64,000 bases of DNA. Origin: Desulforamulus putei DSM 12395. GTDB lineage: Bacteria > Bacillota > Desulfotomaculia > Desulfotomaculales > Desulfotomaculaceae. The position numbers were made by a program, and so were the translations under genes. Below are positions 1 to 64,000 of this stretch, in pieces; position 1 is the first letter of the stretch; the number at the start of each line of letters is the position of its first letter. The notes under the pieces were generated by a model. That model saw only the letters and a list, made by a program, of their open reading frames with translations, made no database searches and had not been told where the DNA came from. The stretch lies in the NCBI RefSeq assembly GCF_900129195.1, contig NZ_FQUY01000006.1, positions 62,001 to 126,000 of the forward strand. The letters run 5' to 3'.

Positions 1-1308
1 TTTGACCTTTCTGGCGGCGGCGCAGTGCTCTACCCCGATGGCGGCATAAATGTCCCGGTCAAAGACCGGGGACAATTGCCGGTATTCCTCCAGGGTCAGT
101 TCTTCCAGGGTTTTGCCCTGCTGCAGGCAATAAAACACAGCTTTTCCCACAATTTCGTGGGCTTCCCGGAAGGGCACACCCTTTTTGGCCAGGTAATCAG
201 CCACATCGGTGGCGTTGGTGAAACCGCCCCGGGCCGCCCTGGCCATGTTGTCCTTGCGGACTGTCATGGTGGCAATCATGGGACGGAAGACCATCAGGCA
301 GCCTTTGACGGTATCGACGGCATCAAAGAGCGCCTCTTTATCCTCCTGCATATCTTTGTTATAGGCCAGGGGCAGCCCCTTGAGCATGGTTAACAGACCC
401 ATTAAATCGCCGTACACCCGGCCGGTTTTGCCCCGGATCAGTTCAGCCACGTCCGGGTTCTTTTTCTGGGGCATAATGCTGGAGCCTGTGCTGTAGGCGT
501 CGTCCAGTTCAATAAAAGCGAATTCGCCGGTGGACCAGAGAATAATCTCTTCACAGAAACGGCTGAGATGCATCATAATCAGCGATGCTGCGGCACAAAA
601 CTCCACGGCAAAATCCCGGTCGCTGACAGCGTCCAGGCTGTTCTCACTGACGGCGGCAAACCCCAGCAGTTCCGCGGTATATTCCCGGTCCAGCGGGAAG
701 GTTGTGCCGGCCAGCGCCCCGGCCCCCAGGGGCATGACATCAGTGCGCTTGTAACAGTCTGCCAGCCTGTCCATATCCCGGAGAAACATTTGCACATAGG
801 CCATCAGATGGTGGGCAAGGGTAATGGGCTGGGCCCGCTGCATGTGGGTATAGCCCGGCATCACGGTATGCAGGTGCTGTTCTGCCAGGTCCAGCAGTGT
901 TTCTATTAATTCTTTCAGCTGGGCGCGGATTTCAGTAATTTCATCTTTGAGGTACATGCGGATGTCCACTGCCACCTGGTCATTGCGGCTGCGGGCAGTA
1001 TGCAGTTTCTTTCCTACGGCGCCGATTTTGGCCGTCAGCAACTTCTCTACATTCATGTGGATATCTTCCGCAGCAATATCAAACTCCACTTGGCCGCTTT
1101 CGATCTCGCCTAGGATTTCCTTGAGACCTTCTACAATCTGCCTGGCTTCCTCGGGGGAGATGATTCCCACCTTGCCCAGCATGGTGGCATGGGCAATGCT
1201 GCCCCGGATATCCTGCTTGTACAGTCTCTGGTCAAAAGAAATGGAGGAATGAAAGTCCTCCACCAGACGATCGGTTGTTTTCTGGAAGCGGCCGCCCCAG
1301 AGCTTCAT
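1..1308 (-). CDS. argH: Argininosuccinate lyase, C-terminus cut by window edge
   Basis: Catalyses the last step of arginine synthesis, splitting argininosuccinate into arginine and fumarate in the cytoplasm. The fumarase/aspartase-superfamily signature [11 protein letters not shown] lies near residues 276-286 and the HTARSRND motif near residue 110. The ATG at 1308 (MKLWGGRF) is chosen because AAGGGGAAG sits just upstream; an in-frame ATG at 1326 has no comparable ribosome-binding site. About 436 codons are visible and no stop is reached, so roughly 25 residues are missing compared with the usual length of about 460. It follows argG on the same strand and probably shares its ArgR-controlled transcript. 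Confidence 0.97.
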
Positions 1309-1339
1309 AGAGACTTCCCCTTTCATGCTTGATCCTTCA

Positions 1340-1432
1340 CCAGTAAGTCTATCCATTCGCTGTTGGTTGTTGGCTGTTGGTTTTGGCCCGGGTATTTCTT
1401 AGGGGTCTAGCTTTTGGCCGATGGCTAATGGC
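1340..1432. repeat. Degenerate GGCTGTTGG/GGCCGATGGC repeat spacer
   Basis: The argG-argH spacer is made of imperfect seven- to eight-base units such as GTTGGTT, GGCTGTTGG and GGCCGATGGCTAATGG. They resemble decayed versions of the clean heptamer arrays near 18.9 and 21.8 kb. No coding capacity is seen. Confidence 0.5.
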
Positions 1433-2638
1433 TTATCTAAGTCCTGCCTTCTTTTCCATCAAGGCCCGTACTTTCAGGGGCAGGCCGAAGAGGTTGATAA
1501 AGCCTGCGGCGTCGGCCTGGTTGTAGACTTCGTCCCGGCCAAAGGTAGACAGTTCTTCGTCATAGAGAGAGTAGGGCGAGGTGGTACCGGCAGGCATAAT
1601 ATTGCCTTTATACAGTTTCAGTTTAACAGTGCCGGTGACGGTGCGCTGGGTACTGTCTACAAAGGCATCCAGGGCTTCCCGCAGGGGAGAAAACCACACG
1701 CCGTCATAAACCAGTTCGGCATAGCGCAGGGCAACTTGTTCTTTATAATGCAGGGTGGCCCGGTCGAGGGTCAGCAGTTCCAATTCATGGTGGGCGTACA
1801 CCAGGATGGTGCCGCCGGGGGTTTCATAAACGCCGCGGGACTTCATGCCCACCAGGCGGTTTTCCACCATGTCCACGATACCGATGCCGTTGGCCCCGCC
1901 GATGGCGTTCAGCTTTTCCAGCAGGCTGACTCCATCCATCCGCTGGCCGTTTAATGATACAGGAATCCCCTTCTCAAAACCGATTTCCACATAGGTGGGC
2001 CGGTCCGGCGCCTTTTCCGGAGGCACGGTCAGCATCAGCATATCGTAGGAAGCAGCATTGGCGGGACTTTCCAGTTCGCCGCCTTCGTGGCTGATGTGCC
2101 AAATGTTGCGGTCCCGGCTGTAGATGCTCTTCTTGGTCACCGGTACGGGGATCCCCCTGGCTTCGGCATAGTCAATGGCATCTTCCCGGGAACGGATGTC
2201 CCACTCCCGCCAGGGAGCGATGACTTTCAAATGGGGGGCCAAGGCCTTAACACCCAGTTCAAAGCGTACCTGGTCGTTACCCTTGCCGGTGGCGCCGTGG
2301 GCCACCGCCACCGCCCCTTCTTTCTCGGCGATTTCCACCAGTTTCTTGGCGATCAACGGCCGGGCAAAGGAGGTGCCCAGCAGGTATTTTCCTTCATAAA
2401 TGGCTCCGGCCTTTAAAGTAGGCCATATGTACTCCTCCACAAATTCCTTGCGCAGGTCTTCGATGTAGATTTTGCTGGCGCCGCTCCGTATGGCCTTTTC
2501 TTCCAGGGGGGCCAGTTCCTCTCCCTGGCCCAGATCGGCGGTCATGGCAATGACTTCATAGCCGTAGTTTTCTTTCAGCCAGGCAATAATAACGGAGGTG
2601 TCCAGCCCCCCGGAGTAGGCCAGTACAACTTTTGGCAT
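1433..2638 (-). CDS. argG: Argininosuccinate synthase
   Basis: Condenses citrulline and aspartate using ATP to give argininosuccinate, the substrate of the next gene. The protein has 401 residues, normal for the family, and opens with the ATP pyrophosphatase loop AYSGGLDTS at residues 7-15. The ATG at 2638 ([11 protein letters not shown]) is preceded by AGGAAGGAG at good spacing; an in-frame extension up to 2815 lacks both homology and a ribosome-binding site. An extended -10 promoter and an ARG-box-like operator lie immediately upstream (2656-2683), so arginine repression of argGH is likely. Confidence 0.98.
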
Positions 2639-2655
2639 GGTTGTTAGCTCCTTCC

Positions 2656-2673
2656 TGTGAATAAATATTCGTT
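2656..2673 (-). promoter_or_regulatory. ARG box (ArgR operator) before argG
   Basis: The plus-strand text TGTGAATAAATATTCGTT matches the ArgR consensus TNTGAATWWWWATTCANW at all but one informative position. It lies between the -10 element and the argG ribosome-binding site, where bound ArgR would block transcription. Confidence 0.75.
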
Positions 2674-2677
2674 TACT

Positions 2678-2686
2678 ATTATAACA
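2678..2686 (-). promoter_or_regulatory. Extended -10 promoter for argGH
   Basis: The minus strand reads TGTTATAAT, an extended -10 element (TG-N-TATAAT) about 40 bases before the argG start. No good -35 hexamer is seen, as expected for an extended -10 promoter. The ARG box lies just downstream, over the expected transcription start. Confidence 0.6.
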
Positions 2687-2830
2687 TAAACAAAGTATTA
2701 CTATTTGTGAACATATGCAATGTTGAGAAAGTTTGGGCCGGTTCTTGACAATAAAAGGAATAAAGGTAATAATGAAAGGGAAAGTTAACTGAAAATGCCG
2801 GTGCGGCCTCACCAAACCTGGGGCTTAATA

Positions 2831-2860
2831 ATCCGTAAGCTATTGGCGTGGCTTACGGAT
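2831..2860 (-). terminator. Perfect 10-bp hairpin after mini-gene
   Basis: ATCCGTAAGC and GCTTACGGAT form a perfect ten-base-pair stem with a ten-base loop. It begins five bases after the stop codon of the holin-like mini-gene. There is only a weak T-rich tail, so it may be an mRNA-stabilising 3' hairpin instead of a strong terminator. Confidence 0.6.
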
Positions 2861-2865
2861 CTTAC

Positions 2866-2958
2866 TTATTTCACCGCAAGGCCGATGACTGCCACAACCA
2901 GAGTTAAAAGAAGGAGTAGAGCTGTGATCATTTGGAGTACCTCTGATGTTGTGACCAC
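2866..2958 (-). CDS. Putative holin-like toxin peptide, 30 aa
   Basis: A 30-codon gene starting at GTG 2958, after AAAGGGGGTG, and ending in TAA. The product opens with TTSEVLQMITALLLLL and continues as one hydrophobic helix ending AVK. This matches the pattern of the putative holin-like toxin family (Hol_Tox) of Firmicutes: a short polar start, an EALxLMI-like motif and a single membrane helix. An internal ATG at 2931 would give a 21-residue form. A perfect hairpin follows the stop, and a promoter overlapping an ARG box precedes the gene. Any toxin or membrane role is inferred from family resemblance. Confidence 0.7.
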   Translation of the reverse strand: MVTTSEVLQMITALLLLLTLVVAVIGLAVK

Positions 2959-3022
2959 TCGCCCCACCCCCTTTCACCCAGGCGGTGAGGCTTTTCACTT
3001 TCAGCTAACATTTCCCATCAGT

Positions 3023-3050
3023 ATTTTACCATATATTGCATAATAAACAA
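3023..3050 (-). promoter_or_regulatory. Sigma-A-like promoter for the mini-gene
   Basis: The minus strand reads TTGTTT (-35, 3045-3050), a 16-base spacer, and TAAAAT (-10, 3023-3028). It points toward the holin-like gene and possibly argG beyond it. The -35 hexamer is inside an ARG-box-like sequence. Confidence 0.55.
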
Positions 3051-3062
3051 TATTTATTCGTA
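3045..3062 (-). promoter_or_regulatory. Second ARG-box-like operator
   Basis: The minus strand reads TACGAATAAATATTGTTT, close to the ArgR consensus with two mismatches. Its core is nearly identical to the box at 2656-2673. It overlaps the -35 of the promoter above, so arginine-dependent repression of this transcript is plausible. Confidence 0.55.
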
Positions 3063-3078
3063 AATAGGAAAATTTCTG

Positions 3079-3131
3079 AAGAAGGCGTCTTGAAAACCTG
3101 TTTAAAAAACCAGGTTCTAAGACGCCTTCTT
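3079..3131 (-). terminator. Terminator after argF
   Basis: A long hairpin with outer arms AAGAAGGCGTCTT and AAGACGCCTTCTT and an inner AACCTG/CAGGTT stem lies 42 bases beyond the argF stop. It marks the end of the argCJBD-carB-argF transcript and may act in both directions. Confidence 0.75.
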
Positions 3132-3172
3132 TCTTTAGAGGAAAGGTTTGGAATGGCAGTGTCTACTTAGTT

Positions 3173-4114
3173 TTACATCAACAGCGCCATGACAGCCTTC
3201 TGGGCATGCAGGCGGTTTTCCGCCTCGTCCCAGACCACCGAGTGGGGCCCGTCAATAATCTCTGCAGTGACTTCCTCGCCCCGGTGGGCCGGCAGGCAGT
3301 GCAGGAAGATGAAATCGCTTTTGGCATGGGCGCACAGGGCTTCATTCACCTGGTACGAAGCAAAGACCTTTTCCCGTTCCTTCTGCTCCGCTTCCTGACC
3401 CATGCTGGCCCAAACATCGGTGACGATGACATCCGCGTCCTTAACCGCCTCCACCGGGTCGGTCACCACTTCGATTTTGGCGCCGGTGGCCTGGGCATCC
3501 TGTTTGGCCAGTTCCACCACCCAGGACCTAGGCCGGTAGCCCTCCGGGGAAGCCACGCTGATATCCATGCCTACCTTGGCGCAGCCATACAACAGCGAAT
3601 GGGCGATATTGTTACCGTCCCCCACATAAGCCAGCTTCAGGCCCGCCAGCTTCCCTTTGTGTTCTTTAATGGTCAGCAGGTCCGCCAGGATCTGGCAGGG
3701 GTGGGTCAGGTCGGTGAGCCCGTTGATAACCGGAACATCGGCATATTGGGCCAGTTCCTCCACCTCGCTCTGGTCAAAGGTGCGGATCATGATGCCGTCC
3801 ACCATGCGGGACAATACCCTGGCGGTATCCGCCACCGATTCCCCCCGCCCCATCTGGATGTCCTTGGGGCTTAAGAATAAAGCGTAACCGCCCAACTGGT
3901 ACATGCCCACCTCAAAGCTCACTCTGGTACGAGTGGAACTCTTTTGAAAGATCATGGCCAGGGTTTTTCCCTGCAGATAGGGATGAGGGATGCCGGCCCT
4001 TTGCAGGCCTTTCAGCCGGGCGGCCTCCTCCAGAATCAGGTTGACTTCTTCCGTCGTCAAATCATGCAGGGTCAGTAAATCCCTGCCCTTTAGACTTTTC
4101 TTCAGTTCTTCCAT
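3173..4114 (-). CDS. argF: Ornithine carbamoyltransferase
   Basis: Transfers the carbamoyl group from carbamoyl phosphate to ornithine, giving citrulline. The 313-residue protein shows the carbamoyl-phosphate-binding STRTR motif at residues 60-64, HPCQ at 138-141 and the ornithine-loop HCLPAHRGEE near residue 270. The length is normal. It starts 21 bases after the carB stop, so carbamoyl phosphate synthesis and use are co-transcribed. A strong hairpin follows it. Confidence 0.98.
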   Translation of the reverse strand: MEELKKSLKGRDLLTLHDLTTEEVNLILEEAARLKGLQRAGIPHPYLQGKTLAMIFQKSSTRTRVSFEVGMYQLGGYALFLSPKDIQMGRGESVADTARVLSRMVDGIMIRTFDQSEVEELAQYADVPVINGLTDLTHPCQILADLLTIKEHKGKLAGLKLAYVGDGNNIAHSLLYGCAKVGMDISVASPEGYRPRSWVVELAKQDAQATGAKIEVVTDPVEAVKDADVIVTDVWASMGQEAEQKEREKVFASYQVNEALCAHAKSDFIFLHCLPAHRGEEVTAEIIDGPHSVVWDEAENRLHAQKAVMALLM

Positions 4115-4135
4115 CTATGGCATCCTCTCCGGGCA

Positions 4136-7100
4136 TTAACCTGCGTTTTGGGCAGGCCTTTTTTCATTGAGAAATTCGGTAAAGCGATCCAGGGAGACCG
4201 GCGCCACCGGGTCGCCCTGCAACAGTTCGTGCAGCACACCGGCCATGGCCCTGGCGGTATCCAGGGAAGTTAAGCAGGGTACCTTATACTCCGCTGCCAG
4301 ACGGCGCAGGCGGAAGCCGGGTCGCCCGGGCACCTTGCCCCGGGTGGGGGTATTGATCACCATTTGGACACCGCCGGAGCGCACCAGGGCCAAGGGATCT
4401 TCGGTGCCCACCACCGGCAGCCCGGCGGAGGCCAGGGCGGCAGCGGTATTCATGGTGGCGTACAGCTTAAAGCCCAGGTTGGCGTACTGGCGGGCCACCG
4501 CCACGGCCTCCAGCTTATCCCGGTCCGCCACCGAGAAAAGGACGGCACCGCTTTTGGCCACCTTCATTCCGGCGGAGACAATGGCCTTGTAGAAGGCATG
4601 GGAGAAGGATTTGTCAACCCCCATCACCTCGCCGGTGGATTTCATTTCCGGTCCCAGGGAGGTTTCCACCAGCCCCAGTTTTTCAAAGGAGAATACCGGC
4701 GCCTTGACAGTAATATGATCGGACACCGGACCCAGTCCGGGGAGGTAGCCCAGGTCCGCCAGGCTTTTACCCAGCATGCAGCGGGTGGCGGTTTGTACCA
4801 TGGGAACCCCGGTGACCTTGGAGAGAACCGGTACGGTCCGGGAAGCCCGGGGGTTCACTTCCAGCACAAAGACCTCGCCGTCGCCCACCACGTATTGAAT
4901 ATTCATCAGCCCGCAGATCTTTAAGGCCCTGCCGATGCGCAGGGTATAGTCCACCACCTGCTCCATTTCCCTCTGGCTCAGGCTCTGGGGAGGATAGACG
5001 GCAATGCTGTCCCCGGAGTGAACCCCCGCCCGCTCGATGTGTTCCATAATGCCGGGGATAAAGATATTCTGGCCGTCACCGATGGCGTCCACTTCCACCT
5101 CTTTGCCCCGGACGTATTTGTCCACCAGCACCGGGTGCCTGGGGGACACTTGTACCGCGCTGGACATGTATTTCAGCAGCTGGTCGTCATTGTAGACAAT
5201 CTCCATGGCCCGGCCGCCCAGCACGTAGGAGGGGCGCACCAGCACCGGAAAGCCCAGGTCTGCCGCAATTTGCCGGGCTTGCTCCACAGTGGTGGCGGTT
5301 TTCCCCTCGGTCTGGGGGATGCCCAGGCTTTTTAGAAGTTTTTCAAATTTCTCCCGGTCTTCGGCGGCGTCAATGCCCTCCACCGGGGTACCCAGGATGT
5401 TCACGCCCAGTTCCGCCAGGTCGCCGGCTAGGTTGATGGCGGTCTGCCCGCCAAACTGGACAATGACACCCAGAGGCTTCTCTTTATCAATGATGTTCAT
5501 GACGTCTTCCACCGTCAAGGGCTCGAAATACAACTTGTCGGCGGTATCAAAGTCGGTGGAAACGGTCTCGGGGTTGTTGTTGATAATAATGGCCTCAATG
5601 TTTTCCTTCTGCAGGCCCCAGACCGAGTGCACCGAGCAGTAGTCAAATTCCACGCCCTGCCCGATGCGGATGGGGCCGGAGCCCAGCACAACCACTTTGG
5701 GCCGCCCGGACACTGCCACCTCATCCTCGGCATCATAGGTGGAATAGTAATAGGGTGTGGAGGCTTCAAACTCGGCGGCACAGGTGTCCACCACCTTGTA
5801 GGTGGGCAAAATACCGTATTGCTTGCGCAGTTCACGGATCTCTTTCATAGATTTGCCGCACAGGCGCCCGATGTGGGCATCGGAGAAGCCGCAGACTTTG
5901 GCCCGGCGCAGCAGTTCTTGATCGGGAGGGCCGCCGGCGTTCCGGATTTGCTGTTCCAGCACCACCAGGTCCTTGATCTTTTCCAGGAACCAGTAGTCGA
6001 TGCCGGTCAGCTGCTGAACTTCCTTCAGGGTCCAGTAGCGGCGGAAGGCCTCGGCCACCACAAACAACCGCTCGTCATCCGGCCGGTTCAGTTTGCTTTC
6101 CAGCTCCATCTCGGTCCAACTGGCGCTGCCTTTGATTTGCAGGCTGTCCACGCCGATCTCCAGGGAACGCACCGCCTTCATCAAAGCCCCTTCAAAGGTA
6201 CGGTCAATGGCCATGACCTCGCCGGTGGCCTTCATCTGGGTGCCCAGGGTCCGGTCGCCGCTGGCGAACTTGTCAAAGGGCCAGCGGGGAATTTTAACCA
6301 CCACGTAATCCAGGGTGGGTTCAAAGCAGGCCGTGGTCTTGCCTGTAACCGGGTTGGTAATTTCATCAAGATTCAGCCCAATGGCAATTTTGGCTGCCAA
6401 TTTGGCGATGGGGTAGCCGGTGGCCTTGGAGGCCAGGGCCGAGGAACGGCTAACCCGGGGGTTTACCTCGATAACGATATAGTTCATGCTGTGGGGGTCC
6501 AGGGCAAACTGCACGTTGCAGCCCCCGGCCACCTTGAGGGCCCGGATGATCTTCAGGGCGGCACTGCGCAGCATTTGATATTCCCGGTCGGACAGGGTCT
6601 GGGAGGGCGCCACCACGATGCTGTCCCCGGTATGCACCCCCACCGGGTCAATGTTTTCCATGTTGCAGATGGTAATGCAGTTGTCCGCATTGTCCCGCAT
6701 CACTTCATATTCGATTTCTTTCCAGCCGGCCACACTGCGCTCCAGCAGCACCTGGTTGATCATGCTCATCCTGAGGCCCCGGTGGCAGATGGCGGTCAAT
6801 TCCTTCTCATCCTTGGCGATGCCGCCGCCGGTGCCCCCCAGGGTATAAGCCGGGCGGACAATGAGCGGGTAGCCGATCTTGTTGGCAAATTCAATACATT
6901 CCTCCACCGTGCTGGCGATGGTGCTTTCCGGGATGGGCTCCCCGATTTCCAGCATGGTGGCCCGGAAAAGCTCCCGGTCTTCGGCCTTTTTAATGGTTTC
7001 CAGAGAGGTGCCCAGCAGTTCCACGCCGTACTTTTCCAGGATGCCGCGCTCAGCCAGTTCCACCGCCATATTTAGACCGGTCTGGCCGCCTAGGGTGGGC

Positions 7101-7360
7101 AAAATGCCGTCCGGCCGTTCTTTCGCAATAATTTTTTCAATGCTTTCCCAGGTTAAAGGTTCGATGTATACAACATCGGCAATATCACTGTCGGTCATAA
7201 TGGTGGCCGGGTTGGAATTAACCAGCACCACTTTGATGCCCTCTTCCCGCAGCGCTTTGCAAGCCTGGGTTCCGGCATAGTCAAACTCCGCCGCCTGGCC
7301 GATGATGATGGGACCGGAACCGATTACCAGTACCGTTTTGATGTCCTTCCGTTTGGGCAT
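4136..7360 (-). CDS. carB: Carbamoyl-phosphate synthase large subunit
   Basis: Makes carbamoyl phosphate from ammonia, bicarbonate and two ATP, supplying argF. The 1074-residue protein contains two ATP-grasp halves (about residues 130-340 and 680-870), a middle oligomerisation region and a C-terminal MGS-like regulatory domain from about 935. The ATG at 7360 (MPKRKDIK) is preceded by AGGAGGT, which overlaps the argD stop codon, so translation is probably coupled. The glutaminase subunit carA, often placed just before carB in Firmicutes arginine operons, is not here, so the amidotransferase subunit must come from elsewhere. Confidence 0.98.
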
Positions 7361-7370
7361 CGTGTACCTC

Positions 7371-8564
7371 CTACAATACATTCTTCATTGCTTGATCCAG
7401 GATTGTCATTGCCTGGTCCACTTCTTCCCTGGTGACGATCAAAGGCGGCAGGAATCGCAACACATTGCCGTTGGTGCAGTTGATGAGCAGTCCCTGCTCC
7501 TGGCAGCGGGCGACGATGTCCTTGCCTTCTATGGCCAGCTCCATCCCCAGCATCAGACCTGCTCCCCGGACTTCTTTAACACAGGAATATTTCTGCGCCA
7601 GGGCATTTAAACGGTTTCTGAAGTATTCGCCCGTCCTCTGGGCATTTTCCAGCAGCCCATCTTGTAAAATAGCTTCCATGGCCGCTAGGGCAGCGGTGCA
7701 GGCCAGGGGGTTGCCCCCAAAGGTGCTGGCGTGATCGCCCGGTTGGAAGGCCCTTGCCACATGGTCCTTGGCCAGCATGGCCCCGATGGGGAAGCCGCCG
7801 CCCAGGGCCTTGGCCAGGGTAATGATATCCGGCTCCACTTGATAGTGCTGGTAGGCCAAAAATTTGCCGGTACGCCCAAGGCCGCACTGGACTTCGTCAA
7901 AAATGAGGAGCAGCCCCTTTTCCTGGCATAACTCCGCCACGCCCGCCAGGTATTCCGGCCGGGCCGGAATAACGCCCCCTTCGCCCTGCACCGGTTCCAG
8001 CATCACCGCGCAGGTGTGAGGGCCAATGCTTTGCTCCAGGGCTGCCAAATCGTTGTAGGGTACATATTTGAAGCCCTGGGGCAGGGGATCAAACCCCTTT
8101 TGATATTTGGTCTGGCCGGTGGCAGTGACAGCCGCCAGGGTACGGCCATGGAAGGAATTGGTGGCAGTAATAATCTCATACTTATCCGGGCCGAGGTTTA
8201 ATTTGGCATACTTGCGGGCCAGTTTAATGGCCCCCTCGTTGGCTTCGGCGCCGCTGTTGCAGAAAAAGACCTTCCCGGCACAGGAATTTTCCACCAGTAT
8301 TTTAGCCAGTTTTACCTGGGGCTCAATCCAGTAGAGGTTTGAGCAGTGCAGCAAGGTCCTGGCCTGCCGGCAGACGGCCTCCGCTACCTTGGGGTGAGCG
8401 TGCCCTAAGGAATTCACCGCCAGCCCCCCCACAAAATCTAAATACCGCTTGCCATCGGCGTCCCAAACCCAGCACCCTTCCCCTTTAACAAGAGCCATGG
8501 GTAACCGCCCATATGTATTCATCACATACTGTTGACCCATGGCCAATATCTCTTGGTTATTCAT
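7371..8564 (-). CDS. argD: Acetylornithine aminotransferase
   Basis: A pyridoxal-phosphate enzyme converting N-acetylglutamate semialdehyde to N-acetylornithine with glutamate as amino donor. The 397-residue, class-III aminotransferase sequence has the cofactor-binding lysine region [13 protein letters not shown] near residue 250 and the [12 protein letters not shown] motif before it. It sits between argB and carB. The stop overlaps the carB ribosome-binding site. Confidence 0.97.
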
Positions 8565-8598
8565 TCTTTCCCACCTCTAACCTCTCACATCTCACTTC
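8565..8598. repeat. Short pyrimidine-rich repeat in argB-argD gap
   Basis: The 34-base spacer consists of imperfect units such as CACCTCTAAC, CTCTCACAT and CTCACTTCT. It resembles the degenerate repeats in other spacers of this window, notably the one at 33062-33126. Confidence 0.35.
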
Positions 8599-9459
8599 TC
8601 ACTTAACAACCATGGTGCCGATCCCTTTGTCCGTGAATACCTCCAGCAGAATGGAGTGGGGCACTCGCCCATCCAGAATGTGGGTGGTGGCAACCCCGCC
8701 TTTGATGGCGTTGATGCAGCATTCCACCTTGGGGATCATGCCCCCCTGGATAACACCCCGCTCAATCAGCGACGGGATTTCCTCCACCTTGATGGTGGAC
8801 AGCAGGGAATTTTTATCGTTACGGTCCTCCAGGATTCCTTCTACGTCGGTTAAAATAATTAGTTTATCTGCCTGCAGGGCGGTAGCCATGGCGCCGGCCA
8901 CCGTATCCGCGTTAATGTTATAGCTCTCTCCTGCGGGGCCGCTGCCCACCGGTGAAACCACCGGAATGTAGCCCTCTTTAATCACCGTCTCTACCAGCTG
9001 CGGATTAATTTGGGCCACTTCTCCCACGAAGCCGATGTCCTGCTGGCCGCTGCCCAGCTTTTTGTTAGCAATGATTAAATTGGCGTCCTTGCCCGACAGG
9101 CCCACGCCCCGGCCCCCCAGCCGGTTAATCAGGGCCACGATTTCTTTGTTCAGCTTACCCAGCACCATCTCCACCACCTCCATGGTGGGAGAGTCGGTGA
9201 CCCGCAGGCCGCTGACAAACTGAGATTCTATGCCGAGCCTTTTCAGCATGCCGGTGATTTCCGGGCCGCCCCCGTGCACCACCACCGGGTTAATGCCCAC
9301 AAACTTCATTAATACCAGATCGGTCATAACGGCCTGCTTCAGCTCGCTGTTGATCATGGCATGACCGCCGTATTTTATGACAACGGTTTTCCCGTAGAAT
9401 TTTTTGATGTAAGGCAGGGCTTCAACCAGGATACCGGCCTTTTCTAGTGCAGTTAGCAT
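8599..9459 (-). CDS. argB: N-acetylglutamate kinase
   Basis: Phosphorylates N-acetylglutamate, the second step of the acetylated arginine pathway. The 286-residue amino-acid-kinase-fold protein shows KYGGHAM at residues 29-35 and HGGGPEI at 62-68, the nucleotide- and substrate-binding glycine loops. A helix of about 20 residues precedes the kinase core; in arginine-inhibited family members such a helix takes part in feedback control, so allosteric inhibition is plausible but inferred. The gene lies between argJ and argD. Confidence 0.97.
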
Positions 9460-9580
9460 GGTTTTATAGATTCTCCCTCATAGTTCTTATATTTCAACAT
9501 GTTGTTGTCTGGCACTTTGCCGACGGCCTTCAGCTTTTTTGTTTTTAGCAGAGGGCTGAGAGCTGATGGCTGACGGCTAA
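9460..9580. repeat. Degenerate GGCTGATGGCTGACGGC repeat spacer
   Basis: The argJ-argB spacer contains GACGGCCTTCAGC and later GGGCTGAGAGCTGATGGCTGACGGC, imperfect copies of the GGCTGAT heptamer seen as clean arrays elsewhere. No gene is seen. The spacing is unusual inside an otherwise tight operon. Confidence 0.5.
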
Positions 9581-10801
9581 TTATGTCCGATAACTCCCGT
9601 TGATCCTCACATAATCATAGGTCAGGTCACAACCCCAGGCCGTTGCGGAATAGGCGCCGGATTTTAAATCAACAAAGACCGTTACCGGGTCCTGGTTTAG
9701 CATTTCGGTGGCTCGTTCCTCATCGAACTCTACCGCTCCGCCGTTTCTGGCCACCTGGACGTCACCGATAAAAATATCGGCCCGGGTGGGATCAAAAGTA
9801 GCGCCGGAATAACCCAGGGCACAAAGGATGCGCCCCCAGTTGGCGTCTTTGCCGAACACCGCAGCTTTAAACAGGTTGGATCCCACCACCGAGCGGGCCG
9901 CCAGCCGGGCATCCTGTTTGGTGGGAGCGCCGGTCACGTTTACTTCAATGAGCCGGGTGGCGCCCTCGCCGTCCCGGGCAATCATTTTAGCCAGAGCAGT
10001 GCATACTTCCAGCAGTCCTTCATAAAAAAGGCGGTAATCTTCGGTATCCGTCTTGATCTCCGGGTTGCCCGCCTGGCCGTTGGCCAGCGCCAGCACCATA
10101 TCATTGGTGCTGGTATCCCCGTCCACTGTGATCATATTAAAGGAACGGTCCACCGCTTTCTTGAGGGCGGTCTGCAGCGCCTCACTGCCAATAGCGGCGT
10201 CGGTGGTAATAAAGCACAACATGGTGGCCATGTTGGGGTGAATCATGCCGGACCCTTTGGCCATACCGCCGATGGTAACAACGCTCCTTTTTATATGGAC
10301 CTGCACCGCATATTCTTTGGGCACCAGGTCTGTGGTCATAATGGCCCGGGAGGCCAAGGTGTGGTTTTCTTTGCTTAAGGAAGCCGCCGCTTTGGGCGCT
10401 GCGGCTGCGATTTTTTCCACCGGCAGCGGCACACCGATGACCCCGGTGGAGGCCACCAGCACCTCCTCTTCGGAAATCCCCAGGGATGAAGCTGCGGCGC
10501 GGGCCATAGCTGCGGCATCCGTCAGACCCCTTTCCCCGGTGCAGGCGTTGGCGTTGCCGGCGTTGATGATCACCGCCCGGGCGGTCCCCGCAGCAACTCT
10601 CCGGCGGGTCAGTTCCAGGGGGGCTGCTTTGACCAGGTTGGTGGTATAAACACCTGCCGCACTGGCGGGCGCTTCGGAATAAATCAGGGCCAGGTCAAGT
10701 TTACCGTCCTTTTTCAGCCCTGCGGGCACCCCGCTGGCGGAAAAACCCCTGGCGGCGGTAACCCCGCCGGGGATTTGTCTATAAGCTCCTGCTTCTGTCA
10801 T
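9581..10801 (-). CDS. argJ: Bifunctional glutamate N-acetyltransferase/ornithine acetyltransferase
   Basis: Recycles the acetyl group from N-acetylornithine to glutamate and in many species also makes N-acetylglutamate from acetyl-CoA. The 406-residue precursor has the self-cleavage site in GMIHPNMATML; the Ala192-Thr193 bond is the expected cut, leaving Thr193 as nucleophile. It follows argC by 15 bases. Whether it can also use acetyl-CoA cannot be read from the sequence. Confidence 0.97.
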   Translation of the reverse strand: MTEAGAYRQIPGGVTAARGFSASGVPAGLKKDGKLDLALIYSEAPASAAGVYTTNLVKAAPLELTRRRVAAGTARAVIINAGNANACTGERGLTDAAAMARAAASSLGISEEEVLVASTGVIGVPLPVEKIAAAAPKAAASLSKENHTLASRAIMTTDLVPKEYAVQVHIKRSVVTIGGMAKGSGMIHPNMATMLCFITTDAAIGSEALQTALKKAVDRSFNMITVDGDTSTNDMVLALANGQAGNPEIKTDTEDYRLFYEGLLEVCTALAKMIARDGEGATRLIEVNVTGAPTKQDARLAARSVVGSNLFKAAVFGKDANWGRILCALGYSGATFDPTRADIFIGDVQVARNGGAVEFDEERATEMLNQDPVTVFVDLKSGAYSATAWGCDLTYDYVRINGSYRT

Positions 10802-10816
10802 GGCTTTCCTTCCTCT

Positions 10817-11857
10817 CTACGGATACATTCCTGCAAAATTCAACCCGGTGTCCTCCGGTAACCCGAACATAACATTCAGGTTCTGTACTGCCTGCCCAGC
10901 GGCGCCCTTTAGCAGATTATCAATGGCGGACAGGACAATCACCCGTCCGGTCCTGGGATCCACCGTGACGGACAAATCGCAGTGGTTGGAGCCTGCCACA
11001 GCCTTGGTTGACGGATACATCCCCACCGGCAGCACTCTGATAAACCGTTCCCCGTGGTAAAACCGGCGGTATAAATCCGTAAGCTCCTCGGCGCTCATGT
11101 CTGTGGTCAGCTTTGCATATATAGTGCTTAAAATGCCCCGGACCATGGGTGTCAAATGAGGGGTGAAGTTCACAATGACCGGCACACCCGCCAATTCCGA
11201 TAGCTCCTGCTCAATTTCCGGCGTGTGACGGTGGGTTGCCACCCCGTAGGCCTGGAAGTTTTCAGTGGTCTCGGAAAAATGAGTTTTCAGGCTTAATCCC
11301 CTGCCAGCGCCGGAAACACCGGATTTGGAGTCGATAATAATGGTTTCCGTGTCAATTAATTTGTTAGCAAGCAGAGGAGCCAAACCCAAAATGGCGCCGG
11401 TGGGATAACAGCCGGGATTGGCCACAATGACGCTGCCCTTAATTTCATCCCGGTGCAGTTCCGGCAGTCCGTAAACCGCTGAGGCCACCAGAACCGAAGC
11501 GGTATGCTCTGTCTTATACCAGGACTGATAGACATCCACATCTTTTAAACGGAAATCCGCACCCAGGTCAATGAGCCTTCTGCCGCGGCGCATCACCTCA
11601 TGCCCGATGGGCATGGCATGGCCGTGGGGAAGGGCGGTAAAAATCACATCACAGCGGGAAACCAGCTCGGGTATATTTAATTCTTCCAGGGTTTTGTCCA
11701 CCATGCCGTATAAATGGGGGAAAACCTCCCACATGTTTTTGCCGGCATAGGTTTGCGAGGTTAGAACAGTTATCTCCACCTCTGGGTGACCGGCCAGCAG
11801 GCGCACCAATTCAGCCCCCGCATAGCCCGTTGCCCCCACCACTCCTACCTTGATCAT
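10817..11857 (-). CDS. argC: N-acetyl-gamma-glutamyl-phosphate reductase
   Basis: NADPH-dependent reduction of N-acetylglutamyl phosphate to the semialdehyde. The 346-residue protein starts MIKVGVVGATGYAG, a Rossmann nucleotide-binding loop, and has the catalytic cysteine in ANPGCYPTG (Cys150). The ATG at 11857 is preceded by GGAGG at seven bases; an in-frame ATG at 11881 has no such site. It is the first gene of the argCJBD-carB-argF operon, with a promoter and ARG-box-like sequence upstream. Confidence 0.97.
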   Translation of the reverse strand: MIKVGVVGATGYAGAELVRLLAGHPEVEITVLTSQTYAGKNMWEVFPHLYGMVDKTLEELNIPELVSRCDVIFTALPHGHAMPIGHEVMRRGRRLIDLGADFRLKDVDVYQSWYKTEHTASVLVASAVYGLPELHRDEIKGSVIVANPGCYPTGAILGLAPLLANKLIDTETIIIDSKSGVSGAGRGLSLKTHFSETTENFQAYGVATHRHTPEIEQELSELAGVPVIVNFTPHLTPMVRGILSTIYAKLTTDMSAEELTDLYRRFYHGERFIRVLPVGMYPSTKAVAGSNHCDLSVTVDPRTGRVIVLSAIDNLLKGAAGQAVQNLNVMFGLPEDTGLNFAGMYP

Positions 11858-11895
11858 CACGGCACCTCCGGGTTTATGCATAAATATTTGTATAT

Positions 11896-11913
11896 TTAGT
11901 ATCTTTATTCATA
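11896..11913 (-). promoter_or_regulatory. ARG-box-like operator before argC
   Basis: The minus strand reads TATGAATAAAGATACTAA, matching the left half of the ArgR consensus well and the right half with three deviations. It lies downstream of the argC -10 element. Further TGAATAAA half-sites occur around 11950. Confidence 0.5.
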
Positions 11914-11936
11914 AAAACAAGGGTCTAATATTTATA

Positions 11937-11964
11937 ATTATACATGTTAATGAATAAAATACAA
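11937..11964 (-). promoter_or_regulatory. Sigma-A-like promoter of the argC operon
   Basis: The minus strand reads TTGTAT (11959-11964), a 16-base spacer and a perfect TATAAT (11937-11942). A TTTATTCA ArgR half-site lies in the spacer. This fits an arginine-repressed promoter for argCJBD-carB-argF. Confidence 0.65.
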
Positions 11965-11974
11965 CGATAAATTT

Positions 11975-12973
11975 TTACAGTTTGATGGCTATGGCTTGTC
12001 CGCACTCCCGGCAAGCCTGTCCGTCCAGTCCCACCACCTCGGTTTGATAGCCGCCCCTTTTAATGAGCAGTTTATTGCACTGGGGACAATAGGTGTTCTG
12101 GCCGGTGGGATCCCCCAGGTTGCCCAGGAAGACGTAATTTAGCTTTTCCCTGGCAATCTCGTAGGCCCGGTGCATGGTTGCCGCCGGGGTCGGCGGCAGG
12201 TCAAACTTGTAGTTGGGGAAGTAACGGGAAAAGTGAAGGGGTATGTCAGGGTCCATACCCGCGATCCAGTTCACCAGTTCCTTGATTTCTGCGGGCGAGT
12301 CATTGAGGCCGGGGACCAGCAGGGTGGTAATCTCCACATGGCACTGCTGCCGGGCAATTTCTACCGTTCGGAGCACCGGTTCCAGGTGTCCCGCGCAGTT
12401 CTCTTTGTAATAATGATCCGTGAATCCCTTGACATCAATGTTCATGGCATCGATACAGGGCAGCAGTTTCTTCAAGGGTTCTTCCCGCACATAACCGTTA
12501 GTTACCAGCACATTTTGCAGACCGGCTGCCCGGGCCAAACGGGCGGTATCATAAACATATTCGTACCACATAAAGGGTTCAGAATAGGTATAGGCGATGC
12601 CCACACAGGGCAGCCCCTTGTCCCTCTGTTCCAGGGCCAGGTCCACCGCCTCTTTGGGCGGCAGCTTCAAGGTATTGGGGTCGCCATGGGCAATCTGCCA
12701 GTTCTGACAAAAACCACAGCGCAGGTTGCAGCCCACGGTTCCCAGGGAAAGAACCAGGCTGCCGGGATAAAAGTGGTAAAGGGGTTTCTTTTCCATAGGG
12801 TCAAGGGCACAGGAGGAAACTTTGCTGTAGTTTAAGGTATATAAAACATCTTCCTTGTTTTCCCTGACCCGGCAAAACCCCCTGTGCCCGTCCCGGATAC
12901 CGCAGCCCTTGGGACAAAGTTCGCAGAAAACCAACCCGTTGTCCTTCTTGTGCCAAAACATTGCTTCATGCAT
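11975..12973 (-). CDS. amrS: AmmeMemoRadiSam system radical SAM enzyme
   Basis: A 332-residue radical SAM protein with the [4Fe-4S] cluster motif CNLRCGFC (cysteines 82, 86, 89). Four more cysteines at 17, 20, 24 and 34 and a C-terminal YCPQCN/CRECG pair suggest a second metal site. This layout matches the radical SAM member of the AmmeMemoRadiSam group. The natural substrate of the group is not established. The ATG at 12973 (MHEAMFW) is favoured over an in-frame TTG at 12994 because GGAG lies eight bases upstream. Its neighbour upstream carries the other two domains of the group. Confidence 0.88.
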   Translation of the reverse strand: MHEAMFWHKKDNGLVFCELCPKGCGIRDGHRGFCRVRENKEDVLYTLNYSKVSSCALDPMEKKPLYHFYPGSLVLSLGTVGCNLRCGFCQNWQIAHGDPNTLKLPPKEAVDLALEQRDKGLPCVGIAYTYSEPFMWYEYVYDTARLARAAGLQNVLVTNGYVREEPLKKLLPCIDAMNIDVKGFTDHYYKENCAGHLEPVLRTVEIARQQCHVEITTLLVPGLNDSPAEIKELVNWIAGMDPDIPLHFSRYFPNYKFDLPPTPAATMHRAYEIAREKLNYVFLGNLGDPTGQNTYCPQCNKLLIKRGGYQTEVVGLDGQACRECGQAIAIKL

Positions 12974-12995
12974 TTGTACCACTCCAATGGTCAAC

Positions 12996-14399
12996 CTATC
13001 TATACCTAATTACCTCAAACCTCTCCAGCTGTACCTCCTCATCCGGCCCTATACCCGCCTTTTGCTTTGCTATTTCCACCTGCTGCCGGGGTGTGTCAAT
13101 TCCCTCCAGGTCCGGCAGCAGTAGGCCGCTCCTGCTGCCCCGCCGCACAATCACCCCGTATTTTTTTACATCCAGTTGATCGATGCTGTGGATGGGTTCC
13201 GGGGGCATCAATACGTCCACCGAAACCGACAGTTCATCCAGTTCGTCCAGGCGGATGGGGTAAAAACGGGGGTCCCGGGTACCGGCGCTGACGGCGTTGT
13301 AAGCCACCTCCTGCACCACATTCTTCCGGGTGGGCGCGGTGGTGCCGATACAGCCCCTTAATTGGCCGTTCTTTTTAAAGGAAACAAATGTACCGGCGGC
13401 GCCGGTAAACTCCGGCGGCACATGATAGCTGTCCGGGTCTTTCCATTGCCCTCTGAGATAGCTCTCCAAACTCTGCCGGGCCACCTGAACCAGGTAACTT
13501 TCCTGGCTTCGCAATTCTGCCAGGATTTTTTTACGGTCCTCCTGCAGCTTCTTCAGCAGTTCTCTGCCCGGTTCACTGCCGGTGGGTACCAGGGAGGCCA
13601 CCATATAGCCAACCCCAAAGGGCCCTTCATAGGACAGCACTTCACTGTTGACAGCGTTCCCGTCCAAAGCTCCCAACATCATGGTGATGGGGCGCAGGCC
13701 GCATTCGCCGGCTCTCTCACACAAATCTTCTTCCAGGTTGATTAAGCCCGGCACATCCAGGTTTTTGATCAGGGACACCATGGCCTGGTCGAACTCCTTC
13801 CCCCTGGGATCATAGCCCGCCGGTGCATCCGGTGTCAGGCGGTGGGATAAGTCGCCGCTGGCGATCACCGCCACCCTGGTTTCCGCAGCCCGGGCAGCCC
13901 GCTGCACGGCAACGCCAAAGGCATACAGTTTTTCCGGAGCAAAGACACCCATGGAACAGGGGACCAGGGGCAAGTCAACCCCCGCCTGCCGAAGATAATA
14001 CAGGGGAACGGTAAAACCGTGATCCAGGCTCAAGTCCACCCCTACCCGGCCCGCCACTTTTTGATCGATCTCAACCACAGGCAGGCCAAGGTCTGCCGCC
14101 TGCCAGCCAATTTCACTTCCCAGTTCCTTATCGTACCGGCAGGTAAAAGCCACCTGTGCCGCCCCGAAGCGCCCCAGGTCTCCTTTGGACTCCGGCAGCC
14201 CGTTGATGGCAATGGCATCCCCGAAGACCGGCGCATGGGGGGAAATCATGACCAGCGAAGCAGCGCCACTTTCTTTGACCCGTCTCCCTAATTCCAGCAT
14301 GGCCTCCCGGGTGGCCAAAATTTTATCGGCCTCGGCGCCTCCCACTTCCGGCACGGCGATGGGCGGGTGAGGCATGATGCCACAGAATACCACTGTCAT
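12996..14399 (-). CDS. LigB-like (Memo-type) and AMMECR1 fusion protein
   Basis: A 467-residue two-domain protein. Residues 1 to about 265 resemble class III extradiol dioxygenase subunit B, the fold shared with Memo (MPHPPIAVPEVGG at the start, then ISPHAP and SGDLSHRLTPDAP). Residues from about 290 to the end are an AMMECR1 domain, recognisable by GQLRGCIGT and the DPRFYPI segment. In many genomes these are separate genes beside the radical SAM partner. Here two are fused and the third follows after 22 bases, which supports a shared but still uncharacterised function. Confidence 0.85.
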   Translation of the reverse strand: MTVVFCGIMPHPPIAVPEVGGAEADKILATREAMLELGRRVKESGAASLVMISPHAPVFGDAIAINGLPESKGDLGRFGAAQVAFTCRYDKELGSEIGWQAADLGLPVVEIDQKVAGRVGVDLSLDHGFTVPLYYLRQAGVDLPLVPCSMGVFAPEKLYAFGVAVQRAARAAETRVAVIASGDLSHRLTPDAPAGYDPRGKEFDQAMVSLIKNLDVPGLINLEEDLCERAGECGLRPITMMLGALDGNAVNSEVLSYEGPFGVGYMVASLVPTGSEPGRELLKKLQEDRKKILAELRSQESYLVQVARQSLESYLRGQWKDPDSYHVPPEFTGAAGTFVSFKKNGQLRGCIGTTAPTRKNVVQEVAYNAVSAGTRDPRFYPIRLDELDELSVSVDVLMPPEPIHSIDQLDVKKYGVIVRRGSRSGLLLPDLEGIDTPRQQVEIAKQKAGIGPDEEVQLERFEVIRYR

Positions 14400-14637
14400 A
14401 TTGGATCCCTCCGAACCTGTGAATATTAAAAATGACTAGCGGGCTTTCTTCCGTATTCTAACTAAAATGCCTGTTTTTTATGTGATGCCCGTAAAGATAA
14501 AGCAAATAGCCAACGCCTCCATAAACATTACCTCGCTTTTTACTTCTGGTAGGCAGGGGAAAATCCTGCCGATCTGTCAAGGGTGGAAGGAACAAATTTG
14601 CCCTTGTCGAACGTATAATTTTAACGGGGGTGGTTTG
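14400..14637. other. Divergent intergenic region
   Basis: Separates the minus-strand fusion gene from the plus-strand FliK-like gene. A TATAAT occurs near 14614 on the plus strand but lacks a convincing -35. An in-frame ATG at 14467 exists for the FliK-like frame, but the stretch has no family similarity and no ribosome-binding site. No other gene is seen. Confidence 0.4.
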
Positions 14638-15234
14638 ATGATTGACAAAGTAATGTCCGCCCTGTTCAAAGCCACTGATAACATGCGGGTAACACCCGGA
14701 AAACAAGTGGATAAAATCCAGCCAAAACCCTTTGCGCTGGCACAAAACCTGGCTGCCGAAACCGCCAGAGAGTCCGTTAAAACCAGCCGCCCCGCCGGCC
14801 CTGCCAGAGCAACGGAACCTGTAACAGTCCCCGATCGGCAGGATCAGTTGACCTATGTGCCGCTGCCCTGGCGCACCCCGCTCTACGAAGATGCAAAATT
14901 TTATTGGCGGCTGAAAGATTTTTCTGCCCAAACCGGGGCAAACGGAGAAGCCAGGGTCATCTTCAGTATCAACACCGATACCTTGGGATTATTATGGTTT
15001 ACGTTGACCACCCGGCCCGGCAAGTTCCTGTCTGTGCAGTGTATCGCCGAAACCCAGACCGTAGTGGAAGTCTTTCGGGCCGGTGCCATGGATTTACAGC
15101 AGGAATTGACGGAGCTGGGCTATGAAAACGTGATTGTTTCCTGCCGGATGCAGTCGGGCATACGCAGCATCGCCGATATTGACCCCGCTTTTGCCTCGGA
15201 GGAAACCAGCGTCTTATTGGATGTGAAGATATGA
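14638..15234 (+). CDS. Flagellar hook-length-control (FliK C-terminal)-like protein
   Basis: A 198-residue protein on the opposite strand to its neighbours. The region from about residue 100 (LGLLWFTLTT, then SVQCIAETQTVVEVFRAG and LTELGYENVIVSCRMQ) resembles the FliK Flg_hook domain, and the first 80 residues look unstructured and rich in K, P, A and R. The ATG at 14638 follows a GGGGGTGG ribosome-binding site. Its stop overlaps the next start as ATGA, and the next gene is FlhB-like, the known partner of FliK in the substrate-specificity switch. No other flagellar genes are in the window. Confidence 0.65.
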   Translation: MIDKVMSALFKATDNMRVTPGKQVDKIQPKPFALAQNLAAETARESVKTSRPAGPARATEPVTVPDRQDQLTYVPLPWRTPLYEDAKFYWRLKDFSAQTGANGEARVIFSINTDTLGLLWFTLTTRPGKFLSVQCIAETQTVVEVFRAGAMDLQQELTELGYENVIVSCRMQSGIRSIADIDPAFASEETSVLLDVKI

Positions 15235-15509
15235 ATATGAAAGCAAAAAGGGAAAGGGTGGCGGCAGCCCTGCGTTACCGTCACGGCCAGGACAACGCCC
15301 CCACCGTTGTGGCCGTTGGTAAAGGGGATATGGCCAGCGCCATTGAGAAACTCGCCCGGGAAAATAACATTCCCCTTTACCGGGATGAAACCCTTGCCCA
15401 TACCCTGGTTGAGCTGGGGCTGGGCGTGGAAATTCCCCGGGAGCTTTATGAGGCAGTGGCCAGGGTCCTGGTGCACGTGGCTGCTTTGGATCATAAGCTG
15501 ACGAAATAG
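15231..15509 (+). CDS. FlhB C-terminal-domain-like protein (FlhX type)
   Basis: A 92-residue stand-alone copy of the cytoplasmic domain of FlhB/EscU-type export proteins (AALRYRHGQDNAPTVVAVGKG, then IPLYRDETLAHTLVELGLG and LYEAVARVLVHV). The usual self-cleaving NPTH tetrapeptide is replaced by DNAP, so autocleavage is not expected. It overlaps the FliK-like gene by four bases. A role in the export specificity switch is inferred from the family. Confidence 0.8.
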   Translation: MNMKAKRERVAAALRYRHGQDNAPTVVAVGKGDMASAIEKLARENNIPLYRDETLAHTLVELGLGVEIPRELYEAVARVLVHVAALDHKLTK

Positions 15510-15528
15510 TATGAATTTCTTTGTCTCG

Positions 15529-15561
15529 CAAAGAACCGACCCCTTTGAGGTCGGTTCTTTG
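15529..15561. terminator. Bidirectional terminator hairpin
   Basis: A 13-base-pair perfect stem, CAAAGAACCGACC pairing with GGTCGGTTCTTTG around a seven-base loop, lies between converging genes. It probably ends both the FlhB-like transcript and the cysteine-desulfurase-like transcript. Confidence 0.85.
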
Positions 15562-15581
15562 TTCAGGTTAACAGATTTGAT

Positions 15582-16748
15582 TTATCGAACAGGCAGAACC
15601 TCCAGCGGTCTTTCCGCAGCAATTTTTCCCAGGGCATGGAGGGCAAAGTCTACTTCTTCAGGTTTGTTAAAATAAGAAAAACTAAACCGCACCAGTTTTT
15701 CCTCAAAGGTACCCAGGGTGCGGTGGGCATCCGGGGCGCAGTGCAGTCCGGCCCGGCAGGCGATATTATATTCTTTATCCAGCAGGTTCCCCACTTGGCC
15801 GGCTTTATAGCCGTCAATGCGGAAGGAGACCACCGGCACCCGCTTTTCCATATCCTCAGGTCCGTAAATATGCAGTCCTTTAATCTGGGCCGCCCCCTCC
15901 AGGAACCGCCTGGTCAACCTCAGTTCGTGTTCTCTGATTTTGGCCAACCCAACTTTGCGCAGGAACTTGACCCCCGCGCCCAGACCGGCAATGCCCACCG
16001 CATTTAAGGTGCCGCTTTCATACTTTTCCGGCAGCATGTCGGGTTGCGCAGGCGTTTCGGAACCGCTGCCGGTGCCCCCTTCCCGCAGAGTCCTTAACTG
16101 CACATCCTCTCGAATGTAAAGACCCCCGGTACCCTGTGGACCCAGCAGGCTTTTGTGTCCCGGGAAGGTCAAAATGCTGATGTTTAATTTTTTTACGTCA
16201 ATATCCAGCAACCCCGCTGTCTGGGCCGCATCCACCACAAAGTGGATCCGGTGCCTGGCGGCAATGCGTCCCACCTCTTCCACCGGCATAACGGTTCCGG
16301 TAACGTTGGAGGCATGGGTCATAACAATGGCCCTGGTATTGGCCCGGATGGCCTTTTCAATCTCATTGACATCAATATTCCCCTGGTTGTCGCACTGCAC
16401 TTTGGTTACTTGCACCCCGTAAAATTCCAGGGTATAGAGGGGTCGGGTCACTGAATTGTGTTCCATGGAGCTGGTAATGACATGATCGCCGGAACGTAAC
16501 AAGCCCTTAATGGCCAGGTTTAAACTGTCTGTGGCATTTAAGGTGAAAATGATGCGTTGATGGTCCCCTACGTTAAAAAGGTCAGCTAAAAGCTGCCTCG
16601 TTTCGTCAACAATTCGATTTGCCTCAACGGTTTGTTTATGACCTGCTCGCCCGGGGCTGGCTCCCACTTCTCTGATAAATTGTTCCATTGCCTGCCAGAC
16701 TTCCGGCGGCTTGGGCCAGGAAGTGGCAGCGGAATCAAAATAAATCAA
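15582..16748 (-). CDS. Cysteine desulfurase-like class V aminotransferase
   Basis: A 388-residue PLP enzyme of the NifS/SufS-like family. It has the cofactor lysine in FPGHKSLLGPQGTGG and the cysteine-bearing C-terminal segment CRAGLHCAPDAHRTLG. The sequence is closest in style to the EF2568-type subgroup of stand-alone desulfurases. The TTG at 16748 (LIYFDSAATSWPKPP) is chosen because GAGGGGG lies seven bases upstream, and the family starts here. No scaffold (IscU/SufU) gene is adjacent. It could supply sulfur for clusters or selenium metabolism; the target is unknown. Confidence 0.85.
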   Translation of the reverse strand: MIYFDSAATSWPKPPEVWQAMEQFIREVGASPGRAGHKQTVEANRIVDETRQLLADLFNVGDHQRIIFTLNATDSLNLAIKGLLRSGDHVITSSMEHNSVTRPLYTLEFYGVQVTKVQCDNQGNIDVNEIEKAIRANTRAIVMTHASNVTGTVMPVEEVGRIAARHRIHFVVDAAQTAGLLDIDVKKLNISILTFPGHKSLLGPQGTGGLYIREDVQLRTLREGGTGSGSETPAQPDMLPEKYESGTLNAVGIAGLGAGVKFLRKVGLAKIREHELRLTRRFLEGAAQIKGLHIYGPEDMEKRVPVVSFRIDGYKAGQVGNLLDKEYNIACRAGLHCAPDAHRTLGTFEEKLVRFSFSYFNKPEEVDFALHALGKIAAERPLEVLPVR

Positions 16749-16849
16749 ACTTCTCGCCCCCTCAAAAATTCTGCTTTTGTTAATGTTCCATACTATGCAA
16801 AACATTATTCACCGGTGACTGTTAACGGCATTTGTTAGAACCAGGAGAA

Positions 16850-16891
16850 AATCACCCGGCAGAACAAAAGCGCCTGTCCAGCCGGGTGATT
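16850..16891 (-). terminator. Terminator after cwlD
   Basis: AATCACCCGGC and GCCGGGTGATT form an 11-base-pair stem, followed on the minus strand by TTTTCT. It sits three bases beyond the cwlD stop. Confidence 0.85.
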
Positions 16892-16894
16892 GAT

Positions 16895-17701
16895 TTACGG
16901 TGCAGGTATATAGTTGCCTGGTTGCCGCCGAAAAGTTTGAAGGACTTCTTTTTCTTTAATGCCGGGATCTTCTTTTCCGTTTTCTTTCCCCTCATAATAT
17001 TTTATAATCCCGGCAGCAATGCTCCAGGCCACTTTGCTCTGGTATAAAGGGTCCTGCAGCAATTTATCTTCTTTGGGGTTGGTGATAAAACCGATTTCTA
17101 CAATGGCTGCCGGCATTTTGGTGGTTCTTGTGACATAGTAGTCCACTTGCTTGGCCTTTCGCTTGGTATTGCCTAAAATGACCGTCATTTCCTTCTGAAT
17201 GCATTCGGCCAGAATCTTGCTTTCCGGTGAATGGGGCTGGGAGAAAACCTGGGCTCCGTGTTCCTGCGGGCTGGTGAACCCATTGCAGTGAATGCTGATG
17301 AACAAGTCGGCATTCCTTTCATTGGCCGTCTCGGCCCGCCGGGATAAATCCTGCCTTTTTTTGTTTCCCGGGGTTGAAGCGTCACTTAAATCCATATCGG
17401 TGTCCCGGGTCAAGATCACTGCTGCTCCCATTTCACCCAGGAGGGTAGCCAGTCGTTTGGCCACCTCCAGGTTGATCTCCTTCTCGGGCACCCCGCTGAC
17501 GCCGATTTTCCCCGGGTCTCTTCCCCCGTGCCCCGGGTCCACCACAATCACCTTGTTGGTCAGAACATAAGATAAGGCAGCAATGTGCTGTTCTTCTCGT
17601 TTAATTATAGCCATCTTATAAAATTGGACCGACAGCACCAGCAAGGCCATACACCCAATGATGTACCTTTTCTTTATTTTAACTGCCCTGATCATGGCCA
17701 A
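16895..17701 (-). CDS. cwlD: N-acetylmuramoyl-L-alanine amidase CwlD
   Basis: Zinc amidase that cleaves the peptide from muramic acid, needed to make muramic delta-lactam in the spore cortex. The 268-residue protein has an N-terminal membrane anchor (about residues 11-30) and an Amidase_3 domain with VDPGHGGRDPG, the IHCN metal site and the VEIGFITN catalytic-glutamate region. The start is TTG 17701, nine bases after AGGAG; the ATG at 17695 is an alternative. Its position after rplM-rpsI is common in spore-formers and supports the CwlD assignment. Confidence 0.88.
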   Translation of the reverse strand: MAMIRAVKIKKRYIIGCMALLVLSVQFYKMAIIKREEQHIAALSYVLTNKVIVVDPGHGGRDPGKIGVSGVPEKEINLEVAKRLATLLGEMGAAVILTRDTDMDLSDASTPGNKKRQDLSRRAETANERNADLFISIHCNGFTSPQEHGAQVFSQPHSPESKILAECIQKEMTVILGNTKRKAKQVDYYVTRTTKMPAAIVEIGFITNPKEDKLLQDPLYQSKVAWSIAAGIIKYYEGKENGKEDPGIKEKEVLQTFRRQPGNYIPAP

Positions 17702-17855
17702 AACCTACCACTCCTTTTATCAGTACAAGTCTTCTAAAGGAATGGTATGCTCGGTTTTTGGTAAATAGAAGCAGAACCAGCATAAAAAGCCAGTCCGGTG
17801 GCGCCCGTCCGGTTGTGTAATTGTAAGGGCCGGAGTAATTTCAAGAGTATAATAA

Positions 17856-17879
17856 AAAGGAAGGCATTTGCCTTCCTTT
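17856..17879 (-). terminator. Terminator after rpsI
   Basis: Arms AAAGGAAGGCA and TGCCTTCCTTT form a compact stem, followed on the minus strand by TTTTTATT. It lies 13 bases past the rpsI stop. Confidence 0.85.
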
Positions 17880-17892
17880 CGTATCTGGTAGA

Positions 17893-18285
17893 TTAACGTT
17901 TGGAGAATTGAGGCGCACGGCGGGCCTTCTTGAGACCGTACTTACGGCGTTCTTTCATCCGCGGGTCGCGGGTCAGGAAGCCGGCACGTTTTAATACGGG
18001 ACGCAGGTTGGGGTCGGCCTGCACCAGAGCACGGGCAATACCATGTCTGACAGCGCCTGCCTGGCCGCTGACGCCGCCGCCTGCTACTTTGGCAATTACG
18101 TCAAAACGGCCGGTGGTGTTGGTCAGCTCCAGGGGCTGGCGAACAACCATGTCCAGCGTTTTGCGTCCGAAATACTCTAATACTTGTTTGTTATTTACAA
18201 CAACCTTGCCTTCGCCGGGTACCAGGTAAACCCTGGCCACTGCGTTCTTACGCCGGCCGGTTCCGTAAAATTGTACTTGAGCCAC
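17893..18285 (-). CDS. rpsI: 30S ribosomal protein S9
   Basis: Component of the small-subunit head whose C-terminal tail reaches toward P-site tRNA. The 130-residue product starts [13 protein letters not shown] and ends in the family-typical basic SKR tail. It follows rplM by 33 bases, the conserved bacterial pair, and a terminator ends the operon. Confidence 0.98.
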
Positions 18286-18318
18286 AATATATCCTCCTTC
18301 CGGTAAAGACTCTAATGA

Positions 18319-18750
18319 TTAAAAGTTCCACACTTCCGGCTTTTGAGCCTGATGGGGATGCTCGCTGCCAGCATAAACCTTCAGCTTCTTACGCTGTTGT
18401 TCGCCTAAACGGGTATGGGGCAGCATGCCTTTAACGGCCTTTTCCACAATCAGCTCCGGACGTTTATCCAGCATGGTGCGGTAGGAGAACTGTTTCAAAC
18501 CGCCGGGATAACCACTGTGCCGGGTGTACATTTTTTGATCCAGTTTTTTACCGGTAAGGATTACCTTATCAGCATTGATTATAATTACATGGTCACCGGT
18601 ATCTACGTGGGGAGTGTACATGGGAGTGTGCTTACCACGTAAAATACGAGCAGCTTCTGCAGCTACACGACCAAGGGCCTTTCCTGCAGCATCTATGACA
18701 TACCACTTGCGCTGTATTTCAGCTGGCTTGGCCATGAATGTTGTCTTCAT
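18319..18750 (-). CDS. rplM: 50S ribosomal protein L13
   Basis: An early-assembly large-subunit protein of 143 residues ([18 protein letters not shown] near the start, then [12 protein letters not shown] and SGYPGGLK). The ATG at 18750 has GGAGG upstream; the in-frame extension to 18822 is unlike the family. It is the first gene of the rplM-rpsI operon and has a strong promoter upstream. Confidence 0.98.
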
Positions 18751-18828
18751 TGTCCGTATACCCTCCTTACTGCACTGGGCCAAATTACGACAACGGGGCG
18801 GGAATCGCAACTGGCCACACATAATAGT

Positions 18829-18857
18829 ATTTTAATCGATTAAAAATAGAGTGTCAA
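18829..18857 (-). promoter_or_regulatory. Strong sigma-A promoter for rplM-rpsI
   Basis: The minus strand reads consensus TTGACA (18852-18857), a 17-base spacer and TAAAAT (18829-18834), about 80 bases before the rplM start. The remaining leader could hold autoregulatory structure but none is recognised. Confidence 0.8.
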
Positions 18858-18888
18858 GTGTATGAACATGACTTGGTGGTATTTCTTT

Positions 18889-18949
18889 AGCCATCAGCCA
18901 TCAGCCATCAGCCATCAGCCATCAGCCATCAGCCATCAGCCATCAGCCA
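18889..18949. repeat. Tandem heptamer array (AGCCATC), 8.7 copies
   Basis: Eight exact copies of the seven-base unit AGCCATC plus a partial one. On the other strand the unit reads GATGGCT. The following 35 bases resemble those after the second array at 21820-21893, so both arrays belong to one dispersed element. No spacers, hence not CRISPR. Confidence 0.95.
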
Positions 18950-19385
18950 ATTTTGGGGCATTGTTAAACTTTTGTCAAGTGCTGTCTATGTTATCATCTT
19001 ATTTAGTAATAAAATCTGCTGCGTGGTTACGGCGGTTCCTCCATGGTTAGCTGTCCCTTATCTGCCCAGGAGGGTATTTTTTTCAGGTCAGACGACCAGG
19101 ACTCCAACTGCATATCTGTTGAACCCGGTTGCAGGTATTTTTATACAAATTAATCTATCTACCTAAGAGAAAAAAAGAGAGCGCCACTGTGAAAAGAGCG
19201 CTATTCAATATTTCAATTTTTAATTAATTATAATCTGTTCTATTTTCTTAATTTTTTCCATAAAAAGTGTAAAAATTCTACAAAATTGATATGATACAGT
19301 TCTAAAATACTTCTAATAATTTTCATGATCAGCAGATATAAGACTATAAGGAATAGAAATTTCAAAATATAATCCATGACCCATC
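18950..19385. other. Non-coding A/T-rich stretch
   Basis: Lies between the heptamer array and the decayed sigma-factor locus. A possible hairpin, GAGCGC with GCGCT near 19178-19202, lies at its centre. No open frame with family similarity or a ribosome-binding site is seen on either strand. Confidence 0.4.
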
Positions 19386-19655
19386 CTTAATAGTTTACGG
19401 AATAAAGGTTTTGTCAAACCTTGTATAACCAGATGCAGGGATTTCTTTTGTCAAAATTCCATAGCCATTTACATCAATATAATATCCTACAGTATAATCA
19501 TAGTCAAGTTGTAAACAGGGATTGGCCTACATCATTTGTTTCTGCTCTTTCTATTTTATAAGTACCCATCGCCTCAACCGGTAGTAAAATATCATAAGGA
19601 ACATCCTTTAAAGCACTGGAACGGAGCTATATTCGCCGTGTTTACTCATTCTTAA
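19386..19655 (-). pseudogene. Remnant of a sigma-factor-partner-like gene
   Basis: Two short frames on the minus strand read as one broken protein: ALKDVPYDILLPVEAMGTYK, then after a frameshift a piece including YTVGYYIDVNGYGILTKE and ending TRFDKTFIP. The segments look like the extracellular part of an anti-sigma or DUF4367-type protein, but that is a weak assignment. It lies directly downstream of the sigma remnant, with an ATG (MSKHGEYSS) overlapping its stop, as expected for a sigma/anti-sigma pair. Confidence 0.45.
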
Positions 19656-19667
19656 CACCGTCCTTAA

Positions 19668-20000
19668 ATCCACTTACTTCAATGTAACCTTCTTTTATTA
19701 ATCTTGCTTTTATAAAACCTTTTTCCCTATGGAGCAATATTTTTATTGTTCCCTCAGGCTTAGCAAAGCTATGTTTTTAACTTTCATTTCTTCAAAATAA
19801 CGTAGGTGTATTACCTGTCTCATAATAGGATCGAGAGACTGTATAGCATCATTAACAGCTGTTACTGTTACAGTTTCCTGGGAATCAATTATATATTCTG
19901 GAATATCATCAAAGGATTCGATCATTGATATAGAAGTTTCCAAACTAACATCTCTATTACAGGCTATCTTTTTTGAAAAAATATTCTAGATACCTTAGTC
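19668..20000 (-). pseudogene. Frameshifted sigma-70-family (ECF-like) remnant
   Basis: The minus strand encodes SLDPIMRQVIHLRYFEEMKV (19743-19943 frame), typical of sigma region 4.1. The helix-turn-helix continues in another frame as AKPEGTIKILLHREKGF, ending with TAA near 19668. Another shift near 19975 separates the upstream TKVSRIFFQK piece. At least two frameshifts therefore break the gene. A sequencing error is less likely because the partner gene is also broken. Confidence 0.65.
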
Positions 20001-20138
20001 CCAGTTATGTATGTGTGTTCTAATTTATCGGGTACAGAGAATTTATTAGTTTTGCACGAATCACGAATAAAGACTCAACTGTCAGATATTAGCTGATTGT
20101 TGGGCCTTTACCCAGACCCCTTAGGAATAATCGAAAAC

Positions 20139-20882
20139 CTAATACTCCACTTCCATCAAACACAAGCCCTGGGGTGGAACAGTGGTGCCGGCCCTGGTGC
20201 GGTCCCGGGCAGCTATGATATGGGACATTTCCGAAGGCGGTATTTTACCCATACCAATGTCCAGCAGGGTACCGGTGATAATGCGTACCATATTGTAAAG
20301 AAAGCCGTTTCCTCTCAGGTAAAGGTGAATTAACGGCGGCTCGCTGAGGATGTCCGCCCGGTAAATGGTTCTCACAGTGTCTTTCACCGGGGTACCCTGG
20401 GCCTGAAAACTTTTGAAATCATGGGTGCCCACCAGGTAGGCGGCACCTTCCTGCATGGCCCTGACATCCAGCAGCCTTGGTTCATGGTAACAGTACAGGC
20501 GGTGCAGGGGTGACATAACCCGGTGATTATAAATAGAGTAGCGGTAAGTTTTGGCAGTGGCGGAAAACCGGGCATGAAAATCCAGCGGTACTTCCTCAGC
20601 TTTCATCACTTTGATATCGTCCGGCAACAGGGCGTTCATAGCCAGGTGAATCTTACTGGTGGGAACCGGCCAGCAGTGGCTGCGAAAATTAATCACCTGC
20701 CCCCAGGCGTGTACGCCAGCATCGGTACGGCCGGCCCCAATAACCTGAATGGGCGCTTTGGCAATTTTACTGAGGGTGCTTTCTAATACCTCCTGGATGG
20801 TTGCCAACCCAGTCCCCCGTTGCTCCTGAAAGCCGTGGTAGTTTGTCCCGTCGTAAGCCACTGTTAACTTTATATTTTTCAT
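20139..20882 (-). CDS. truA: tRNA pseudouridine synthase A
   Basis: Converts uridines 38-40 of tRNA anticodon stems to pseudouridine. The 247-residue protein has the catalytic-aspartate motif [11 protein letters not shown] near residues 51-61 and the HDFKSF and [11 protein letters not shown] segments. It is the last gene of the rplQ-ecfA1-ecfA2-ecfT-truA order, which is conserved in Firmicutes. Confidence 0.97.
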
Positions 20883-20888
20883 ATCTGC

Positions 20889-20944
20889 CTATCACACCCA
20901 ATCTCCCAGTTCGAACTTCGAACCTCGCATCTCGAATTTCGAAA
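20889..20944. repeat. Degenerate TTCGAAC repeat in truA-ecfT gap
   Basis: The spacer consists of imperfect units TTCGAAC, TTCGAACC, CTCGCAT, CTCGAAT and TTCGAAA. It belongs to the same style of low-complexity spacer seen elsewhere in the window, with a different unit. Confidence 0.5.
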
Positions 20945-21748
20945 CTATGCCCAGCGGTCCGCCGCCACGACGATGGTCAAAGCAATTAAAACTGTTAATA
21001 CAATAATATCCACCGGACGGTATTTAAACTGCTTGAGCCGTGTCCGCCCGGTATCCCCCCTGTAACCGCGGGCTTCCATAGCCATAGCCAGTTCATCGGC
21101 TCTCCTTATTGAACCTGCCAGTAACGGTACTAACAACGCCACCGAAGCCCTCAGTCGCTGGTTCAGGTTGCCGGTGCTGACAGAGCCCCCCCGGGCTTGT
21201 TGGGCCTTCATAACCGCTTCGGCTTCCTCTAAAAGTGTGGGTACAAAGCGCAAGGCAATGGTCATCATCATGGCCAGCTCGTGGGCTGGCACGCCGAATT
21301 TTTTTAAAGGCTGCAGCAGTTTCTCTAGGGCAGCAGTCAGGTTCATGGGCGTGGTGGTCATGGTTAATAACATGGTGGACAAAATGAGTAAACTCAGTCG
21401 GTAAGAAAGCTTCATCCCCAGGATGAAACCTTCCCGGCTGACACTTAGCATTCCCCACTGCCACAATTTTTCCCCCGGATATGTCAGGGACTGGATGGCC
21501 AGGCCTATCAACAAAATGGCCCACAGCGGTTTTAAGCCCCGCCAGTAAGTCCCCGGTGGGATTCCTGCCAGCAGCAGGGCCAGCAGCACCGGGATCCCTG
21601 ACATTATAAAACCGGCTGTACCGTCGGCCAGCAGTACCATGATCATCACCAGTGGCAGCGCCAGAATTTTCGCCCTAGGGTCCATCCGGTGGAGTAGTGA
21701 CGCTCCGGGGTAATACTGGCCCAATGTGATGTTGGAGAAGAGGGACAT
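20945..21748 (-). CDS. ecfT: ECF transporter transmembrane protein EcfT
   Basis: The membrane scaffold of energy-coupling-factor vitamin and metal transporters. It couples the two ATPases to exchangeable substrate-binding S components. The 267-residue protein is strongly hydrophobic, with about five membrane helices. It carries two cytoplasmic coupling motifs, QQARGGSVSTG and MEARGYRGD, both with the conserved A-R-G. It is downstream of ecfA1 and ecfA2. Confidence 0.95.
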   Translation of the reverse strand: MSLFSNITLGQYYPGASLLHRMDPRAKILALPLVMIMVLLADGTAGFIMSGIPVLLALLLAGIPPGTYWRGLKPLWAILLIGLAIQSLTYPGEKLWQWGMLSVSREGFILGMKLSYRLSLLILSTMLLTMTTTPMNLTAALEKLLQPLKKFGVPAHELAMMMTIALRFVPTLLEEAEAVMKAQQARGGSVSTGNLNQRLRASVALLVPLLAGSIRRADELAMAMEARGYRGDTGRTRLKQFKYRPVDIIVLTVLIALTIVVAADRWA

Positions 21749-21819
21749 TGGTAGCTGCTACATACCTCCTGCAGTTGTTGTATTAGACTAGGTAGTGGTT
21801 GCTATTCTAAGAAGCTTAT

Positions 21820-21893
21820 GCCATCAGCCATCAGCCATCAGCCATCAGCCATCAGCCATCAGCCATCAGCCATCAGCCATCAGCCATCAGCCA
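21820..21893. repeat. Tandem heptamer array (GCCATCA), 10.5 copies
   Basis: Ten exact seven-base units plus a partial one, the same motif and orientation as the array at 18889-18949. The sequence after it (AATTGTATGCCATTGGTTAA) parallels the flank of the other array. More degenerate copies (GCTGAAGGCTGACGGCTGAC) follow to 21988, just before the ecfA2 stop. Confidence 0.95.
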
Positions 21894-21992
21894 ATTGTAT
21901 GCCATTGGTTAACCTGCTGTCAAGGGTCATTCTTTGTCAGTGTATCAGCAAAATCCAATAACGCTGAAGGCTGACGGCTGACAGCTGGACCC

Positions 21993-22844
21993 TTAAGCCC
22001 TACCCTTAAGCAACCTCGCCACTTCCTGTTCCGCTTCCGGCAGGGTGGTCATGTTCCGTACCGGCAGGCCTTTTGCTTGCAGGGACGTCGCCAGCTGGGC
22101 GGCAAAGGGAACGAATAAGCCAATACTCTCCAGTTCCTTACAGCGGGCAAAGATTTCCTTTGGGGTTCCCCCCATGGCAATCCTGCCGCGGTATAATACG
22201 GTGACAGTGTCCGCCCGGTGGGCCACTTCCTCCATGTCGTGGGTGACCAGTACCAGCGTAACCTGCTTTTTCCGGCAGAGGTTGGAAAATAAGTCCATCA
22301 ACTGCCGCTTTCCCCGGGGGTCCAGTCCGGCCGTCGGCTCATCCAACAGTAATACTTCCGGCTCCATGGCAAGGATGCCTGCTATGGCGGCCCTTCGCTT
22401 TTGTCCCCCGCTCAGTTTGAAGGGGGACAGGCAGTAAACCTCTTCGTCCAGGTTTACGGCTTCCAGCGCTGCTTTAACGCGCCGCCGCACCTCGTCTTCG
22501 CTGAGGCCCATGTTCCTGGGGCCGTAGGCTATATCATTAAACACGGTGTCTTCAAACAGCTGCCGTTCCGGGTATTGAAAGATGATTCCTACCTGCCGCC
22601 AAAGACCGTCTCTGTTCTTTTTATGACGCAAGTCCTTGCCGCAAACGGAAACCCGGCCCTCTGCCTCAATCAGCCCGGCCATCACCTGCAGCAAGGTCGA
22701 TTTGCCGGACCCCTGGGGGCCTATAATGGCTCTATATTCCCCTTTTTCCACAGCCATGCTGATACCCCGCAGCGCATGCCGTTGTATAGGGGTGCCCGGC
22801 GCATAGGATACATAAAGGTTTTTTATATCTATGATTCCTGGCAT
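21993..22844 (-). CDS. ecfA2: ECF transporter ATPase EcfA2
   Basis: The second ATPase of the energy-coupling factor module. The 283-residue ABC protein has Walker A GPQGSGKST, signature KLSGGQKRR and Walker B EVLLLDEPTAGLDP. Its ATG at 22844 lies inside the end of ecfA1 (16-base overlap), so translation is probably coupled. The ribosome-binding site is weak, which fits coupling. The 238-base gap to ecfT holds the heptamer array. Confidence 0.93.
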   Translation of the reverse strand: MPGIIDIKNLYVSYAPGTPIQRHALRGISMAVEKGEYRAIIGPQGSGKSTLLQVMAGLIEAEGRVSVCGKDLRHKKNRDGLWRQVGIIFQYPERQLFEDTVFNDIAYGPRNMGLSEDEVRRRVKAALEAVNLDEEVYCLSPFKLSGGQKRRAAIAGILAMEPEVLLLDEPTAGLDPRGKRQLMDLFSNLCRKKQVTLVLVTHDMEEVAHRADTVTVLYRGRIAMGGTPKEIFARCKELESIGLFVPFAAQLATSLQAKGLPVRNMTTLPEAEQEVARLLKGRA

Positions 22845-23674
22845 AAATACTCAACCCAATCCGCCACATGGTACAGGTCTTGCGGAACAACCAGTCCCTT
22901 TCCCCTTATTCTGCGGGCCAATTCAGCTGCCGGGGGAATCTCAAGCCCGATCTCTTGCAGCCATGCAACCCGGGAAAAACATTCCCGGGGGGGCCCCATG
23001 AAGGCTGCTTTTCCCTGCACTAAGACGACAATTCGGTCTGCTGTGATGGCTTCGGTCATATCATGGGTTACTAAGACCACTGTTTTGCCGGACTGTTTTA
23101 AGCGGTTCAGCTCCGATATAACTTCCCGACGCCCGGCAGGGTCCAGCATAGACGTAGGTTCATCCAAAACCAGCGCCTGTGGCTCAATGGCTAAGACGGA
23201 CGCGATGGCCACCCGCTGTTTTTGCCCTCCGGACAGGCGGTGAGGCGGAAAATTCAGAAGTTCGTCCAACTGCATACGGGCGCTGATTTCCCTGATGCGC
23301 TTCATCATTTCCTCCGGGGGAAAACCCAGGTTTTCCATGCCGAAGGCCAGTTCTTCTTCCACCGTCGCCGCCACCAACTGGTTGTCCGGGTTTTGAAACA
23401 CCATGCCAACTTTTTTTCTGACCTGCCACAGGGAAGTATCATCGGCGGTATTCAACCCGTCCACCAGCACTTGACCGCAGGACGGCGCCAGCAGACCATT
23501 CATAAGCCTGGCTAGGGTAGACTTGCCTGACCCGTTGGGGCCGAGCAAAACAAGCATTTCCCCGGCATGCACATCCAGATTGATGTTGTCCAACACAATC
23601 CGGTTGTTAGTCCCGGGGTAACTGTAGGAAACCCCTTGCAGACAGATTACTTTTTTTCTATTAGATACTCTCAT
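22829..23674 (-). CDS. ecfA1: ECF transporter ATPase EcfA1
   Basis: The first ATPase of the shared ECF module. The 281-residue ABC protein has Walker A GPNGSGKST, signature RLSGGQKQR and Walker B ALVLDEPTSMLDP. It follows the terminator after rplQ, so it probably has its own promoter, although none is clear. It forms a heterodimer with EcfA2 and docks on EcfT. Confidence 0.93.
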   Translation of the reverse strand: MRVSNRKKVICLQGVSYSYPGTNNRIVLDNINLDVHAGEMLVLLGPNGSGKSTLARLMNGLLAPSCGQVLVDGLNTADDTSLWQVRKKVGMVFQNPDNQLVAATVEEELAFGMENLGFPPEEMMKRIREISARMQLDELLNFPPHRLSGGQKQRVAIASVLAIEPQALVLDEPTSMLDPAGRREVISELNRLKQSGKTVVLVTHDMTEAITADRIVVLVQGKAAFMGPPRECFSRVAWLQEIGLEIPPAAELARRIRGKGLVVPQDLYHVADWVEYLCQES

Positions 23675-23716
23675 AAATCACCTTTGTCTTACTGCCTAAA
23701 AGATACAAACCACCAG

Positions 23717-23756
23717 AAAACCCCGGAGTCTGCGCACAGCGCTCTTCCCCGGGGTC
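23717..23756 (-). terminator. Terminator of the ribosomal alpha operon
   Basis: On the minus strand GACCCCGG and CCGGGGTTTTC enclose a loop that itself contains GCGC pairs, about 75 bases past the rplQ stop. The T-rich tail supports rho-independent termination. A second CCCCGGGATG/CATCCCGGGG match lies just upstream. Confidence 0.7.
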
Positions 23757-23832
23757 TTTCCTCTTTCCTTCAGGCAAGGCGAAACGGAAACCGCACATCC
23801 CGGGGTTTCCGCCGATTCTTACGCCATCATAA

Positions 23833-24171
23833 TTATACCAGTTCCAGCAGCACCATTTCTGCTGCGTCACCCCGGCGATAACCTACCTTTACGATACGGG
23901 TATAGCCACCCTGGCGGTCAGCGTATTTCGGGGCGATAGAATCAAACAATTTTCTTACTACATCTTCTTCATAGATATATTCCAAGCACTGGCGGCGAGC
24001 AGCCAGGTCGCCTCTTTTGGCAACAGTAACCAGCTTCTCAGCAATGCTGCGTACGTCTTTAGCCCTGGGTTCGGTGGTCTGAATCCGCTCATCCCGGAAT
24101 AAAGAGGTAACGAGGTTCCTCAGCATTGCTTTGCGGTGGCCGGTGGTTAAACCAAATCTGCGATAACCCAC
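23833..24171 (-). CDS. rplQ: 50S ribosomal protein L17
   Basis: A 112-residue large-subunit protein near the peptide exit ([20 protein letters not shown] at the start). It has the short bacterial form without extension. It follows rpoA, the conserved end of the alpha operon. Confidence 0.98.
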
Positions 24172-24185
24172 AAGTCGTCCCTCCC

Positions 24186-25136
24186 TTACTCGTCGTCTTG
24201 CCTTAACGACAGGCCTAATTCGCGTAATTTATTTACCACTTCTTCCAGCGACTTCTTACCAAGGTTGCGCACCTTCATCATGTCCTCTTCATTGCGCTGG
24301 ATCAGTTCTTCGACGGTGTTGATACCAGCCCGTTTCAGGCAGTTGTAGGAGCGAACAGACAGATCCAGTTCTTCAATGGTCATTTCCATGATCTTGTCCT
24401 TTTGCTCCTCTTCTTTTTCCACCATAATTTCAACATCATTGACCGTCTCAGTTAAACCTATAAACAGCCGTAAATGCTCGCTTAAAATTTTGGCAGAAAG
24501 GCTGGTGGCCTCGTCCGGTCGGATACTGCCGTTGGTCCAGACCTCAAGAGTGAGCTTGTCGTAGTCTGTGATCTGGCCTACACGGGTGTTCTCCACTGTG
24601 TAGTTCACCTTGCGTACCGGCGTATAAATTGAGTCGACGGGAATAACCCCAATGATGTGCTCACCCTTTTTATTCTTCTCTGCAGAAACATATCCCCGGC
24701 CTTTGTTTACAGTAATCTCCATAAACAGGCGGCCGCCGGTATCCAGGGTTGCTAAATGTAAATCGGGATTTAGAATTTCCACGTCGGCGTCATGAATAAT
24801 ATCGCCGGCAGTGACGGGACCTTCGGTTTGGGCTTCTACCCGAAGAACTTTTTCCTCGTCGGCACCGTGAATCTTAAGGCAAAGATTTTTCAGGTTCAGG
24901 ATAATATCGGTAACATCTTCCCGCACACCCGGAACTGTGCTGAATTCGTGCAATACTCCTTCAATTTTTACGGATGTCACAGCAGCTCCAGGCAAGGAGG
25001 AAAGTAGAATCCGGCGGAGGGAGTTGCCCAGGGTAATCCCGTAGCCACGCTCCAGCGGTTCTACTACAAATTTACCGTACGTATTATCCTCACTCTGTTC
25101 CACAATCTCAATCTTTGGCTTTTCAATCTCCAACAA
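24186..25136 (-). CDS. rpoA: RNA polymerase alpha subunit
   Basis: Assembly subunit of RNA polymerase. The 316-residue protein has the N-terminal dimerisation domain (residues 1 to about 230, including [21 protein letters not shown]) and a C-terminal DNA- and activator-binding domain (from about 250, [20 protein letters not shown]). Linker and length are normal. It lies between rpsD and rplQ. Confidence 0.99.
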
Positions 25137-25185
25137 TTCGGTAACCCTCCTTTGGCCGGACCGGAACTAACATATAGCCGACCAA

Positions 25186-25812
25186 TTACCTGGAATACAA
25201 TTCGACGATCAGATGTTCTTCAACCGGAACGTCGATTTGATCCCGGCTCGGTAATGCAACGACTCTGCCCTTTGCTTCCTGACCGTCATACTCCAACCAT
25301 GCCGGAGGAGTACGGTCAGCAGCTCTCTCCATTAATTCCTTGATGCGCGGAGAAGCTTTGCTCTTTTCACGAACAGCAATCTCATCCCCCACCCGAACCT
25401 GGTAGGATGGGATATTTACTTTTTTGCCATTGACAGTAAAGTGCCCGTGACGGACCAGCTGACGTGCTTCTACACGGGAAGAACCCAGACCCAGGCGGTA
25501 CACTACGTTATCTAAGCGGCGCTCTAACAGGCGCAGCAGGTTTTCACCTGTAATGCCGGGTTGGCGTTCTGCCTTCTCGAAGTAGTTGCGGAAAGGCTTT
25601 TCCAGTACACCATAGATACGGCGCGCCTTTTGCTTGGCACGTAATTGAATACCATACTCGGAAATCTTTTTACGACCCTGGCCGTGTTGTCCGGGAGCAT
25701 AGCTACGACGGTCTACAGCACATTTACCGGTGTAGCAACGGTCTCCCTTTAAGTACAGTTTCAGGCCTTCACGCCGGCACAAGCGGCATTGTGGACCAGT
25801 GTATCTTGCCAT
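25186..25812 (-). CDS. rpsD: 30S ribosomal protein S4
   Basis: Primary 16S-binding assembly protein, 208 residues. It is the zinc-binding form, with cysteines at residues 9, 12, 26 and 31 ([10 protein letters not shown], then RCYTGKC), and has an S4 RNA-binding domain after residue 95 ([16 protein letters not shown]). The family often represses its own operon. Confidence 0.98.
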
Positions 25813-25833
25813 GTAAACTCACGCACCTCCCTT

Positions 25834-26223
25834 TTACACTCTCCGGCGCTTAGGCGGCCGGCAGCCATTATGCGGAATGGGTGTTACATCTTTAATTACG
25901 CTCACTTCTAAGCCAGCGGCTTGCAGCGAACGAATGGCAGCCTCACGCCCGGAACCGGGTCCTTTAACGTTTACTTCCACTTCTTTCAGACCGTGTTCCA
26001 TTGCGTCTTTGGCAGCGGCTTCGGCAGCCATTTGGGCGGCAAAGGGAGTGCTTTTACGAGAACCCTTGAAACCAACCTGACCGGCGCTGGACCAGCCCAA
26101 GGTGTTGCCTTTCATGTCAGTGATGGTAACGATGGTATTGTTAAAGGTGGACTTGATATGAGCCACACCCTGCTCAACATTTTTCTTTTCTTTACGCTTC
26201 GTTCTTAATTGGCGACGAGCCAT
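25834..26223 (-). CDS. rpsK: 30S ribosomal protein S11
   Basis: A platform protein of 129 residues, ending in the conserved [16 protein letters not shown] tail. It contains the NNTIVTITD segment after a lysine-rich start. It lies between rpsM and rpsD. Confidence 0.98.
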
Positions 26224-26247
26224 GCTTGTTCATTACCCCCTCTCCCG

Positions 26248-26619
26248 TTACTTCTTCCTACGTACGCCAACGGTCTTCTTGGGACCCTTACGGGTACGAG
26301 CATTGGTTTTTGTACGCTGGCCGCGAACAGGCAGTCCACGCCGGTGTCTGAGGCCCCGGTAGCAACCAATTTCAATCAGACGCTTGATGTTGAGGGCAAC
26401 TTCCCGGCGGAGGTCACCTTCAACCTTAAGGTTTTTATCAATATAATCACGCAGTTTGTTAACTTCTTCTTCAGTCAAATCTTTGATTCTGGTGTCCGGG
26501 TTAACACCGGTTTGTGCCAGAATTTTTTCAGCGGTGGGCTTACCGATACCGTAAATATAGGTAAGTCCGATTACTGCCCTTTTATCCTTCGGCAGGTCCA
26601 CCCCGGCAATACGTGCCAT
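26248..26619 (-). CDS. rpsM: 30S ribosomal protein S13
   Basis: A small-subunit head protein of 123 residues ([14 protein letters not shown] at the start; [16 protein letters not shown] near the end). It contacts P-site tRNA and bridges to the large subunit. It follows rpmJ by 21 bases. Confidence 0.98.
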
Positions 26620-26640
26620 ATTACTAATACACCTCCCGTG

Positions 26641-26781
<141 letters not shown>

Positions 26782-27000
26782 TTACTTGAAGCGGTAAACG
26801 ATGCGACCCCGGGTTAAGTCATAGGGAGACAATTCCACCGTAACCCTGTCGCCAGGCAGTATTCGGATGAAGTTCATGCGAATCTTTCCGGATACATGGG
26901 CCAGGACTTTATGTCCGTTCTGAAGCTCCACCCGAAACATGGCGTTCGGGAGCGGCTCTAACACCTTGCCTTCAACTTCTATGACATCATTTTTTGACAT
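26782..27000 (-). CDS. infA: Translation initiation factor IF-1
   Basis: A 72-residue OB-fold protein that occupies the A site during initiation ([38 protein letters not shown]). An AAGGAGG site precedes the ATG at 27000. It follows the KOW-domain gene. Confidence 0.98.
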
Positions 27001-27019
27001 TGCTCTTTACCCAACCTCC

Positions 27020-27334
27020 TTACCCTTTGAGTAAAGGTTCCTCCTGGAGTTTCTTCAACAGTTCAGCCAGTTCTGACATTATTTCTGCATTTGTTACCTT
27101 GCTCCGGGATGCCAGCTTTGCTCCGATACTCTCGGAAACCAGCGGCCAGACTTTGATATGCTTGGGGTTCTTTTTTTTCGGTTTTTCGATCCCTCTGTAT
27201 TCACCGTCAGTAACCAATACAAAACCATCCTCAGACTGATGCAAAACCAGGTAGTACCTTCCTGCGTCACGCCCCTGGGTCGAACTTACCAGTTGCCCGG
27301 GCCTCACTTCACCAACCAAACCTTGCACCTCCAA
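27020..27334 (-). CDS. KOW-domain (L14e-like) RNA-binding protein
   Basis: A protein of about 104 residues. GQLVSSTQGRDAGRYYLVL forms a KOW motif typical of the L14e-like proteins found between map and infA in many clostridia. The start is uncertain: GTG 27337 overlaps the ribosome-binding site, TTG 27334 is five bases after GGAG, and a third TTG follows GGAGGTG inside the frame. A role in ribosome assembly or RNA binding is inferred from context only. Confidence 0.8.
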   Translation of the reverse strand: MEVQGLVGEVRPGQLVSSTQGRDAGRYYLVLHQSEDGFVLVTDGEYRGIEKPKKKNPKHIKVWPLVSESIGAKLASRSKVTNAEIMSELAELLKKLQEEPLLKG

Positions 27335-27357
27335 CACCTCTCCGTGTCCCTGGCCAC

Positions 27358-28104
27358 TTAAAGTTTTGTTAGAATTTCTGGTGTATCATCGGTTATGGCT
27401 ATTGTGTGTTCAAAGTGGGCCGACAACTTACCGTCCAGTGTAACAACCGTCCAGTTATCCGGCAGCGTGCGAACCTCAAAGGTGCCCAAGTTTACCATTG
27501 GTTCAATGGCTAACGTCATGCCTTTTTTAAGCCGGGGCCCCCGGCCAGGAGGTCCAAAATTGGGTATCTGAGGGTCTTCATGCATTTTGGCTCCGATACC
27601 ATGCCCTACATAGTCCCGAACAACTGACATACCGTGTTTCTCCACCCATTGTTGAATGGCGTGGGAAACATCTGTAAGGCGGTTTCCCTCCACTGCTTGA
27701 GCAATGCCGGCGTACAACGATTCCTCGGTGACCTTTAGCAACTCCTGGGCTTCGTGGCTGATGGTGCCAACCGGAAAGGTAATGGCGCTGTCACCGACAT
27801 AACCATTTATTACCGCACCACAATCAATGCTAATAATATCCCCATTTTCCAGTTTTCTTAAACCAGGGATGCCGTGCACCACTTCTTCATTCACCGAGGT
27901 GCACAGGGTGGCCGGGAATCCGCCGTACCCTTTAAAAGCCGGCCTGGCTCCTTTGCTGATAATAAAATCTTCGGCTTTTAAATCAAGTTCCTTGGTGGTG
28001 ACACCGGGCTTTACCATGTCCTTAATTTCTGCAAAGGTTTGTGCCACCACCCGACCGGCATCCCGCATGTAGTTCAGTTCTCGTTCGTTCTTGATTGTAA
28101 TCAT
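27358..28104 (-). CDS. map: Type I methionine aminopeptidase
   Basis: Removes the initiator methionine from new proteins. The 248-residue protein has the pita-bread metal ligands: ISIDCGAV (first Asp), GDSAITF (second Asp), DYVGHGIG (His), TLAIEPMV (Glu) and FEHTIAI (Glu). It starts 13 bases after secY; the adk gene that often separates them is missing here. Confidence 0.97.
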
Positions 28105-28117
28105 CTGAATCCACCCG

Positions 28118-29377
28118 CTACTTCAGGAAACCCTGGTAACTCCGCATCAGCAGGTGAGATTCAATCTGCTTCATCGTATCTAAAGCAACACCCACCACGA
28201 TCAAGAGAGCAGTGCCGCCAAAGTATACGTTGGGAATACGGGTTAAGGCCAGTATGATGTTGGGCAGGATGGCGATTAATGCCAGAAACACAGCTCCGGC
28301 CAGGGTAATCCTGCTCATAATTCTACTGATATATTCGGCAGTAGAACGTCCGGGACGCAGTCCGGGAATAAAGCCACCATACTTTTTAATGTTTTCTGCC
28401 ATGTCCAGAGGGTTCATAATGACTGCAGTGTAGAAATATGTGAAACCGATGATCAACATGGCATAGATGATGCTGTTTAAAACCCCGCCCCAGGCAAACC
28501 ACTTTAAGTACCAGTCTGCCACAGCATTACCGGCAAACCAGGAAGCAATTTGACCCGGGAACATTAAAAGTGAAGAGGCAAAGATAATAGGAATTACACC
28601 GGCCTGGTTCACTTTTAACGGCAGGTGGGAAGTCTGACCGCCGTATACGCGACGACCTACAACCCGCTTGGCATACTGCACAGGGATCCGGCGCTGGCCT
28701 TCCTGTACAGCAACTACGGCAGCTATGACCAGCGCACCGATAACCACCAGTGCCAGAACACTCAGGATATTGACGGTGCCAGCTTTCAGGTACTGGCCGA
28801 TGCTGACAATGGCTGCCGGTATCCTGGAGACAATACCCGCAAAGATCAGCAGGGAAATACCGTTGCCAATACCTTTCTCAGTGATCTGTTCGCCAATCCA
28901 CATCAACAATACAGTACCGGCCGTAAAGGTGATGGCTACCAGCAGGTAGTTAAAAACGGTGGGGTGAACCAGCGCACCCTTCAGGGCCACGGACATACCG
29001 ATGGCCTGAATAAAAGCCAGCACGGCGGTGAAGTAACGGGTGTACTGGGTAATCTTCTTGCGCCCCTCTTCCCCTTCTTTGGCCAATCTCTCCAGGTGAG
29101 GAATGACCACCGTCAGGAGCTGCATGATGATGGAGGCGTTAATGTAGGGAGTGATACTCATGGCAAAAATACTTGCCCTTTTGAATGCACCCCCGGAGAT
29201 GACATCAAAGAAACCAAGCAGTTGGCCCTTGGTTAATAAATCCGCAAAGGCGTCCGGGTTAATACCGGGCACCGGGATATGTGCGCCCACCCGGAACAGA
29301 AACAGCATCGCCAGAGTAAAAAGCAGCTTGCTCCGCAGTTCGTCCAGTTTGAACGCAGTTTTCAGGCTGTTTAACAC
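28118..29377 (-). CDS. secY: Protein translocase subunit SecY
   Basis: The channel of the Sec translocon. The 419-residue, ten-helix membrane protein has [15 protein letters not shown] in the second helix region and the cytoplasmic loop GFIPGLRPG. The start is GTG 29377; its ribosome-binding site overlaps the rplO stop. It ends the spc ribosomal stretch. Confidence 0.98.
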
Positions 29378-29379
29378 CC

Positions 29380-29820
29380 TTAGATCACCTCGGCTTTTCC
29401 GCCAGCAGCGGCAATCTTCTCAGCAGCCGACTTACTAAAGGCGTGCACTTTCACGGTTAAAGCTTTTTCCAGGTTACCGTCGCCCAGAATCTTTACACCG
29501 TCGCCGATCTTCTTAATTACACCTGCTTCTAATAATTTTTCGGGAGTTACTTCAGTGCCGGGTTCGAACACATTCAGAGCATCCACGTTAATGGCAGTAA
29601 TCTTCTTCTTGAAAATATTGGTGAAGCCCCTCTTAGGGAACCGGCGCTGTAAAGGCATTTGACCGCCTTCAAAACCGGGGCGTACACCGCCGCCTGATCT
29701 TGCTTTTTGACCCTTATGACCTCTGCCGGCAGTTTTACCTAAACCGGAGCCGATACCCTGCCCCTTACGGGTTGCCTTTTTTCTTGCTCCGGGGGCCGGT
29801 CTTAATTCATGGAGATTCAA
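29380..29820 (-). CDS. rplO: 50S ribosomal protein L15
   Basis: A 146-residue assembly protein ([38 protein letters not shown]). TTG 29820 is chosen because AGGAGGT lies seven bases upstream and the family starts MNLHEL; the in-frame GTG at 29829 abuts the same site. Confidence 0.97.
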
Positions 29821-29834
29821 CCGGTACACCTCCT

Positions 29835-30014
29835 TTAGGCTTCCTCAACCTTAACCAGGTGAGCCACTTTATTGATCATTCCCCTGATGACGGGAGAATC
29901 CGTTTTTTCCACTACACTATTGGTCTTACCTAAGCCAAGGGCGCGGACAACTTTCCGCTGTGCCTCAGGCCTGCCGATAAGACTGCGAACCAGTGTAATT
30001 TTCAGCTTGGCCAT
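29835..30014 (-). CDS. rpmD: 50S ribosomal protein L30
   Basis: A 59-residue gene ([20 protein letters not shown] at the start, ending VKVEEA). The single-domain bacterial form matches the family in full length. It lies between rpsE and rplO, the conserved spc order. Confidence 0.97.
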
Positions 30015-30025
30015 TGTCCGTCCCC

Positions 30026-30526
30026 CTAACCTAACAATTCTTCCACGGTCTTACCACGTAACCGGGCCACTTCCTCGGGAGTCTTAAGTTGCTTAAGACC
30101 TTCCATGGTGGCGTTAACCATGTTATTGGCATTGTTGGAGCCTAGGGACTTGGTTAAGATATCCCGTACTCCGGCCAGTTCCAGGATCGCACGCACAGGA
30201 CCGCCGGCGATAACACCGGTACCTTTAGCAGCAGGCTTCATTAAAACCTTTCCTGCGCCAAAACGACCCAGCACCTCATGGGTAATGGTGGTTCCGTTTA
30301 AGGGCACTTTAATCAGGTTTTTCTTGGCATCTTCAACTCCCTTGCGAATCGCTTCGGGAACTTCAGCAGCTTTTCCTAAACCGGCGCCTACGTGGCCGTT
30401 GCCATCGCCGACAACCACCAGAGCAGAGAAGCTAAAACGCCGACCACCCTTTACAACCTTGGCAACACGGTTTATATACACAACCTTTTCGGTTAGTTCC
30501 AATTTGCTGGCGTCAATTCTTGCCAT
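30026..30526 (-). CDS. rpsE: 30S ribosomal protein S5
   Basis: A decoding-fidelity protein of 166 residues. The S5 double-stranded-RNA-binding domain lies near residues 10-75 ([18 protein letters not shown]-like segment with GDGNGHVG). The C-terminal domain contains [11 protein letters not shown] and the normal C-terminus. Confidence 0.98.
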
Positions 30527-30556
30527 GAGTCGTTGCTTCCCTCCTTTGTCTCAAGA

Positions 30557-30925
30557 CTAGAAGTCCAACCCTGCTTCTCTGGCGCCTTCTGCCAGAGCTT
30601 TTACACGACCGTGGTAGATGTAGCCTGCACGGTCAAATACAACTTTTTTGATTCCTTTTTCCAGGGCTTTTTTACCGATTAAATTACCAACAGCTTTAGC
30701 AGCCTCAACGTTGCCGCCGTTTTTCAGTTGACCCTTTAATTCCGGCGATAGGGTTGAAGCAGCAACCACGGTCACGCCAGTTTCATCGTTGATGAGTTGG
30801 GCATAGATATTGTTCAGGCTGCGGAACACATTAAGACGAGGTCTTTCCGCTGTGCCCACAATCTTATTCCGTACTCTGCGACGACGCTTTGCACGTATCG
30901 CTTTACGGTCAGTTTTGGTAAGCAA
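30557..30925 (-). CDS. rplR: 50S ribosomal protein L18
   Basis: A 5S-rRNA-binding protein of 122 residues ([20 protein letters not shown] early, [20 protein letters not shown] at the end). It starts at TTG 30925, ten bases after AGGAG. Confidence 0.98.
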
Positions 30926-30943
30926 CCGAGTTCAACTCCTTCC

Positions 30944-31492
30944 CTATTTCTTACCTTTACCGCCGGCTTTACCGGCCTTGCGGCGGATGACTTCGCCTTC
31001 GTATTTGATACCCTTGCCTTTGTACGGTTCGGGCTCGCGCACGGCACGAATATTGGCTGCCAATTGGCCCACTGCTTGTTTGTCGGCTCCTTTGACAGAA
31101 ATTTTCGTGGGAGCCGGCACTTCGATCTCGATTCCTGCCGGGGGTTCAATTTCAACCGGGTGAGAATAACCGACGGTCAATACCAGCTTATTCCCTTGTT
31201 TGGCAGCACGGTAACCAACGCCGACCAGTTCCAGATTGCGCTGGAAGCCTTTGGTCACACCTTCCACCATATTGCTTAACAGGGTGCGGGTTAAACCATG
31301 CAGAGCCCGGTGGTTTTTCGCATCACTGGGGCGTTCAACCACCAGATTGCCTTCTTCCAGTTTAATAATCATATCCCGGTGGACTTCCCGTTCCAGTTGA
31401 CCTTTGGGACCTTTTACTTTGACTACGTTCCCATCAATCTGAATGTCAACCCCCTGCGGTACCGGAATGGGTTTTTTACCAATCCTGGACAT
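30944..31492 (-). CDS. rplF: 50S ribosomal protein L6
   Basis: A 182-residue protein near the factor-binding site ([20 protein letters not shown]; the signature [19 protein letters not shown] near the C-terminus). It consists of two repeated domains and has normal length. Confidence 0.98.
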
Positions 31493-31516
31493 CTATCACA
31501 CCTCCTGTTACGAACG

Positions 31517-31915
31517 CTACCAGACGTAGCAAACAACCTCGCCGCCCAGACCGGCCTGACGCGCTTGTTTGTCGGTCATGATTCCTTGTGATGTAGAGAC
31601 GATTGCGATACCCAGTCCGCCCAATACTTTGGGGATCTGGTCTTTCTTGGCGTACACCCGCAGCCCGGGTTTGGAAATTCTCTTCAAACCGGTGATCACG
31701 CGCTGCTTGTTGTTGCCATATTTTAGATAAATTCTGATGATACCTTGTTTACCATCATCTATGGTTTCGTAATCTTTGATGTAGCCCTCTTGCTTTAGGA
31801 TTTCAGCAATAGCCTTTTTAACGTTGGAGGCCGGGGCTTCTACTTTATCATGGTAAACAGTGTTAGCATTGCGAATTCTTGTTAGGAAATCCGCAATGGG
31901 ATCAGTCATGACCAT
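31517..31915 (-). CDS. rpsH: 30S ribosomal protein S8
   Basis: A primary 16S-binding protein of 132 residues ([31 protein letters not shown] near the end). ATG 31915 lies nine bases after AGGAGG and is preferred to an in-frame TTG at 31924. In many bacteria S8 represses the spc operon. Confidence 0.97.
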
Positions 31916-31936
31916 GTGATGCAACCTCCTTCCTGA

Positions 31937-32122
31937 TTACCAGCTGGCTTTCTTGACTCCAGGAATCTCTCCACGATAGGAAAGTTCACGGAAGCAGATA
32001 CGGCAAACGCCAAACTTTCTCATATAGCCGTGGGGCCGACCACACAGTTTGCAACGATTATGGGCACGCACTGCGAATTTCGGTGGTCTTTTTGATTTTT
32101 CGATCATAGATTTTTTGGCCAT
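31937..32122 (-). CDS. rpsZ: 30S ribosomal protein S14, zinc form
   Basis: The short 61-residue S14 type with two CxxC pairs ([11 protein letters not shown] and [10 protein letters not shown]), which bind zinc. It lies between rplE and rpsH, the usual place. Confidence 0.98.
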
Positions 32123-32145
32123 CGAATACCCTCCTTTACCGGAAG

Positions 32146-32691
32146 TTAGCTAGCTTTAACAAAGGGCATGCCCATCAGTCTCAGCAGCTCTCTGGCTTCT
32201 TCATCGGTCTTGGCGGTGGTTACGAAGGTAATGTCCATACCGCGCACTTTGTCAATTTTATCGTATTCAATTTCCGGGAAGATGAGCTGTTCCTTCAGGC
32301 CCAGGGTGTAGTTACCACGACCGTCAAAGGATTTATCTGATACTCCACGGAAGTCTCTTACCCGGGGCAGTGCAATGTTAAACAGCTTATCAACAAATTC
32401 GTACATCCGCTCACCACGCAGGGTTACCTTGGCGCCAATGGTCATACCTGCACGGAGTTTAAAGGCAGCAATGGACTTCTTGGCTTTGGTGGTGATGGGG
32501 CGTTGTCCGGTAATAGCCATCAGGTCGCCAACGGCTGCGTCTACGGCTTTACTGTTTTGAATAGCTTCGCCCAAACCAATATTTATAACAACTTTTTCTA
32601 CTTTAGGTACCTGCATTATATTTTTGTAACCGAACTTTTGCATTAAGGCCGGTACAACTTCTTTCAGGTATTTTTCCTTTAGCCTTGCCAC
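32146..32691 (-). CDS. rplE: 50S ribosomal protein L5
   Basis: A central-protuberance protein of 181 residues that binds 5S rRNA and P-site tRNA ([13 protein letters not shown] early, [15 protein letters not shown] in the middle). It begins with GTG 32691 after GGAGGAG. Confidence 0.98.
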
Positions 32692-32718
32692 GTGTTCTCC
32701 TCCTTTCCGGCGCTCAAG

Positions 32719-33039
32719 TTAGCTGAGTGTTTCCCCGCAATGCTTGCAAACCCGTTCTTTATTGCCGTTGTCCAGTATTTTCTTCTTGATTCTGGTGGGT
32801 TTGTTGCATTTGGAGCAATACAGCATAACGTTAGAGCTATGGATGGGGGCCTCTTTTTCCACAATGCCTCCTTGAGGCATCTGGGGAGTGGCCTTCCGGT
32901 GACGCTTTACAATGTTTACGCCTTCAACGATCACACGGCTTTGGGCCGGTTCTACGGATATTACTTTACCCTTTTTGCCGGCATCTTTACCGGTGATGAC
33001 AAGAACAGTATCGCCCTTGCGAACGTGAACTTTCGGCAT
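32719..33039 (-). CDS. rplX: 50S ribosomal protein L24
   Basis: A KOW-domain assembly initiator of 106 residues ([20 protein letters not shown]). ATG 33039 gives the family start and suits the AGGAGGT site; the in-frame ATG at 33048 is too close to that site, and longer frames run into the repeat between rplN and rplX. Four cysteines near the C-terminus ([13 protein letters not shown]) form a zinc-finger extension. Confidence 0.96.
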
Positions 33040-33061
33040 GTAGTACATACACCTCCTGTTT

Positions 33062-33126
33062 GAGGTGAGAGGTGGGAAGATAGAGGTTGGATCGATTTTC
33101 TCTCCTACCACTCTTACCTCTTGCTT
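33062..33126. repeat. Imperfect inverted repeat inside the spc operon
   Basis: GAGGTGAGAGGTGGGAAGA pairs imperfectly with TCTCTCCTACCACTCTTACC across a short loop, in the spacer between rplN and rplX. This gap is normally only a few bases. The sequence looks like a small inserted hairpin element that spares both genes. Confidence 0.65.
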
Positions 33127-33133
33127 GGTCCGA

Positions 33134-33502
33134 CTAGATAACTTCAGGTGCAAGTGAAACGATTTTCATAAAGTCCTTTTCACGCAGCTCCCGGGCCACA
33201 GGTCCAAAGATACGTGTACCCCTGGGGGTTTTATCGTCTTTAATGATGACAGCTGCGTTCTCATCGAACTTGATGTAGGAACCGTCCGGACGGCGAACTT
33301 CCTTGTTGGTACGTACAACTACGCACTTAACCACATCACCTTTTTTAACAACGCCGCCGGGTGTAGCTTCTTTAACGGAAGCAATGATGATATCGCCAAC
33401 GCTTGCATAACGACGCAGGGATCCGCCCAGCACACGGATGCACATCAATTTACGGGCCCCCGTGTTATCAGCAGCTTTCAAGATGGTTTGCACTTGAATC
33501 AT
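33134..33502 (-). CDS. rplN: 50S ribosomal protein L14
   Basis: An interface protein of 122 residues ([20 protein letters not shown]; the conserved C-terminus has [12 protein letters not shown]). It starts the spc half after rpsQ. Confidence 0.98.
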
Positions 33503-33541
33503 GGAATAAACCTCCCTTCGTACCCGGTATCAGCCAGAACC

Positions 33542-33811
33542 TTACAGTTGTTCGGCCCGTTCCAGGATTTCAATCACACGCCAGCGCTTTTCCTTGGACA
33601 GCGGGCGGGTTTCCATGATACGAACAGTATCGCCGATACGGCAGCTGTTTTCTTCATCATGGGCTTTAAATTTCTTAGTCTTACGAATGGTGCGGTTATA
33701 CAGTGGGTGGCGAACACGATCCTCTACTGCTACAACAACAGTTTTATCCATTTTATCGCTGACCACTTTACCCTGGCGAACTTTACGCATATTACGCCCT
33801 TGCTCCACCAT
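33542..33811 (-). CDS. rpsQ: 30S ribosomal protein S17
   Basis: An OB-fold 16S-binding protein of 89 residues ([38 protein letters not shown]). It follows rpmC by 44 bases. Confidence 0.98.
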
Positions 33812-33855
33812 CGTACCTCCTTCCTGGTCGATGACAATTTACCGGATTTACTGGC

Positions 33856-34053
33856 TTAGCGAATGCCCAGTCTTCTCTCGGTCTGAATGGTTTTCAAACG
33901 GGCAATTTTCCGTTTGCACTCTTTAATTTTCATGGGGTTATCCAATTGTCCGGTTGCCAATTGAAATCTTAATTTAAAGAGTTCGTCTTTGGAGTCATCT
34001 ATCTTCTTAGCCAATTCGGCATCAGTAAGATCTCTGATTTCCTTAGCTTTCAT
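33856..34053 (-). CDS. rpmC: 50S ribosomal protein L29
   Basis: A 65-residue helical protein at the exit tunnel ([35 protein letters not shown]). ATG 34053 follows AGGTG at six bases and overlaps the end of rplP by 11 bases; GTG 34062 is an alternative. Confidence 0.97.
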
Positions 34054-34477
34054 TGGCTTCACCTACTTCCCCACGTTTTACAAACTTGCACTTAACGGGC
34101 AATTTATGCATGGCCAGGCGCATAGCTTCGCGGGCAGTTGCTTCGGGAACGCCGGCAACTTCAAACATAATACGGCCTGGCTTGACAATAGCCACCCAGT
34201 GTTCCGGCGCACCTTTACCGGAACCCATACGAGTTTCAGCCGGTTTCTGGGTGATCGGCTTATCCGGGAAGATGCGAATCCATACTTTACCACCACGTTT
34301 AATATAACGGGTCATGGCAATACGAGCAGCTTCGATTTGACGGTTCGTGATCCAACCTGCCTCCAGGGCCTGGATTCCGTATTCGCCGAAGCTTACTTCT
34401 CTACCGCCTTTCGTAACACCGCCGTTACCACGGGGACGGTGCTGCTTGCGGTACTTAACCCTTTTCGGAATAAGCAT
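34043..34477 (-). CDS. rplP: 50S ribosomal protein L16
   Basis: A 144-residue protein near the A-site tRNA ([40 protein letters not shown]). It sits between rpsC and rpmC. Confidence 0.98.
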
Positions 34478-34480
34478 CGG

Positions 34481-35146
34481 TTACTCGCCTCCTTGACCGG
34501 CTGCGGTTTTCTTCGCTTCCGGTAAAACTTCTCCTTTGTAGATCCATACTTTTACGCCAATTTTACCGTAGGTAGTATTGGCTTCGGCAAATCCATAGTC
34601 AATGTCTGCACGCAGGGTGTGGAGGGGTACTTTGCCTTCGCTGTACCATTCGGTACGGGCGATTTCCGCTCCGGCCAGACGGCCGCTGCAGGCAATCTTT
34701 ATACCCTTGGCGCCCAGCCTTAAAGCACGCTGTACAGTTTGTTTCATAGCACGGCGGAAAGCCACGCGCTTTTCCAACTGGGCAGCAATGTTCTCAGCCA
34801 CCAGTTGAGCGTCTGTTTCCGGCGTCTTGATCTCTACGATATTCACATGAACTTGCTTACCGGTCATTTTTTCCAGCTCTTTTCTCAGAGCTTCTACTTC
34901 CGCACCGCCGCGACCGATCACAATACCCGGCTTGGCAGTGTGAATGGAGACCTTGACCCGGTTGGCAGCCCGTTCAATTTGAGTTTTGGCAATACCGGCC
35001 TGGTAAAGCTTGCGCTTGATATACTCACGAATTTTTACGTCTTCGATCAGCAAATTGGAGTAATTGCGTTTATCAGCAAACCATTTACCTTCCCAGTCTT
35101 TGATTATGCCAATACGCAAACCCTTGGGGTTAACCTTCTGGCCCAC
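34481..35146 (-). CDS. rpsC: 30S ribosomal protein S3
   Basis: An mRNA-entry-site protein of 221 residues with an N-terminal KH domain ([18 protein letters not shown]) and the S3 C-terminal domain ([13 protein letters not shown]-like segment). It starts at GTG 35146. Confidence 0.98.
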
Positions 35147-35150
35147 GCAA

Positions 35151-35492
35151 TTATCCCTCCTTTTTGTCCGAAACCACTACGGTAATGTGGCTGGTTCTTC
35201 TTTTAATGATATCCGCACGGCCCATGGCTCTGGGCATTACACGCTTCAGGCTGGGTCCCTGATCTACGTAAATTTTAGATATTACCAATTCATCTTTATC
35301 CATATCATAGTTGTGTTCCGCGTTAGCAGCAGCAGATTTGACTACCTTGGTCACAGCAGCGGCAGCTTTGTTAGGGGTATAGCGCAAGATTGCTAAAGCC
35401 TCGTTTAACTTTTTACCCCGAATCAAATCTACTACCATGCGGGCTTTACGCGGGGATACGCGGATAAATTTGGCGACTGCTCTCGCTTCCAT
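35151..35492 (-). CDS. rplV: 50S ribosomal protein L22
   Basis: A 113-residue protein whose beta-hairpin lines the exit tunnel ([39 protein letters not shown]). This hairpin is a known site of macrolide-resistance mutations in the family; no such change is obvious here. Confidence 0.98.
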
Positions 35493-35512
35493 CGTTTAGC
35501 CCCCTCTTGTGG

Positions 35513-35797
35513 TTACTTAAGCGCAGTGGAACGCTCGGTATGAGCACCGTGTCCCCTGTAGGTGCGGGTAGGTGCAAATTCACCTAATTTGTGTCCGACC
35601 ATATCTTCAGTGATATATACCGGGATATGTTTACGGCCATCATATACGGCGATGGTGTGGCCGATCATCTGCGGAAAGATGGTGGAACGGCGGGACCAGG
35701 TCTTGATAACCTTCTTTTCGCCCTTCTCATTCATCTGCTCAACTTTTTTTAACAGGTGATCGTCAATAAACGGTCCTTTTTTAAGAGAACGAGCCAT
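35513..35797 (-). CDS. rpsS: 30S ribosomal protein S19
   Basis: A head protein of 94 residues ([40 protein letters not shown]). It lies between rplB and rplV. Confidence 0.98.
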
Positions 35798-35868
35798 TAT
35801 GAACCTCCTTCCGGATCATGTTCATGTTCCATACTCACGGGGCCGGGTGTATTGCAGCCCCTGTTGTT

Positions 35869-36693
35869 TTACTTACTGCGGCGTTTGACGATCAGGCGAT
35901 CGCTCTTCTTCTTGCCACGGGTCTTAACACCCATTGCAGGTTTACCCCAGGGAGTAGAGGGTTGACGACCGATTGGGTTACGTCCTTCACCACCACCGTG
36001 GGGGTGATCAACGGGGTTCATAACTTTACCGCGAACAGTGGGCCTGATGCCCATGTGACGGGCCCGACCGGCTTTACCGATGGTAATGTTTTCGTGTTCC
36101 AGGTTCCCTACCTGACCAACGGTGGCCCGGCAGTCCTGCAGCACCAGACGCATTTCGCCGGAAGGCAGACGCAGGTTGGCATACTTCCCTTCCTTGGCCA
36201 TCAACTGGGCAGCAGCGCCGGCGGAACGAACCATTTGAGCGCCGGCTCCGGGATACAGTTCAACGTTGTGGACCATGGTACCAACGGGAATGTTGCGTAA
36301 CGGCAAGCAGTTACCGACTTTAATGTCTGCGTTGGGACCGGATTCAACGGTCATACCCACTTCCAGTCCTACAGGAGCGATAATATAACGTTTTTCGCCG
36401 TCCACGTAATGCAGCAGGGCAATACGGGCGGAACGGTTGGGATCATATTCAATGGCTGCAACTTTGGCAGGGATGCCGTCCTTGTTGCGTTTGAAATCAA
36501 TAATGCGGTACATCCGCTTGTGGCCACCACCCTGGTGCCGAACGGTGATCCGGCCCTGGGCGTTGCGTCCTCCGGTCTTCTTTAGAGGCTCCAGCAGAGA
36601 TTTTTCAGGTTCGGTCTTGGTGATCTCGCTAAAGTCGGAGACGGTAACAAACCGGCGGCCAGGTGAGGTAGGTTTATAATTTTTTACTGCCAC
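35869..36693 (-). CDS. rplB: 50S ribosomal protein L2
   Basis: A peptidyl-transferase-centre assembly protein of 274 residues. The signature [14 protein letters not shown] lies near residue 230 with its conserved histidine. It starts at GTG 36693. A GGGGC/GCCCC hairpin lies in the 71-base gap to rpsS. Confidence 0.98.
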
Positions 36694-36707
36694 CTGGGCT
36701 TCCCTCC

Positions 36708-36995
36708 TTACAGTCCTTCAAAGATCTCGATCTTGTCGCCTTCTCTCAAGGTAACAATGGCTTTTTTGCGTTCAGGGGTTCTGCCGGTGAATTGGCGCAC
36801 ACGCTTGAGTTTGCCTTTCACCCGCATGGTGTTAACCTTTTCTACCTTGACCTTGAAGATTTCCTCAACAGCCTTTTTGATTTCGGTTTTGTTAGCATTC
36901 AGATCAACAATAAATGTATACTTGTTATCGGCTAATAAACCGGTACTTTTTTCGGTAACCACCGGCTTGATGAGGATGTCGCGCGGATTTTTCAT
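36708..36995 (-). CDS. rplW: 50S ribosomal protein L23
   Basis: A 95-residue tunnel-exit protein that serves as a docking point for chaperones and SRP ([31 protein letters not shown]). Its start codon touches the rplD stop, so the two are coupled. Confidence 0.98.
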
Positions 36996-37615
36996 TACGC
37001 CAGCACCTCCTCGATCTTAGCGACGGCGTCCTTGGTGATAACCAGTTTGGTATATTTTAACAGGTCATATACGTTAACGCCTTCAGCTTTTAAGGGTTTA
37101 ACACCCTCGATGTTGCGAGCGGACTTTTCAACGTTGACATCACGCTCGGCAGTTACAACCAGCGCCTTTTTAGCGTTCAGGTTGTTCAGGATGCGGACCA
37201 TTTCTTTGGTTTTGGGAGCTTCCAGGGTAAGAGTATCCAGCACGATAATATTGTCGCTCTTCACCTTGCTGGAAAGGGCCGACTTAAGGGCCAGGCGACG
37301 CACTTTCTTGGGCAAAGAATAGGAGTAATCGCGGGGATGGGGTCCGAAGACGATACCACCCTTGCGCCAGATGGGAGATCTGGTGGAGCCTGCTCTTGCG
37401 CGGCCGGTGCCCTTTTGACGCCAGGGTTTGCGTCCGCCGCCCCTAACCTCCGCTCTGGTTTTGGTGTCATGAGTACCTTGACGTTGGTTGGCAAGCTGCA
37501 TGGTTACGGCATCATGCAGGACAGACTCGTGGGGCTCAATGCCGAACACTTCGTCCTTCAGCTCCACTTCGCCCACCTGTTCGCCGTTAACGTTATATAA
37601 AGCTACTTTAGGCAT
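36995..37615 (-). CDS. rplD: 50S ribosomal protein L4
   Basis: A 206-residue protein with an extended tunnel loop ([19 protein letters not shown]). In some bacteria L4 represses the S10 operon. ATG 37615 gives the family start [11 protein letters not shown] 37624 is closer to the AAGGAGG site and remains possible. Confidence 0.97.
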
Positions 37616-37648
37616 TGGATTCACAGTCCTCCTTTCGCTGCGCCACCG

Positions 37649-38278
37649 CTACTTGGCCTTGACGCTGTTTTTAATCAGTAACAGGCCGCCCCTTGGGCCG
37701 GGTACTGCACCTTTAATGGCAAGTAAGTTGCGTTCGGCATCCACTTTGACGACTTCCAGGTTTTGTACGGTTACCCGTTCAACACCATAGTGTCCGGGAA
37801 GCTTTCTGCCTTTAAAGGTTCGAGCAGGGCCTTTGGCTGCGGAGGAACCGGGCCGACGGTGATACTTGGAGCCATGGGCCATGGGTCCGCGGTGGAAGTT
37901 GTGACGTTTGATGCCACCGGCAAAACCGCGTCCTTTGGAAGTTCCTACAACGTCCACCTTTTCGCCTTCGGCAAAGATGTCCGCTTTGATTTCTTGACCG
38001 ACTTGATATTCATCGAGGTTTTCTACCTTGATTTCCCGTAAGAAACGCACCGGGCGAACGCCTGCCTTGGCCAGATGACCCTTCATGGGTTTATTAATTA
38101 AGTTTTCGCGTTTCTCGCCAAAGCCCAACTGAATGGCGCTGTAACCGTCATTCTCGGGAGTTTTCTTTTGTACGACCAAGCAGGGGCCGGCTTCCACAAC
38201 GGTTACCGGAATGGCAACGCCTGCTTCATTAAAGATTTGGGTCATGCCCACTTTTTTGCCAAGAATACCCTTTGGCAT
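37649..38278 (-). CDS. rplC: 50S ribosomal protein L3
   Basis: An early-assembly protein of 209 residues ([20 protein letters not shown]; the [17 protein letters not shown] signature near the middle). ATG 38278 follows AGGAGGT; the upstream in-frame extension runs through a hairpin and is not family-like. Confidence 0.97.
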
Positions 38279-38306
38279 GGCAAAACACCTCCTGTTATAG
38301 TCAGAG

Positions 38307-38341
38307 GTTAGAAGCCCGTGGGTCCCCCCAGGGCTTCTAAC
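38307..38341 (-). promoter_or_regulatory. Intra-operon hairpin between rpsJ and rplC
   Basis: A perfect 11-base-pair stem, GTTAGAAGCCC with GGGCTTCTAAC, around a 13-base loop. It lies between the rpsJ stop and the rplC ribosome-binding site, with no T-run. It could be an attenuator, an RNA processing site or a leftover repeat. Confidence 0.65.
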
Positions 38342-38360
38342 ATACACTCTCGGGGTCAAT

Positions 38361-38669
38361 CTACAGCTTTATTTCAATATCCACGCCGGCAGGCAGGTCC
38401 AGGCGCATCAGAGCATCAACAGTCTTCGGGGTGGGCTCCAGGATATCGATTAAACGCTTATGCACACGCATTTCAAACTGTTCCCGGGAGTCTTTATTTA
38501 CGTGGGGGGAACGCAAAATGGTGTAAACGCTTCTTTCGGTAGGCAGGGGTACAGGACCTGCCACCTGCGCACCGGTCCGCTTGGCGGTTTCAACAATTTT
38601 GCCGGCGGACTGGTCAAGCATTTGATGATCAAAGGCCTTCAGTCTGATTCTGATCTTTTGGTTTTTCAT
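38361..38669 (-). CDS. rpsJ: 30S ribosomal protein S10
   Basis: A 102-residue head protein, also NusE in antitermination ([40 protein letters not shown]). First gene of the S10 cluster. Upstream lies tuf, separated by a 169-base spacer that contains an inverted repeat. Confidence 0.98.
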
Positions 38670-38761
38670 GGTCTTATTCTCCCTTCGTCCGATTGTGCGG
38701 ACTGCTCCGTGAAAATTACCTCAGGGTGCGAGCAACCTTCCACTTCATCGCTAGTCTAACT

Positions 38762-38821
38762 CGAAGTTCGGCCTTCGTTCCAGGCGGTCCCCGGGACTGC
38801 TTTTACGAACGGCCAACTTCG
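38762..38821. repeat. Imperfect inverted repeat between tuf and rpsJ
   Basis: CGAAGTTCGGCCTTCGT pairs imperfectly with ACGAACGGCCAACTTCG around TCCCCGGGA in the loop. It is a 60-base hairpin lacking a T-rich tail in the tuf-rpsJ direction, similar in style to the other spacer hairpins of the window. Confidence 0.6.
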
Positions 38822-38838
38822 CATCTTAAACCTGAAAT

Positions 38839-40041
38839 TTATTCGCGGATAGCGGTTACAACACCGGCGCCAACGGTACGGCCGCCTTCACGGATAGCAA
38901 AACGCAATCCTTCTTCGATGGCGATGGGGGTGATCAGGTCAACCTTCATCTTGATGTTGTCGCCGGGCATTACCATTTCTACGCCTTCAGGCAGTTGTAC
39001 TACACCGGTTACGTCGGTGGTCCGGAAGTAGAACTGGGGACGATAGCCGTTGAAGAACGGGGTGTGACGTCCGCCTTCTTCTTTGGTCAGTACGTACACT
39101 TCTGCTTCGTACTTGGTGTGGGGCTTGATGCTGCCGGGCTTCGCCAGTACCTGACCACGCTCGATTTCTTTGCGGTCCACGCCGCGCAGCAGGCAACCAA
39201 TGTTGTCGCCGGCCTGGGCAAAGTCTAACAGCTTGCGGAACATTTCCACACCGGTTACAACGGTCTTACGAGGCTTGTCGTTCAGACCTACAATCTCTAC
39301 TTCGTCCTGTACTTTAACGGTACCACGCTCTACACGACCGGTAGCAACGGTACCGCGGCCAGTGATGGAGAACACGTCTTCTACGGGCATCAGGAACGGC
39401 TTATCTACATCACGCTCGGGAGTGGGAATGTAGGAGTCCACAGCGTCCATCAGTTCCCAGATCTTGCCGCACCATTCGCACTCGCGCTTGCCGCAGCCGC
39501 ACTCCAGGGCTTTCAGGCCGGAACCGGCAATAATGGGAGTGTCATCGCCGGGGAATTCATAGGAGTTCAGCAGTTCGCGCACTTCCATGTCCACCAGCTC
39601 GAGCAGTTCGGGGTCGTCAACCATGTCAGCTTTGTTCAGGAAAACAACGATGTAAGGTACGCCTACCTGGCGGGACAGCAGGATGTGCTCACGGGTCTGG
39701 GGCATCGGGCCGTCGGCAGCGGATACAACCAGGATGGCGCCGTCCATTTGAGCAGCCCCGGTGATCATGTTTTTAACATAGTCAGCGTGACCCGGGCAGT
39801 CAACGTGGGCATAGTGACGGTTGGCGGTTTCGTATTCTACGTGGGCGGTGTTAATGGTGATACCGCGCTCACGCTCTTCGGGAGCGTTGTCAATTTCGTC
39901 GTAACGCTTAACTTGAGCGCCGCCGACGGTAGACAGAACTACAGTAATAGCAGCGGTCAGAGTGGTTTTACCGTGGTCAACGTGACCGATGGTACCAATG
40001 TTTACGTGGGGTTTGGTACGTTCGAATTTAGCCTTCGCCAT
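38839..40041 (-). CDS. tuf: Elongation factor Tu
   Basis: A GTPase that brings aminoacyl-tRNA to the ribosome. The 400-residue protein has the P-loop GHVDHGKT at residues 19-26, DCPGHADY at 81-88 and NKADM at 136-140. An insertion, [14 protein letters not shown] at 180-193, carries cysteines 181, 183, 188 and 191 and is typical of Peptococcaceae-like EF-Tu (recalled, not searched). GGAGGAGGAG precedes the ATG. It sits between the sigH-tRNA side and rpsJ, which is unusual (see findings). Confidence 0.98.
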
Positions 40042-40212
40042 GAGTTAAATTCTCCTCCTCCATTATTCAGGAATTTAGCCAGAGATTCTTTCATCTCTAA
40101 AGTTATTTCCAGAATTAAGCATAGTTTATACCTATTAACTGAAAATCCATTGCTAGATTCGATAAGAAATGCAAAAATCCTTCTTTTTTCAGACATTTCT
40201 TTTTGGTCATTG

Positions 40213-40266
40213 GCTACCAAAGACAAAGAACCTATCCTACAGGACAGGTTCTTTGTCTTTGGTAGC
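40213..40266 (-). terminator. Terminator of the tRNA cluster
   Basis: A long stem of about 21 base pairs with the interior AAAGACAAAGAACCT/AGGTTCTTTGTCTTT and a tip TCCT/AGGA. The outer six pairs use GCTACC from the 3' end of tRNA-Met and a GGTAGC copy beyond, so the terminator can pair with the tRNA acceptor end. Confidence 0.75.
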
Positions 40267-40336
40267 GGTGACTGGATTCGAACCAGTGACACCACGGGTA
40301 TGAACCGTGTGCTCTGACCAACTGAGCTACACCGCC
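40260..40336 (-). tRNA. tRNA-Met (CAT), elongator
   Basis: A 77-base cloverleaf: acceptor GGCGGTG with CACCGCT, anticodon stem CACGG/CCGTG around TTCATAC, GTTCGAATC T-loop and encoded CCA. The first base pair is G-T, unlike the C-A mismatch of the initiator two genes away. It is the last tRNA of the cluster. Confidence 0.95.
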
Positions 40337-40345
40337 ATATGAAAT

Positions 40346-40421
40346 TGGAGCTGCTAACCGGGATTGAACCGGTGACCTTATCCTTACCAAGGATACGCTC
40401 TACCTACTGAGCTATAGCAGC
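40346..40421 (-). tRNA. tRNA-Thr (GGT)
   Basis: A 76-base cloverleaf: acceptor GCTGCTA with TAGCAGC, anticodon stem TATCC/GGATA around TTGGTAA (anticodon GGT), encoded CCA. Confidence 0.96.
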
Positions 40422-40424
40422 ATT

Positions 40425-40500
<76 letters not shown>

Positions 40501-40512
40501 TCAACATTTTAT

Positions 40513-40542
40513 ATTATATCACAGACGATGCATGTAAAGCAA
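40513..40542 (-). promoter_or_regulatory. Promoter before tRNA-fMet
   Basis: The minus strand reads TTGCTT (40537-40542), an 18-base spacer and TATAAT (40513-40518). A CACAGACGAT/ATCGTCTGTG inverted repeat spans 40519-40588, so the region may also contain a terminator for the two upstream tRNAs. Confidence 0.5.
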
Positions 40543-40592
40543 GACATTTTGTCTGGCCAAAAATTACTGCAGTTATCGTCTGTGCTATAATC

Positions 40593-40678
<86 letters not shown>

Positions 40679-40687
40679 GAATTTTAT

Positions 40688-40763
40688 TGGAGCCGACGAT
40701 GGGACTCGAACCCGCAACCTGCTGATTACAAGTCAGCTGCTCTACCAATTGAGCTACGTCGGC
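40688..40763 (-). tRNA. tRNA-Thr (TGT)
   Basis: A 76-base cloverleaf: acceptor GCCGACG with CGTCGGC, anticodon stem CTGAC/ATCAG region around TTGTAAT (anticodon TGT), encoded CCA. It is the first tRNA of the cluster. Confidence 0.96.
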
Positions 40764-40777
40764 ATCGAACATTGATT

Positions 40778-40806
40778 ATAATAGCAGATGTAGCACCCGG
40801 TGTCAA
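40778..40806 (-). promoter_or_regulatory. Strong promoter of the tRNA cluster
   Basis: The minus strand reads TTGACA (40801-40806), a 17-base spacer and TATTAT (40778-40783), about 15 bases before tRNA-Thr (TGT). Confidence 0.75.
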
Positions 40807-40931
40807 CACCCGCGGCCATGTATTGTTTGGTAATATTAGCGATTTTTAACTCAAAAATTTTTTAACCTTAAATAAAGGTAAAACGCATTACCATGTAGTA
40901 TTTATCTCTATAAAACCAGTTGACCGGTTAA

Positions 40932-41576
40932 CTAGGCTTCCCGTTTTTCCAGGTATCTTTCCAGCTTGCGTTTCACCCTTTGCAGGGCATTGTCAATGGA
41001 TTTAACATGCCGGTTTAAATCTTCGGCAATTTCCTGGTAGGACTTTCCTTCCAGGTAAGACATAAGAACCTTCCATTCCAGAGAACTTAATATTTCACCC
41101 ATTTTCTCTTCGATATCATCAAATTCCTCCCGGCTGATGATGAGTTCCTCGGGGTCGGTAATTTTAGACCCAGAAATCACATCCAGCAGGGTACGGTCTG
41201 AATCTTCATCATAAATAGGTTTATTTAATGATACATAAGAGTTTAGCGGTATATGCTTTTGTCTGGTTGCTGTTTTGATGGCCGTAATAATCTGCCTGGT
41301 GATGCACAGTTCAGCAAAGGCACGAAAAGAAGAAAGTTTGTCCATGCGAAAGTCGCGAATGGCTTTATAAAGTCCGATCATGCCCTCCTGAATGATATCT
41401 TCTCTGTCGGCTCCGATAAGGAAATATGAGCGGGCTTTTGCACGCACAAAGTTTTTATATTTATTAATCAAGTACTCCAGCGCTGCGTCGTCGCCCTCAC
41501 GCGCAAACTCAACGACATCCTCATCTACCATAATCTGATATCCGCCGGAAACTTCTCTTTGTGCATTTGAACTCAA
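40932..41576 (-). CDS. sigH: RNA polymerase sigma-H factor
   Basis: Directs RNA polymerase to early sporulation and transition-state genes. The 214-residue protein has sigma region 2 (about residues 30-105: FVRAKARSYFLIGADREDII, then LCITRQIITAIKTATR) and region 4 (about 150-205: SYQEIAEDLNRHVKSIDNAL). These are nearly invariant in SigH. The start is TTG 41576 after GGGGGC; ATG 41531 is an alternative. A leader of about 240 bases with marked secondary structure precedes it. Confidence 0.96.
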   Translation of the reverse strand: MSSNAQREVSGGYQIMVDEDVVEFAREGDDAALEYLINKYKNFVRAKARSYFLIGADREDIIQEGMIGLYKAIRDFRMDKLSSFRAFAELCITRQIITAIKTATRQKHIPLNSYVSLNKPIYDEDSDRTLLDVISGSKITDPEELIISREEFDDIEEKMGEILSSLEWKVLMSYLEGKSYQEIAEDLNRHVKSIDNALQRVKRKLERYLEKREA

Positions 41577-41604
41577 AACTATCGCCCCCGCTTTCTTGTC
41601 TCTA

Positions 41605-41845
41605 GGAAACCACCAAACAGTCAGAAAAGCATGACTACGCTGTACCTTTCAGGCACACCTTCAGTGTTGTGTCCAGGAGTCTGTACACCCGTGGTTACGA
41701 GGAACCCGGTAGCTACAAGCCCCCCGCAAGGGTACGCTTTTCTTTTACCTGTTAATTGCAAAAGACGTAAAGTCTTACCATGGCACCCGGGGTCTGATTC
41801 ACCCATCCGCGAAAGCAGCTAAACAATTAACTGCTTAAGTTACAT
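41605..41845 (-). ncRNA. Structured leader RNA of sigH, family not recognised
   Basis: The expected transcript from the promoter at 41851-41880 starts about 41844 and runs about 270 bases before sigH. It can form GTTAATTG (minus-strand reading of 41824-41831) with CAATTAAC (41751-41758), an AAGAC/GTCTT hairpin at 41762-41776, a GGGT/ACCC hairpin near 41795-41812 and a G-rich 3' half. No terminator separates it from sigH. It does not match the TPP, SAM, FMN, cobalamin, c-di-GMP or c-di-AMP aptamer patterns I know. It could be a riboswitch or a stable RNA. Confidence 0.5.
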
Positions 41846-41850
41846 GACTA

Positions 41851-41880
41851 ATTATAGCCTATGTTAAAAAGGCTCGTCAA
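41851..41880 (-). promoter_or_regulatory. Strong sigma-A promoter for the sigH leader
   Basis: The minus strand reads TTGACG (41875-41880), an 18-base spacer and a perfect TATAAT (41851-41856). The start point would fall near 41844, at the edge of the structured leader. Confidence 0.75.
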
Positions 41881-41908
41881 GGCAAAATAAAGCCAAGCCT
41901 TGCGGACT

Positions 41909-42421
41909 TTAGTTCTTGCTGCGTCGCCATTTTTCCAGTATTTTTCGGATATCCTCGGGCAGCTTGTCTTCCAAATACCCCTCGGTGGGATTGGGTTTGT
42001 TAAACTCCTCTTCCCGCCGCCGGTTGACCTTCATCACCTGCCCCCTGAACTCCTTCGGCGTTAAACGGTAGGCCCCCCGGCCAAAGATAATCCGTTGTTC
42101 ATCCCAGTCGGAAGTCACGACGTAGACAGTTCCCTGTTTTCCTAGGTCCCCAACAATCCTTTCAATTAACGAGTCAGCGGTTTCTCCTTCCTGGGTATAA
42201 AACACTTCTATGCCATGAACCATTTCGCGGTGTTCTATCCCTCGTTTAACAAGGTGGGCGTCAAATACCACCTTGACCGAACCCCCGTCAAAACCGGCAA
42301 AGTTGGCCAGGATGTGAATGAGCTTGTCCCTGCAGTGGTCCAGTCCGCTGTCGATCATACCCTCAAATTCCGGCCAGGCATGAATGATGTTATACCCGTC
42401 CACCACATAAAATTCCTGCAT
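41909..42421 (-). CDS. rae1: NYN-domain endoribonuclease Rae1 (YacP)
   Basis: A 170-residue NYN (PIN-like) nuclease. In Bacillus subtilis the homologue cuts mRNA in the ribosomal A site. Conserved acidic residues appear in VVDGYNIIH, VVFDAH and VTSDWDEQ. It follows rlmB by nine bases, the typical rlmB-yacP-sigH order. Confidence 0.9.
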   Translation of the reverse strand: MQEFYVVDGYNIIHAWPEFEGMIDSGLDHCRDKLIHILANFAGFDGGSVKVVFDAHLVKRGIEHREMVHGIEVFYTQEGETADSLIERIVGDLGKQGTVYVVTSDWDEQRIIFGRGAYRLTPKEFRGQVMKVNRRREEEFNKPNPTEGYLEDKLPEDIRKILEKWRRSKN

Positions 42422-42430
42422 GGACCAACC

Positions 42431-43177
42431 CTACCCTCTCTGGCGTACCACCTCATATATCAATAATGCAGCTGCCACCGAGGCATTGAGTGATCCAACG
42501 TGACCCGCCATCGGCAAACGAACCAGCATATCACATCGCTCTTTGATCAGCCTGCCAATGCCCTTTCCTTCACCGCCAATAACCAGCAGCAGCGGACCGG
42601 TCAGTTTTGCCTCCCAATAAACTTCGGGGCCCTCCATATCCGCCCCCACAACCCATATCCCCCTGTCTTTTAACTGTCGGATGGTTTGATCCAGGTTGGT
42701 TACCCGGGCCACCGGAACATATTCCACCGCACCCGCCGAGGCTTTGGCCACAGTGGAGGTCAAGGCTACAGACCTTCTCTGGGGTATGATGACGCCATGG
42801 GCGCCGGCGGCATCCACCGTACGAAGAATAGCCCCCAGGTTATGGGGATCGTTAATTTCGTCCAGCATCACGATGAAGGGATCTTCTCCCCTAGCGCCGG
42901 CAATCTCTAAAATGTCTTCCACTTCCACATATTCTTTGGCAGCAGCATAAGCAACTATTCCCTGGTGGGGGATTCCCGGGTTTAATTTGTCCAGGTTGGT
43001 TCGTTCAACCATCTGTACCGGAACATTTTTCTCCCTGGCCAAGTTCATGATCTCGGACAAGGGGCCGGCACCTGTTCCCTTTGCTACTATGATTTTATTT
43101 ATGGGACGTCCTGCACGAAGGGCCTCCCTTACCGGATTTCTTCCGGCAATGATTTCACTCACAAGATTCCCTCCCAT
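42431..43177 (-). CDS. rlmB: 23S rRNA 2'-O-methyltransferase RlmB (SpoU family)
   Basis: Methylates a conserved guanosine in the 23S peptidyl-transferase region. The 248-residue protein has an N-terminal RNA-binding part and a SPOUT knot with DEINDPHNLGAILR, VIGGEGKGIGRL and LPMAGHVGSLNASVAAA. The last two are the cofactor-binding motifs. It starts 15 bases after the small membrane-protein gene. Confidence 0.94.
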   Translation of the reverse strand: MGGNLVSEIIAGRNPVREALRAGRPINKIIVAKGTGAGPLSEIMNLAREKNVPVQMVERTNLDKLNPGIPHQGIVAYAAAKEYVEVEDILEIAGARGEDPFIVMLDEINDPHNLGAILRTVDAAGAHGVIIPQRRSVALTSTVAKASAGAVEYVPVARVTNLDQTIRQLKDRGIWVVGADMEGPEVYWEAKLTGPLLLVIGGEGKGIGRLIKERCDMLVRLPMAGHVGSLNASVAAALLIYEVVRQRG

Positions 43178-43192
43178 GGTGCTTAGACTAAA

Positions 43193-43360
43193 TTAGATTC
43201 GTTGCAACAACCACTTCAGCCACAAAGTTAAAATCAGCCCACCCAGTGCCGATAATATTCCCAGGAATAACAATCTTTTACGGCGGGAAAGCACTCCAAT
43301 GACTCCCAAAGTCAGAGCAATACCCCACAGTGCAAGGATTATAAAAGGGAGTGTTTTCAT
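43193..43360 (-). CDS. Small hydrophobic protein, 55 aa, two membrane helices
   Basis: A 55-codon frame from ATG 43360 (MKTLPFIILALWGIALTLGV at the start) to TAA. AGGGGA lies six bases upstream. Two hydrophobic stretches (about residues 4-20 and 31-49) flank SRRKR, which predicts a hairpin with its loop in the cytoplasm. It is directly upstream of rlmB on the same strand. Function unknown. It may belong to rlmB or be the end of the accessory island. Confidence 0.6.
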   Translation of the reverse strand: MKTLPFIILALWGIALTLGVIGVLSRRKRLLFLGILSALGGLILTLWLKWLLQRI

Positions 43361-43387
43361 ATCTTTTCCCCTATCTCATCAAATTTA

Positions 43388-44485
43388 TTAAAGCGGACAA
43401 GCACCACCACAACGCTCGCAACCTTTGGTTCTTTGGCCGAAAATACATGTACTATGTTCCCCTCTGTATTTTGCAATCTCCAGATCAACCGCATCGTCTT
43501 TAAGTATATGAATATCAATAATATGCGCAGCAATGCGAGCTGCTTTGACTGCCTCTATGGTAGATTCTATAGTTGGTGTTCCTCCTGTATGTTCTTCACG
43601 AGTAACAGCAGCAAGTATATGCGCACATCCTTCAAGACCGAGCAATGTTGCGCCAATGGCGGCAGACACATGGTCCATTCCAATTGCAATATCTGTAGGA
43701 ATTGGTCCAAGAGGCATCACAGGAAAATTACCCTCTCGCAGTATGGAAGCTATTTTTTTAATATCTTCTGGCCTTGCATGGCCCGGGGATTCAATAATAA
43801 CCCCAACACCATCCTTTGCAATCTTTTTAGCTAAATCTAGCTGAAATCTAATTTCTTTTTGTTGAGCCTCGTCATTGGAGTCAAAAATATTTGCCGAACG
43901 AAAAGTCGTCCCAATACTTATTACCGTCCCGTATTTTTTAGCCGCAGATATTAATTCCGGTAATATAGTTAAATAAACATTATCTTGCTTCCACCCTTTG
44001 ATTGCGGCATCCTGAAGAACAATCCCTCCGCCACGAGAGGTACAAGGTACCAAACGTTTTTGAGACAGTTCAAAAAGCTCTTTTGTTGGGGTTGGGTGGA
44101 TGGTTATGATTCCTACACCCTGTTCCATTTGTTCTAGGCAAATATCAAGAAGTTCATCTGAGGAGATTCCCCTGTTCCCAAATCTTACTACATAAACCGG
44201 AACAGTCGCAGCAATACAACCAGTCTCCATAATAATCTGTAACCATAAGGGTTTTTTATTTCTTAATCTTATTATACTCAAGTCGCTTATTATATCTGGA
44301 CCATCTAACATGGAGCTTAATAATTCAATTTTTCGTAATTGTAACTTATAACAATCCTCGTTATTTGCTCCTATTAAGGCTGCCACTAAGGTTTTTCTCT
44401 TTCTACCCGCCTCGATCCACCCATTTTTAAATCTCAGTTTAACTATAGATGTATCCTTTATCGATGTAGAATTTTTTCTATACAT
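43388..44485 (-). CDS. Divergent ThiC-family (phosphomethylpyrimidine synthase-like) protein
   Basis: A 365-residue homologue of ThiC, the radical SAM enzyme that makes the thiamine pyrimidine from AIR. Family landmarks are visible but altered: EQMEQGVGIITIHP, TSRGGGI, FRSANIFDSNDEAQ, ESPGHARP (usually EGPGHVP), LGPIPTDIAIGMDHV and REEHTGG. The two histidines that bind metal in ThiC are kept. The C-terminal cluster motif is CERCGGAC (CX2CX3C) where ThiC has CX2CX4C. It lacks the N-terminal region of standard ThiC (usually 430 residues or more). Its start overlaps the end of the SIR2-SLOG gene by 28 bases. Codon use is A/T-rich. A true thiamine role is doubtful, and the substrate is unknown. 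Confidence 0.75.
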   Translation of the reverse strand: MYRKNSTSIKDTSIVKLRFKNGWIEAGRKRKTLVAALIGANNEDCYKLQLRKIELLSSMLDGPDIISDLSIIRLRNKKPLWLQIIMETGCIAATVPVYVVRFGNRGISSDELLDICLEQMEQGVGIITIHPTPTKELFELSQKRLVPCTSRGGGIVLQDAAIKGWKQDNVYLTILPELISAAKKYGTVISIGTTFRSANIFDSNDEAQQKEIRFQLDLAKKIAKDGVGVIIESPGHARPEDIKKIASILREGNFPVMPLGPIPTDIAIGMDHVSAAIGATLLGLEGCAHILAAVTREEHTGGTPTIESTIEAVKAARIAAHIIDIHILKDDAVDLEIAKYRGEHSTCIFGQRTKGCERCGGACPL

Positions 44486-45816
44486 GAAATAACATCCTCA
44501 GTTTTAACACAAAAACGTTTTGCCTTTTCAAAATAATCCTTATCAACTTGTTCCAAAAAGTCCGATATTTCCCGGTCCCCAAGAATTTGTTTCATAAATT
44601 CAGTCTCTTTTTGTGCTACCGGAATTATTTTGCATTTAAATGCTCTGGCAATTTCAAACTCTACAGAAGTACCAATCCCCCCGTCAAATACAACCACTAC
44701 TTGGGTGGCATTAAAAAGCTTGGCCCTCAATCTTTTTAACTCTGGGATTAACTTCGGATTATCTGAAAAATCAGGGTTAGCTGCATAAGGATTAGGGAAA
44801 GTGTGGAGTCGTTCAGTAATGTCCATTTTCCGTTCTATACATTCTTCTGTAAATGACGCCACAACATCGCTCCCTATCCCAGAAGATTGACCACTGTGTA
44901 ATACTATATTTTTTATATTTGCAAGACGTTTACCAATCTCCCGTGCCATCGGGTCACTCACTTTATGTGACCCCGTACAATAAACTGTATTACCACGAGA
45001 TTTACTACTAACTTCAAATAAAACCTCTTTTAATTCATCGTAATGATCAATTAATACACAATTTATACCAAAACGCCTTAAGTCTTTACACCAAAGAAGC
45101 TGTCTTTTTTCTTCTTCTTTATTTTTTTTATTTCCTTTAATCCTGTCCAAGACCATAAAGTGTTCTTGAGTTGCTCTTTGACAAAGACGTCTAGCTTCCA
45201 CCATAATGTTTCTTAAATTAGGATCTCTGTAACTATATCCAATAAATAAAAATGATTTGGTAGATAAATCGTTTTCTAATCTTTTTGCAGTAGCTGGTCG
45301 ATTTACCAGAAAGTCTTCATAGTCTTCTTGAGTTATAACTAATTCGTTCTGAGGTGAACTACTAATGCAACCGTGCATTTTAATGAGTTCAATTTGATGC
45401 TTTAAGACTGGTCGTGAAATAGCACCATCATTATTCTTAACGACCAAATCAAAATTTCTAAACGCCTTTTCGAGAAGTGTGTCATAATTTGTGGTCCAAA
45501 TGGTTGATATTCTAGTAAGAGTGAGTGCCTGATGGTATATATTTAGGGCGTATTCTTTATTTAAACAACGAATAATTTCATTAATTAGCGGTCCTCTATT
45601 TCCTGCATATAAGTTAACTATATATTGAGCAATCAAGGGTAGCTCGTCATCTCTTTTAATTTGTATGCCCAAATTTTCAGAAAAAGGTTGAAGTAACCCA
45701 TACCAATCTACACCACAGGACTCCTTTGATATTCCGCTTCCAACAAAGATTGCACCACGGTTTTCATATAAAGCTTTTGAAAACCTATTTATTAAATACT
45801 TCTTATCACAAATCAC
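44458..45816 (-). CDS. SIR2-SLOG protein resembling Thoeris ThsA
   Basis: A 452-residue protein. Residues 1 to about 270 are a SIR2-like NADase domain (FVGSGIS at 24-30, WTTNYD with Asn110, KMHGC with His148, FIGYSYRDPN at 191-200). Asn110 and His148 correspond in position and motif to the ThsA catalytic residues. Residues from about 276 are a SLOG domain (VYCTGSHKVSDP, SGIGSDVV, FDGGIGTSVEFEIA), which in ThsA binds the signal nucleotide. ThsA has about 476 residues and works with a TIR protein; none is seen here. GTG 45816 follows GGAGGAGGG at six bases. Defence by NAD depletion is inferred. Confidence 0.8.
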   Translation of the reverse strand: MICDKKYLINRFSKALYENRGAIFVGSGISKESCGVDWYGLLQPFSENLGIQIKRDDELPLIAQYIVNLYAGNRGPLINEIIRCLNKEYALNIYHQALTLTRISTIWTTNYDTLLEKAFRNFDLVVKNNDGAISRPVLKHQIELIKMHGCISSSPQNELVITQEDYEDFLVNRPATAKRLENDLSTKSFLFIGYSYRDPNLRNIMVEARRLCQRATQEHFMVLDRIKGNKKNKEEEKRQLLWCKDLRRFGINCVLIDHYDELKEVLFEVSSKSRGNTVYCTGSHKVSDPMAREIGKRLANIKNIVLHSGQSSGIGSDVVASFTEECIERKMDITERLHTFPNPYAANPDFSDNPKLIPELKRLRAKLFNATQVVVVFDGGIGTSVEFEIARAFKCKIIPVAQKETEFMKQILGDREISDFLEQVDKDYFEKAKRFCVKTEDVISCIEKILHR

Positions 45817-46119
45817 ATGTTCCCTCCTCCTATAATGGTTTTAGAACCACCGGACAACCAAAATTCCAGTTCGGGAACTATGTGGGATGGTCCGGATGGT
45901 TAGGGAACCGGTTCCCCCCCCCAGCTTTATGGTGATGGGTTCTCGCAGCAGCTCATTCCTTGCCCCGCAAAGGCTTACCTGGACCAGATTCCATCTGGTG
46001 AACATAACAAAGGGAGAAAACGTTTATTGCGGCCTTTTTTAGCTTTTGATGCCCAAAAATTTCCATTTTTTCGCAAAACAGGGGCTTGAAATTTTACCGC
46101 TGGGCTAATTTAGCATAAC
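45817..46119 (-). promoter_or_regulatory. Structured leader before the SIR2-SLOG gene
   Basis: A 303-base gap without coding capacity. It holds a seven-pair hairpin (ACCAGAT/ATCTGGT, 45983-45999), a perfect palindrome GGGAACCGGTTCCC at 45903-45916 next to a run of C, a stem AACCACCGGAC with GTCCGGATGGTT (45845-45855 with 45890-45901) and AGTT/AACT at 45869-45880. The last stem ends about 15 bases before the ribosome-binding site. It looks like a regulatory leader or small RNA; no known family is recognised. Confidence 0.5.
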
Positions 46120-46938
46120 CTAAAACTTAACATTTTTTAATAATCTTAACGCCTCATTTTTGGTTATTATTTTCCCTTTACAGTCTTGATGCTGTAACTC
46201 ATTCTCAGGGCAATATCCAAGGTTAACGCAATTGGGGCCAGCATTTACAAAAAGCTCCGGAGCTGTGTTCTTGCAAATATGTAACATTTTATTGGCTAAG
46301 TCTCTAATTTCTGTTTGTGCTTTTTTGCAACAACGAATACTAAACCAGTCGTTCAAAGCATGAGCATTCATGCCAATTAAAGCTTTAAATTCTGTAGCCT
46401 GTGGCTTAAGATATCTTAGTTCTTCTTCCTGAAACCCTTGCCGAACCCCCATCTCATACCACAGTTCTAACAATTCTAATATCTCGTCTACCCCAACTGA
46501 ATAAGCAACCTCCTTTTCCTCTGAGGACAAATAATTCCGCAAAGGAGTTCCGTCACTTAAAGTCAGAGAATCTATTGGTATTTTATATATTATCCTGTTG
46601 TCTTCAATTCCTTTTGGTATGACTACGTCAAAGGATCTTTTTCCGCCCTTGTTTGTCCTACCAGTTTTAATCATATAAGAGGCTAACCTTTTACGAACCA
46701 ATTGAACTTCTGTAACCCTAGCGTATCCTTCAATGCCAAAAAGAAAAAAATCAAACTCTAACGCTGCTTTATGTCCGCTATTTACAATTTTTAAAACTAA
46801 TTCCTTGGAATAAGGTGAAGCAATAATCTCATCTAATGACCTTTCTGAACTGACAAACCTTGCAGCAATATCAGTATATACCCGGCCCCCGCCAGCAATT
46901 AACCGAACTTTACCTTCGCCTACATACTTTTTGTTCAT
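46120..46938 (-). CDS. thyX: Divergent ThyX-like flavin-dependent thymidylate synthase
   Basis: A 272-residue ThyX homologue. ThyX makes dTMP from dUMP with FAD and methylenetetrahydrofolate. Visible are SGHKAALEFDFFLFGIEG, the motif VRKRLASYMIKTGR (82-94) and the second half ATEFKALIGMNAHALNDWFS followed by AQTEIRDLA. The usual RHR triplet is RKR (82-84) and the later S-x-R is T-x-R. The C-terminus has a GPNCVNLGYCPE cysteine pair. ATG 46938 follows GGTGAGG. It is A/T-rich like the two downstream genes and might be core or part of the island. Confidence 0.75.
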   Translation of the reverse strand: MNKKYVGEGKVRLIAGGGRVYTDIAARFVSSERSLDEIIASPYSKELVLKIVNSGHKAALEFDFFLFGIEGYARVTEVQLVRKRLASYMIKTGRTNKGGKRSFDVVIPKGIEDNRIIYKIPIDSLTLSDGTPLRNYLSSEEKEVAYSVGVDEILELLELWYEMGVRQGFQEEELRYLKPQATEFKALIGMNAHALNDWFSIRCCKKAQTEIRDLANKMLHICKNTAPELFVNAGPNCVNLGYCPENELQHQDCKGKIITKNEALRLLKNVKF

Positions 46939-47062
46939 CCGCTGCCTCACCCCAAAAAATTTAGTGTTACTGTAAGTAATAGATACTCTTTTAGTTACAA
47001 CGTTAATTTGCAGAGTTCAAGTTTGAAACCGTCCCCGTTGAAAATTTCATTTCATAATAATC

Positions 47063-47473
47063 CTAGTTGTTGCCTGTTTTTGTTATTGCCCGTATCGCCA
47101 GGTCGACAATTTCCCTCACCCTGTCCTGTTTGCCCTGTAAGTACAGGTAGCCGAGCAGGGCCTCTAGGGCGGTGGCGTGGCGGTACTCCACGATATCGGC
47201 GCTCCTGGGGGGCGTGCCGGACTTGGCGTTGCGGCCCCGGCGGACAACCGCCATTTCTTCTTCGGAAAGTTTATCCTCCAGGGCGAAAAGCGCTTTCGCC
47301 TGGGCGCCGGCACGCACATACTTTACGGCTTCCCGGTGGAGACGGTTTACTTTAGTGAATCCTTGTCCCACCAGGAACTGCCGAATGGCCAGTTCATAAA
47401 CGGCATCCCCTATATAGGCAAGGACCAAGCTGGGCAATTCTTCAGGTTTTTGATTTTTTGCCAATTTATCCAT
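47063..47473 (-). CDS. mrnC: Mini-ribonuclease III
   Basis: A catalytic-domain-only RNase III that matures 23S rRNA ends. The 136-residue frame (from ATG 47473) has LAYIGDAVYEL and RRGRNAKSGTPPRS, and EALLGYLYL with the second acidic site. No double-stranded-RNA-binding domain follows, as expected. The start is uncertain: TTG 47485 follows AGGGG closely, and GTG 47512 would overlap cysS by 26 bases. It is downstream of cysS, the conserved order. Confidence 0.93.
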   Translation of the reverse strand: MDKLAKNQKPEELPSLVLAYIGDAVYELAIRQFLVGQGFTKVNRLHREAVKYVRAGAQAKALFALEDKLSEEEMAVVRRGRNAKSGTPPRSADIVEYRHATALEALLGYLYLQGKQDRVREIVDLAIRAITKTGNN

Positions 47474-47486
47474 GTATTTTAACAAG

Positions 47487-48950
47487 TTACCCCTGCTTCT
47501 TCCACCGGACACCCTGGGGTGTGTCTTCCAAAATAATCCCCAGTTCCTTTAAACCGTCACGGATGGTGTCGGCGGTGGCCCAATCTTTTTTACTGCGGGC
47601 CTCCTGGCGGATCTTAATGATCAGCTGGATCAGTCCCTCGGTCAGTTTATCATCGGCGCCTGCAGCGTCAATCAACAACCTGCCGGTCATTTTGTCTTCC
47701 TTTAAAATACCCAGCACACAGTTAAAGTCTTTGACCAGGGCGTGTGCTTTATCCAGCAGTTTTTTCTCTTCCGAAGTCACTTTACCGCCCAGTTTGCCCA
47801 CAAAGATATTGATTTCTTTAGCCAGTTCAAAGAACACCGAGATGGCTAGGGCGGTGTTAAAATCGTCCTCCATGGCCTTTTCAAATTCTAACCGGAGGGT
47901 CGCCAGTTTTTCCTCCAGGCCGTCGGCAACAGGTTTTTCTCTCTCTTCTTGATAAACGGGCAGTTCCATTGCCTCGTAAAGCAAGCGAAGGGCAGTTTTA
48001 ATGCGGTCCAAACCTTTGCCCGCCATGACAAGCTTTTCATCATCAAAGTCCAGGGGGCTGCGGTAGTGGGTGGAAAGCAAATACCAGCGGACCACATCCG
48101 GGGGGAATTTGGCCAAAATCTCCCTGACTAAAAAGAAGTTCCCCAGGGACTTGGACATTTTTTCCTGGTTTACGGTAATAAAGCCGTTATGCATCCAGTA
48201 ACGGGCAAAGGGCTCCCCGCAGGCTGCTTCGGATTGGGCAATTTCATTTTCGTGGTGAGGAAAGATCAAATCAAAACCCCCGCCGTGAATATCAAAGCCG
48301 CTACCTAAATACTTTTCAGCCATGGCGGAGCACTCGATGTGCCAGCCCGGGCGTCCCGGTCCCCAGGGGCTGTCCCAGCTGGGCTCGCCGGGCTTGGCTG
48401 CTTTCCACAGGGCAAAGTCCATGGGGTCCTTCTTTCTGGGATCCACCTCCACCCTGGCTCCGGCCTGCATGTCTTCCAGGCTCCGGCCCGATAGTTTACC
48501 GTAGGCAGGGAAGCTCCGAACAGCAAAATAAACGTCCCCGTCAACGGCGTAGGCATGGCCCTGCTGCTCCAGCTTCTTGATCAGGTCGATGATTTCCGGA
48601 ATATGTTCAGATACTTTGGGATGTGTGTCCGCCCGCATAACATTCAGGGCATCTGCATCTGCAAAAAACTCCCTGATGTATTTTTGCGCCAACTCCAGCG
48701 GGTCCGTTTTTTCTTCCCTGGCCCGGTTAATAATTTTATCATCTACGTCTGTAAAGTTCTGAACAAAATTTACTTGATAGCCTTTATAAATAAAATACCT
48801 TCTGACGGTGTCAAAAAACACCAGCGGCCGGGCATTGCCAAGATGAATAAAGTTGTAAGTGGTGGGCCCGCAAACATACATGCTGACTTGTCCTTTGTCT
48901 CTGGGAACAAACTCTTCCTTTGTTTTAGTCAGGGTATTATAAATTTGCAT
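47487..48950 (-). CDS. cysS: Cysteinyl-tRNA synthetase
   Basis: Charges tRNA-Cys. The 487-residue class I enzyme has the HLGN form of the HIGH motif near residue 35, zinc-binding cysteines ([25 protein letters not shown] region) and KMSKSLGNF near 265. ATG 48950 follows GGAGGGGG, and the last base of cysE is shared with it, so the two are coupled. Confidence 0.97.
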
Positions 48951-49642
48951 TATTCTTTCTTTGCCCCCTCCGCTTGATCTCTTAACCTGCAGCATTCCTG
49001 CTCTAACTCTTTTACTTTCCGCTCAAGCCGGTCGATGGCTGACTGCATTTGACTCAACATATCAGCAACAGGGTCGGGCAATTGGTCATGGCGTAAATCC
49101 GGCACATAAGCGGACCCCACTTTTTGGCCGTCCCGGATGACGATTCTGCCGGGGACTCCCACCACAGTGCAGTTGGGCGGTACCGGTTTAAGGACCACCG
49201 AGCCGGCGCCAATCTTTACATTGTCACCCACCGTGAAGGACCCCAATACCTTTGCCCCGGAACTGATAACCACATTGTTGCCAATGGTGGGGTGACGTTT
49301 GCCCTTTTCTTTTCCGGTACCGCCAAGGGTGACCCCCTGGTAAATGGTCACATTATCGCCGATCTCGGCGGTTTCCCCGATAACCACCCCGGCCCCGTGG
49401 TCGATAAAAAGCCCTTCGCCGATCTTGGCTCCCGGGTGGATTTCAATGCCGGTAAGAAACCTGGAAATTTGGGAAATAAACCGAGCTGTTACAAAAAATT
49501 TCTTTTTATACAAGGCATGGGCCAACCGGTGAAACAGGATTGCATGCAGGCCCGGATAACATAATAATACCTCCAGGGTACTTTTGGCTGCCGGGTCACG
49601 TTCAAATACGGCGTTAATTTCTTTTTTTATCCTGCCAAACAC
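48950..49642 (-). CDS. cysE: Serine O-acetyltransferase
   Basis: Makes O-acetylserine for cysteine synthesis. The 230-residue protein has an N-terminal helical part and left-handed beta-helix hexapeptide repeats ([40 protein letters not shown]). It precedes cysS, linking cysteine supply with cysteine charging. The C-terminal helix after residue 180 is a possible coiled coil. Confidence 0.96.
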
Positions 49643-49737
49643 GGGCTGAACCCCCTCTCACTACCCTGTTTCCTTGTTTTCGACATATTAGCTTTATGCG
49701 TACTTTTGAATTTCTGCAGACTTGTTTCCATAACCTG

Positions 49738-49785
49738 GCCATTGGCCGTTAGCCTTTGGCTTTATAGGGCCAAGAGCCAATGGCT
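49738..49785. repeat. Imperfect inverted repeat after gltX
   Basis: GCCATTGGC and TTGGC pair with GCCAA and GCCAATGGC in a 48-base hairpin between cysE and gltX. The half-sequences resemble the degenerate GGCTGATGGC spacers. It lies just past the gltX stop (49793) and may serve as its terminator, though a T-rich tail is absent. Confidence 0.55.
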
Positions 49786-49792
49786 GACGGTA

Positions 49793-51241
49793 TCACTTTA
49801 AAACGGCACTTAATCTGGCAATGGTCCGCTCTTTACCTATAACAGGAATGATTTGATGCAGCTCGGGGCCGTGGGTTCTGCCGGTAATGGCAACCCGGAG
49901 GGGTTGGAAGATGAATTTGCCTTTGAGTCCGGTTTGTTTACCGATTGCTTTAATCAAACCTTTGACGGATTCCTCCGTTAACTCCGGCGCTTCCGAGAAT
50001 AACTGGACGGCCGCCTTCATAACCACCGGCATCTGTTCCCAGGTCAGAACATCCCTGGCATCTTCCTCAACCACAGTCACCCGGTCCTGGAAAAAGATAT
50101 CCACGTGCCGGGTGATTTCCTGCATATAAGAGATGTAGTTCCTGGCTATGGCCACCACCTGTTCCAGCCAGGCCAGTTTCTCTGCATCCGGTTCCTTGTC
50201 CAGGTAACCGGCGTCTATTAAATAAGGAATGGCCAGCCGGGTGAGCCTATCCACAGGACTCTGGCGAATGTAATGGCCGTTGAGCCAGTTCAGCTTGTCA
50301 ATATCAAACACAGCGGGGTTCTTGGCCACCCGTTCCAAGGAAAACTGCTCTACAATCTCCTGCAGGCTGAAGATTTCCTGCTCGCCGCCCGGGGACCAGC
50401 CCAGTAAGGCTAAAAAGTTCACCAGGGCTTCGGGCAGATAGCCTAAATTTTGATATTGCTCAATGGAGGTGGCGCCATGGCGCTTACTCATTTTGGTACG
50501 GTCTTTGCCCAGAATTAACGAAATGTGGGCGAATTCCGGCTTCTGCCAGCCAAGGGCATCATAGATCAAGATTTGCCTGGGGGTGTTGGAGAGGTGTTCC
50601 TCCGCCCGGATCACGTGGGTGATGTTCATATCATGGTCGTCCACCACCACTGCAAAATTGTAGGTGGGAATGTTGTCTGATTTCATGATAATGAAATCAC
50701 CGATGCCGTTGCTGTCAAACTCAACCAGGCCCCGTACACGGTCCTGGATGGTAATGATTTGGTCCTCGGGAACCCTGAAGCGGAGAACCGGCTTCCTGCC
50801 CTCGGCTTCCAATTTTGCTTTTTCCTCGTCACACAGGTTGCGGCAGCGCCCTAGGTAGCGGGGCAGTTCTCCCCTGGCCATCAGCGCTTCCCGCTCTGCC
50901 GCCAGTTCCTCTTCAGTGCAGTAACAATAATAAGCATGTCCGGTTTCCAGAAGCTTACGAGCCAGCTCCCGGTAGATTGCCAAACGTTCGGTTTGGCGAT
51001 AGGGACCGTTGGGACCTCCCACTTCGATTCCTTCATCCCAATCGATACCCAACCAGCGCAGCGCATTTAATATATTTTCTTCAGATTCTCTGGAGGATCT
51101 TTCAAGATCGGTGTCTTCAATGCGAACCAAAAACTGACCGCCGTGATGGCGGGCAAACAGCCAGTTAAACAAAGCCGATCTGGCTCCCCCGATATGTAAA
51201 GGCCCCGTAGGACTCGGGGCAAAGCGAACCCTTACTGACAA
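49793..51241 (-). CDS. gltX: Glutamyl-tRNA synthetase
   Basis: Charges tRNA-Glu. The 482-residue class I enzyme starts with [18 protein letters not shown] (HIGH region) and has [13 protein letters not shown] near 240. TTG 51241 follows GGAGGAAAT at family position; an in-frame ATG upstream at 51319 is unlikely. glnS is encoded nearby, so Gln-tRNA need not be made by transamidation of this enzyme's product. Confidence 0.97.
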
Positions 51242-51493
51242 AAAATTTCCTCCTCCATATTGAATTTTGGTTAAACCTCTCAGATGGATATTATACCATC
51301 TTTGTGTAAAGGCACACAACTTTTTACGCCTTTAGTACAATTTGTCGGTTTTTTTAATGTTCTCTTTTGGTTGTTGAACCGCATAAAATAATGAGGGGTT
51401 GTGAAATTTGTCTCAAATTTTGCAGGGAAATATCAAGTTGCAGAGAATTAATTTAATAATTATTCTTTATTTTTAGGAGGGAACAGTTGGGAA

Positions 51494-51829
51494 ATGACCA
51501 CTTTGAAAATGGCCGACTTGATTGACGAATACAATGAAATCAAGGGATCAATCAGCTTCCGGCCGGATTACAAGCGACTGGTGGATAAAAATTTGGACCA
51601 GGTGGTTTTTTGCGATAAAAGTGTGGGAAAGTCCCATTTTTCTCTGGTGCGCAACCAGGCCTTTGAGATTATTTTCACCCGCAAATTTGGTGACAAGGTG
51701 TACCAGTCCAGACTGGATCTTAATACCTACCAACCCCTTTACGATAACCGTCTGCTCTTAAACTGGGGGCCGGATTATTGTGAGATCCGCTGGGATTTTA
51801 ACCCGGGCTGCTGTGATTTGGTGTTCTAG
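51494..51829 (+). CDS. Conserved-looking hypothetical protein, 111 aa
   Basis: A plus-strand gene between two converging or diverging synthetase genes. The 111-residue product (MTTLKMADLIDEYNEIKGSI, ending GCCDLVF) has no signal peptide or membrane segment. It contains RPDYKRLVDKNLDQVVFCDK and a WDFNPGCCDLVF end with paired cysteines. An AGGAGG site lies 13 bases before the ATG, which is rather far. I do not recognise the family. A shared terminator follows at 51853-51879. Confidence 0.7.
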   Translation: MTTLKMADLIDEYNEIKGSISFRPDYKRLVDKNLDQVVFCDKSVGKSHFSLVRNQAFEIIFTRKFGDKVYQSRLDLNTYQPLYDNRLLLNWGPDYCEIRWDFNPGCCDLVF

Positions 51830-51852
51830 GTAAATAATTTTAGTCAAATGAA

Positions 51853-51879
51853 AGGCCCCTCCCGTATCGGAAGGGGCCT
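51853..51879. terminator. Convergent terminator hairpin
   Basis: AGGCCCCTCCCG and CGGAAGGGGCCT form a stem around TAT between the 111-residue gene and glnS. It serves both strands. Confidence 0.85.
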
Positions 51880-51902
51880 CGTACTTTGCGTATTCTTCCT
51901 TG

Positions 51903-53579
51903 CTACTTATTCTGAGCCTTGGCCCAGGAATCCTTAAGGGAAACAACACGGTTGAACACCAAGGAACCGTTCGTCGTATCCGGATCCACACAGAAATAGC
52001 CTTGTCTTAAAAACTGGTAGCGGCTTCCCGGCGCTGCTCCGGCCAGGCTGGGTTCCACCAGGGAAGACAGCACCTGCAGTGAGTTGGGATTGAGATTTTG
52101 TTTGAAATCGGTATCCTTGTCTTCCTCCGGATTGGCCTTGATAAAGAGATGCTCGTACAGCCGCACTTCCGCTTTGACCGCATGGTCCGCGGACACCCAG
52201 TGCAGGGTCCCTTTTACCTTGCGCGTTTCCGTAGACATGCCGCTTTTGGTGGCCGGGTCGTAGGTACAGCGCAGCTCGATGATTTCACCGGTTTGTTCGT
52301 CCTTGATCACTTGTTCGCATTTAATGATATAGGCGTGTTTCAACCTTACTTCCCGGCCGGGGGCCAAGCGGAAGAATTTTTTCGGCGGGTCTTCCATAAA
52401 ATCTTCCTGTTCAATATAGACCACCCGGGAAAAGGGGATTTTCCGGGAGCCCAGTTCGGGGTTTTCCTGGTTGTATGCCGCATCCAGCCATTCCACCCGG
52501 CCTTCCGGATAGTTCTCGATGACCACCTTCAGGGGGCGAAGTACGGCCATGACCCGGGGGGCTTTAAAGTTTAAATCCTCCCGGATGCAGTGCTCCAGCA
52601 TGGCGATATCCACGGTACTGACCGCCTTGGCCACGCCAATGCGCTCGCAGAAGTCCCGAATGGACTCCGGTGTATAACCACGCCTGCGCAGTCCGGAAAT
52701 GGTTGGCATCCTTGGATCGTCCCAGCCCCTGACATGTCCTTCTTCCACCAGTTGCCGCAGCTTTCTCTTGCTCATGACGGTGTGGCTGAGATTGAGCCGG
52801 GCAAACTCAATTTGCTGCGGGCGGGACCGAAAGTTTCCCTCAACATTTTCAATCACCCAGTTGTACAGCGGGCGGTGATCCTCAAATTCACAAGTGCAAA
52901 TGGAATGGGTAATCCCTTCGATGGCATCCGAGAGGGGATGGGCAAAGTCATACATGGGATAAATGCACCACTTGTCCCCTGTACGGTGATGGGTTGTCCT
53001 TTGAATCCGGTAGAGGACAGGATCCCGCATGTTCAGGTTGGGGGAAGCCATATCAATTTTAGCCCGCAGGACCCGGGAACCGTCTGGAAATTCGCCCGCT
53101 TTCATACGCTGGAACAAATCCAGGTTTTCTTCAACGGAACGATTGCGGTAGGGACTGTCCTTGCCGGGTTGGGTTAAAGTACCCCGGTATTCCCTAATTT
53201 CCTCTGCACTGAGGTCATCCACATAGGCTTTGCCTGCTTTGATCAGCTGCACGGCAAAATCGTATAACTGTTCAAAGTAGTCCGAGGCGTAAAACAACCG
53301 GTCGTCCCAATCATAACCAAGCCATTTCACATCCTCCTTTATGGACTCTACATATTCAATGTCTTCTTTACTGGGGTTGGTGTCATCAAACCGCAGGTTG
53401 CACAGGCCGCCATATTCCTGGGCAAGGCCAAAATTCAAGCAAATGGACTTGGCATGTCCGATATGCAGGTAACCGTTGGGTTCGGGTGGAAACCGGGTAT
53501 GAACCCGCCCCTGGTTCTTTCCTTCTTCTAAATCCTTATCAATGATATCATGGATAAAACTGGTCAGCTTGGTGTTCAT
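51903..53579 (-). CDS. glnS: Glutaminyl-tRNA synthetase
   Basis: Charges tRNA-Gln directly. The 558-residue class I enzyme has [17 protein letters not shown] (HIGH motif) near residue 30 and [11 protein letters not shown] (KMSKS form) near 265, followed by the beta-barrel anticodon-binding half. Many Firmicutes lack GlnS and use the amidotransferase route, so its presence is notable. ATG 53579 is eight bases after AGGGAG; ATG 53585 is closer. Confidence 0.96.
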
Positions 53580-53705
53580 TTTCATGACTCCCTCTACATT
53601 TTTATGAAACGGTAAAGCACGTCATAAAATGTCTATTTTTCCACAGATTATCCAAAAATCCTTTTTATTATAAGTAAAAACCGGGAGTGGAGATCCCAAG
53701 TTCTT

Positions 53706-54209
53706 CTAAAAGTGAACGGTCTTCCTCGGTTGCTGTTCAGCCCTTTGCAGGGTACAAACAGCGTAGGCGCCAATCCCTTCACCCCGGCCCGCAAAGCCCA
53801 GGTGTTCGGTAGTGGTAGCCTTTACATTGACGGCTCCCGGGTCCACCCCCAATACCCGGGCGATATTTTCCCTCATGGCAGGAATATGGGGGGCCAACTT
53901 GGGGGCTTGGGCCACCACCACCGCGTCCAGGTTGTTAATGACATAGTTTTCTGCAGCAAGTTTATCTTTAACCGCTGCCAACAGCTTGAGACTGGAAATC
54001 CCTTTGTAACGGGGATCGCTGTCAGGGAAATGCCTGCCGATGTCTCCCAGGGCAGCGGCGCCTAAAAGGGCATCCATAACAGCATGGATGAGAACATCTG
54101 CGTCCGAGTGTCCCAGCAGCCCCCGTTCATAGGGAATGGTAACCCCCCCCAGAATCAGTTGCCGTTCAGGCGCCAGCTTATGCACGTCATACCCGATGCC
54201 AACTCGCAC
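53706..54209 (-). CDS. ispF: 2-C-methyl-D-erythritol 2,4-cyclodiphosphate synthase
   Basis: Fifth step of the MEP isoprenoid pathway. The 167-residue trimer-forming enzyme has metal ligands in GYDVHKL and [18 protein letters not shown], with [11 protein letters not shown]. It starts at GTG 54209, directly after the ispD stop. Confidence 0.97.
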
Positions 54210-54911
54210 CTATTGCTTCCTCCTTCTTAAAAAAGCCTCCGCCAACACCAGGTCCTCCGGTGTTGTTATTTTTATATTTTCATAACTGCCGGGCACCAGT
54301 CTCACCGGCCGGCCTAGGGCTTCCACCAGGGCACAGTCGTCGGTGGCAAAAATCCCCGTCTCTTTGGCCGCCCGGTGGGCCTTCATAATCAGCTCATAAC
54401 GGAAAACCTGTGGCGTTTGCACCGCCCAGAGTGTTTCCCGGGGAGGTGTGTACACCACCAGCCCCTGGTCATTTACCACTTTAACGGTGTCCTTAACAGG
54501 CACTGCCAAGGCGGCAGCTCCTATTGCCCTAGCCTCCCGGATCACCCGGTTGATTTCCCCGGTCTGTACCAGGGGCCTGGCCCCGTCATGGATCACCACC
54601 AGTTCGGTAGTTTCAGGCAGGACCGCAAGACCGTTATAAACAGAAGTTTGGCGGTGGTCGCCTCCGGGCACCACCGCCATGATTTTAGTAAATTCCTTGC
54701 CGTGCAAAACCATCTTTTTACACAGGGCCTCTTCACCGGGCGCCACCACCAGGACAATGCCCGTGATGTCCGGACATTCCTCCAGAACACCGAGGGTGTG
54801 CGCTAAGACTGGTCTGTCCATCAAGTTTAAATATTGTTTTTTTATGTTCGTTCCCATGCGGCTCCCTACACCGGCGGCGGGAATCACTGCAATGACGTTA
54901 CCCAATTGCAT
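54210..54911 (-). CDS. ispD: 2-C-methyl-D-erythritol 4-phosphate cytidylyltransferase
   Basis: Third step of the MEP pathway, transferring CMP to methylerythritol phosphate. The 233-residue protein has AVIPAAGVGSRMGTNIKKQY at the start, VVIHDGARPL and AVQTPQVFRYE. It overlaps the upstream PIN-TRAM gene by 14 bases and precedes ispF. Confidence 0.97.
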   Translation of the reverse strand: MQLGNVIAVIPAAGVGSRMGTNIKKQYLNLMDRPVLAHTLGVLEECPDITGIVLVVAPGEEALCKKMVLHGKEFTKIMAVVPGGDHRQTSVYNGLAVLPETTELVVIHDGARPLVQTGEINRVIREARAIGAAALAVPVKDTVKVVNDQGLVVYTPPRETLWAVQTPQVFRYELIMKAHRAAKETGIFATDDCALVEALGRPVRLVPGSYENIKITTPEDLVLAEAFLRRRKQ

Positions 54912-56049
54912 TCACTCCACTTACAACATGTCCGGCAGCCTCCGCCCGCTTGTCGGGATTTTTGGGCTTGGCAAAGATCATCCGTCCAGCCGCGGTTTGC
55001 AACACGCTGGTGACCAGCACACTGATGGTCTGGCCGATGTAGCGTTTGCCCCCGTCCACCACAATCATGGTGCCGTCATCCAGATAAGCAACACCCTGGC
55101 CCATCTCCTTGCCGTCCTTCACCACCGTAACGGTCATCTCTTCGCCAGGCAGCACCACCGGTTTAATGGCATTGGCCAATTCATTGATGTTGAGCACTTT
55201 AACGCCTTGTAATTCAGCAACTTTGTTCAAGTTGTAATCATTGGTGATGATTTTGGCGCCAAGCTTCTGGCCCAGTTTGACCAGTTTGGCATCCACTTCC
55301 GGTATATTATCCAAACCTTTGGTGTTTTCGTAAATCTGCACTTTAATGTCGGTGGATTTTTTCATGGCATTCAGGATATCCAATCCCCGGCGGCCCCTGT
55401 TTCTCTTTAACAGGTCCGCCGAATCTGCAATATGCCTCAGTTCATCCACCACAAAAACCGGTACCAGCAGGACTCCTTCAATAAACCCGCTTTGACAAAG
55501 TTCCGCAATCCGCCCGTCAATAATGACGCTGGTATCAAGAAGTTTGATCTGACTTCCTTTGGCCTCTGCCTTGACGATTTTTTCTTTCCCAAAACGGGGC
55601 AGGCTGGAAAACAAAGAAAGGATTTCCTCTCTTTTCTTAACTGCCACCGACAGGCCCAGGTAACCCAGTAAAAAAGTACTGACCAGCCAGAGGGCTTTAC
55701 CGACGGGACCCATCGTCGATAAAATAGAACCCAATAAATTGGCAATTATAAGTCCAAAAATAAGTCCAAGGGAACCCATAATCAAATCCTGGGTGGGGGT
55801 CTTGACCAGGTATTGATCAACAACCGCCGTCAGCGTAAGGCCGCCTTTAATAATCCAGGGCGCGCTGATTACCCCGACCAAAACTCCCAGCAACGCTCCC
55901 AGGGCAATCACCCCAAGTTCCAATTGCGGTAAAGTGGCCGGTACAGTGACGAACTTGTTGGAGACAATATAAAGGCCTACCCAAAACCCCATACTGCCAC
56001 ATAACAAAATAATCAAACCATAAATTGTCTTACGAATCATGTTTGTCAC
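54898..56049 (-). CDS. PIN-TRAM-domain membrane protein (YacL-like)
   Basis: A 383-residue protein with four predicted N-terminal membrane helices (about residues 7-30, 42-68, 88-115 and 120-137), a PIN nuclease domain (LLDTSVIIDGRIAELC near 170, DNIPEVDAKL and ITNDYNLNKVAEL acidic sites) and a C-terminal TRAM domain (about 305-360). YacL-type proteins stand upstream of ispD in Firmicutes. An RNase role is inferred from the PIN acidic residues. Confidence 0.9.
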   Translation of the reverse strand: MTNMIRKTIYGLIILLCGSMGFWVGLYIVSNKFVTVPATLPQLELGVIALGALLGVLVGVISAPWIIKGGLTLTAVVDQYLVKTPTQDLIMGSLGLIFGLIIANLLGSILSTMGPVGKALWLVSTFLLGYLGLSVAVKKREEILSLFSSLPRFGKEKIVKAEAKGSQIKLLDTSVIIDGRIAELCQSGFIEGVLLVPVFVVDELRHIADSADLLKRNRGRRGLDILNAMKKSTDIKVQIYENTKGLDNIPEVDAKLVKLGQKLGAKIITNDYNLNKVAELQGVKVLNINELANAIKPVVLPGEEMTVTVVKDGKEMGQGVAYLDDGTMIVVDGGKRYIGQTISVLVTSVLQTAAGRMIFAKPKNPDKRAEAAGHVVSGVNAIG

Positions 56050-56196
56050 CTCCCTTCACTGGCAAAAATTTCTTTTTTGTATGTTGTAATTATATGTTAA
56101 CTGCTTTTTTCGTTCAATAACAAAAAAGGGCGAATTTTGCAGCACCCGTACAGTCATGGTATTAATTAAACTTTAAAAACTATAACCGGAGGGTTT

Positions 56197-56673
56197 TTAT
56201 GCAAAGACCCCGTCGATCAGGGAGCGGGCTTTATCCTCTTCCAACTCGGTCGCCAAAACCAGTTCACTGATGAGAATCTGTCGGGCGTTTTCCAGCATTT
56301 TCCTTTCCCCGGAAGACAAACCTTTTTCTTTATCCCTGGTGAGCAAATTGCGGACCACTTCAGCCACTTCGTAGATATCACCGCTTTTTATCTTTTCCAT
56401 ATTGGCACGATACCGCCGGTTCCAGTTGGCAGACATAACGGATGTCTTCCCTTTGAGCACCCTCATCACCGTGGGGACCTCTTCCCGGTCAATAATTCCT
56501 CGCAAGCCAATCTCATTGCTGTTGTTGATGGGGATCATCACCTTCATGTCACCTATGGGGAGTCGCAAAATATAGTACTGTCGCTTTTCGCCCAGAACTT
56601 CTTTCTCCTCGATGGCCTCGATGACGCCGGCTCCGTGCATAGGATATACGACTTTGTCGCCAATCTTGAACAA
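56197..56673 (-). CDS. CarD family transcriptional regulator
   Basis: A 158-residue CarD/CdnL-type protein that binds the RNA polymerase beta subunit and stabilises promoter complexes in relatives. The N-terminal Tudor-like domain (FKIGDKVVYPMHGAGVIEAI) is followed by a helical DNA-binding part with SANWNRRYRANMEKI and ARQILISELVLATE. TTG 56673 follows GGGAGG at eight bases; upstream in-frame codons run through two promoters. Confidence 0.92.
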   Translation of the reverse strand: MFKIGDKVVYPMHGAGVIEAIEEKEVLGEKRQYYILRLPIGDMKVMIPINNSNEIGLRGIIDREEVPTVMRVLKGKTSVMSANWNRRYRANMEKIKSGDIYEVAEVVRNLLTRDKEKGLSSGERKMLENARQILISELVLATELEEDKARSLIDGVFA

Positions 56674-56703
56674 GGCCAATCCCTCCCAAGTTATGTTGTG
56701 ATC

Positions 56704-56732
56704 ATTATAGCACAAAGATCCTCCATTGTCAA
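56704..56732 (-). promoter_or_regulatory. Consensus sigma-A promoter, proximal, carD
   Basis: The minus strand reads TTGACA (56727-56732), a 17-base spacer and TATAAT (56704-56709), an exact consensus. It would start transcription a few bases before the carD leader. Confidence 0.85.
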
Positions 56733-56741
56733 AAATCATAT

Positions 56742-56770
56742 ATTTTAGCATAGGGCAGGAAGCATGTCAA
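56742..56770 (-). promoter_or_regulatory. Second sigma-A promoter, distal, carD
   Basis: The minus strand reads TTGACA (56765-56770), a 17-base spacer and TAAAAT (56742-56747), directly upstream of the proximal promoter. Two tandem strong promoters point to constitutive, high expression. Confidence 0.8.
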
Positions 56771-56796
56771 TAAGCATTTTATGACATAATGGTCGT

Positions 56797-56826
56797 TTGA
56801 CAAAGCCCCTTCCGGATGGCTATAAT
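56797..56826 (+). promoter_or_regulatory. Sigma-A promoter for the 131-residue gene
   Basis: The plus strand reads TTGACA (56797-56802), an 18-base spacer and TATAAT (56821-56826), 35 bases before the ATG at 56862. It is divergent from the carD promoters. Confidence 0.8.
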
Positions 56827-56861
56827 TGCTGTAACGGAGAGTAAAAGGAGTGGTCCGGCAG

Positions 56862-57257
56862 ATGAAAGACTTGCTTTGCGATCAGTTTCAAAATACCGTT
56901 TCTGAAATGCTGCTTTGCCATAGGAGCATTCTAGAGATACTATCCAAGGTGCAGGAATCCGGCGCCCGGGTTCAACGCTCTGTTGTACATTCCGTAACAT
57001 CCTGTGGTTGCCAGAAGATTGTTGCTGACAAAAGGCCTTTACCGGAGAATGCAACCCTTGTGGATTTGAAAAATCTATTGGATTCCCATCTTTCCGGCAC
57101 CCTGTGTGAAAATTGTCGTGACAGTATTGAAAATGAAATTGGTCGTTCTTTGTTTTATCTGGCGGCGTTATGCAATTTGCTGGATTTGAACCTGTACGAT
57201 ATCTTTATTAAGGAACATAAACATTTGGAAATTCTAAGGGAATACAACATGGCGTAA
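56862..57257 (+). CDS. Conserved hypothetical protein, 131 aa, MazG-like helices
   Basis: A plus-strand gene (MKDLLCDQFQNTVSEMLLCH) with six cysteines, including SCGCQK and CENC. Its C-terminal half, SIENEIGRSLFYLAALCNLL then DLNLYDIFIKE, has the helical pattern of MazG-like or DUF1573-type proteins often annotated in Desulfotomaculum. The canonical EExxD metal motif is not clear. ATG 56862 is 11 bases after AGGAG. It has its own consensus promoter. Function unknown; metal or redox sensing is speculative. Confidence 0.75.
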   Translation: MKDLLCDQFQNTVSEMLLCHRSILEILSKVQESGARVQRSVVHSVTSCGCQKIVADKRPLPENATLVDLKNLLDSHLSGTLCENCRDSIENEIGRSLFYLAALCNLLDLNLYDIFIKEHKHLEILREYNMA

Positions 57258-57309
57258 TGTGTTAAAATTCAAACCAATACGAAGAGGCGTGGTGATTCTT
57301 ACCACGCCT

Positions 57310-58398
57310 TTATGCATAGTTTTTATAGCGATCCTGCAGCAGCATTTCCCCGTACCGGGTAAGCCCTTCTTTGATGGACCTGGCCCGAACTTCACCAATC
57401 CCTTCCACCTCGTCCAGTTCTTCAATGGAGGCGCTGAGAATGGTGCGCAGGTATTTAAAGGTGGATACCAGGTTTTCAATGACCGGCAGTGGCAGCCTGG
57501 GAACTTTCCTTAACGCCCGGTATCCCCGGGGGGATACGCTTTGGTCCAGGATGCCGGCGCTCCCGGGATACCCCAGGGCCCTGGCGATCAGCACCAAATC
57601 CAGCAGATCCTCAGCCGGCCAGCTGCCGATGACTCTAAGGATGCTTTCCGGGGTTTTCTCTCCCAGCGTGGTGGCATAGTCCTGAATAATTAACAGTCCT
57701 TCTTCCTCCACATTGGCCACCAGTTCCTCCATCTGCATGGCAATGAGCCGCCCCTCGGTTCCCAGTTCACTGATATATCGTTCGATTTCTTTCTTAACCC
57801 GTAAAACCATCTCGATTCTTTGAATGGCCCGGGTGACATCAAACAGGGTAACAACTTCCCGCAGTTCCATCATAGATAACTCATTAATCACCCGGTCAGA
57901 CACTGAGCGATATTTTTCCAATGTTTGTACTGCCTGGTTGGCCTTGGCCAAAATCACCCCGATGTCCCGTAAGAAATATTTGATGGTCCCTTTGTAAACG
58001 GTAATGACACCCCTGCGTTGAGAAATGGAGATCACCGGCACATCACACTGTTTGGCCACCCGCTCGGCGGTTCGATGTCGAATACCGGTTTCACTGGAAG
58101 GAATAATTAAGTCTGGAATGAGCTGTTTGTTGGCAGCGATAATTTTCCTGGCATCTTCGCTTAAAATAATGGCACCGTCCATCTTGGCCAACTCATAGAG
58201 TCCCGCCGGTGTGAAATCGGCATTGATGGCAAAACCGCCCTCCGCCAGTTCCATCACCTCCGGGCTGTCACCCACCACAATCAGCGCCCCTGTTTTAGCC
58301 CGTAAAATATTTTCCAGCCCTTCCCGTAAAGGGGTCCCCGGGGCCACCAGTCGTAACAGTTTTAGTAATTTATCCTCAATTTTTTCGTCTTTTACCAC
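57310..58398 (-). CDS. disA: Diadenylate cyclase DisA
   Basis: Scans DNA and makes cyclic di-AMP. The 362-residue protein has the diadenylate cyclase domain (DGAIILSED with Asp74-Gly-Ala, RHRT at 107-110), a linker helix domain and a C-terminal helix-hairpin-helix DNA-binding part (DEVEGIGEVRARSI). GTG 58398 follows AAGGGGTG; in-frame upstream codons overlap radA. It ends the mcsA-mcsB-clpC-radA-disA gene order. Confidence 0.97.
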   Translation of the reverse strand: MVKDEKIEDKLLKLLRLVAPGTPLREGLENILRAKTGALIVVGDSPEVMELAEGGFAINADFTPAGLYELAKMDGAIILSEDARKIIAANKQLIPDLIIPSSETGIRHRTAERVAKQCDVPVISISQRRGVITVYKGTIKYFLRDIGVILAKANQAVQTLEKYRSVSDRVINELSMMELREVVTLFDVTRAIQRIEMVLRVKKEIERYISELGTEGRLIAMQMEELVANVEEEGLLIIQDYATTLGEKTPESILRVIGSWPAEDLLDLVLIARALGYPGSAGILDQSVSPRGYRALRKVPRLPLPVIENLVSTFKYLRTILSASIEELDEVEGIGEVRARSIKEGLTRYGEMLLQDRYKNYA

Positions 58399-58409
58399 GT
58401 TCACACCCC

Positions 58410-59762
58410 TTACCGCCCAATGGCGGCCTCCACTGCCTCCTGAAGTGATTGTACTCCCATATAATCTATTATACCCAATACTTCCGGTTGTTTGTCCATG
58501 GGCGGACCTATACAATTTTTAAAGCCTAATTTGGCCGCTTCCTGCAGGCGTTTATCCATACCTGCCACGGTCCTGATTTCACCGGTCAGCCCCACTTCCC
58601 CTACCAGCACCAGGCTTTCCTGAACCGGTTTCTCCTTAAAGCTGGAAGCGACGGCCAGGGCAATGGCCAAATCAGCTGCCGGTTCATCCAGCTTTACGCC
58701 GCCCACCGCGCTGACATAGGCTTCATGGGCGGAGAGTCGCAACCCCACCCGCCGTTCCAATACCGCCATGATGAGGGCTACCCGGTTGTAATCCACCCCG
58801 GAGGTCATCCGCCTGGGGACGCCAAAGCCGCTGGGGCAAACCAGCGCCTGTATTTCCACCAGCAGGGGACGGGTGCCCTCAAGACTGGGTACCACGGCGG
58901 AACCGGCCACGGGTTGCTCCCGTTGATTTAAAAACAACTCGGAGGGATTGCTGACCTCCGCCAATCCCGCCCCGCGCATTTCGAAAATTCCCAACTCATT
59001 GGTGGAACCGAAACGGTTCTTGACGGTCCGCAGGATACGGTAGGTCTGGTGCCGCTCCCCTTCAAAATACAGGACGGTGTCCACCATGTGTTCCAACACC
59101 CTTGGCCCCGCCAGAGTTCCTTCCTTGGTCACGTGGCCCACCACGAAAATCGGAATCCCTTTTCCTTTGGCCACCCTCATCAGCATGCCGGTGCATTCCC
59201 GCACCTGGGAAACACTGCCGGGGGCGGAGGTAACATCCGGGTGGTAAACCGTCTGGATGGAATCCAAAATAACCGTCATCGGGGCTGCTTCTTCAATTAC
59301 CTTCTCCACCACCGCCATGTCGGTCTCCGCCATGAGCAGTAAATCGGGGTGGAGGGCCCCGATCCGTTGTGCCCTCATCTTAATCTGCCGAACCGATTCT
59401 TCCCCGGAAACATACAAAACCCTACCTGCGCTGCCGGCAATGGCGGAGGCCGCCTGCAAGAGCAAGGTGGATTTGCCGATGCCCGGATCTCCGCCAACCA
59501 GAACAAGGGAACCGGGAACCAGCCCGCCTCCCAGCACCCTGTTTAATTCCGTAAGTCCGGTGGAGTATCGTTCCTCCTCCACAGTAACAATCTCTGTCAC
59601 CGGCACAGGACCGGTACCGGCAATCCCCCGGGCCGGCTTCTGCTGCACCACGGTAGTTTCTTCCACCAGGGAATTCCACTCCCCGCACCCGGGGCAGCGG
59701 CCCATCCACCTGGCAGTCTGGTGACCACAACTCTGACAAGCGTAGGTCGTCTTATTCCGCAA
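58410..59762 (-). CDS. radA: DNA repair protein RadA (Sms)
   Basis: A RecA-like helicase that helps branch migration. The 450-residue protein has an N-terminal zinc finger (CQSCGHQTARWMGRCPGCGEW, split here as CQSC and CPGC), Walker A GGDPGIGKSTLL near 95, the KNRFGSTNELG motif near 250 and a Lon-like C-terminal domain. TTG 59762 is eight bases after GGAGG. It is followed by disA after 11 bases. Confidence 0.97.
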   Translation of the reverse strand: MRNKTTYACQSCGHQTARWMGRCPGCGEWNSLVEETTVVQQKPARGIAGTGPVPVTEIVTVEEERYSTGLTELNRVLGGGLVPGSLVLVGGDPGIGKSTLLLQAASAIAGSAGRVLYVSGEESVRQIKMRAQRIGALHPDLLLMAETDMAVVEKVIEEAAPMTVILDSIQTVYHPDVTSAPGSVSQVRECTGMLMRVAKGKGIPIFVVGHVTKEGTLAGPRVLEHMVDTVLYFEGERHQTYRILRTVKNRFGSTNELGIFEMRGAGLAEVSNPSELFLNQREQPVAGSAVVPSLEGTRPLLVEIQALVCPSGFGVPRRMTSGVDYNRVALIMAVLERRVGLRLSAHEAYVSAVGGVKLDEPAADLAIALAVASSFKEKPVQESLVLVGEVGLTGEIRTVAGMDKRLQEAAKLGFKNCIGPPMDKQPEVLGIIDYMGVQSLQEAVEAAIGR

Positions 59763-60116
59763 CGAATGAACCTCCGTTATGACATATCTTGTGTAATATC
59801 TGGTATATTACGAACTTTTCACATTTTTCCCCATGGCCTGACATTCGCTGCCCCTTATGTAAATTCCTGCCTCTAGAAAAAAATATTCCACAATATGTAA
59901 AAGGTTGACTAATTATTTGTTAAGTTTACATAAAAAGAGCCTTTTTAATGGATGACTCTAGGAAAGGGAGTCGGGACTTCCGTTCTCCACCGCTTGCTCC
60001 GCAAAGTGGCTCGCTATGAATAACAGAAGTCCCTTGCTGATTCACAATGTTTACCTTCAATGTGAGAATATCAGGTTATCTCTTTTCCAACATCTTTCTC
60101 TAATTTACCGTTCTTG
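59763..60116. other. Spacer between radA and clpC with nested hairpin
   Basis: About 354 bases without a gene. It is rich in A/T near radA. At 59973-60033 a nested hairpin pairs GGGACTTCCGTT with AACAGAAGTCCC (11 of 12), with an inner CCAC/GTGG stem. A shorter AAGAGCC/GGCTCTT-like pairing near 59935 may help to terminate clpC transcription. A radA promoter is not clear. Confidence 0.5.
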
Positions 60117-62564
60117 TTACCCCGCCTTCCTTACAGTGATTTCCCCTTCCTGAGCATCCACCATCACCTGATCGCCCTTGCTGAAGGTGCCTTTGATCAA
60201 TTCTTCAGATAAGCGGTCCTCCACCCGGCGTTGGATTTCCCGGCGCAACGGGCGGGCGCCGTATTCCTCGCTGTAACCCACCTCTGCAAGCTTATCCCTG
60301 GCAGCCTCTGAGAAGGTGAGGTAGACTTCGTGTTCCTCCATGCGCCCGGCCACTTCCTTCAGCATCAGGCTGACAATTTCCTTGATATGATCGCGGGTCA
60401 GGGAGTGGAAAACAATAATCTCGTCGATACGGTTTAAAAACTCCGGACGGAAGGTACGCTTCAGGGCTTCTTCCGAACGCTCTTTCATTTTTTCATATTC
60501 TGCTTCTGCCTGGTCCACATTGGCGGCGAATCCCACTCTGCCTACGGTCTTAAGGTTGGATAACCCGACGTTGGAGGTCATTATGATGACGGTATTGCGG
60601 AAATCCACCACACGGCCCTTGGAATCGGTGAGGCGCCCGTCTTCCAGCACCTGAAGCAGGATGTTGAAAACATCCGGGTGGGCCTTTTCAATTTCATCCA
60701 GCAGCACCACGGAGTAGGGCTTCCTTCTGACGGCTTCGGTCAGCTGGCCCCCTTCATCGTAGCCTACATAGCCGGGGGGCGCCCCCACCAGGCGGGAAAC
60801 CGCATGTTTTTCCATGTACTCGGACATGTCGATTCTGACCATGGCTTCCTCATCCCCAAACAGCGCCTCGGCCAGCGCCCTGGCCAGCTCGGTTTTGCCG
60901 ACACCGGTGGGGCCAAGGAAGATGAAGGAGCCTACCGGCCGCTTGGGATCCTTGAGTCCCGCCCGGGCCCGGCGCACGGCGCGGGATACGGCCTTAACGG
61001 CATCGTTCTGACCGACTACCCGCCGGTGCAATACCTCCTCCAGGTTCAGCAGTCTTTCCGACTCCTCCTGGGCCAGCTTTTTCACCGGCACGCCGGTCCA
61101 GCTGGAAACGATATGGGCAATGTCTTCTTCAGTAACCACCAGGTTATCGCCGCCTTTGGATTGGTTCCAGTTCTCCCGGGCCTGGTTTAACTCGGCCAGG
61201 ATGGTTTGCTCACGGTCCCTGAGCTCGGCAGCCTTTTCAAACTCCTGGTTATTGATAGCCGCTTCCTTTTCCTTGCGGATTTCTTCCAACAACTTTTCTT
61301 TGTCTTTTAAATCCGGCGGGACGGTGAAGGCCTTAATGCGAACCCGGGAAGCGGATTCGTCTATCAGGTCAATGGCCTTGTCCGGTAAAAACCGGTCGGT
61401 GATATAACGGTCAGATAATTTGGCAGCGGCAACCAGGGCCTCATCGGTGATGCGGACCTTGTGGTGCGCTTCATATTTATCCCGGATGCCCTTGAGAATT
61501 TCAATGGTCTCTTCCACCGTAGGTTCATCCACCTGAATGGGCTGGAACCGTCTCTCCAGGGCCGGGTCCTTTTCAATGTACTTGCGGTATTCATCCAGGG
61601 TGGTGGCCCCGATGGTTTGTATTTCCCCCCGGGCTAGGGCCGGTTTCAGGATGTTGGCAGCATCAATGGCCCCTTCGGCAGCTCCTGCGCCGATCAAAGT
61701 ATGCAGCTCATCGATGAAAACAATAATGTTGCCCGCCTGACGGATCTCCTCCATAACCTTTTTCAAGCGGTCTTCAAATTCACCCCGGTATTTGGTGCCG
61801 GCCACCATGCCGGCCAGGTCAAGGGTGACAACCCGCCGGTTTAGCAGGATCTCCGGTACATTGCCGCTGACAATCCGCTGGGCCAGGCCTTCGGCAATGG
61901 CCGTTTTGCCAACGCCGGGTTCCCCGATTAAAACAGGGTTGTTCTTGGTGCGGCGGGAAAGCACCTGGATGACCCGCTCAATTTCTTTAGCCCTGCCCAC
62001 CACCGGGTCTAATTTATCTTCCCTGGCCAGGCGGGTCAAATCCCGGCTGAACTGGTCCAGACTGACGGTCTTGCAGCCACCGGCAGGGCAGCCCTGGCCG
62101 TGGCCGCCGGAGGGCTGCCCGCCTCCCGGAGCGCCGCCCAGCATATTGATGACTTGCTGGCGAACCCGTTCCAAATCAGCACCCAGGGCTGTTAAAACCT
62201 GGGCCGCTACTCCTTCCCCTTCTCGGATCAGCCCCAGCAGCAGGTGCTCGGTGCCGACGTAGTTATGGCCCAACCGGCGGGACTCCTCCACCGCCAGTTC
62301 CAACACTCTTTTGGCCCGGGGAGTGGGGGGAATGTCACCCGGTACCGGTTGGTTCCCCATCTCCACCATCTGTTCCACCGCTGCTTTTACTTTATCGGCG
62401 CTGATGTTCATTTGCACCAGAGCCCTGGCGGCAATCCCTTCTCCTTCCCGGATCAATCCCAGCAGGATGTGTTCGGTGCCGATATAGGGATATTTTAACC
62501 GGCGAGCCTCTTCCTGGGCCAACACCAATACTTTTTGTGCCCTCTCGGTAAATCTCTGAAACAT
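60117..62564 (-). CDS. clpC: ClpC ATPase
   Basis: Unfoldase of the ClpCP protease, controlling stress proteins and sporulation factors. The 815-residue protein has an N-terminal Clp repeat domain (about 1-150), AAA-1 with [10 protein letters not shown] near 210, a UVR segment near 420 that is used by McsB and MecA-type adaptors, and AAA-2 with [10 protein letters not shown] near 550. It is downstream of mcsB. Confidence 0.98.
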
Positions 62565-62575
62565 AGGTTTCCCTC

Positions 62576-63649
62576 CTATCTGGTCGGCAGAGAGTTAAGT
62601 CTCTCTCGAATTAAGGTTGCTCTGTAGAGATCTCTTTGATACGGGTTTAACTCTGTTCCCTTCAGTTTGTTTAAAAAAGCCGGTCTGGTCATGACAATCA
62701 ATTCCATGATCAATCCCGCCGGGATGTCCGGAATGATCCCCATGTCGACTCCCAGCCTTAAATCCGATAAAAGGGTCATGGCATCGTTTGATGTCATGGC
62801 TCTGGCATATTTCAGCAGGCCGTAGGCCCGCCAAACACGATCCTCAATTTGATGCTGCTGTTCTCTGTACAAGGCCCGGCGGGCTGCCCTCTCCTGGGTC
62901 ACCAACTGCATGGCCACCATAATCAAGTTGTCAATGATTTCTTCCTCGGTCAGCCCCAGGGTCACCTGGTTGGACACCTGAAATAAATTCCCCGTGGCCT
63001 GGGTTCCCTCACCATACAATCCCCGGACGGTTAAACCCAGCTTGGATAAACTGAGGAGAACGGCATTAATCTGCTGGGTCATCACCAGAGCCGGCAGGTG
63101 CAACATCACCGATGCCCGCAGTCCGGTGCCCACATTGGTGGGGCAGGACGTCAGGTAACCCAGTTCTTCAGTGAAGGCAAAATCCAAGGTCTGCTCCAGC
63201 CCGTCATCCACGGCATTGGCCAGGTCCCAGCATTCCTTAAGCTGTAAACCCGGCAGCAGGCACTGGATTCTCAGGTGGTCCTCCTCATTCACCATAATGC
63301 TGATGACCTCATCGTTTCGGAGGACGACGCCCCTTTTTTCGGGTTGTTCCAACAAATCCGGGCTGATTAAATGTTTTTCCACCAGTATTTGTCTTTCCGT
63401 GGGCGACAATTCGGTCATGCGGCACAGTTCCAGTTCCCCGATGGTCTCCTTTATACCATCGCGGTTTATGGCCGATTGCACGGCATAGAGAATTTTGTCT
63501 GCATTTTCATGGCCCAGCAAGTGGGGGAAGGGGTAACCCGCCAGGTTTCTGGCCAGCCGCACTCTGCTGCTGATAACAACATCACTTTCCGGTCCCGATG
63601 CATCCAGCCATTTACTGTAAGGGTTGTTTACGGTTTCCTTGAAAGACAT
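62576..63649 (-). CDS. mcsB: Protein-arginine kinase McsB
   Basis: Phosphorylates arginines to mark proteins for ClpCP. The 357-residue phosphagen-kinase fold shows [16 protein letters not shown] near 30, the [20 protein letters not shown] stretch and the C-terminal phosphoarginine-binding region. ATG 63649 follows AGGGGGTG. It lies between mcsA and clpC. Confidence 0.96.
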
Positions 63650-63662
63650 CCCTCTGCACCCC

Positions 63663-64000
63663 CTATTGAATTTGCTGCTCCAGCTCTTTAATGCGGTCGC
63701 GGATTTTAGCAGCCTTTTCAAACTCTTCTTGTTTTACCGCATCCTGGAGCTGGCTTTTTAGGATCCGCATCTCTTTGGCCAGTAATGCTTTGCCGCCGGT
63801 CCTCCTGGGCACCTTGCCCGTATGGGTGGTACTGCCGTGGATTCTTTTCAGCAATGGTTGAACCCGGTCTCCAAACTGGGTATAACATTCACTGCAGCCA
63901 AACAACCCGCTTTTGGCTACCTGCGCTTCGGAAGCGCCGCATTTTTCGCAGCGAACCCGGGGCAGCGCATTGGGCGTTATATTAGCGCCGGCAAAATGAT
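63663..64000 (-). CDS. mcsA: McsA activator of McsB, N-terminus off window
   Basis: The visible 112 or so codons include two CxxC pairs (RCEKCGASEAQ and GCSECYTQFGD), a zinc-finger arrangement of McsA, and a C-terminal UVR domain (LKSQLQDAVKQEEFEKAAKI). The upstream part is cut by the window edge. ctsR should lie next to it. The gene order supports the call. Confidence 0.93.
   Translation of the reverse strand, partial: HFAGANITPNALPRVRCEKCGASEAQVAKSGLFGCSECYTQFGDRVQPLLKRIHGSTTHTGKVPRRTGGKALLAKEMRILKSQLQDAVKQEEFEKAAKIRDRIKELEQQIQ

Follow-up and report, generated by a model that had tools for sequence, protein, structure and literature searches.

SigH controls the decision to sporulate, and attenuators built on intrinsic terminators are a known class of leader terminators in Firmicutes. 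For sigH itself, the transcription start in C. difficile was assigned to a SigA promoter in the available part of PMC7438776, and the available parts of that paper and of PMC3649979 describe no sigH leader element. Leader terminators are thus of a known kind; a sigH leader of such a kind was not found in Rfam 15 or in the open-licence literature, and we found no description of how sigH is regulated in the spore formers considered here. In the following, the sigH leader of Desulforamulus putei DSM 12395, located in a 64,000-nt stretch of contig NZ_FQUY01000006.1 (hereafter the window), is compared with the sigH leaders of its order, that of Desulfotomaculum and relatives.

The sigH locus in the window

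The sigH gene begins with a TTG codon at 41576 on the minus strand (Table 1). Its protein aligns with the sigH products of relatives over the entire length, and one sigH match per genome was found in each of 41 genomes. The genes upstream are yacP (NYN_YacP) and a gene encoding a SpoU-type methylase. In the same neighbourhood, upstream of the gene for the SpoU methylase, two genes with a 28-nt overlap occupy 43391-45816 (minus strand). One encodes a ThsA-like SIR2-STALD protein (best PADLOC model ThsA1/ThsA, E 6e-82) and the other a protein of the ThiC_Rad_SAM family (365 aa); together they would be an odd, possible defence pair. Additionally, an S10-Clostridia ribosomal leader lies at 38685-38756 (minus strand), with a score equal to the Rfam gathering cut-off (35.1 of 35.1).

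Table 1 Features of the sigH promoter, leader and gene in the window
Feature	Position	Strand	Basis
Sigma-A type promoter of sigH, TTGACG-18-TATAAT	41851..41880	-	Sequence and order comparison
sigH 5' leader as delimited here, 268 nt, running from 6 nt past the -10 box up to the last base ahead of TTG	41577..41844	-	
5' hairpin AAGCAGUUAA/UUAGCUGCUU, predicted	41813..41836	-	MFE and centroid fold
GGGU..ACCCCGG hairpin, putative equivalent of P2 in the genus	41787..41804	-	Word shared by nine leaders
Putative terminator-hairpin remnant AAGAC-UUUAC-GUCUU, followed by UUG only	41759..41776	-	Sequence; terminator score 0
Additional leader stretch separating the terminator remnant from the 3' block	41640..41755	-	Leader comparison
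Ribosome-binding block GCGGGGGCGAU ahead of the TTG codon, conserved	41581..41591	-	
sigH (RNA polymerase sigma-H), TTG start	40932..41576	-	Sigma70_r2 and Sigma70_r4_2

A first-pass annotation made from the sequence alone had placed about 240 bases of structured RNA before sigH. The window's own leader does not bear this out: its predicted minimum free energy was -86.9 kcal/mol, whereas 200 dinucleotide shuffles averaged -80.4 (z -1.32) and 18 of them folded at least as well. Because this energy is ordinary, an unusual structure was not confirmed in this genome.

Among the 41 genomes searched at the DNA level, a full-length match to the leader was found in its own genome only, and two genus mates matched over just the last 55-61 nt. 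The leader insert occurs once in the window's genome, without a second copy, and the only phage match was of E 0.3 over 36 nt; a mobile or repeated insert was therefore rejected. A leader peptide was likewise considered. The 61-aa open reading frame at 41621-41806 has no Pfam match and no clear relative among 20 relatives (next best E 0.015), and a leader-peptide attenuator was rejected because this frame is not conserved.

Since the DNA search with the leader reached few genomes, sigH upstream regions were collected across relatives. The earlier sets comprised 41 genomes and 80 loci from named genomes. The order sample comprises the 106 of 113 genomes with a sigH match at E<=1e-60, the remaining seven standing outside the counts.

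One promoter form precedes sigH throughout the order

In the window, the -35 hexamer TTGACG (41880-41875) and the -10 hexamer TATAAT (41856-41851) lie on the minus strand with a spacer of 18, and 11 of the 12 letters agree with the consensus. The promoter named in the first-pass annotation proved to be sigH's own and very strongly conserved: TTGAC[G/T]-17/18-TATAAT was found upstream of sigH in 106/106 order loci, whereas allowing up to one mismatch turned up a promoter of this form in only 5 of 2120 shuffled upstream regions. Taken as a trait of the family, the order-wide sigH promoter is far above chance.

The sixth base of the -35 hexamer was G in 79 order promoters (TTGACG) and T in 27 (TTGACT), and A or C in none (n=106). 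At 36 other TTGAC-N18/19-TATAAT sites in the window's genome, the sixth base was A in 18 and G in 3. The exact TTGACN..TATAAT form was present at 67 of the 80 sigH loci from named genomes, with G in 36, T in 26, C in 4 and A in 1. A promoter fixed across the order, yet without A as the sixth -35 base at any locus (0/106), calls for explanation.

Conservation of the -35 region extends beyond the hexamer as CTTGAC[G/T] (41870-41881, minus strand, in the window), a tendency seen across the order's sigH promoters. Among order promoters with a spacer of 17, a C preceded the -35 hexamer in 75/77 and a G occupied the second base past it in 58/77. This extended conservation suggests an overlapping binding site or a tuned promoter strength.

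Relatives' leaders carry a predicted terminator

The length of the sigH leader in the order varies between 38 and 307 nt. In many families the leader is short and lacks a terminator altogether; it measures 38-53 nt in families f17, f7, f4, f2, f6 and f15. The leaders of f8, f9, f16, f5, f11 and part of f1 contain a U-run, in most cases broken by a single base, which starts 38-92 nt ahead of the start codon and mostly 41-61 nt ahead of it. In f8 this distance is 41-61 nt, in f16 it is 44-54, the window's genus has 43-51, and the range is wider in f5 and f9. The U-run is preceded by a predicted long-range stem, P1, which encloses a hairpin, P2. The strands of P1 are of the GCCUU..AAGGC type in f8, f9 and f5 and of the GCCC..GGGC type in f16, and those of P2 are CYGGG..CCCGG.

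In f8 leaders such as L123, L143, L189 and L124, the CCUU motif of the P1 5' arm is repeated just upstream, for example as CACCUUGAACAAUGCCUUAACC in L124. Two f5 leaders (L012 and L121) reach 266-272 nt, with apparent extra hairpins inserted inside P1.

Terminators were scored in 76 leaders of at least 90 nt from ten families, with a hairpin required directly before the U-run; f10 (L031) stood outside this set. The score was above zero in 63/76 leaders, and 47/76 beat at least 29 of their 30 dinucleotide shuffles. By family, the latter were 19/24 in f8, 9/9 in f9, 8/15 in f16, 6/7 in f5, 1/1 in f11, 2/10 in f1, 1/4 in f3, 1/2 in f12, 0/3 in f14 and 0/1 in f18. For L175, the leader length of 103 and the zero score are artefacts, because the leader was cut short (its sigH match starts at residue 27); L034 and L010 are identical in sequence, and so are L015 of f16 and L037, the cultured relative Desulfoscipio geothermicus, in which the leader element is intact. 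Relatives' leaders are thus predicted to hold an intrinsic terminator between promoter and start codon, beyond what shuffles give.

Covariation of the leader element

Two covariance models were built, R1 from 12 f8 leaders and one f1 leader (13 in all) and R2 from 10 of the 15 f16 leaders. Both were searched against 99 order sigH loci (193 kb, both strands), the seven f17 loci, with leaders below 50 nt, being left out. R1 gave 36 matches at E<=1, all of them sense-strand sigH leaders, including f9 and f5 members outside its seed. R2 gave 24 matches, 15 in f16 and nine outside it at E 0.0024 to 0.42, among members of f12, f5 and f8 and at L175 of f1.

In genome-wide searches of 113 genomes, R1 matched 25 genomes at E<=0.001, once each and always just before sigH. 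R2 gave 17 matches at E<=0.01, of which 15 lie before f16 sigH genes; the remaining two, at E 0.0044 and 0.0099, are weak and lie elsewhere. Across 398 genomes of the phylum, R1 gave one match, inside the order; this search was of low sensitivity because only 11 candidates per genome were scored, and known members were missed.

In the R1 alignment (35 distinct rows), changes on both sides were seen at 7/13 pairs, and 87.0% of cells paired, compared with 82.0% in shuffles and 61.8% or 71.9% when partners were slid by one. The R2 alignment (24 rows) showed changes on both sides at 9/12 pairs and pairing in 91.4% of cells, compared with 82.7% in shuffles. For both models, none of 500 shuffles reached any of the five measures, and slid partners paired less; since the alignments were fitted to their models, the pair counts lean towards structure. 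The predicted P1 and P2 stems thus covary in two family groups, in relatives only. Comparison of sigH upstream regions, which had been proposed along with the structured leader, accordingly yielded a covarying leader element across the order.

Retained and lost parts in the window's genus

Neither R1 nor R2 matched the sigH leader of the window or those of its eight genus mates. With filters off, the sole match touching a genus leader was that of R2 on L009 (E 4.5), straddling the start codon. L175, from another genus of the same family, scores well with R1 and retains an f8-type element, and loss of the element in the window's genus is therefore the simpler reading.

All nine genus leaders have the promoter, a slightly varying form of the 3' block GAAAGCGGGGGCGAU and the word ACCCCGG (9/9). 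This is the sole word of at least 6 nt common to them outside the last 26 nt, and none of 500 shuffled leader sets shared any word of 6 or more. With the GGGU or GGU that precedes it, ACCCCGG would close a small hairpin in the position of P2, and we infer that this hairpin descends from P2. For the first-pass annotation, to which a lack of conservation in close relatives would have been adverse, the outcome was divided: the middle of the leader is not conserved, and the promoter, the ACCCCGG hairpin and the 3' block are.

Six of the nine members (L006, L007, L009, L010, L011 and L192) have a U-run terminator, its U-run 43-51 nt before the start. In L009 and L192, a compact hairpin of the AAGAC..GUCUU type is followed by a long U-run. 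The terminator score was 0 in the window (L004), L005 and L008. The extra stretch of about 115 nt in the window has a similarly placed, much diverged counterpart in L005 and is absent from the other genus mates; over the whole leader, the window and L005 are identical at 151/269 columns. L010 and L011 carry a different insert of about 75 nt between the promoter and the ACCCCGG hairpin, unlike the downstream segment of the window and L005.

Alternative explanations

The first-pass annotation had stated that the leader fits no known aptamer, and the Rfam searches agree. No family, including 6S, raiA and c-di-AMP/ydaO, matched the window's leader at gathering thresholds; at E up to 10, the only match was a chance snoRNA one inside the upstream gene, with none in the leader, and at E<=2 the sigH leaders at 19 relatives' loci had no match. 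No Rfam family thus accounts for the leader. The window's genome holds two 6S matches above the family cut-off (89.6 and 81.4 bits), and since both sit on other contigs, 6S was excluded for the sigH leader. A ligand-binding riboswitch, as the annotation had put forward, would usually take the outer form seen in relatives, a terminator with a conserved hairpin in the leader. However, the conserved part amounts to a short hairpin enclosed by a terminator stem, and its loops and junctions vary in length and sequence; because a conserved aptamer-like core is lacking, and with Rfam blank for the window and the 19 relatives, we regard a riboswitch as very improbable. The stretch from promoter to terminator might instead be a small RNA in its own right, about 100 nt long, that lies before sigH by chance, with sigH read from another promoter, and the U-run terminator with the P1/P2 fold would indeed end a discrete RNA. 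Against this, no second promoter was found: in 76 leaders of at least 100 nt, the best promoter-like matches inside the leader were as in shuffles, with two mismatches in three leaders (shuffle mean 2.3) and three in 18 (mean 16.2), so that a second promoter within the leader was rejected. Moreover, the families with leaders of 38-53 nt carry the same promoter directly before sigH, and at E<=0.001 R1 was never found away from sigH in 113 genomes. The lack of a second promoter and the position of the promoter in short-leader families make a separate small RNA rather unlikely.

Two further readings concern the window's genus. ACCCCGG might act as a translational switch, either forming the GGGU..ACCC hairpin or pairing with, and thereby hiding, the GGGGG run of the ribosome-binding site. 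It is the sole long word common to the nine genus leaders outside the 3' block, and it was the preferred partner of GGGGG in 6/9 of them, with a pairing probability of 0.71 in the window. However, overall pairing of GGGGG was not above shuffles (0.72 against 0.74 in f1), and in other families the 3' strand of P2 partnered GGGGG in only 1/45 leaders. Sequestration of the ribosome-binding site was therefore rejected as a general feature, and because neither strand varies in the genus, the ACCCCGG-GGGGG pairing offers no covariation; we consider such a switch unlikely. Alternatively, the window's leader might be an untranslated spacer behind a good promoter, with no regulatory structure left: its fold energy is ordinary, its terminator score is 0, neither R1 nor R2 matches it, and its middle is not conserved. 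The ACCCCGG hairpin, kept in 9/9 genus members, speaks against a plain spacer, which we accept as a serious possibility short of an even chance.

A putative transcription attenuator before sigH

On the comparative evidence, the sigH leader element is probably a transcription attenuator, and the window's leader a decayed or rewired descendant of it. Throughout the order, a single, unvarying sigma-A promoter would drive sigH. In families with long leaders, P2 (CCGGG..CCCGG) would fold, P1 would then close around it, and the polymerase would stop at the U-run ahead of sigH, with part of the transcripts reading through. If the polymerase can stop before sigH, read-through would set the supply of SigH. 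Termination would perhaps be relieved by a factor or by an alternative pairing. In the window's genus, a local terminator hairpin would have taken the place of P1. The U-run is absent from the leaders of the window, L005 and L008, and its loss would make the window's leader a decayed or rewired descendant, one that retains the promoter together with the ACCCCGG hairpin and the ribosome-binding block. We infer from these sequences that termination at the sigH leader may occur in vivo and may be regulated.

An upstream antiterminator hairpin was rejected, because capture of the P1 5' arm was not above shuffles (pairing 0.41, 0.63 and 0.57 against 0.42, 0.60 and 0.56 in f8, f9 and f5). The A-rich junction between P1 and P2 (J1/2) paired with the U-run at a mean of -6.0 kcal/mol, compared with -4.5 expected from composition; 6/36 leaders fell below p 0.05 (median 0.25). 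This pairing is weakly above composition and is taken as a lead only.

In its widest form, the proposal is that a previously undescribed attenuator gates sigH, and thus entry into sporulation, across the order, and that the window's genus is remodelling it, in some lineages towards hiding of the ribosome-binding site by the ACCCCGG strand; we put this forward tentatively and judge it somewhat doubtful. A conserved terminator in the sigH leader would mean that the sporulation decision is gated at transcription elongation, and the element offers a definite RNA to test.

Among known systems, 6S RNA (RF00013) is a stable RNA that is comparable in size to the leader and likewise follows a sigma-A promoter; the genome's 6S matches lie elsewhere, and the sigH leader is unmatched. 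With C. difficile sigH the locus shares a SigA-type promoter, there with a mapped start, whereas no leader terminator or structure is reported in the available part of that paper (PMC7438776). The element is like the known attenuators of Firmicutes in having its own promoter, a hairpin and U-run shortly before the gene, and a covarying stem. It differs from them in that no ligand, leader peptide or antiterminator pairing was found, in that the terminator has been lost in the window, and in that the gene it precedes is sigH.

Follow-up and report, generated by a model that had tools for sequence, protein, structure and literature searches.

A SIR2-SLOG and ThiC-family gene pair on a thymidylate-synthase replacement cassette of Desulforamulus putei, a possible relative of Thoeris

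In the window, a 64-kb stretch of the genome of Desulforamulus putei DSM 12395, an A/T-rich, horizontally acquired cassette replaces the native thyX between mrnC and rlmB. Besides a substitute thymidylate synthase, the cassette carries two overlapping genes, one for a SIR2-SLOG protein and one for a radical-SAM enzyme of the ThiC family. The pair has the appearance of a defence system related to a known one but so far undescribed. Among the explanations considered, the likeliest is a Thoeris-like abortive-infection module in which the radical-SAM enzyme stands in for the TIR partner, a reading that we hold tentatively while regarding it as a realistic one. The features of the locus are as follows:

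42431..43177, minus strand: rlmB, native right flank (Pfam SpoU_methylase)
43193..43360, minus strand: 55-aa hydrophobic ORF, native, outside the cassette edge
43388..44485, minus strand: ThiC-family radical-SAM enzyme (365 aa; Pfam ThiC_Rad_SAM, E 4e-50)
44458..45816, minus strand: SIR2-SLOG protein, ThsA-like predicted NADase (452 aa, GTG start)
45817..46119, minus strand: gap of 303 nt between the ThyX and SIR2-SLOG genes
46120..46938, minus strand: divergent ThyX, substitute thymidylate synthase (272 aa; the enclosing ORF opens at 46950)
47063..47512, minus strand: mrnC, native left flank (Pfam Ribonuclease_3)

ORF calling and Pfam placed three minus-strand ORFs in the interval from mrnC to rlmB, encoding ThyX, the SIR2-SLOG protein and the ThiC-family enzyme. 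The cassette genes showed a GC content of 35-40% compared to 50-54% for the flanking genes, and a GC3 of 25-32% compared to 55-63%. At every locus measured, the GC content of the cassette amounted to 31-40%. An earlier note on this DNA had described three A/T-rich minus-strand genes between mrnC and rlmB and an overlap of 28 bases between the SIR2-SLOG and ThiC-like genes; both descriptions are confirmed, with the overlap located at 44458-44485. Taking the first possible start, the same overlap comprises 25 nt in the genomes G142 and G424, giving a range of 25-28 nt across three genomes, and the two genes are presumably translationally coupled. The 303-nt gap was ruled out as a structured RNA by a z of -0.18, at which no stable structure was found, and by the absence of an Rfam match. 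A second copy of the gap was not found within the window.

Whole-genome searches covering roughly 530 genomes detected the ThiC-like gene in four of them, belonging to four genera and two classes (the window genome G000, G142, G424 and G464), and the pair in no other genome searched. The SIR2-SLOG gene adjoins the ThiC-like gene in all four, and in each case the pair is flanked by a non-native thymidylate synthase and rlmB. Where intact, the pair genes of the other genera are 57-58% identical to those of the window. The linked synthase is ThyX in the window, while the other three genomes have ThyA, accompanied by DHFR or not; the DHFR gene lies 10-13 bp from the SIR2-SLOG gene in G142 and G424. 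This recurrence at one site across genera rules out that the two genes are chance neighbours. Recurrence in unrelated genomes, which the earlier note had proposed to check, was thus observed, and the finding that it had named as speaking against its proposal, namely that the genes are never neighbours elsewhere, did not occur. Its question about defence islands received a different answer, since the pair is located at a conserved thymidylate-synthase locus in housekeeping surroundings instead.

Frameshifts or interruptions affect both pair genes in G464, while in G196 the pair is deleted and ThyA-DHFR is kept. After the DHFR gene, G196 retains a remnant of the SIR2 gene, namely its first 48 nt (34 of 48 positions identical, 0 of 100,000 shuffles). 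Due to this decay in G464 and deletion in G196, the pair can be regarded as dispensable. Similar synthases occupy the same locus without the pair in G196, G418 and G431. Searches for the ThiC-like gene on viruses and plasmids yielded no copy; all matches showed an identity of at most 35% and were annotated as ThiC where annotated, and a phage or plasmid source was rejected on these grounds.

The native arrangement mrnC–thyX–rlmB, without the pair, was found in nine of nine family-mates. A close pair of Syntrophomonas genomes, G142 with and G024 without the cassette, shows the exchange directly: the two are about 96% identical outside, and the breakpoints fall where mrnC stops and rlmB starts. 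Because the pair recurs, the family-mates keep thyX without it and the Syntrophomonas exchange is clean, it is concluded that the cassette has moved horizontally. Between genomes, the cassette ThyA is 80-87% identical, while the accompanying mrnC and rlmB reach only 44-68%. A 5'-truncated native thyX persists after the cassette in G424. In the window, nucleotide similarity to the family-mates ends at about 47093-47150 on the mrnC side and returns at about 43374, covering the 55-aa hydrophobic ORF. This ORF also follows thyX in the family-mates and marks the right border of the cassette. The window rlmB is 80-87% identical to that of same-genus genomes and 64% identical to that of G009. No terminal repeats or att sites beyond shuffled expectation were detected at the cassette edges, and Pfam did not bear out a transposase remnant that had been suspected by eye in G424, on the left side of ThyA.

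The ThyX of the window is strongly diverged. It matched Thy1 with an E of 1.6e-27, above the Pfam cut-off, and reached 78 bits against the equivalog TIGR02170, below the cut-off of 88. Where RHRxxSxxxxSxRY is expected, it carries RKRLASYMIKTGR, so that the signature RHRxxSxxxxSxR is absent and the RHR...SxR of the ThyX family is represented by RKR...TGR. The same variant was found in G431. Compared to the same-locus thyX of the nine family-mates, the identity is 30-33%, while their rlmB reaches 64-87%. This ThyX fills the native thyX place between mrnC and rlmB, as the ThyA-DHFR of the relatives does, and it is the substitute housekeeping thymidylate synthase. No other ThyX, no ThyA and no thymidine kinase was detected in the D. 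putei genome, leaving it as the sole thymidylate synthase of a known type that was found. The earlier suggestion that ThyX is the source or control of a nucleotide pool was not supported as worded, since an unrelated ThyA, with or without DHFR, replaces it in other genomes.

The SIR2-SLOG protein combines SIR2_2 (Pfam, E 7e-31) with a STALD SLOG domain (E 1e-6). As the earlier note had supposed, it is ThsA-like: the PADLOC ThsA model matched residues 4-450, nearly the full length, with an E of 6e-82, and the PDB entry 6lhx of ThsA matched with an E of 7e-44. In Thoeris, ThsA effectors are built from either SIR2-SLOG or TM-macro. The residue roles of ThsA, comprising the SIR2 NADase and the SLOG pocket, were taken from PMC7272460 and PMC10022894. 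N110 and H148 of the SIR2 domain align with ThsA N112 and H152 and are invariant in the intact pair proteins, while S283, F340, R364 and E386 of the SLOG domain correspond to ThsA S288, F357, R371 and E403. Based on the sequence, NADase activity is predicted. These residues, the full-length ThsA likeness and the two-gene operon resemble Thoeris, but the SLOG loop bearing Lys388 is missing in all four pair proteins, whereas it is present in TIR-linked relatives. Consequently, the ThsA pocket set for 3'cADPR (Arg371/Lys388/Glu403) is incomplete, with Arg and Glu kept and the Lys loop absent. The pair further differs from Thoeris in its position within a thymidylate-synthase cassette and in the ThiC-family radical-SAM gene found where Thoeris has the TIR protein ThsB. 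No TIR gene is present at the pair locus, while all nine ordinary SIR2-SLOG relatives examined have a TIR neighbour. PF08937, which a diverged TIR could escape, gave no ThsB-TIR match in G000, G142, G424 and G464. Together with the altered substrate site described below, this agrees with the earlier view that a radical-SAM enzyme takes the place of the TIR partner.

The ThiC-like enzyme belongs to the same Pfam family as ThiC and BzaB and shares with them the CX2CX3C cluster as well as the residues that bind SAM, metal and phosphate. According to the residue map of AtThiC, R196, E298, H236 and H299 correspond to Arg386, Glu489, His426 and His490 of the SAM/metal site, the phosphate-site residues are kept, and so are the cluster cysteines C356/C359/C363. 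The cluster spacing was rejected as an unusual trait, as local canonical ThiC proteins show the same (CTMCGDFC). In contrast, the contacts to AIR are changed in the ThiC-like proteins (N228L, D383T and Y449M), while seven local ThiC proteins, like AtThiC, retain Asn228, Asp383 and Tyr449; moreover, Met572 of the cluster loop is replaced by Arg. The enzyme is shortened at both ends and scores far below the equivalogs, with 170 bits against the ThiC cut-off of 410 and 114-170 bits for the ThiC-like proteins against ThiC/BzaB cut-offs of 410-700. Its substrate would bear a phosphate, differ from AIR and probably be a nucleotide. AlphaFold models built from two-sequence alignments reached pLDDT values of 43 and 38, too poor for a pocket comparison.

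Altogether, the following course of events is proposed. The cassette synthase (ThyX, or ThyA with or without DHFR) would take over the essential dTMP step, and the ThiC-like enzyme, acting on its phosphate-bearing and probably nucleotide substrate, would set the level of a SLOG ligand. Engagement of the SLOG domain would cause the SIR2 domain to hydrolyse NAD+, and the loss of NAD+ would abort the infection as in Thoeris, with the radical-SAM enzyme replacing the TIR protein. Both the signalling link between the two proteins and the anti-phage role are thus assumed from gene context and residue patterns. The housekeeping surroundings, the lack of viral or plasmid copies and the dispensability of the pair speak against this reading. 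In a more specific and rather unlikely version, a deoxypyrimidine nucleotide from the step of the linked synthase would give rise to a new nucleotide messenger, made or destroyed by the ThiC-like enzyme, which the modified SLOG domain reads to switch the NADase; this would be a cyclic-ADPR-free Thoeris-type branch wired to thymidylate metabolism.

The constant company of a thymidylate synthase could also mean that the synthase is a functional partner beyond a landing site. The pair would then monitor thymidylate and folate/purine flux without a phage-specific trigger: the ThiC-like enzyme would consume or make a synthase-tied nucleotide (e.g. dUMP or dTMP), and the NADase would fire when phage or antifolate disturbs the pool. 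The pair stands next to a synthase in four of four genomes, and as a remnant in G196, and never away from one; the short DHFR spacing in G142 and G424 points in the same direction, and the loss of Asn228, which contacts a ribose hydroxyl in AtThiC, would suit a deoxynucleotide. As two unrelated synthase types argue against a specific conserved protein contact, and as G196, G418 and G431 carry similar synthases without the pair, this explanation has a modest chance of being correct. The overlapping genes, the NADase-type toxin, the mobile cassette and the reversion-prone locus would likewise fit an addiction module, in which toxin and control enzyme punish cassette loss and so keep recombination with native mrnC-thyX-rlmB DNA from reverting the substituted synthase. 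This is unlikely, because ThyA-DHFR persists in G196 although the pair is lost there, and both genes have decayed in G464. Radical-SAM enzymes are not a known antitoxin type either.

The full-length ThsA match could alternatively indicate an ordinary Thoeris effector whose neighbouring ThsB has been lost and whose signal comes from a TIR encoded elsewhere, with the ThiC-like gene as an unrelated passenger. Given the lack of a ThsB_TIR match (PF08937 only) in the four genomes, the deleted Lys388 loop and the conservation of the overlapping ThiC-like gene across classes, we consider this very unlikely. Finally, since the ThiC family is largely biosynthetic, a vitamin-type ThiC paralogue could lie by chance beside an unrelated SIR2 protein, each with its own housekeeping role. 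A separate ThiC of this genome is encoded at C17, the ThiC-like enzyme falls far below the ThiC and Bza cut-offs with its AIR contacts lost, and the pair is conserved and moves as a unit, all of which makes this highly improbable.

A thymidylate-synthase-containing defence system has been reported in the DefensePredictor paper (PMC13092281), so that such a domain can belong to a validated anti-phage locus. Its text mentions neither SIR2, ThiC nor radical SAM, so that the architecture described there is not the same. If the Thoeris-like reading of the D. putei pair is true, SIR2-SLOG immunity would not be bound to cyclic ADP-ribose produced by a TIR protein, and a signalling position could be held by a radical-SAM enzyme. 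Furthermore, a mobile element would enter the genome by swapping an essential thymidylate synthase for its own working copy, with defence cargo aboard.

Re-reading the open reading frames in the window confirmed the coordinates that the earlier note had given for its candidate system of three genes (43388-46938). These genes, and the small ORF that follows them, lie as listed:

46938-46120, minus strand, ThyX-like (Pfam Thy1)
45816-44458, minus strand, SIR2-SLOG (Pfam SIR2_2 and STALD SLOG)
44485-43388, minus strand, ThiC-like (Pfam ThiC_Rad_SAM)
43360-43193, minus strand, hydrophobic ORF of 55 aa between the ThiC-like gene and rlmB

The order of transcription on the minus strand is cysS, mrnC, ThyX-like, SIR2-SLOG, ThiC-like, 55-aa ORF, rlmB, a YacP-like gene and a sigma-factor gene, with an overlap of 28 nt common to the SIR2-SLOG and ThiC-like genes. 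The three genes showed a GC of 35-40% and a GC3 of 25-32%, compared to 50-54% and 55-63% in the flanks. Elsewhere in the window, an A/T-rich stretch at 18823-20138 (GC ~33%, no ORF of at least 90 aa), flanked on one side by two ribosomal-protein-like genes and on the other by a tRNA pseudouridine synthase-like gene, gave no match at the gathering cut-off of Rfam, while an S10-Clostridia ribosomal leader match at 38685-38756 (minus strand) scored exactly the gathering score.

The nine other genomes of the window's family all have the core arrangement mrnC–thyX–rlmB, most of them with cysS upstream and yacP downstream, and the small ORF preceding rlmB was also read in those checked. Compared to these family-mates, the window showed 64-87% identity for rlmB, 63-80% for mrnC and only 30-33% for ThyX. 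Because nucleotide similarity to them stops near 47093-47150 and restarts near 43374, just beyond the ThiC-like stop codon, thyX has here been cleanly replaced by a 3.6-kb cassette of substitute synthase and SIR2-SLOG/ThiC-like pair. The locus of this cassette is the thymidylate-synthase locus. Since neither a second ThyX nor ThyA nor thymidine kinase was detected in the window genome, its dTMP probably comes from the substitute ThyX alone, despite the variant motif. At locus L108 (genome G431), a ThyX (3858-4721) with 65% identity to that of the window and likewise an RKR motif directly precedes rlmB without the pair; the variant ThyX is thus also found alone.

A scan of the genome collection yielded one ThiC-like relative (58% identity), in Syntrophomonas wolfei subsp. 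methylbutyratica (locus L010, by its coordinates the same genome as G142), in the order mrnC–ThyA–DHFR–SIR2-SLOG–ThiC-like–rlmB. When 398 genomes from across the phylum, 113 of the window's class and 63 of the Syntrophomonas class were searched and rlmB loci were read, two more came to light: G464, where ThyA is followed by SIR2-SLOG and ThiC-like genes that are both frameshifted or interrupted, and G424, with ThyA, DHFR and an intact SIR2-SLOG/ThiC-like pair. The pair recurs: the two genes were found together in four genomes, always at the thymidylate-synthase locus, between a non-native synthase and rlmB. Nearly all other genomes read at the locus carry plain mrnC–thyX–rlmB. In three, a non-native synthase stands there but the pair is missing: G196 and G418 have ThyA-DHFR, and G431 has a ThyX of the window type. 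Among the 398 genomes, no close relative of the pair-type SIR2-SLOG lacking a ThiC-like gene was found, the next best match having an E of 9e-50 compared to 6e-165 for G142.

Genome comparison indicates that pair and synthase move as a unit. G142 and the Syntrophomonas genome G024 share 95-96% nucleotide identity up to L010 position 4827 and again from 9169, breakpoints lying at the mrnC stop (4825) and near the rlmB start (9170), between which G142 has the cassette and G024 thyX. In G424, the native thyX without its 5' part, starting at the RHR motif, is left between cassette and rlmB. A 48-nt remnant of a SIR2 start after ThyA-DHFR in G196 (34/48 identical to G424; 0 of 100,000 shuffles) suggests that the pair was probably once present there and since deleted. 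The cassette ThyA shows 80-87% identity among genomes whose mrnC and rlmB share only 44-68%, and the cassette genes are A/T-rich at every locus measured. A search for terminal repeats at the cassette found none. Between mrnC and ThyA of G424 (L085, ~6434-6900), a translation resembles a decayed transposase by eye, for which Pfam gave no confirmation. The G418 locus (L087, 2820-4717) holds two oppositely oriented genes between mrnC and ThyA-DHFR, whose products by eye resemble a signal peptide peptidase and an RDD membrane protein, and therefore takes other cargo too. For the L010 ThyA (5223-6068), the nearest phage-collection matches (60-69% identity) came from human faecal phage contigs.

The SIR2-SLOG protein resembles Thoeris ThsA along its length (PADLOC E 6e-82; PDB 6lhx E 7e-44). 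Asn112 and His152, required for NAD+ cleavage by ThsA (PMC7272460), correspond to N110 and H148, and SLOG residues Ser288, Phe357, Arg371 and Glu403 to S283, F340, R364 and E386; from this likeness we infer NADase activity. In contrast, the loop with the GNK lysine, which was taken to be the cADPR-coordinating Lys388 of ThsA (PMC10022894), has been lost from all four pair proteins, while the TIR-linked relatives retain it. All nine SIR2-SLOG relatives examined (four chromosomal, five plasmid-borne) have a TIR neighbour, while the ThsB_TIR profile gave no match in the four pair genomes.

A separate canonical ThiC is encoded elsewhere in the window genome. Based on the residue roles in AtThiC (PMC4389238), the ThiC-like protein keeps the SAM/metal residues Arg386, Glu489, His426 and His490, the phosphate residues Tyr286, His322, Ser342, Arg343 and Gly344, as well as Glu422 and Leu259. 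In contrast, Asn228, Asp383, Tyr449 and Met572 are changed to Leu, Thr, Met and Arg in every relative having the site; the first three contact a ribose hydroxyl, imidazole N3 and the C5-amino group of AIR (PMC4389238). Accordingly, the enzyme should still be capable of radical chemistry with SAM, on a substrate that is anchored by its phosphate and is probably not AIR. A deoxynucleotide, as a candidate substrate, would suit the lost ribose-hydroxyl contact.

On the model of Thoeris, the SLOG domain probably reads a nucleotide signal whose level the ThiC-like enzyme would control, and once triggered the SIR2 domain would destroy NAD+, halting phage growth along with the cell in a putative defence role. 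The substitute synthase would sustain the cell after displacement of the native gene and may also couple the sensor to thymidylate metabolism. It is also possible, if less likely, that the pair monitors thymidylate and folate/purine flux as such; that it serves to penalise loss of the cassette is less likely still. A different defence locus has a validated thymidylate synthase domain (PMC13092281), and the literature search found no paper joining ThiC and SIR2 in one system. The finding is classed as a Thoeris-like variant; if a radical-SAM enzyme does control the signal, it would be categorically new.

What the first reader, a model, noticed from the sequence alone, without database searches (positions are those of the whole stretch)
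43388..44485. ThiC paralogue with altered active-site and cluster motifs
ThiC landmarks are present, but EGPGH is ESPGH, the cluster motif is CX2CX3C where ThiC has CX2CX4C, and the N-terminal region is shortened to about 365 residues in all. The metal-binding histidines seem kept. This suggests a radical SAM reaction on a substrate other than AIR.
Basis: partly seen in the sequence, partly recalled or inferred. Interest (0 to 1): 0.72.

Follow-up and report, generated by a model that had tools for sequence, protein, structure and literature searches.

The report
ThiC-like enzyme paired with defence NADase
A distant relative of the vitamin-B1 enzyme ThiC sits in a transferred gene block next to a ThsA-type antiviral NAD-destroying protein, in the place of that protein's usual signal-making partner, which suggests a radical-SAM enzyme used in bacterial antiviral defence.

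Summary
The ORF at 43388-44485 (-) is a real, distant ThiC paralogue (ThiCL). It lies on its own very long branch outside ThiC and the BzaA/BzaB-type paralogues; the genome has a separate canonical thiC. ESPGH, the kept histidines and the short N-terminus are confirmed. The CX2CX3C point is not distinctive: the genome's own ThiC has CX2CX3C. Phosphate, SAM and metal ligands are kept; the AIR base contacts Asp383 and Tyr449 (AtThiC numbering) become Thr and Met.

ThiCL overlaps by 28 bp a SIR2-SLOG gene of the Thoeris ThsA type, with catalytic Asn/His kept; no ThsB is detected. The pair recurs intact in Syntrophomonas wolfei subsp. methylbutyratica and G525, and decayed in G017 and G097, always between mrnC and rlmB, behind a low-GC foreign thymidylate synthase gene (thyX' or thyA, with or without folA).

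Best reading: a Thoeris-like abortive-infection module in which ThiCL replaces ThsB, acting on a nucleotide whose product, or consumption, switches the ThsA-like NADase. The association and horizontal transfer are shown; defence, signal and substrate are inferred.

The parts
43388..44485 (-). ThiCL: ThiC-like radical SAM protein, 365 aa, ESPGH, C-terminal CERCGGAC
   Evidence: PF01964 4e-50; model matches AtThiC Z 40.8 over 333 residues; own clade in tree
44458..45816 (-). ThsA-like SIR2-STALD (SLOG) NADase-type protein, 452 aa, GTG start; overlaps ThiCL by 28 bp
   Evidence: PADLOC ThsA 6e-82, PF13289 and PF18185; model matches SeThsA/BcThsA Z 27-28; catalytic Asn and His kept
46120..46950 (-). 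ThyX': the only thymidylate synthase gene found in this genome, foreign type, RKR(x7)TGR in place of RHR(x7)S
   Evidence: PF02511 97 bits; 30-32% identical to ThyX of congeners at the same site, 69-86% to G097; GC3 33%; alignment
44458..44485 (-). 28-bp overlap of the 3' end of the ThsA-like gene and the 5' end of ThiCL (suggests translational coupling)
   Evidence: ORF coordinates; 25-bp overlap in L003 and L076
42431..43177 (-). rlmB, conserved flank of the cassette
   Evidence: 81-87% identical in congeners
47063..47512 (-). mrnC (mini-RNase III), conserved flank of the cassette
   Evidence: synteny in congeners and order

Best explanation
A horizontally transferred two-gene module resembling type I Thoeris, in which the TIR signal-maker ThsB is replaced by a ThiC-like radical SAM enzyme. 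Inferred working: during infection ThiCL acts on a 5'-phosphorylated nucleotide (not AIR), using a [4Fe-4S] cluster, SAM and the second metal site as ThiC does. Its product, or a change in its substrate pool, is read by the SLOG domain of the ThsA-like protein, whose SIR2 domain then degrades NAD and aborts infection. The thymidylate synthase gene in front is carried with the module and displaces the host thyX. Whether it has a mechanistic part (dUMP/dTMP as the watched pool) or only anchors the block at an essential gene is open. Shown: gene pairing, overlap, conserved ligands, recurrence, foreign composition, displacement and co-decay. Inferred: defence function, NADase activity, substrate, signal.
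For: ThsA-like neighbour with SIR2 catalytic Asn112/His152 equivalents and SLOG Phe357, Arg371, Glu403 equivalents. 25-28 bp gene overlap in all three intact copies. No ThsB_TIR in G000, G017, G525 or the S. wolfei genome, whereas a ThsA with ThsB next door does exist in the order (G102). ThiCL keeps AtThiC Tyr286, His322, Ser342, Arg343, Arg386, Glu422, Glu489 and both metal His, but changes Asp383 and Tyr449. ThiC fold, Z 40.8. The module recurs at one site in four other genomes. Thymidylate synthase, ThsA and ThiCL share low GC3 (25-33% in the window) against flanks at 55-63%. G525 keeps a C-terminal remnant of a thyX next to rlmB. In G017 both ThsA and ThiCL are frameshifted and in G097 both are internally deleted, while the synthase gene is kept. 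Precedent: Kongming, where a nucleotide-modifying enzyme leads to dITP that activates a SIR2 NADase (PMC12948488).
Against: No activity or phage test exists. Only three intact copies. SLOG Arg371 and Glu403 equivalents are kept, so the ligand may still be ADP-ribose-like, which a ThiC-type enzyme would not obviously make. A TIR protein outside PF08937 elsewhere in the genome was not excluded. The ThiCL cluster-binding tail is modelled at low confidence (pLDDT about 50).
Confidence: 0.5

Rival explanations
1. The ThsA-like protein and ThiCL form one defence unit, but ThiCL is a sensor or guarded decoy rather than a signal synthase: it binds a phage or nucleotide cue and releases the NADase by direct contact.
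For: Overlapping genes in all three intact copies and joint decay in two others; the substrate pocket is altered while the fold is kept.
Against: All SAM, metal and cysteine ligands are kept in 3 of 3 orthologues across families, which a pure binding protein would not need.
Confidence: 0.2
2. ThiCL is a metabolic enzyme tied to the thymidylate synthase and folate genes (a salvage or antimetabolite step), and the SIR2-SLOG protein regulates or guards that pathway; not phage defence.
For: Thymidylate synthase lies in front of the pair in all five cases, with folA in two; it is the only thymidylate synthase gene found in G000, and the only thyA in G017 and G496.
Against: ThyX' stands alone at the site in four genomes, so the synthase does not need the pair. 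ThsA-type SIR2-SLOG proteins with solved structures are Thoeris effectors.
Confidence: 0.17
3. ThiCL still makes HMP-P (or a benzimidazole) from AIR and travels with a defence gene by chance.
For: Phosphate, ribose (Glu422), SAM and metal contacts are kept; Asn228 to Leu also occurs in the BzaB group.
Against: Asp383 to Thr and Tyr449 to Met in 3 of 3 against 0 of 61; separate canonical thiC in both genomes checked; the overlap with ThsA is conserved.
Confidence: 0.08

Closest known systems
ThiC (phosphomethylpyrimidine synthase, PF01964; AtThiC 4s26, CcThiC 3epm)
   Same: Same barrel fold over 333 residues (Z 40.8); same metal histidines, SAM glutamate, phosphate ligands and three C-terminal cysteines
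   Different: About 27-31% identity, far below equivalog cut-offs; AIR base contacts changed; short N-terminus and linker; separate clade; paired with a ThsA-like gene
BzaA/BzaB-type ThiC paralogues of anaerobes (TIGR04386)
   Same: ThiC-fold paralogues beside a canonical thiC; Asn228 also replaced by Leu in the BzaB group
   Different: Bza rows keep Asp383 and Tyr/Phe449 and group with ThiC; ThiCL lies outside and scores 114-135 bits against the TIGR04386 cut-off of 700
Type I Thoeris (ThsA SIR2-SLOG plus ThsB TIR)
   Same: ThsA-type effector with catalytic Asn and His and SLOG Arg371/Glu403 equivalents; two-gene arrangement
   Different: No ThsB at the locus and no PF08937 in the genome; ThiCL in its place; SLOG Lys388 and about ten neighbouring residues absent
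Kongming (KomABC, dITP-activated SIR2 NADase)
   Same: Logic only: a nucleotide-modifying enzyme feeds a SIR2 NADase; KomC is the next structural group after ThsA
   Different: No KomA or KomB gene in this cassette; the sensing SLOG domain is fused to SIR2 here

Membership tests
ThiC (phosphomethylpyrimidine synthase) | Score above equivalog cut-off (TIGR00190 460, NF009895 410) | tested here: not met
   153 and 170 bits; orthologues 162-189
ThiC (phosphomethylpyrimidine synthase) | ThiC barrel fold with C-terminal three-cysteine motif and two metal histidines | tested here: met
   Z 40.8 to 4s26; cysteines and His kept
ThiC (phosphomethylpyrimidine synthase) | AIR base and ribose contacts Asn228, Asp383, Tyr449 | tested here: not met
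   Leu, Thr, Met in 3 of 3 (residues from PMC4389238)
ThiC (phosphomethylpyrimidine synthase) | Conversion of AIR to HMP-P | not testable with these tools
   needs an enzyme assay
BzaA/BzaB/BzaF | Groups with Bza-type rows in a tree and passes TIGR04386 | tested here: not met
   separate starred clade; 114 bits against 700. BzaF reference sequences were not included
Thoeris type I | ThsA effector: SIR2 plus SLOG (STALD) domains, catalytic Asn112 and His152 | tested here: met
Thoeris type I | ThsB TIR protein encoded with ThsA | tested here: not met
   no TIR gene among the neighbours; PF08937 absent in four genomes
Thoeris type I | SLOG ligand residues Arg371, Lys388, Glu403 | tested here: inconclusive
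   Arg371 and Glu403 equivalents kept, Lys388 and the following loop absent (alignment by sequence only)
Thoeris type I | Activation by 1''-3' gcADPR, NAD depletion, phage protection | not testable with these tools
   needs biochemistry and phage assays

The most novel reading that the evidence does not exclude
A radical SAM enzyme of the ThiC family generates a new kind of nucleotide second messenger (perhaps from a thymidylate-pathway deoxynucleotide), replacing the TIR enzyme of Thoeris and activating a SIR2-SLOG NADase.
Probability: 0.33. Interest if true: 0.92.

Novelty: new variant of a known kind. Interest (0 to 1): 0.7.

Why it matters
If right, it extends nucleotide-signal immunity to a complex radical-SAM chemistry, gives the ThiC family a role outside cofactor synthesis, and supplies a compact two-gene system in which the missing signal could be identified directly. 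It also points to the mrnC-thyX-rlmB site as a place where thymidylate synthase genes are exchanged together with conflict-type cassettes.

Tried and rejected
CX2CX3C as evidence of a new enzyme: rejected, since canonical ThiC of the same genome has it. Asn228 to Leu as a sign of a deoxyribose substrate: rejected as proof, since BzaB rows share it. Loss of SLOG Arg371: first suspected, then withdrawn after placing the residue with PMC7272460 and PMC10022894; the Arg is kept. Viral, phage and plasmid copies of ThiCL: none beyond about 35% identity, i.e. ordinary ThiC. Insertion repeats or att-like ends of the cassette: nothing convincing. ThsA/ThiCL remnants in the ThyX'-only genomes: none; ThyX' is followed closely by rlmB. 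Literature link between Thoeris and ThiC or radical SAM, or between SLOG defence and thymidylate synthase: none found in the held library.

Full report
The observation. The ORF is real: 365 aa at 43388-44485 on the minus strand, PF01964 at 4e-50, yet 153-170 bits where the ThiC equivalog models ask for 460 or 410. ESPGH, the kept metal histidines and the short N-terminus are as described. The cluster spacing is not a departure: the genome's own canonical ThiC reads CTMCGDFC, also CX2CX3C, as do all canonical ThiC rows of the order in which the motif was found.

Canonical thiC. A second, canonical gene lies at G000:C17:25466-26725 with 686 bits. The Syntrophomonas genome that holds an orthologue also has one.

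Phylogeny. In a maximum-likelihood tree of 64 rows (quick method; the careful search did not finish) the three intact ThiCL proteins form one starred clade on a branch of about ten changes per column, outside ThiC and both Bza-type groups. One Bza-type group passes the TIGR04386 (BzaB) cut-off; its tandem neighbour scores below it and is called BzaA-like here (the labels BzaA and BzaB printed are the wrong way round). The branch is long, so only separateness is claimed, not the exact attachment point.

Active site. Using the contacts reported for AtThiC (PMC4389238), ThiCL keeps the phosphate ligands Tyr286, His322, Ser342, Arg343 and Arg386, the ribose ligand Glu422, the SAM ligand Glu489 and the metal ligands His426 and His490. 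It changes Asn228 to Leu (shared with BzaB), Asp383 to Thr and Tyr449 to Met. Asp383 is Asp in 61 of 61 ThiC and Bza-type rows, and position 449 is Tyr or Phe in all of them. The AlphaFold2 model (pLDDT 85) matches AtThiC with imidazole ribonucleotide and SAH at Z 40.8, 2.4 A over 333 residues; the next family, IspG, is at Z 20. Inference: an active radical SAM enzyme on a phosphorylated nucleoside that is not AIR.

Partner gene. Upstream and overlapping by 28 bp lies a SIR2-STALD protein (44458-45816): PADLOC ThsA 6e-82, PF13289 and PF18185, model Z 27-28 to SeThsA and BcThsA. Asn and His equivalent to BcThsA Asn112 and His152, which are needed for NAD cleavage (PMC7272460), are kept in all three intact copies. 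In the SLOG domain Phe357, Arg371 and Glu403 equivalents are kept, Ser288 is Thr, and Lys388 with about ten following residues is missing. No ThsB_TIR occurs in the window genome, G017, G525 or the S. wolfei genome, while an ordinary ThsA with a TIR gene next door is present in G102 of the same order.

Recurrence and mobility. ThiCL and the ThsA-like gene occur together in Syntrophomonas wolfei subsp. methylbutyratica (L003), G525 (L076), G017 (L037) and as a remnant in G097 (L072), each time between mrnC and rlmB. No other intact ThiCL was found in the 113 genomes of the order, 398 genomes drawn from the phylum, or the 63 genomes of the Syntrophomonas order, nor in IMG/VR. In the order this site normally holds thyX: of 103 other genomes surveyed, 59 have the resident thyX, 34 none near rlmB, 4 a ThyX' alone, 4 other ThyX types and 2 the cassette. 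The window's ThyX is 30-32% identical to that of its congeners but 69-86% identical to the one in G097. L003, L076 and L037 carry thyA instead (83-86% alike), with folA in L003 and L076. L076 still has a C-terminal piece of a ThyX next to rlmB, which shows displacement. Synthase, ThsA-like and ThiCL genes share low GC3 (25-33% in the window, flanks 55-63%; the same pattern in L003). The window genome has this one thyX and no thyA; G017 and G496 have one thyA each, the one in the cassette.

Joint fate. ThiCL evolves under constraint (dN 0.21, dS 1.33 between L003 and L076). In G017 both ThsA and ThiCL are frameshifted while thyA, mrnC and rlmB read through (sequencing error cannot be fully excluded). 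In G097 ThsA has lost residues 75-369 and ThiCL residues 35-319. The pair lives and dies together; the synthase gene survives without it.

Mechanism. Most likely the pair is a Thoeris-like abortive-infection module with ThiCL in the place of ThsB. Shown: pairing, domain make-up, retained catalytic residues, changed base pocket, horizontal transfer. Inferred: defence, NADase activity, that ThiCL supplies or withdraws the SLOG ligand, and any role for thymidylate. Kongming, where a nucleotide-modifying enzyme leads to dITP and SIR2 activation, shows that such logic exists (PMC12948488). The held library contains no paper linking Thoeris with ThiC or radical SAM chemistry; it lacks most subscription journals.

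Limits.

Noticed in passing
L073 (G096:C1:1972000-1979500), 2383-5766: At the same mrnC-rlmB site G096 carries another nucleotide-themed block: a double-ThyX fusion (470 aa, PF02511 twice), a 309-aa protein that looks like a phosphoribosyltransferase, a weak HIT-domain protein and a small MazG-like protein. The phosphoribosyltransferase and MazG readings are by eye only.
   Followed up: partly
window 46120-46950: The ThyX' subfamily has RKR(x7)TGR where ThyX has RHR(x7)S, shared by five genomes; it is the only thymidylate synthase gene found in the window genome. Its activity as ThyX deserves a test.
   Followed up: partly
L003 3223-4068 and L076 7564-8412: The cassette thyA genes are much closer (dS 0.52) than the folA and ThiCL genes beside them (dS 1.1-1.3), which hints at separate exchange or codon constraint.
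   Followed up: no
L142 (G087), 5263-7914: A DEAD-box-type helicase of about 880 aa sits between the resident thyX and rlmB in G087.
   Followed up: no
L160, L162: Other ThsA-like genes of the order: G102 has a TIR partner next door; the G018 copy (L162) shows none among its neighbours in the stretch held.
   Followed up: no
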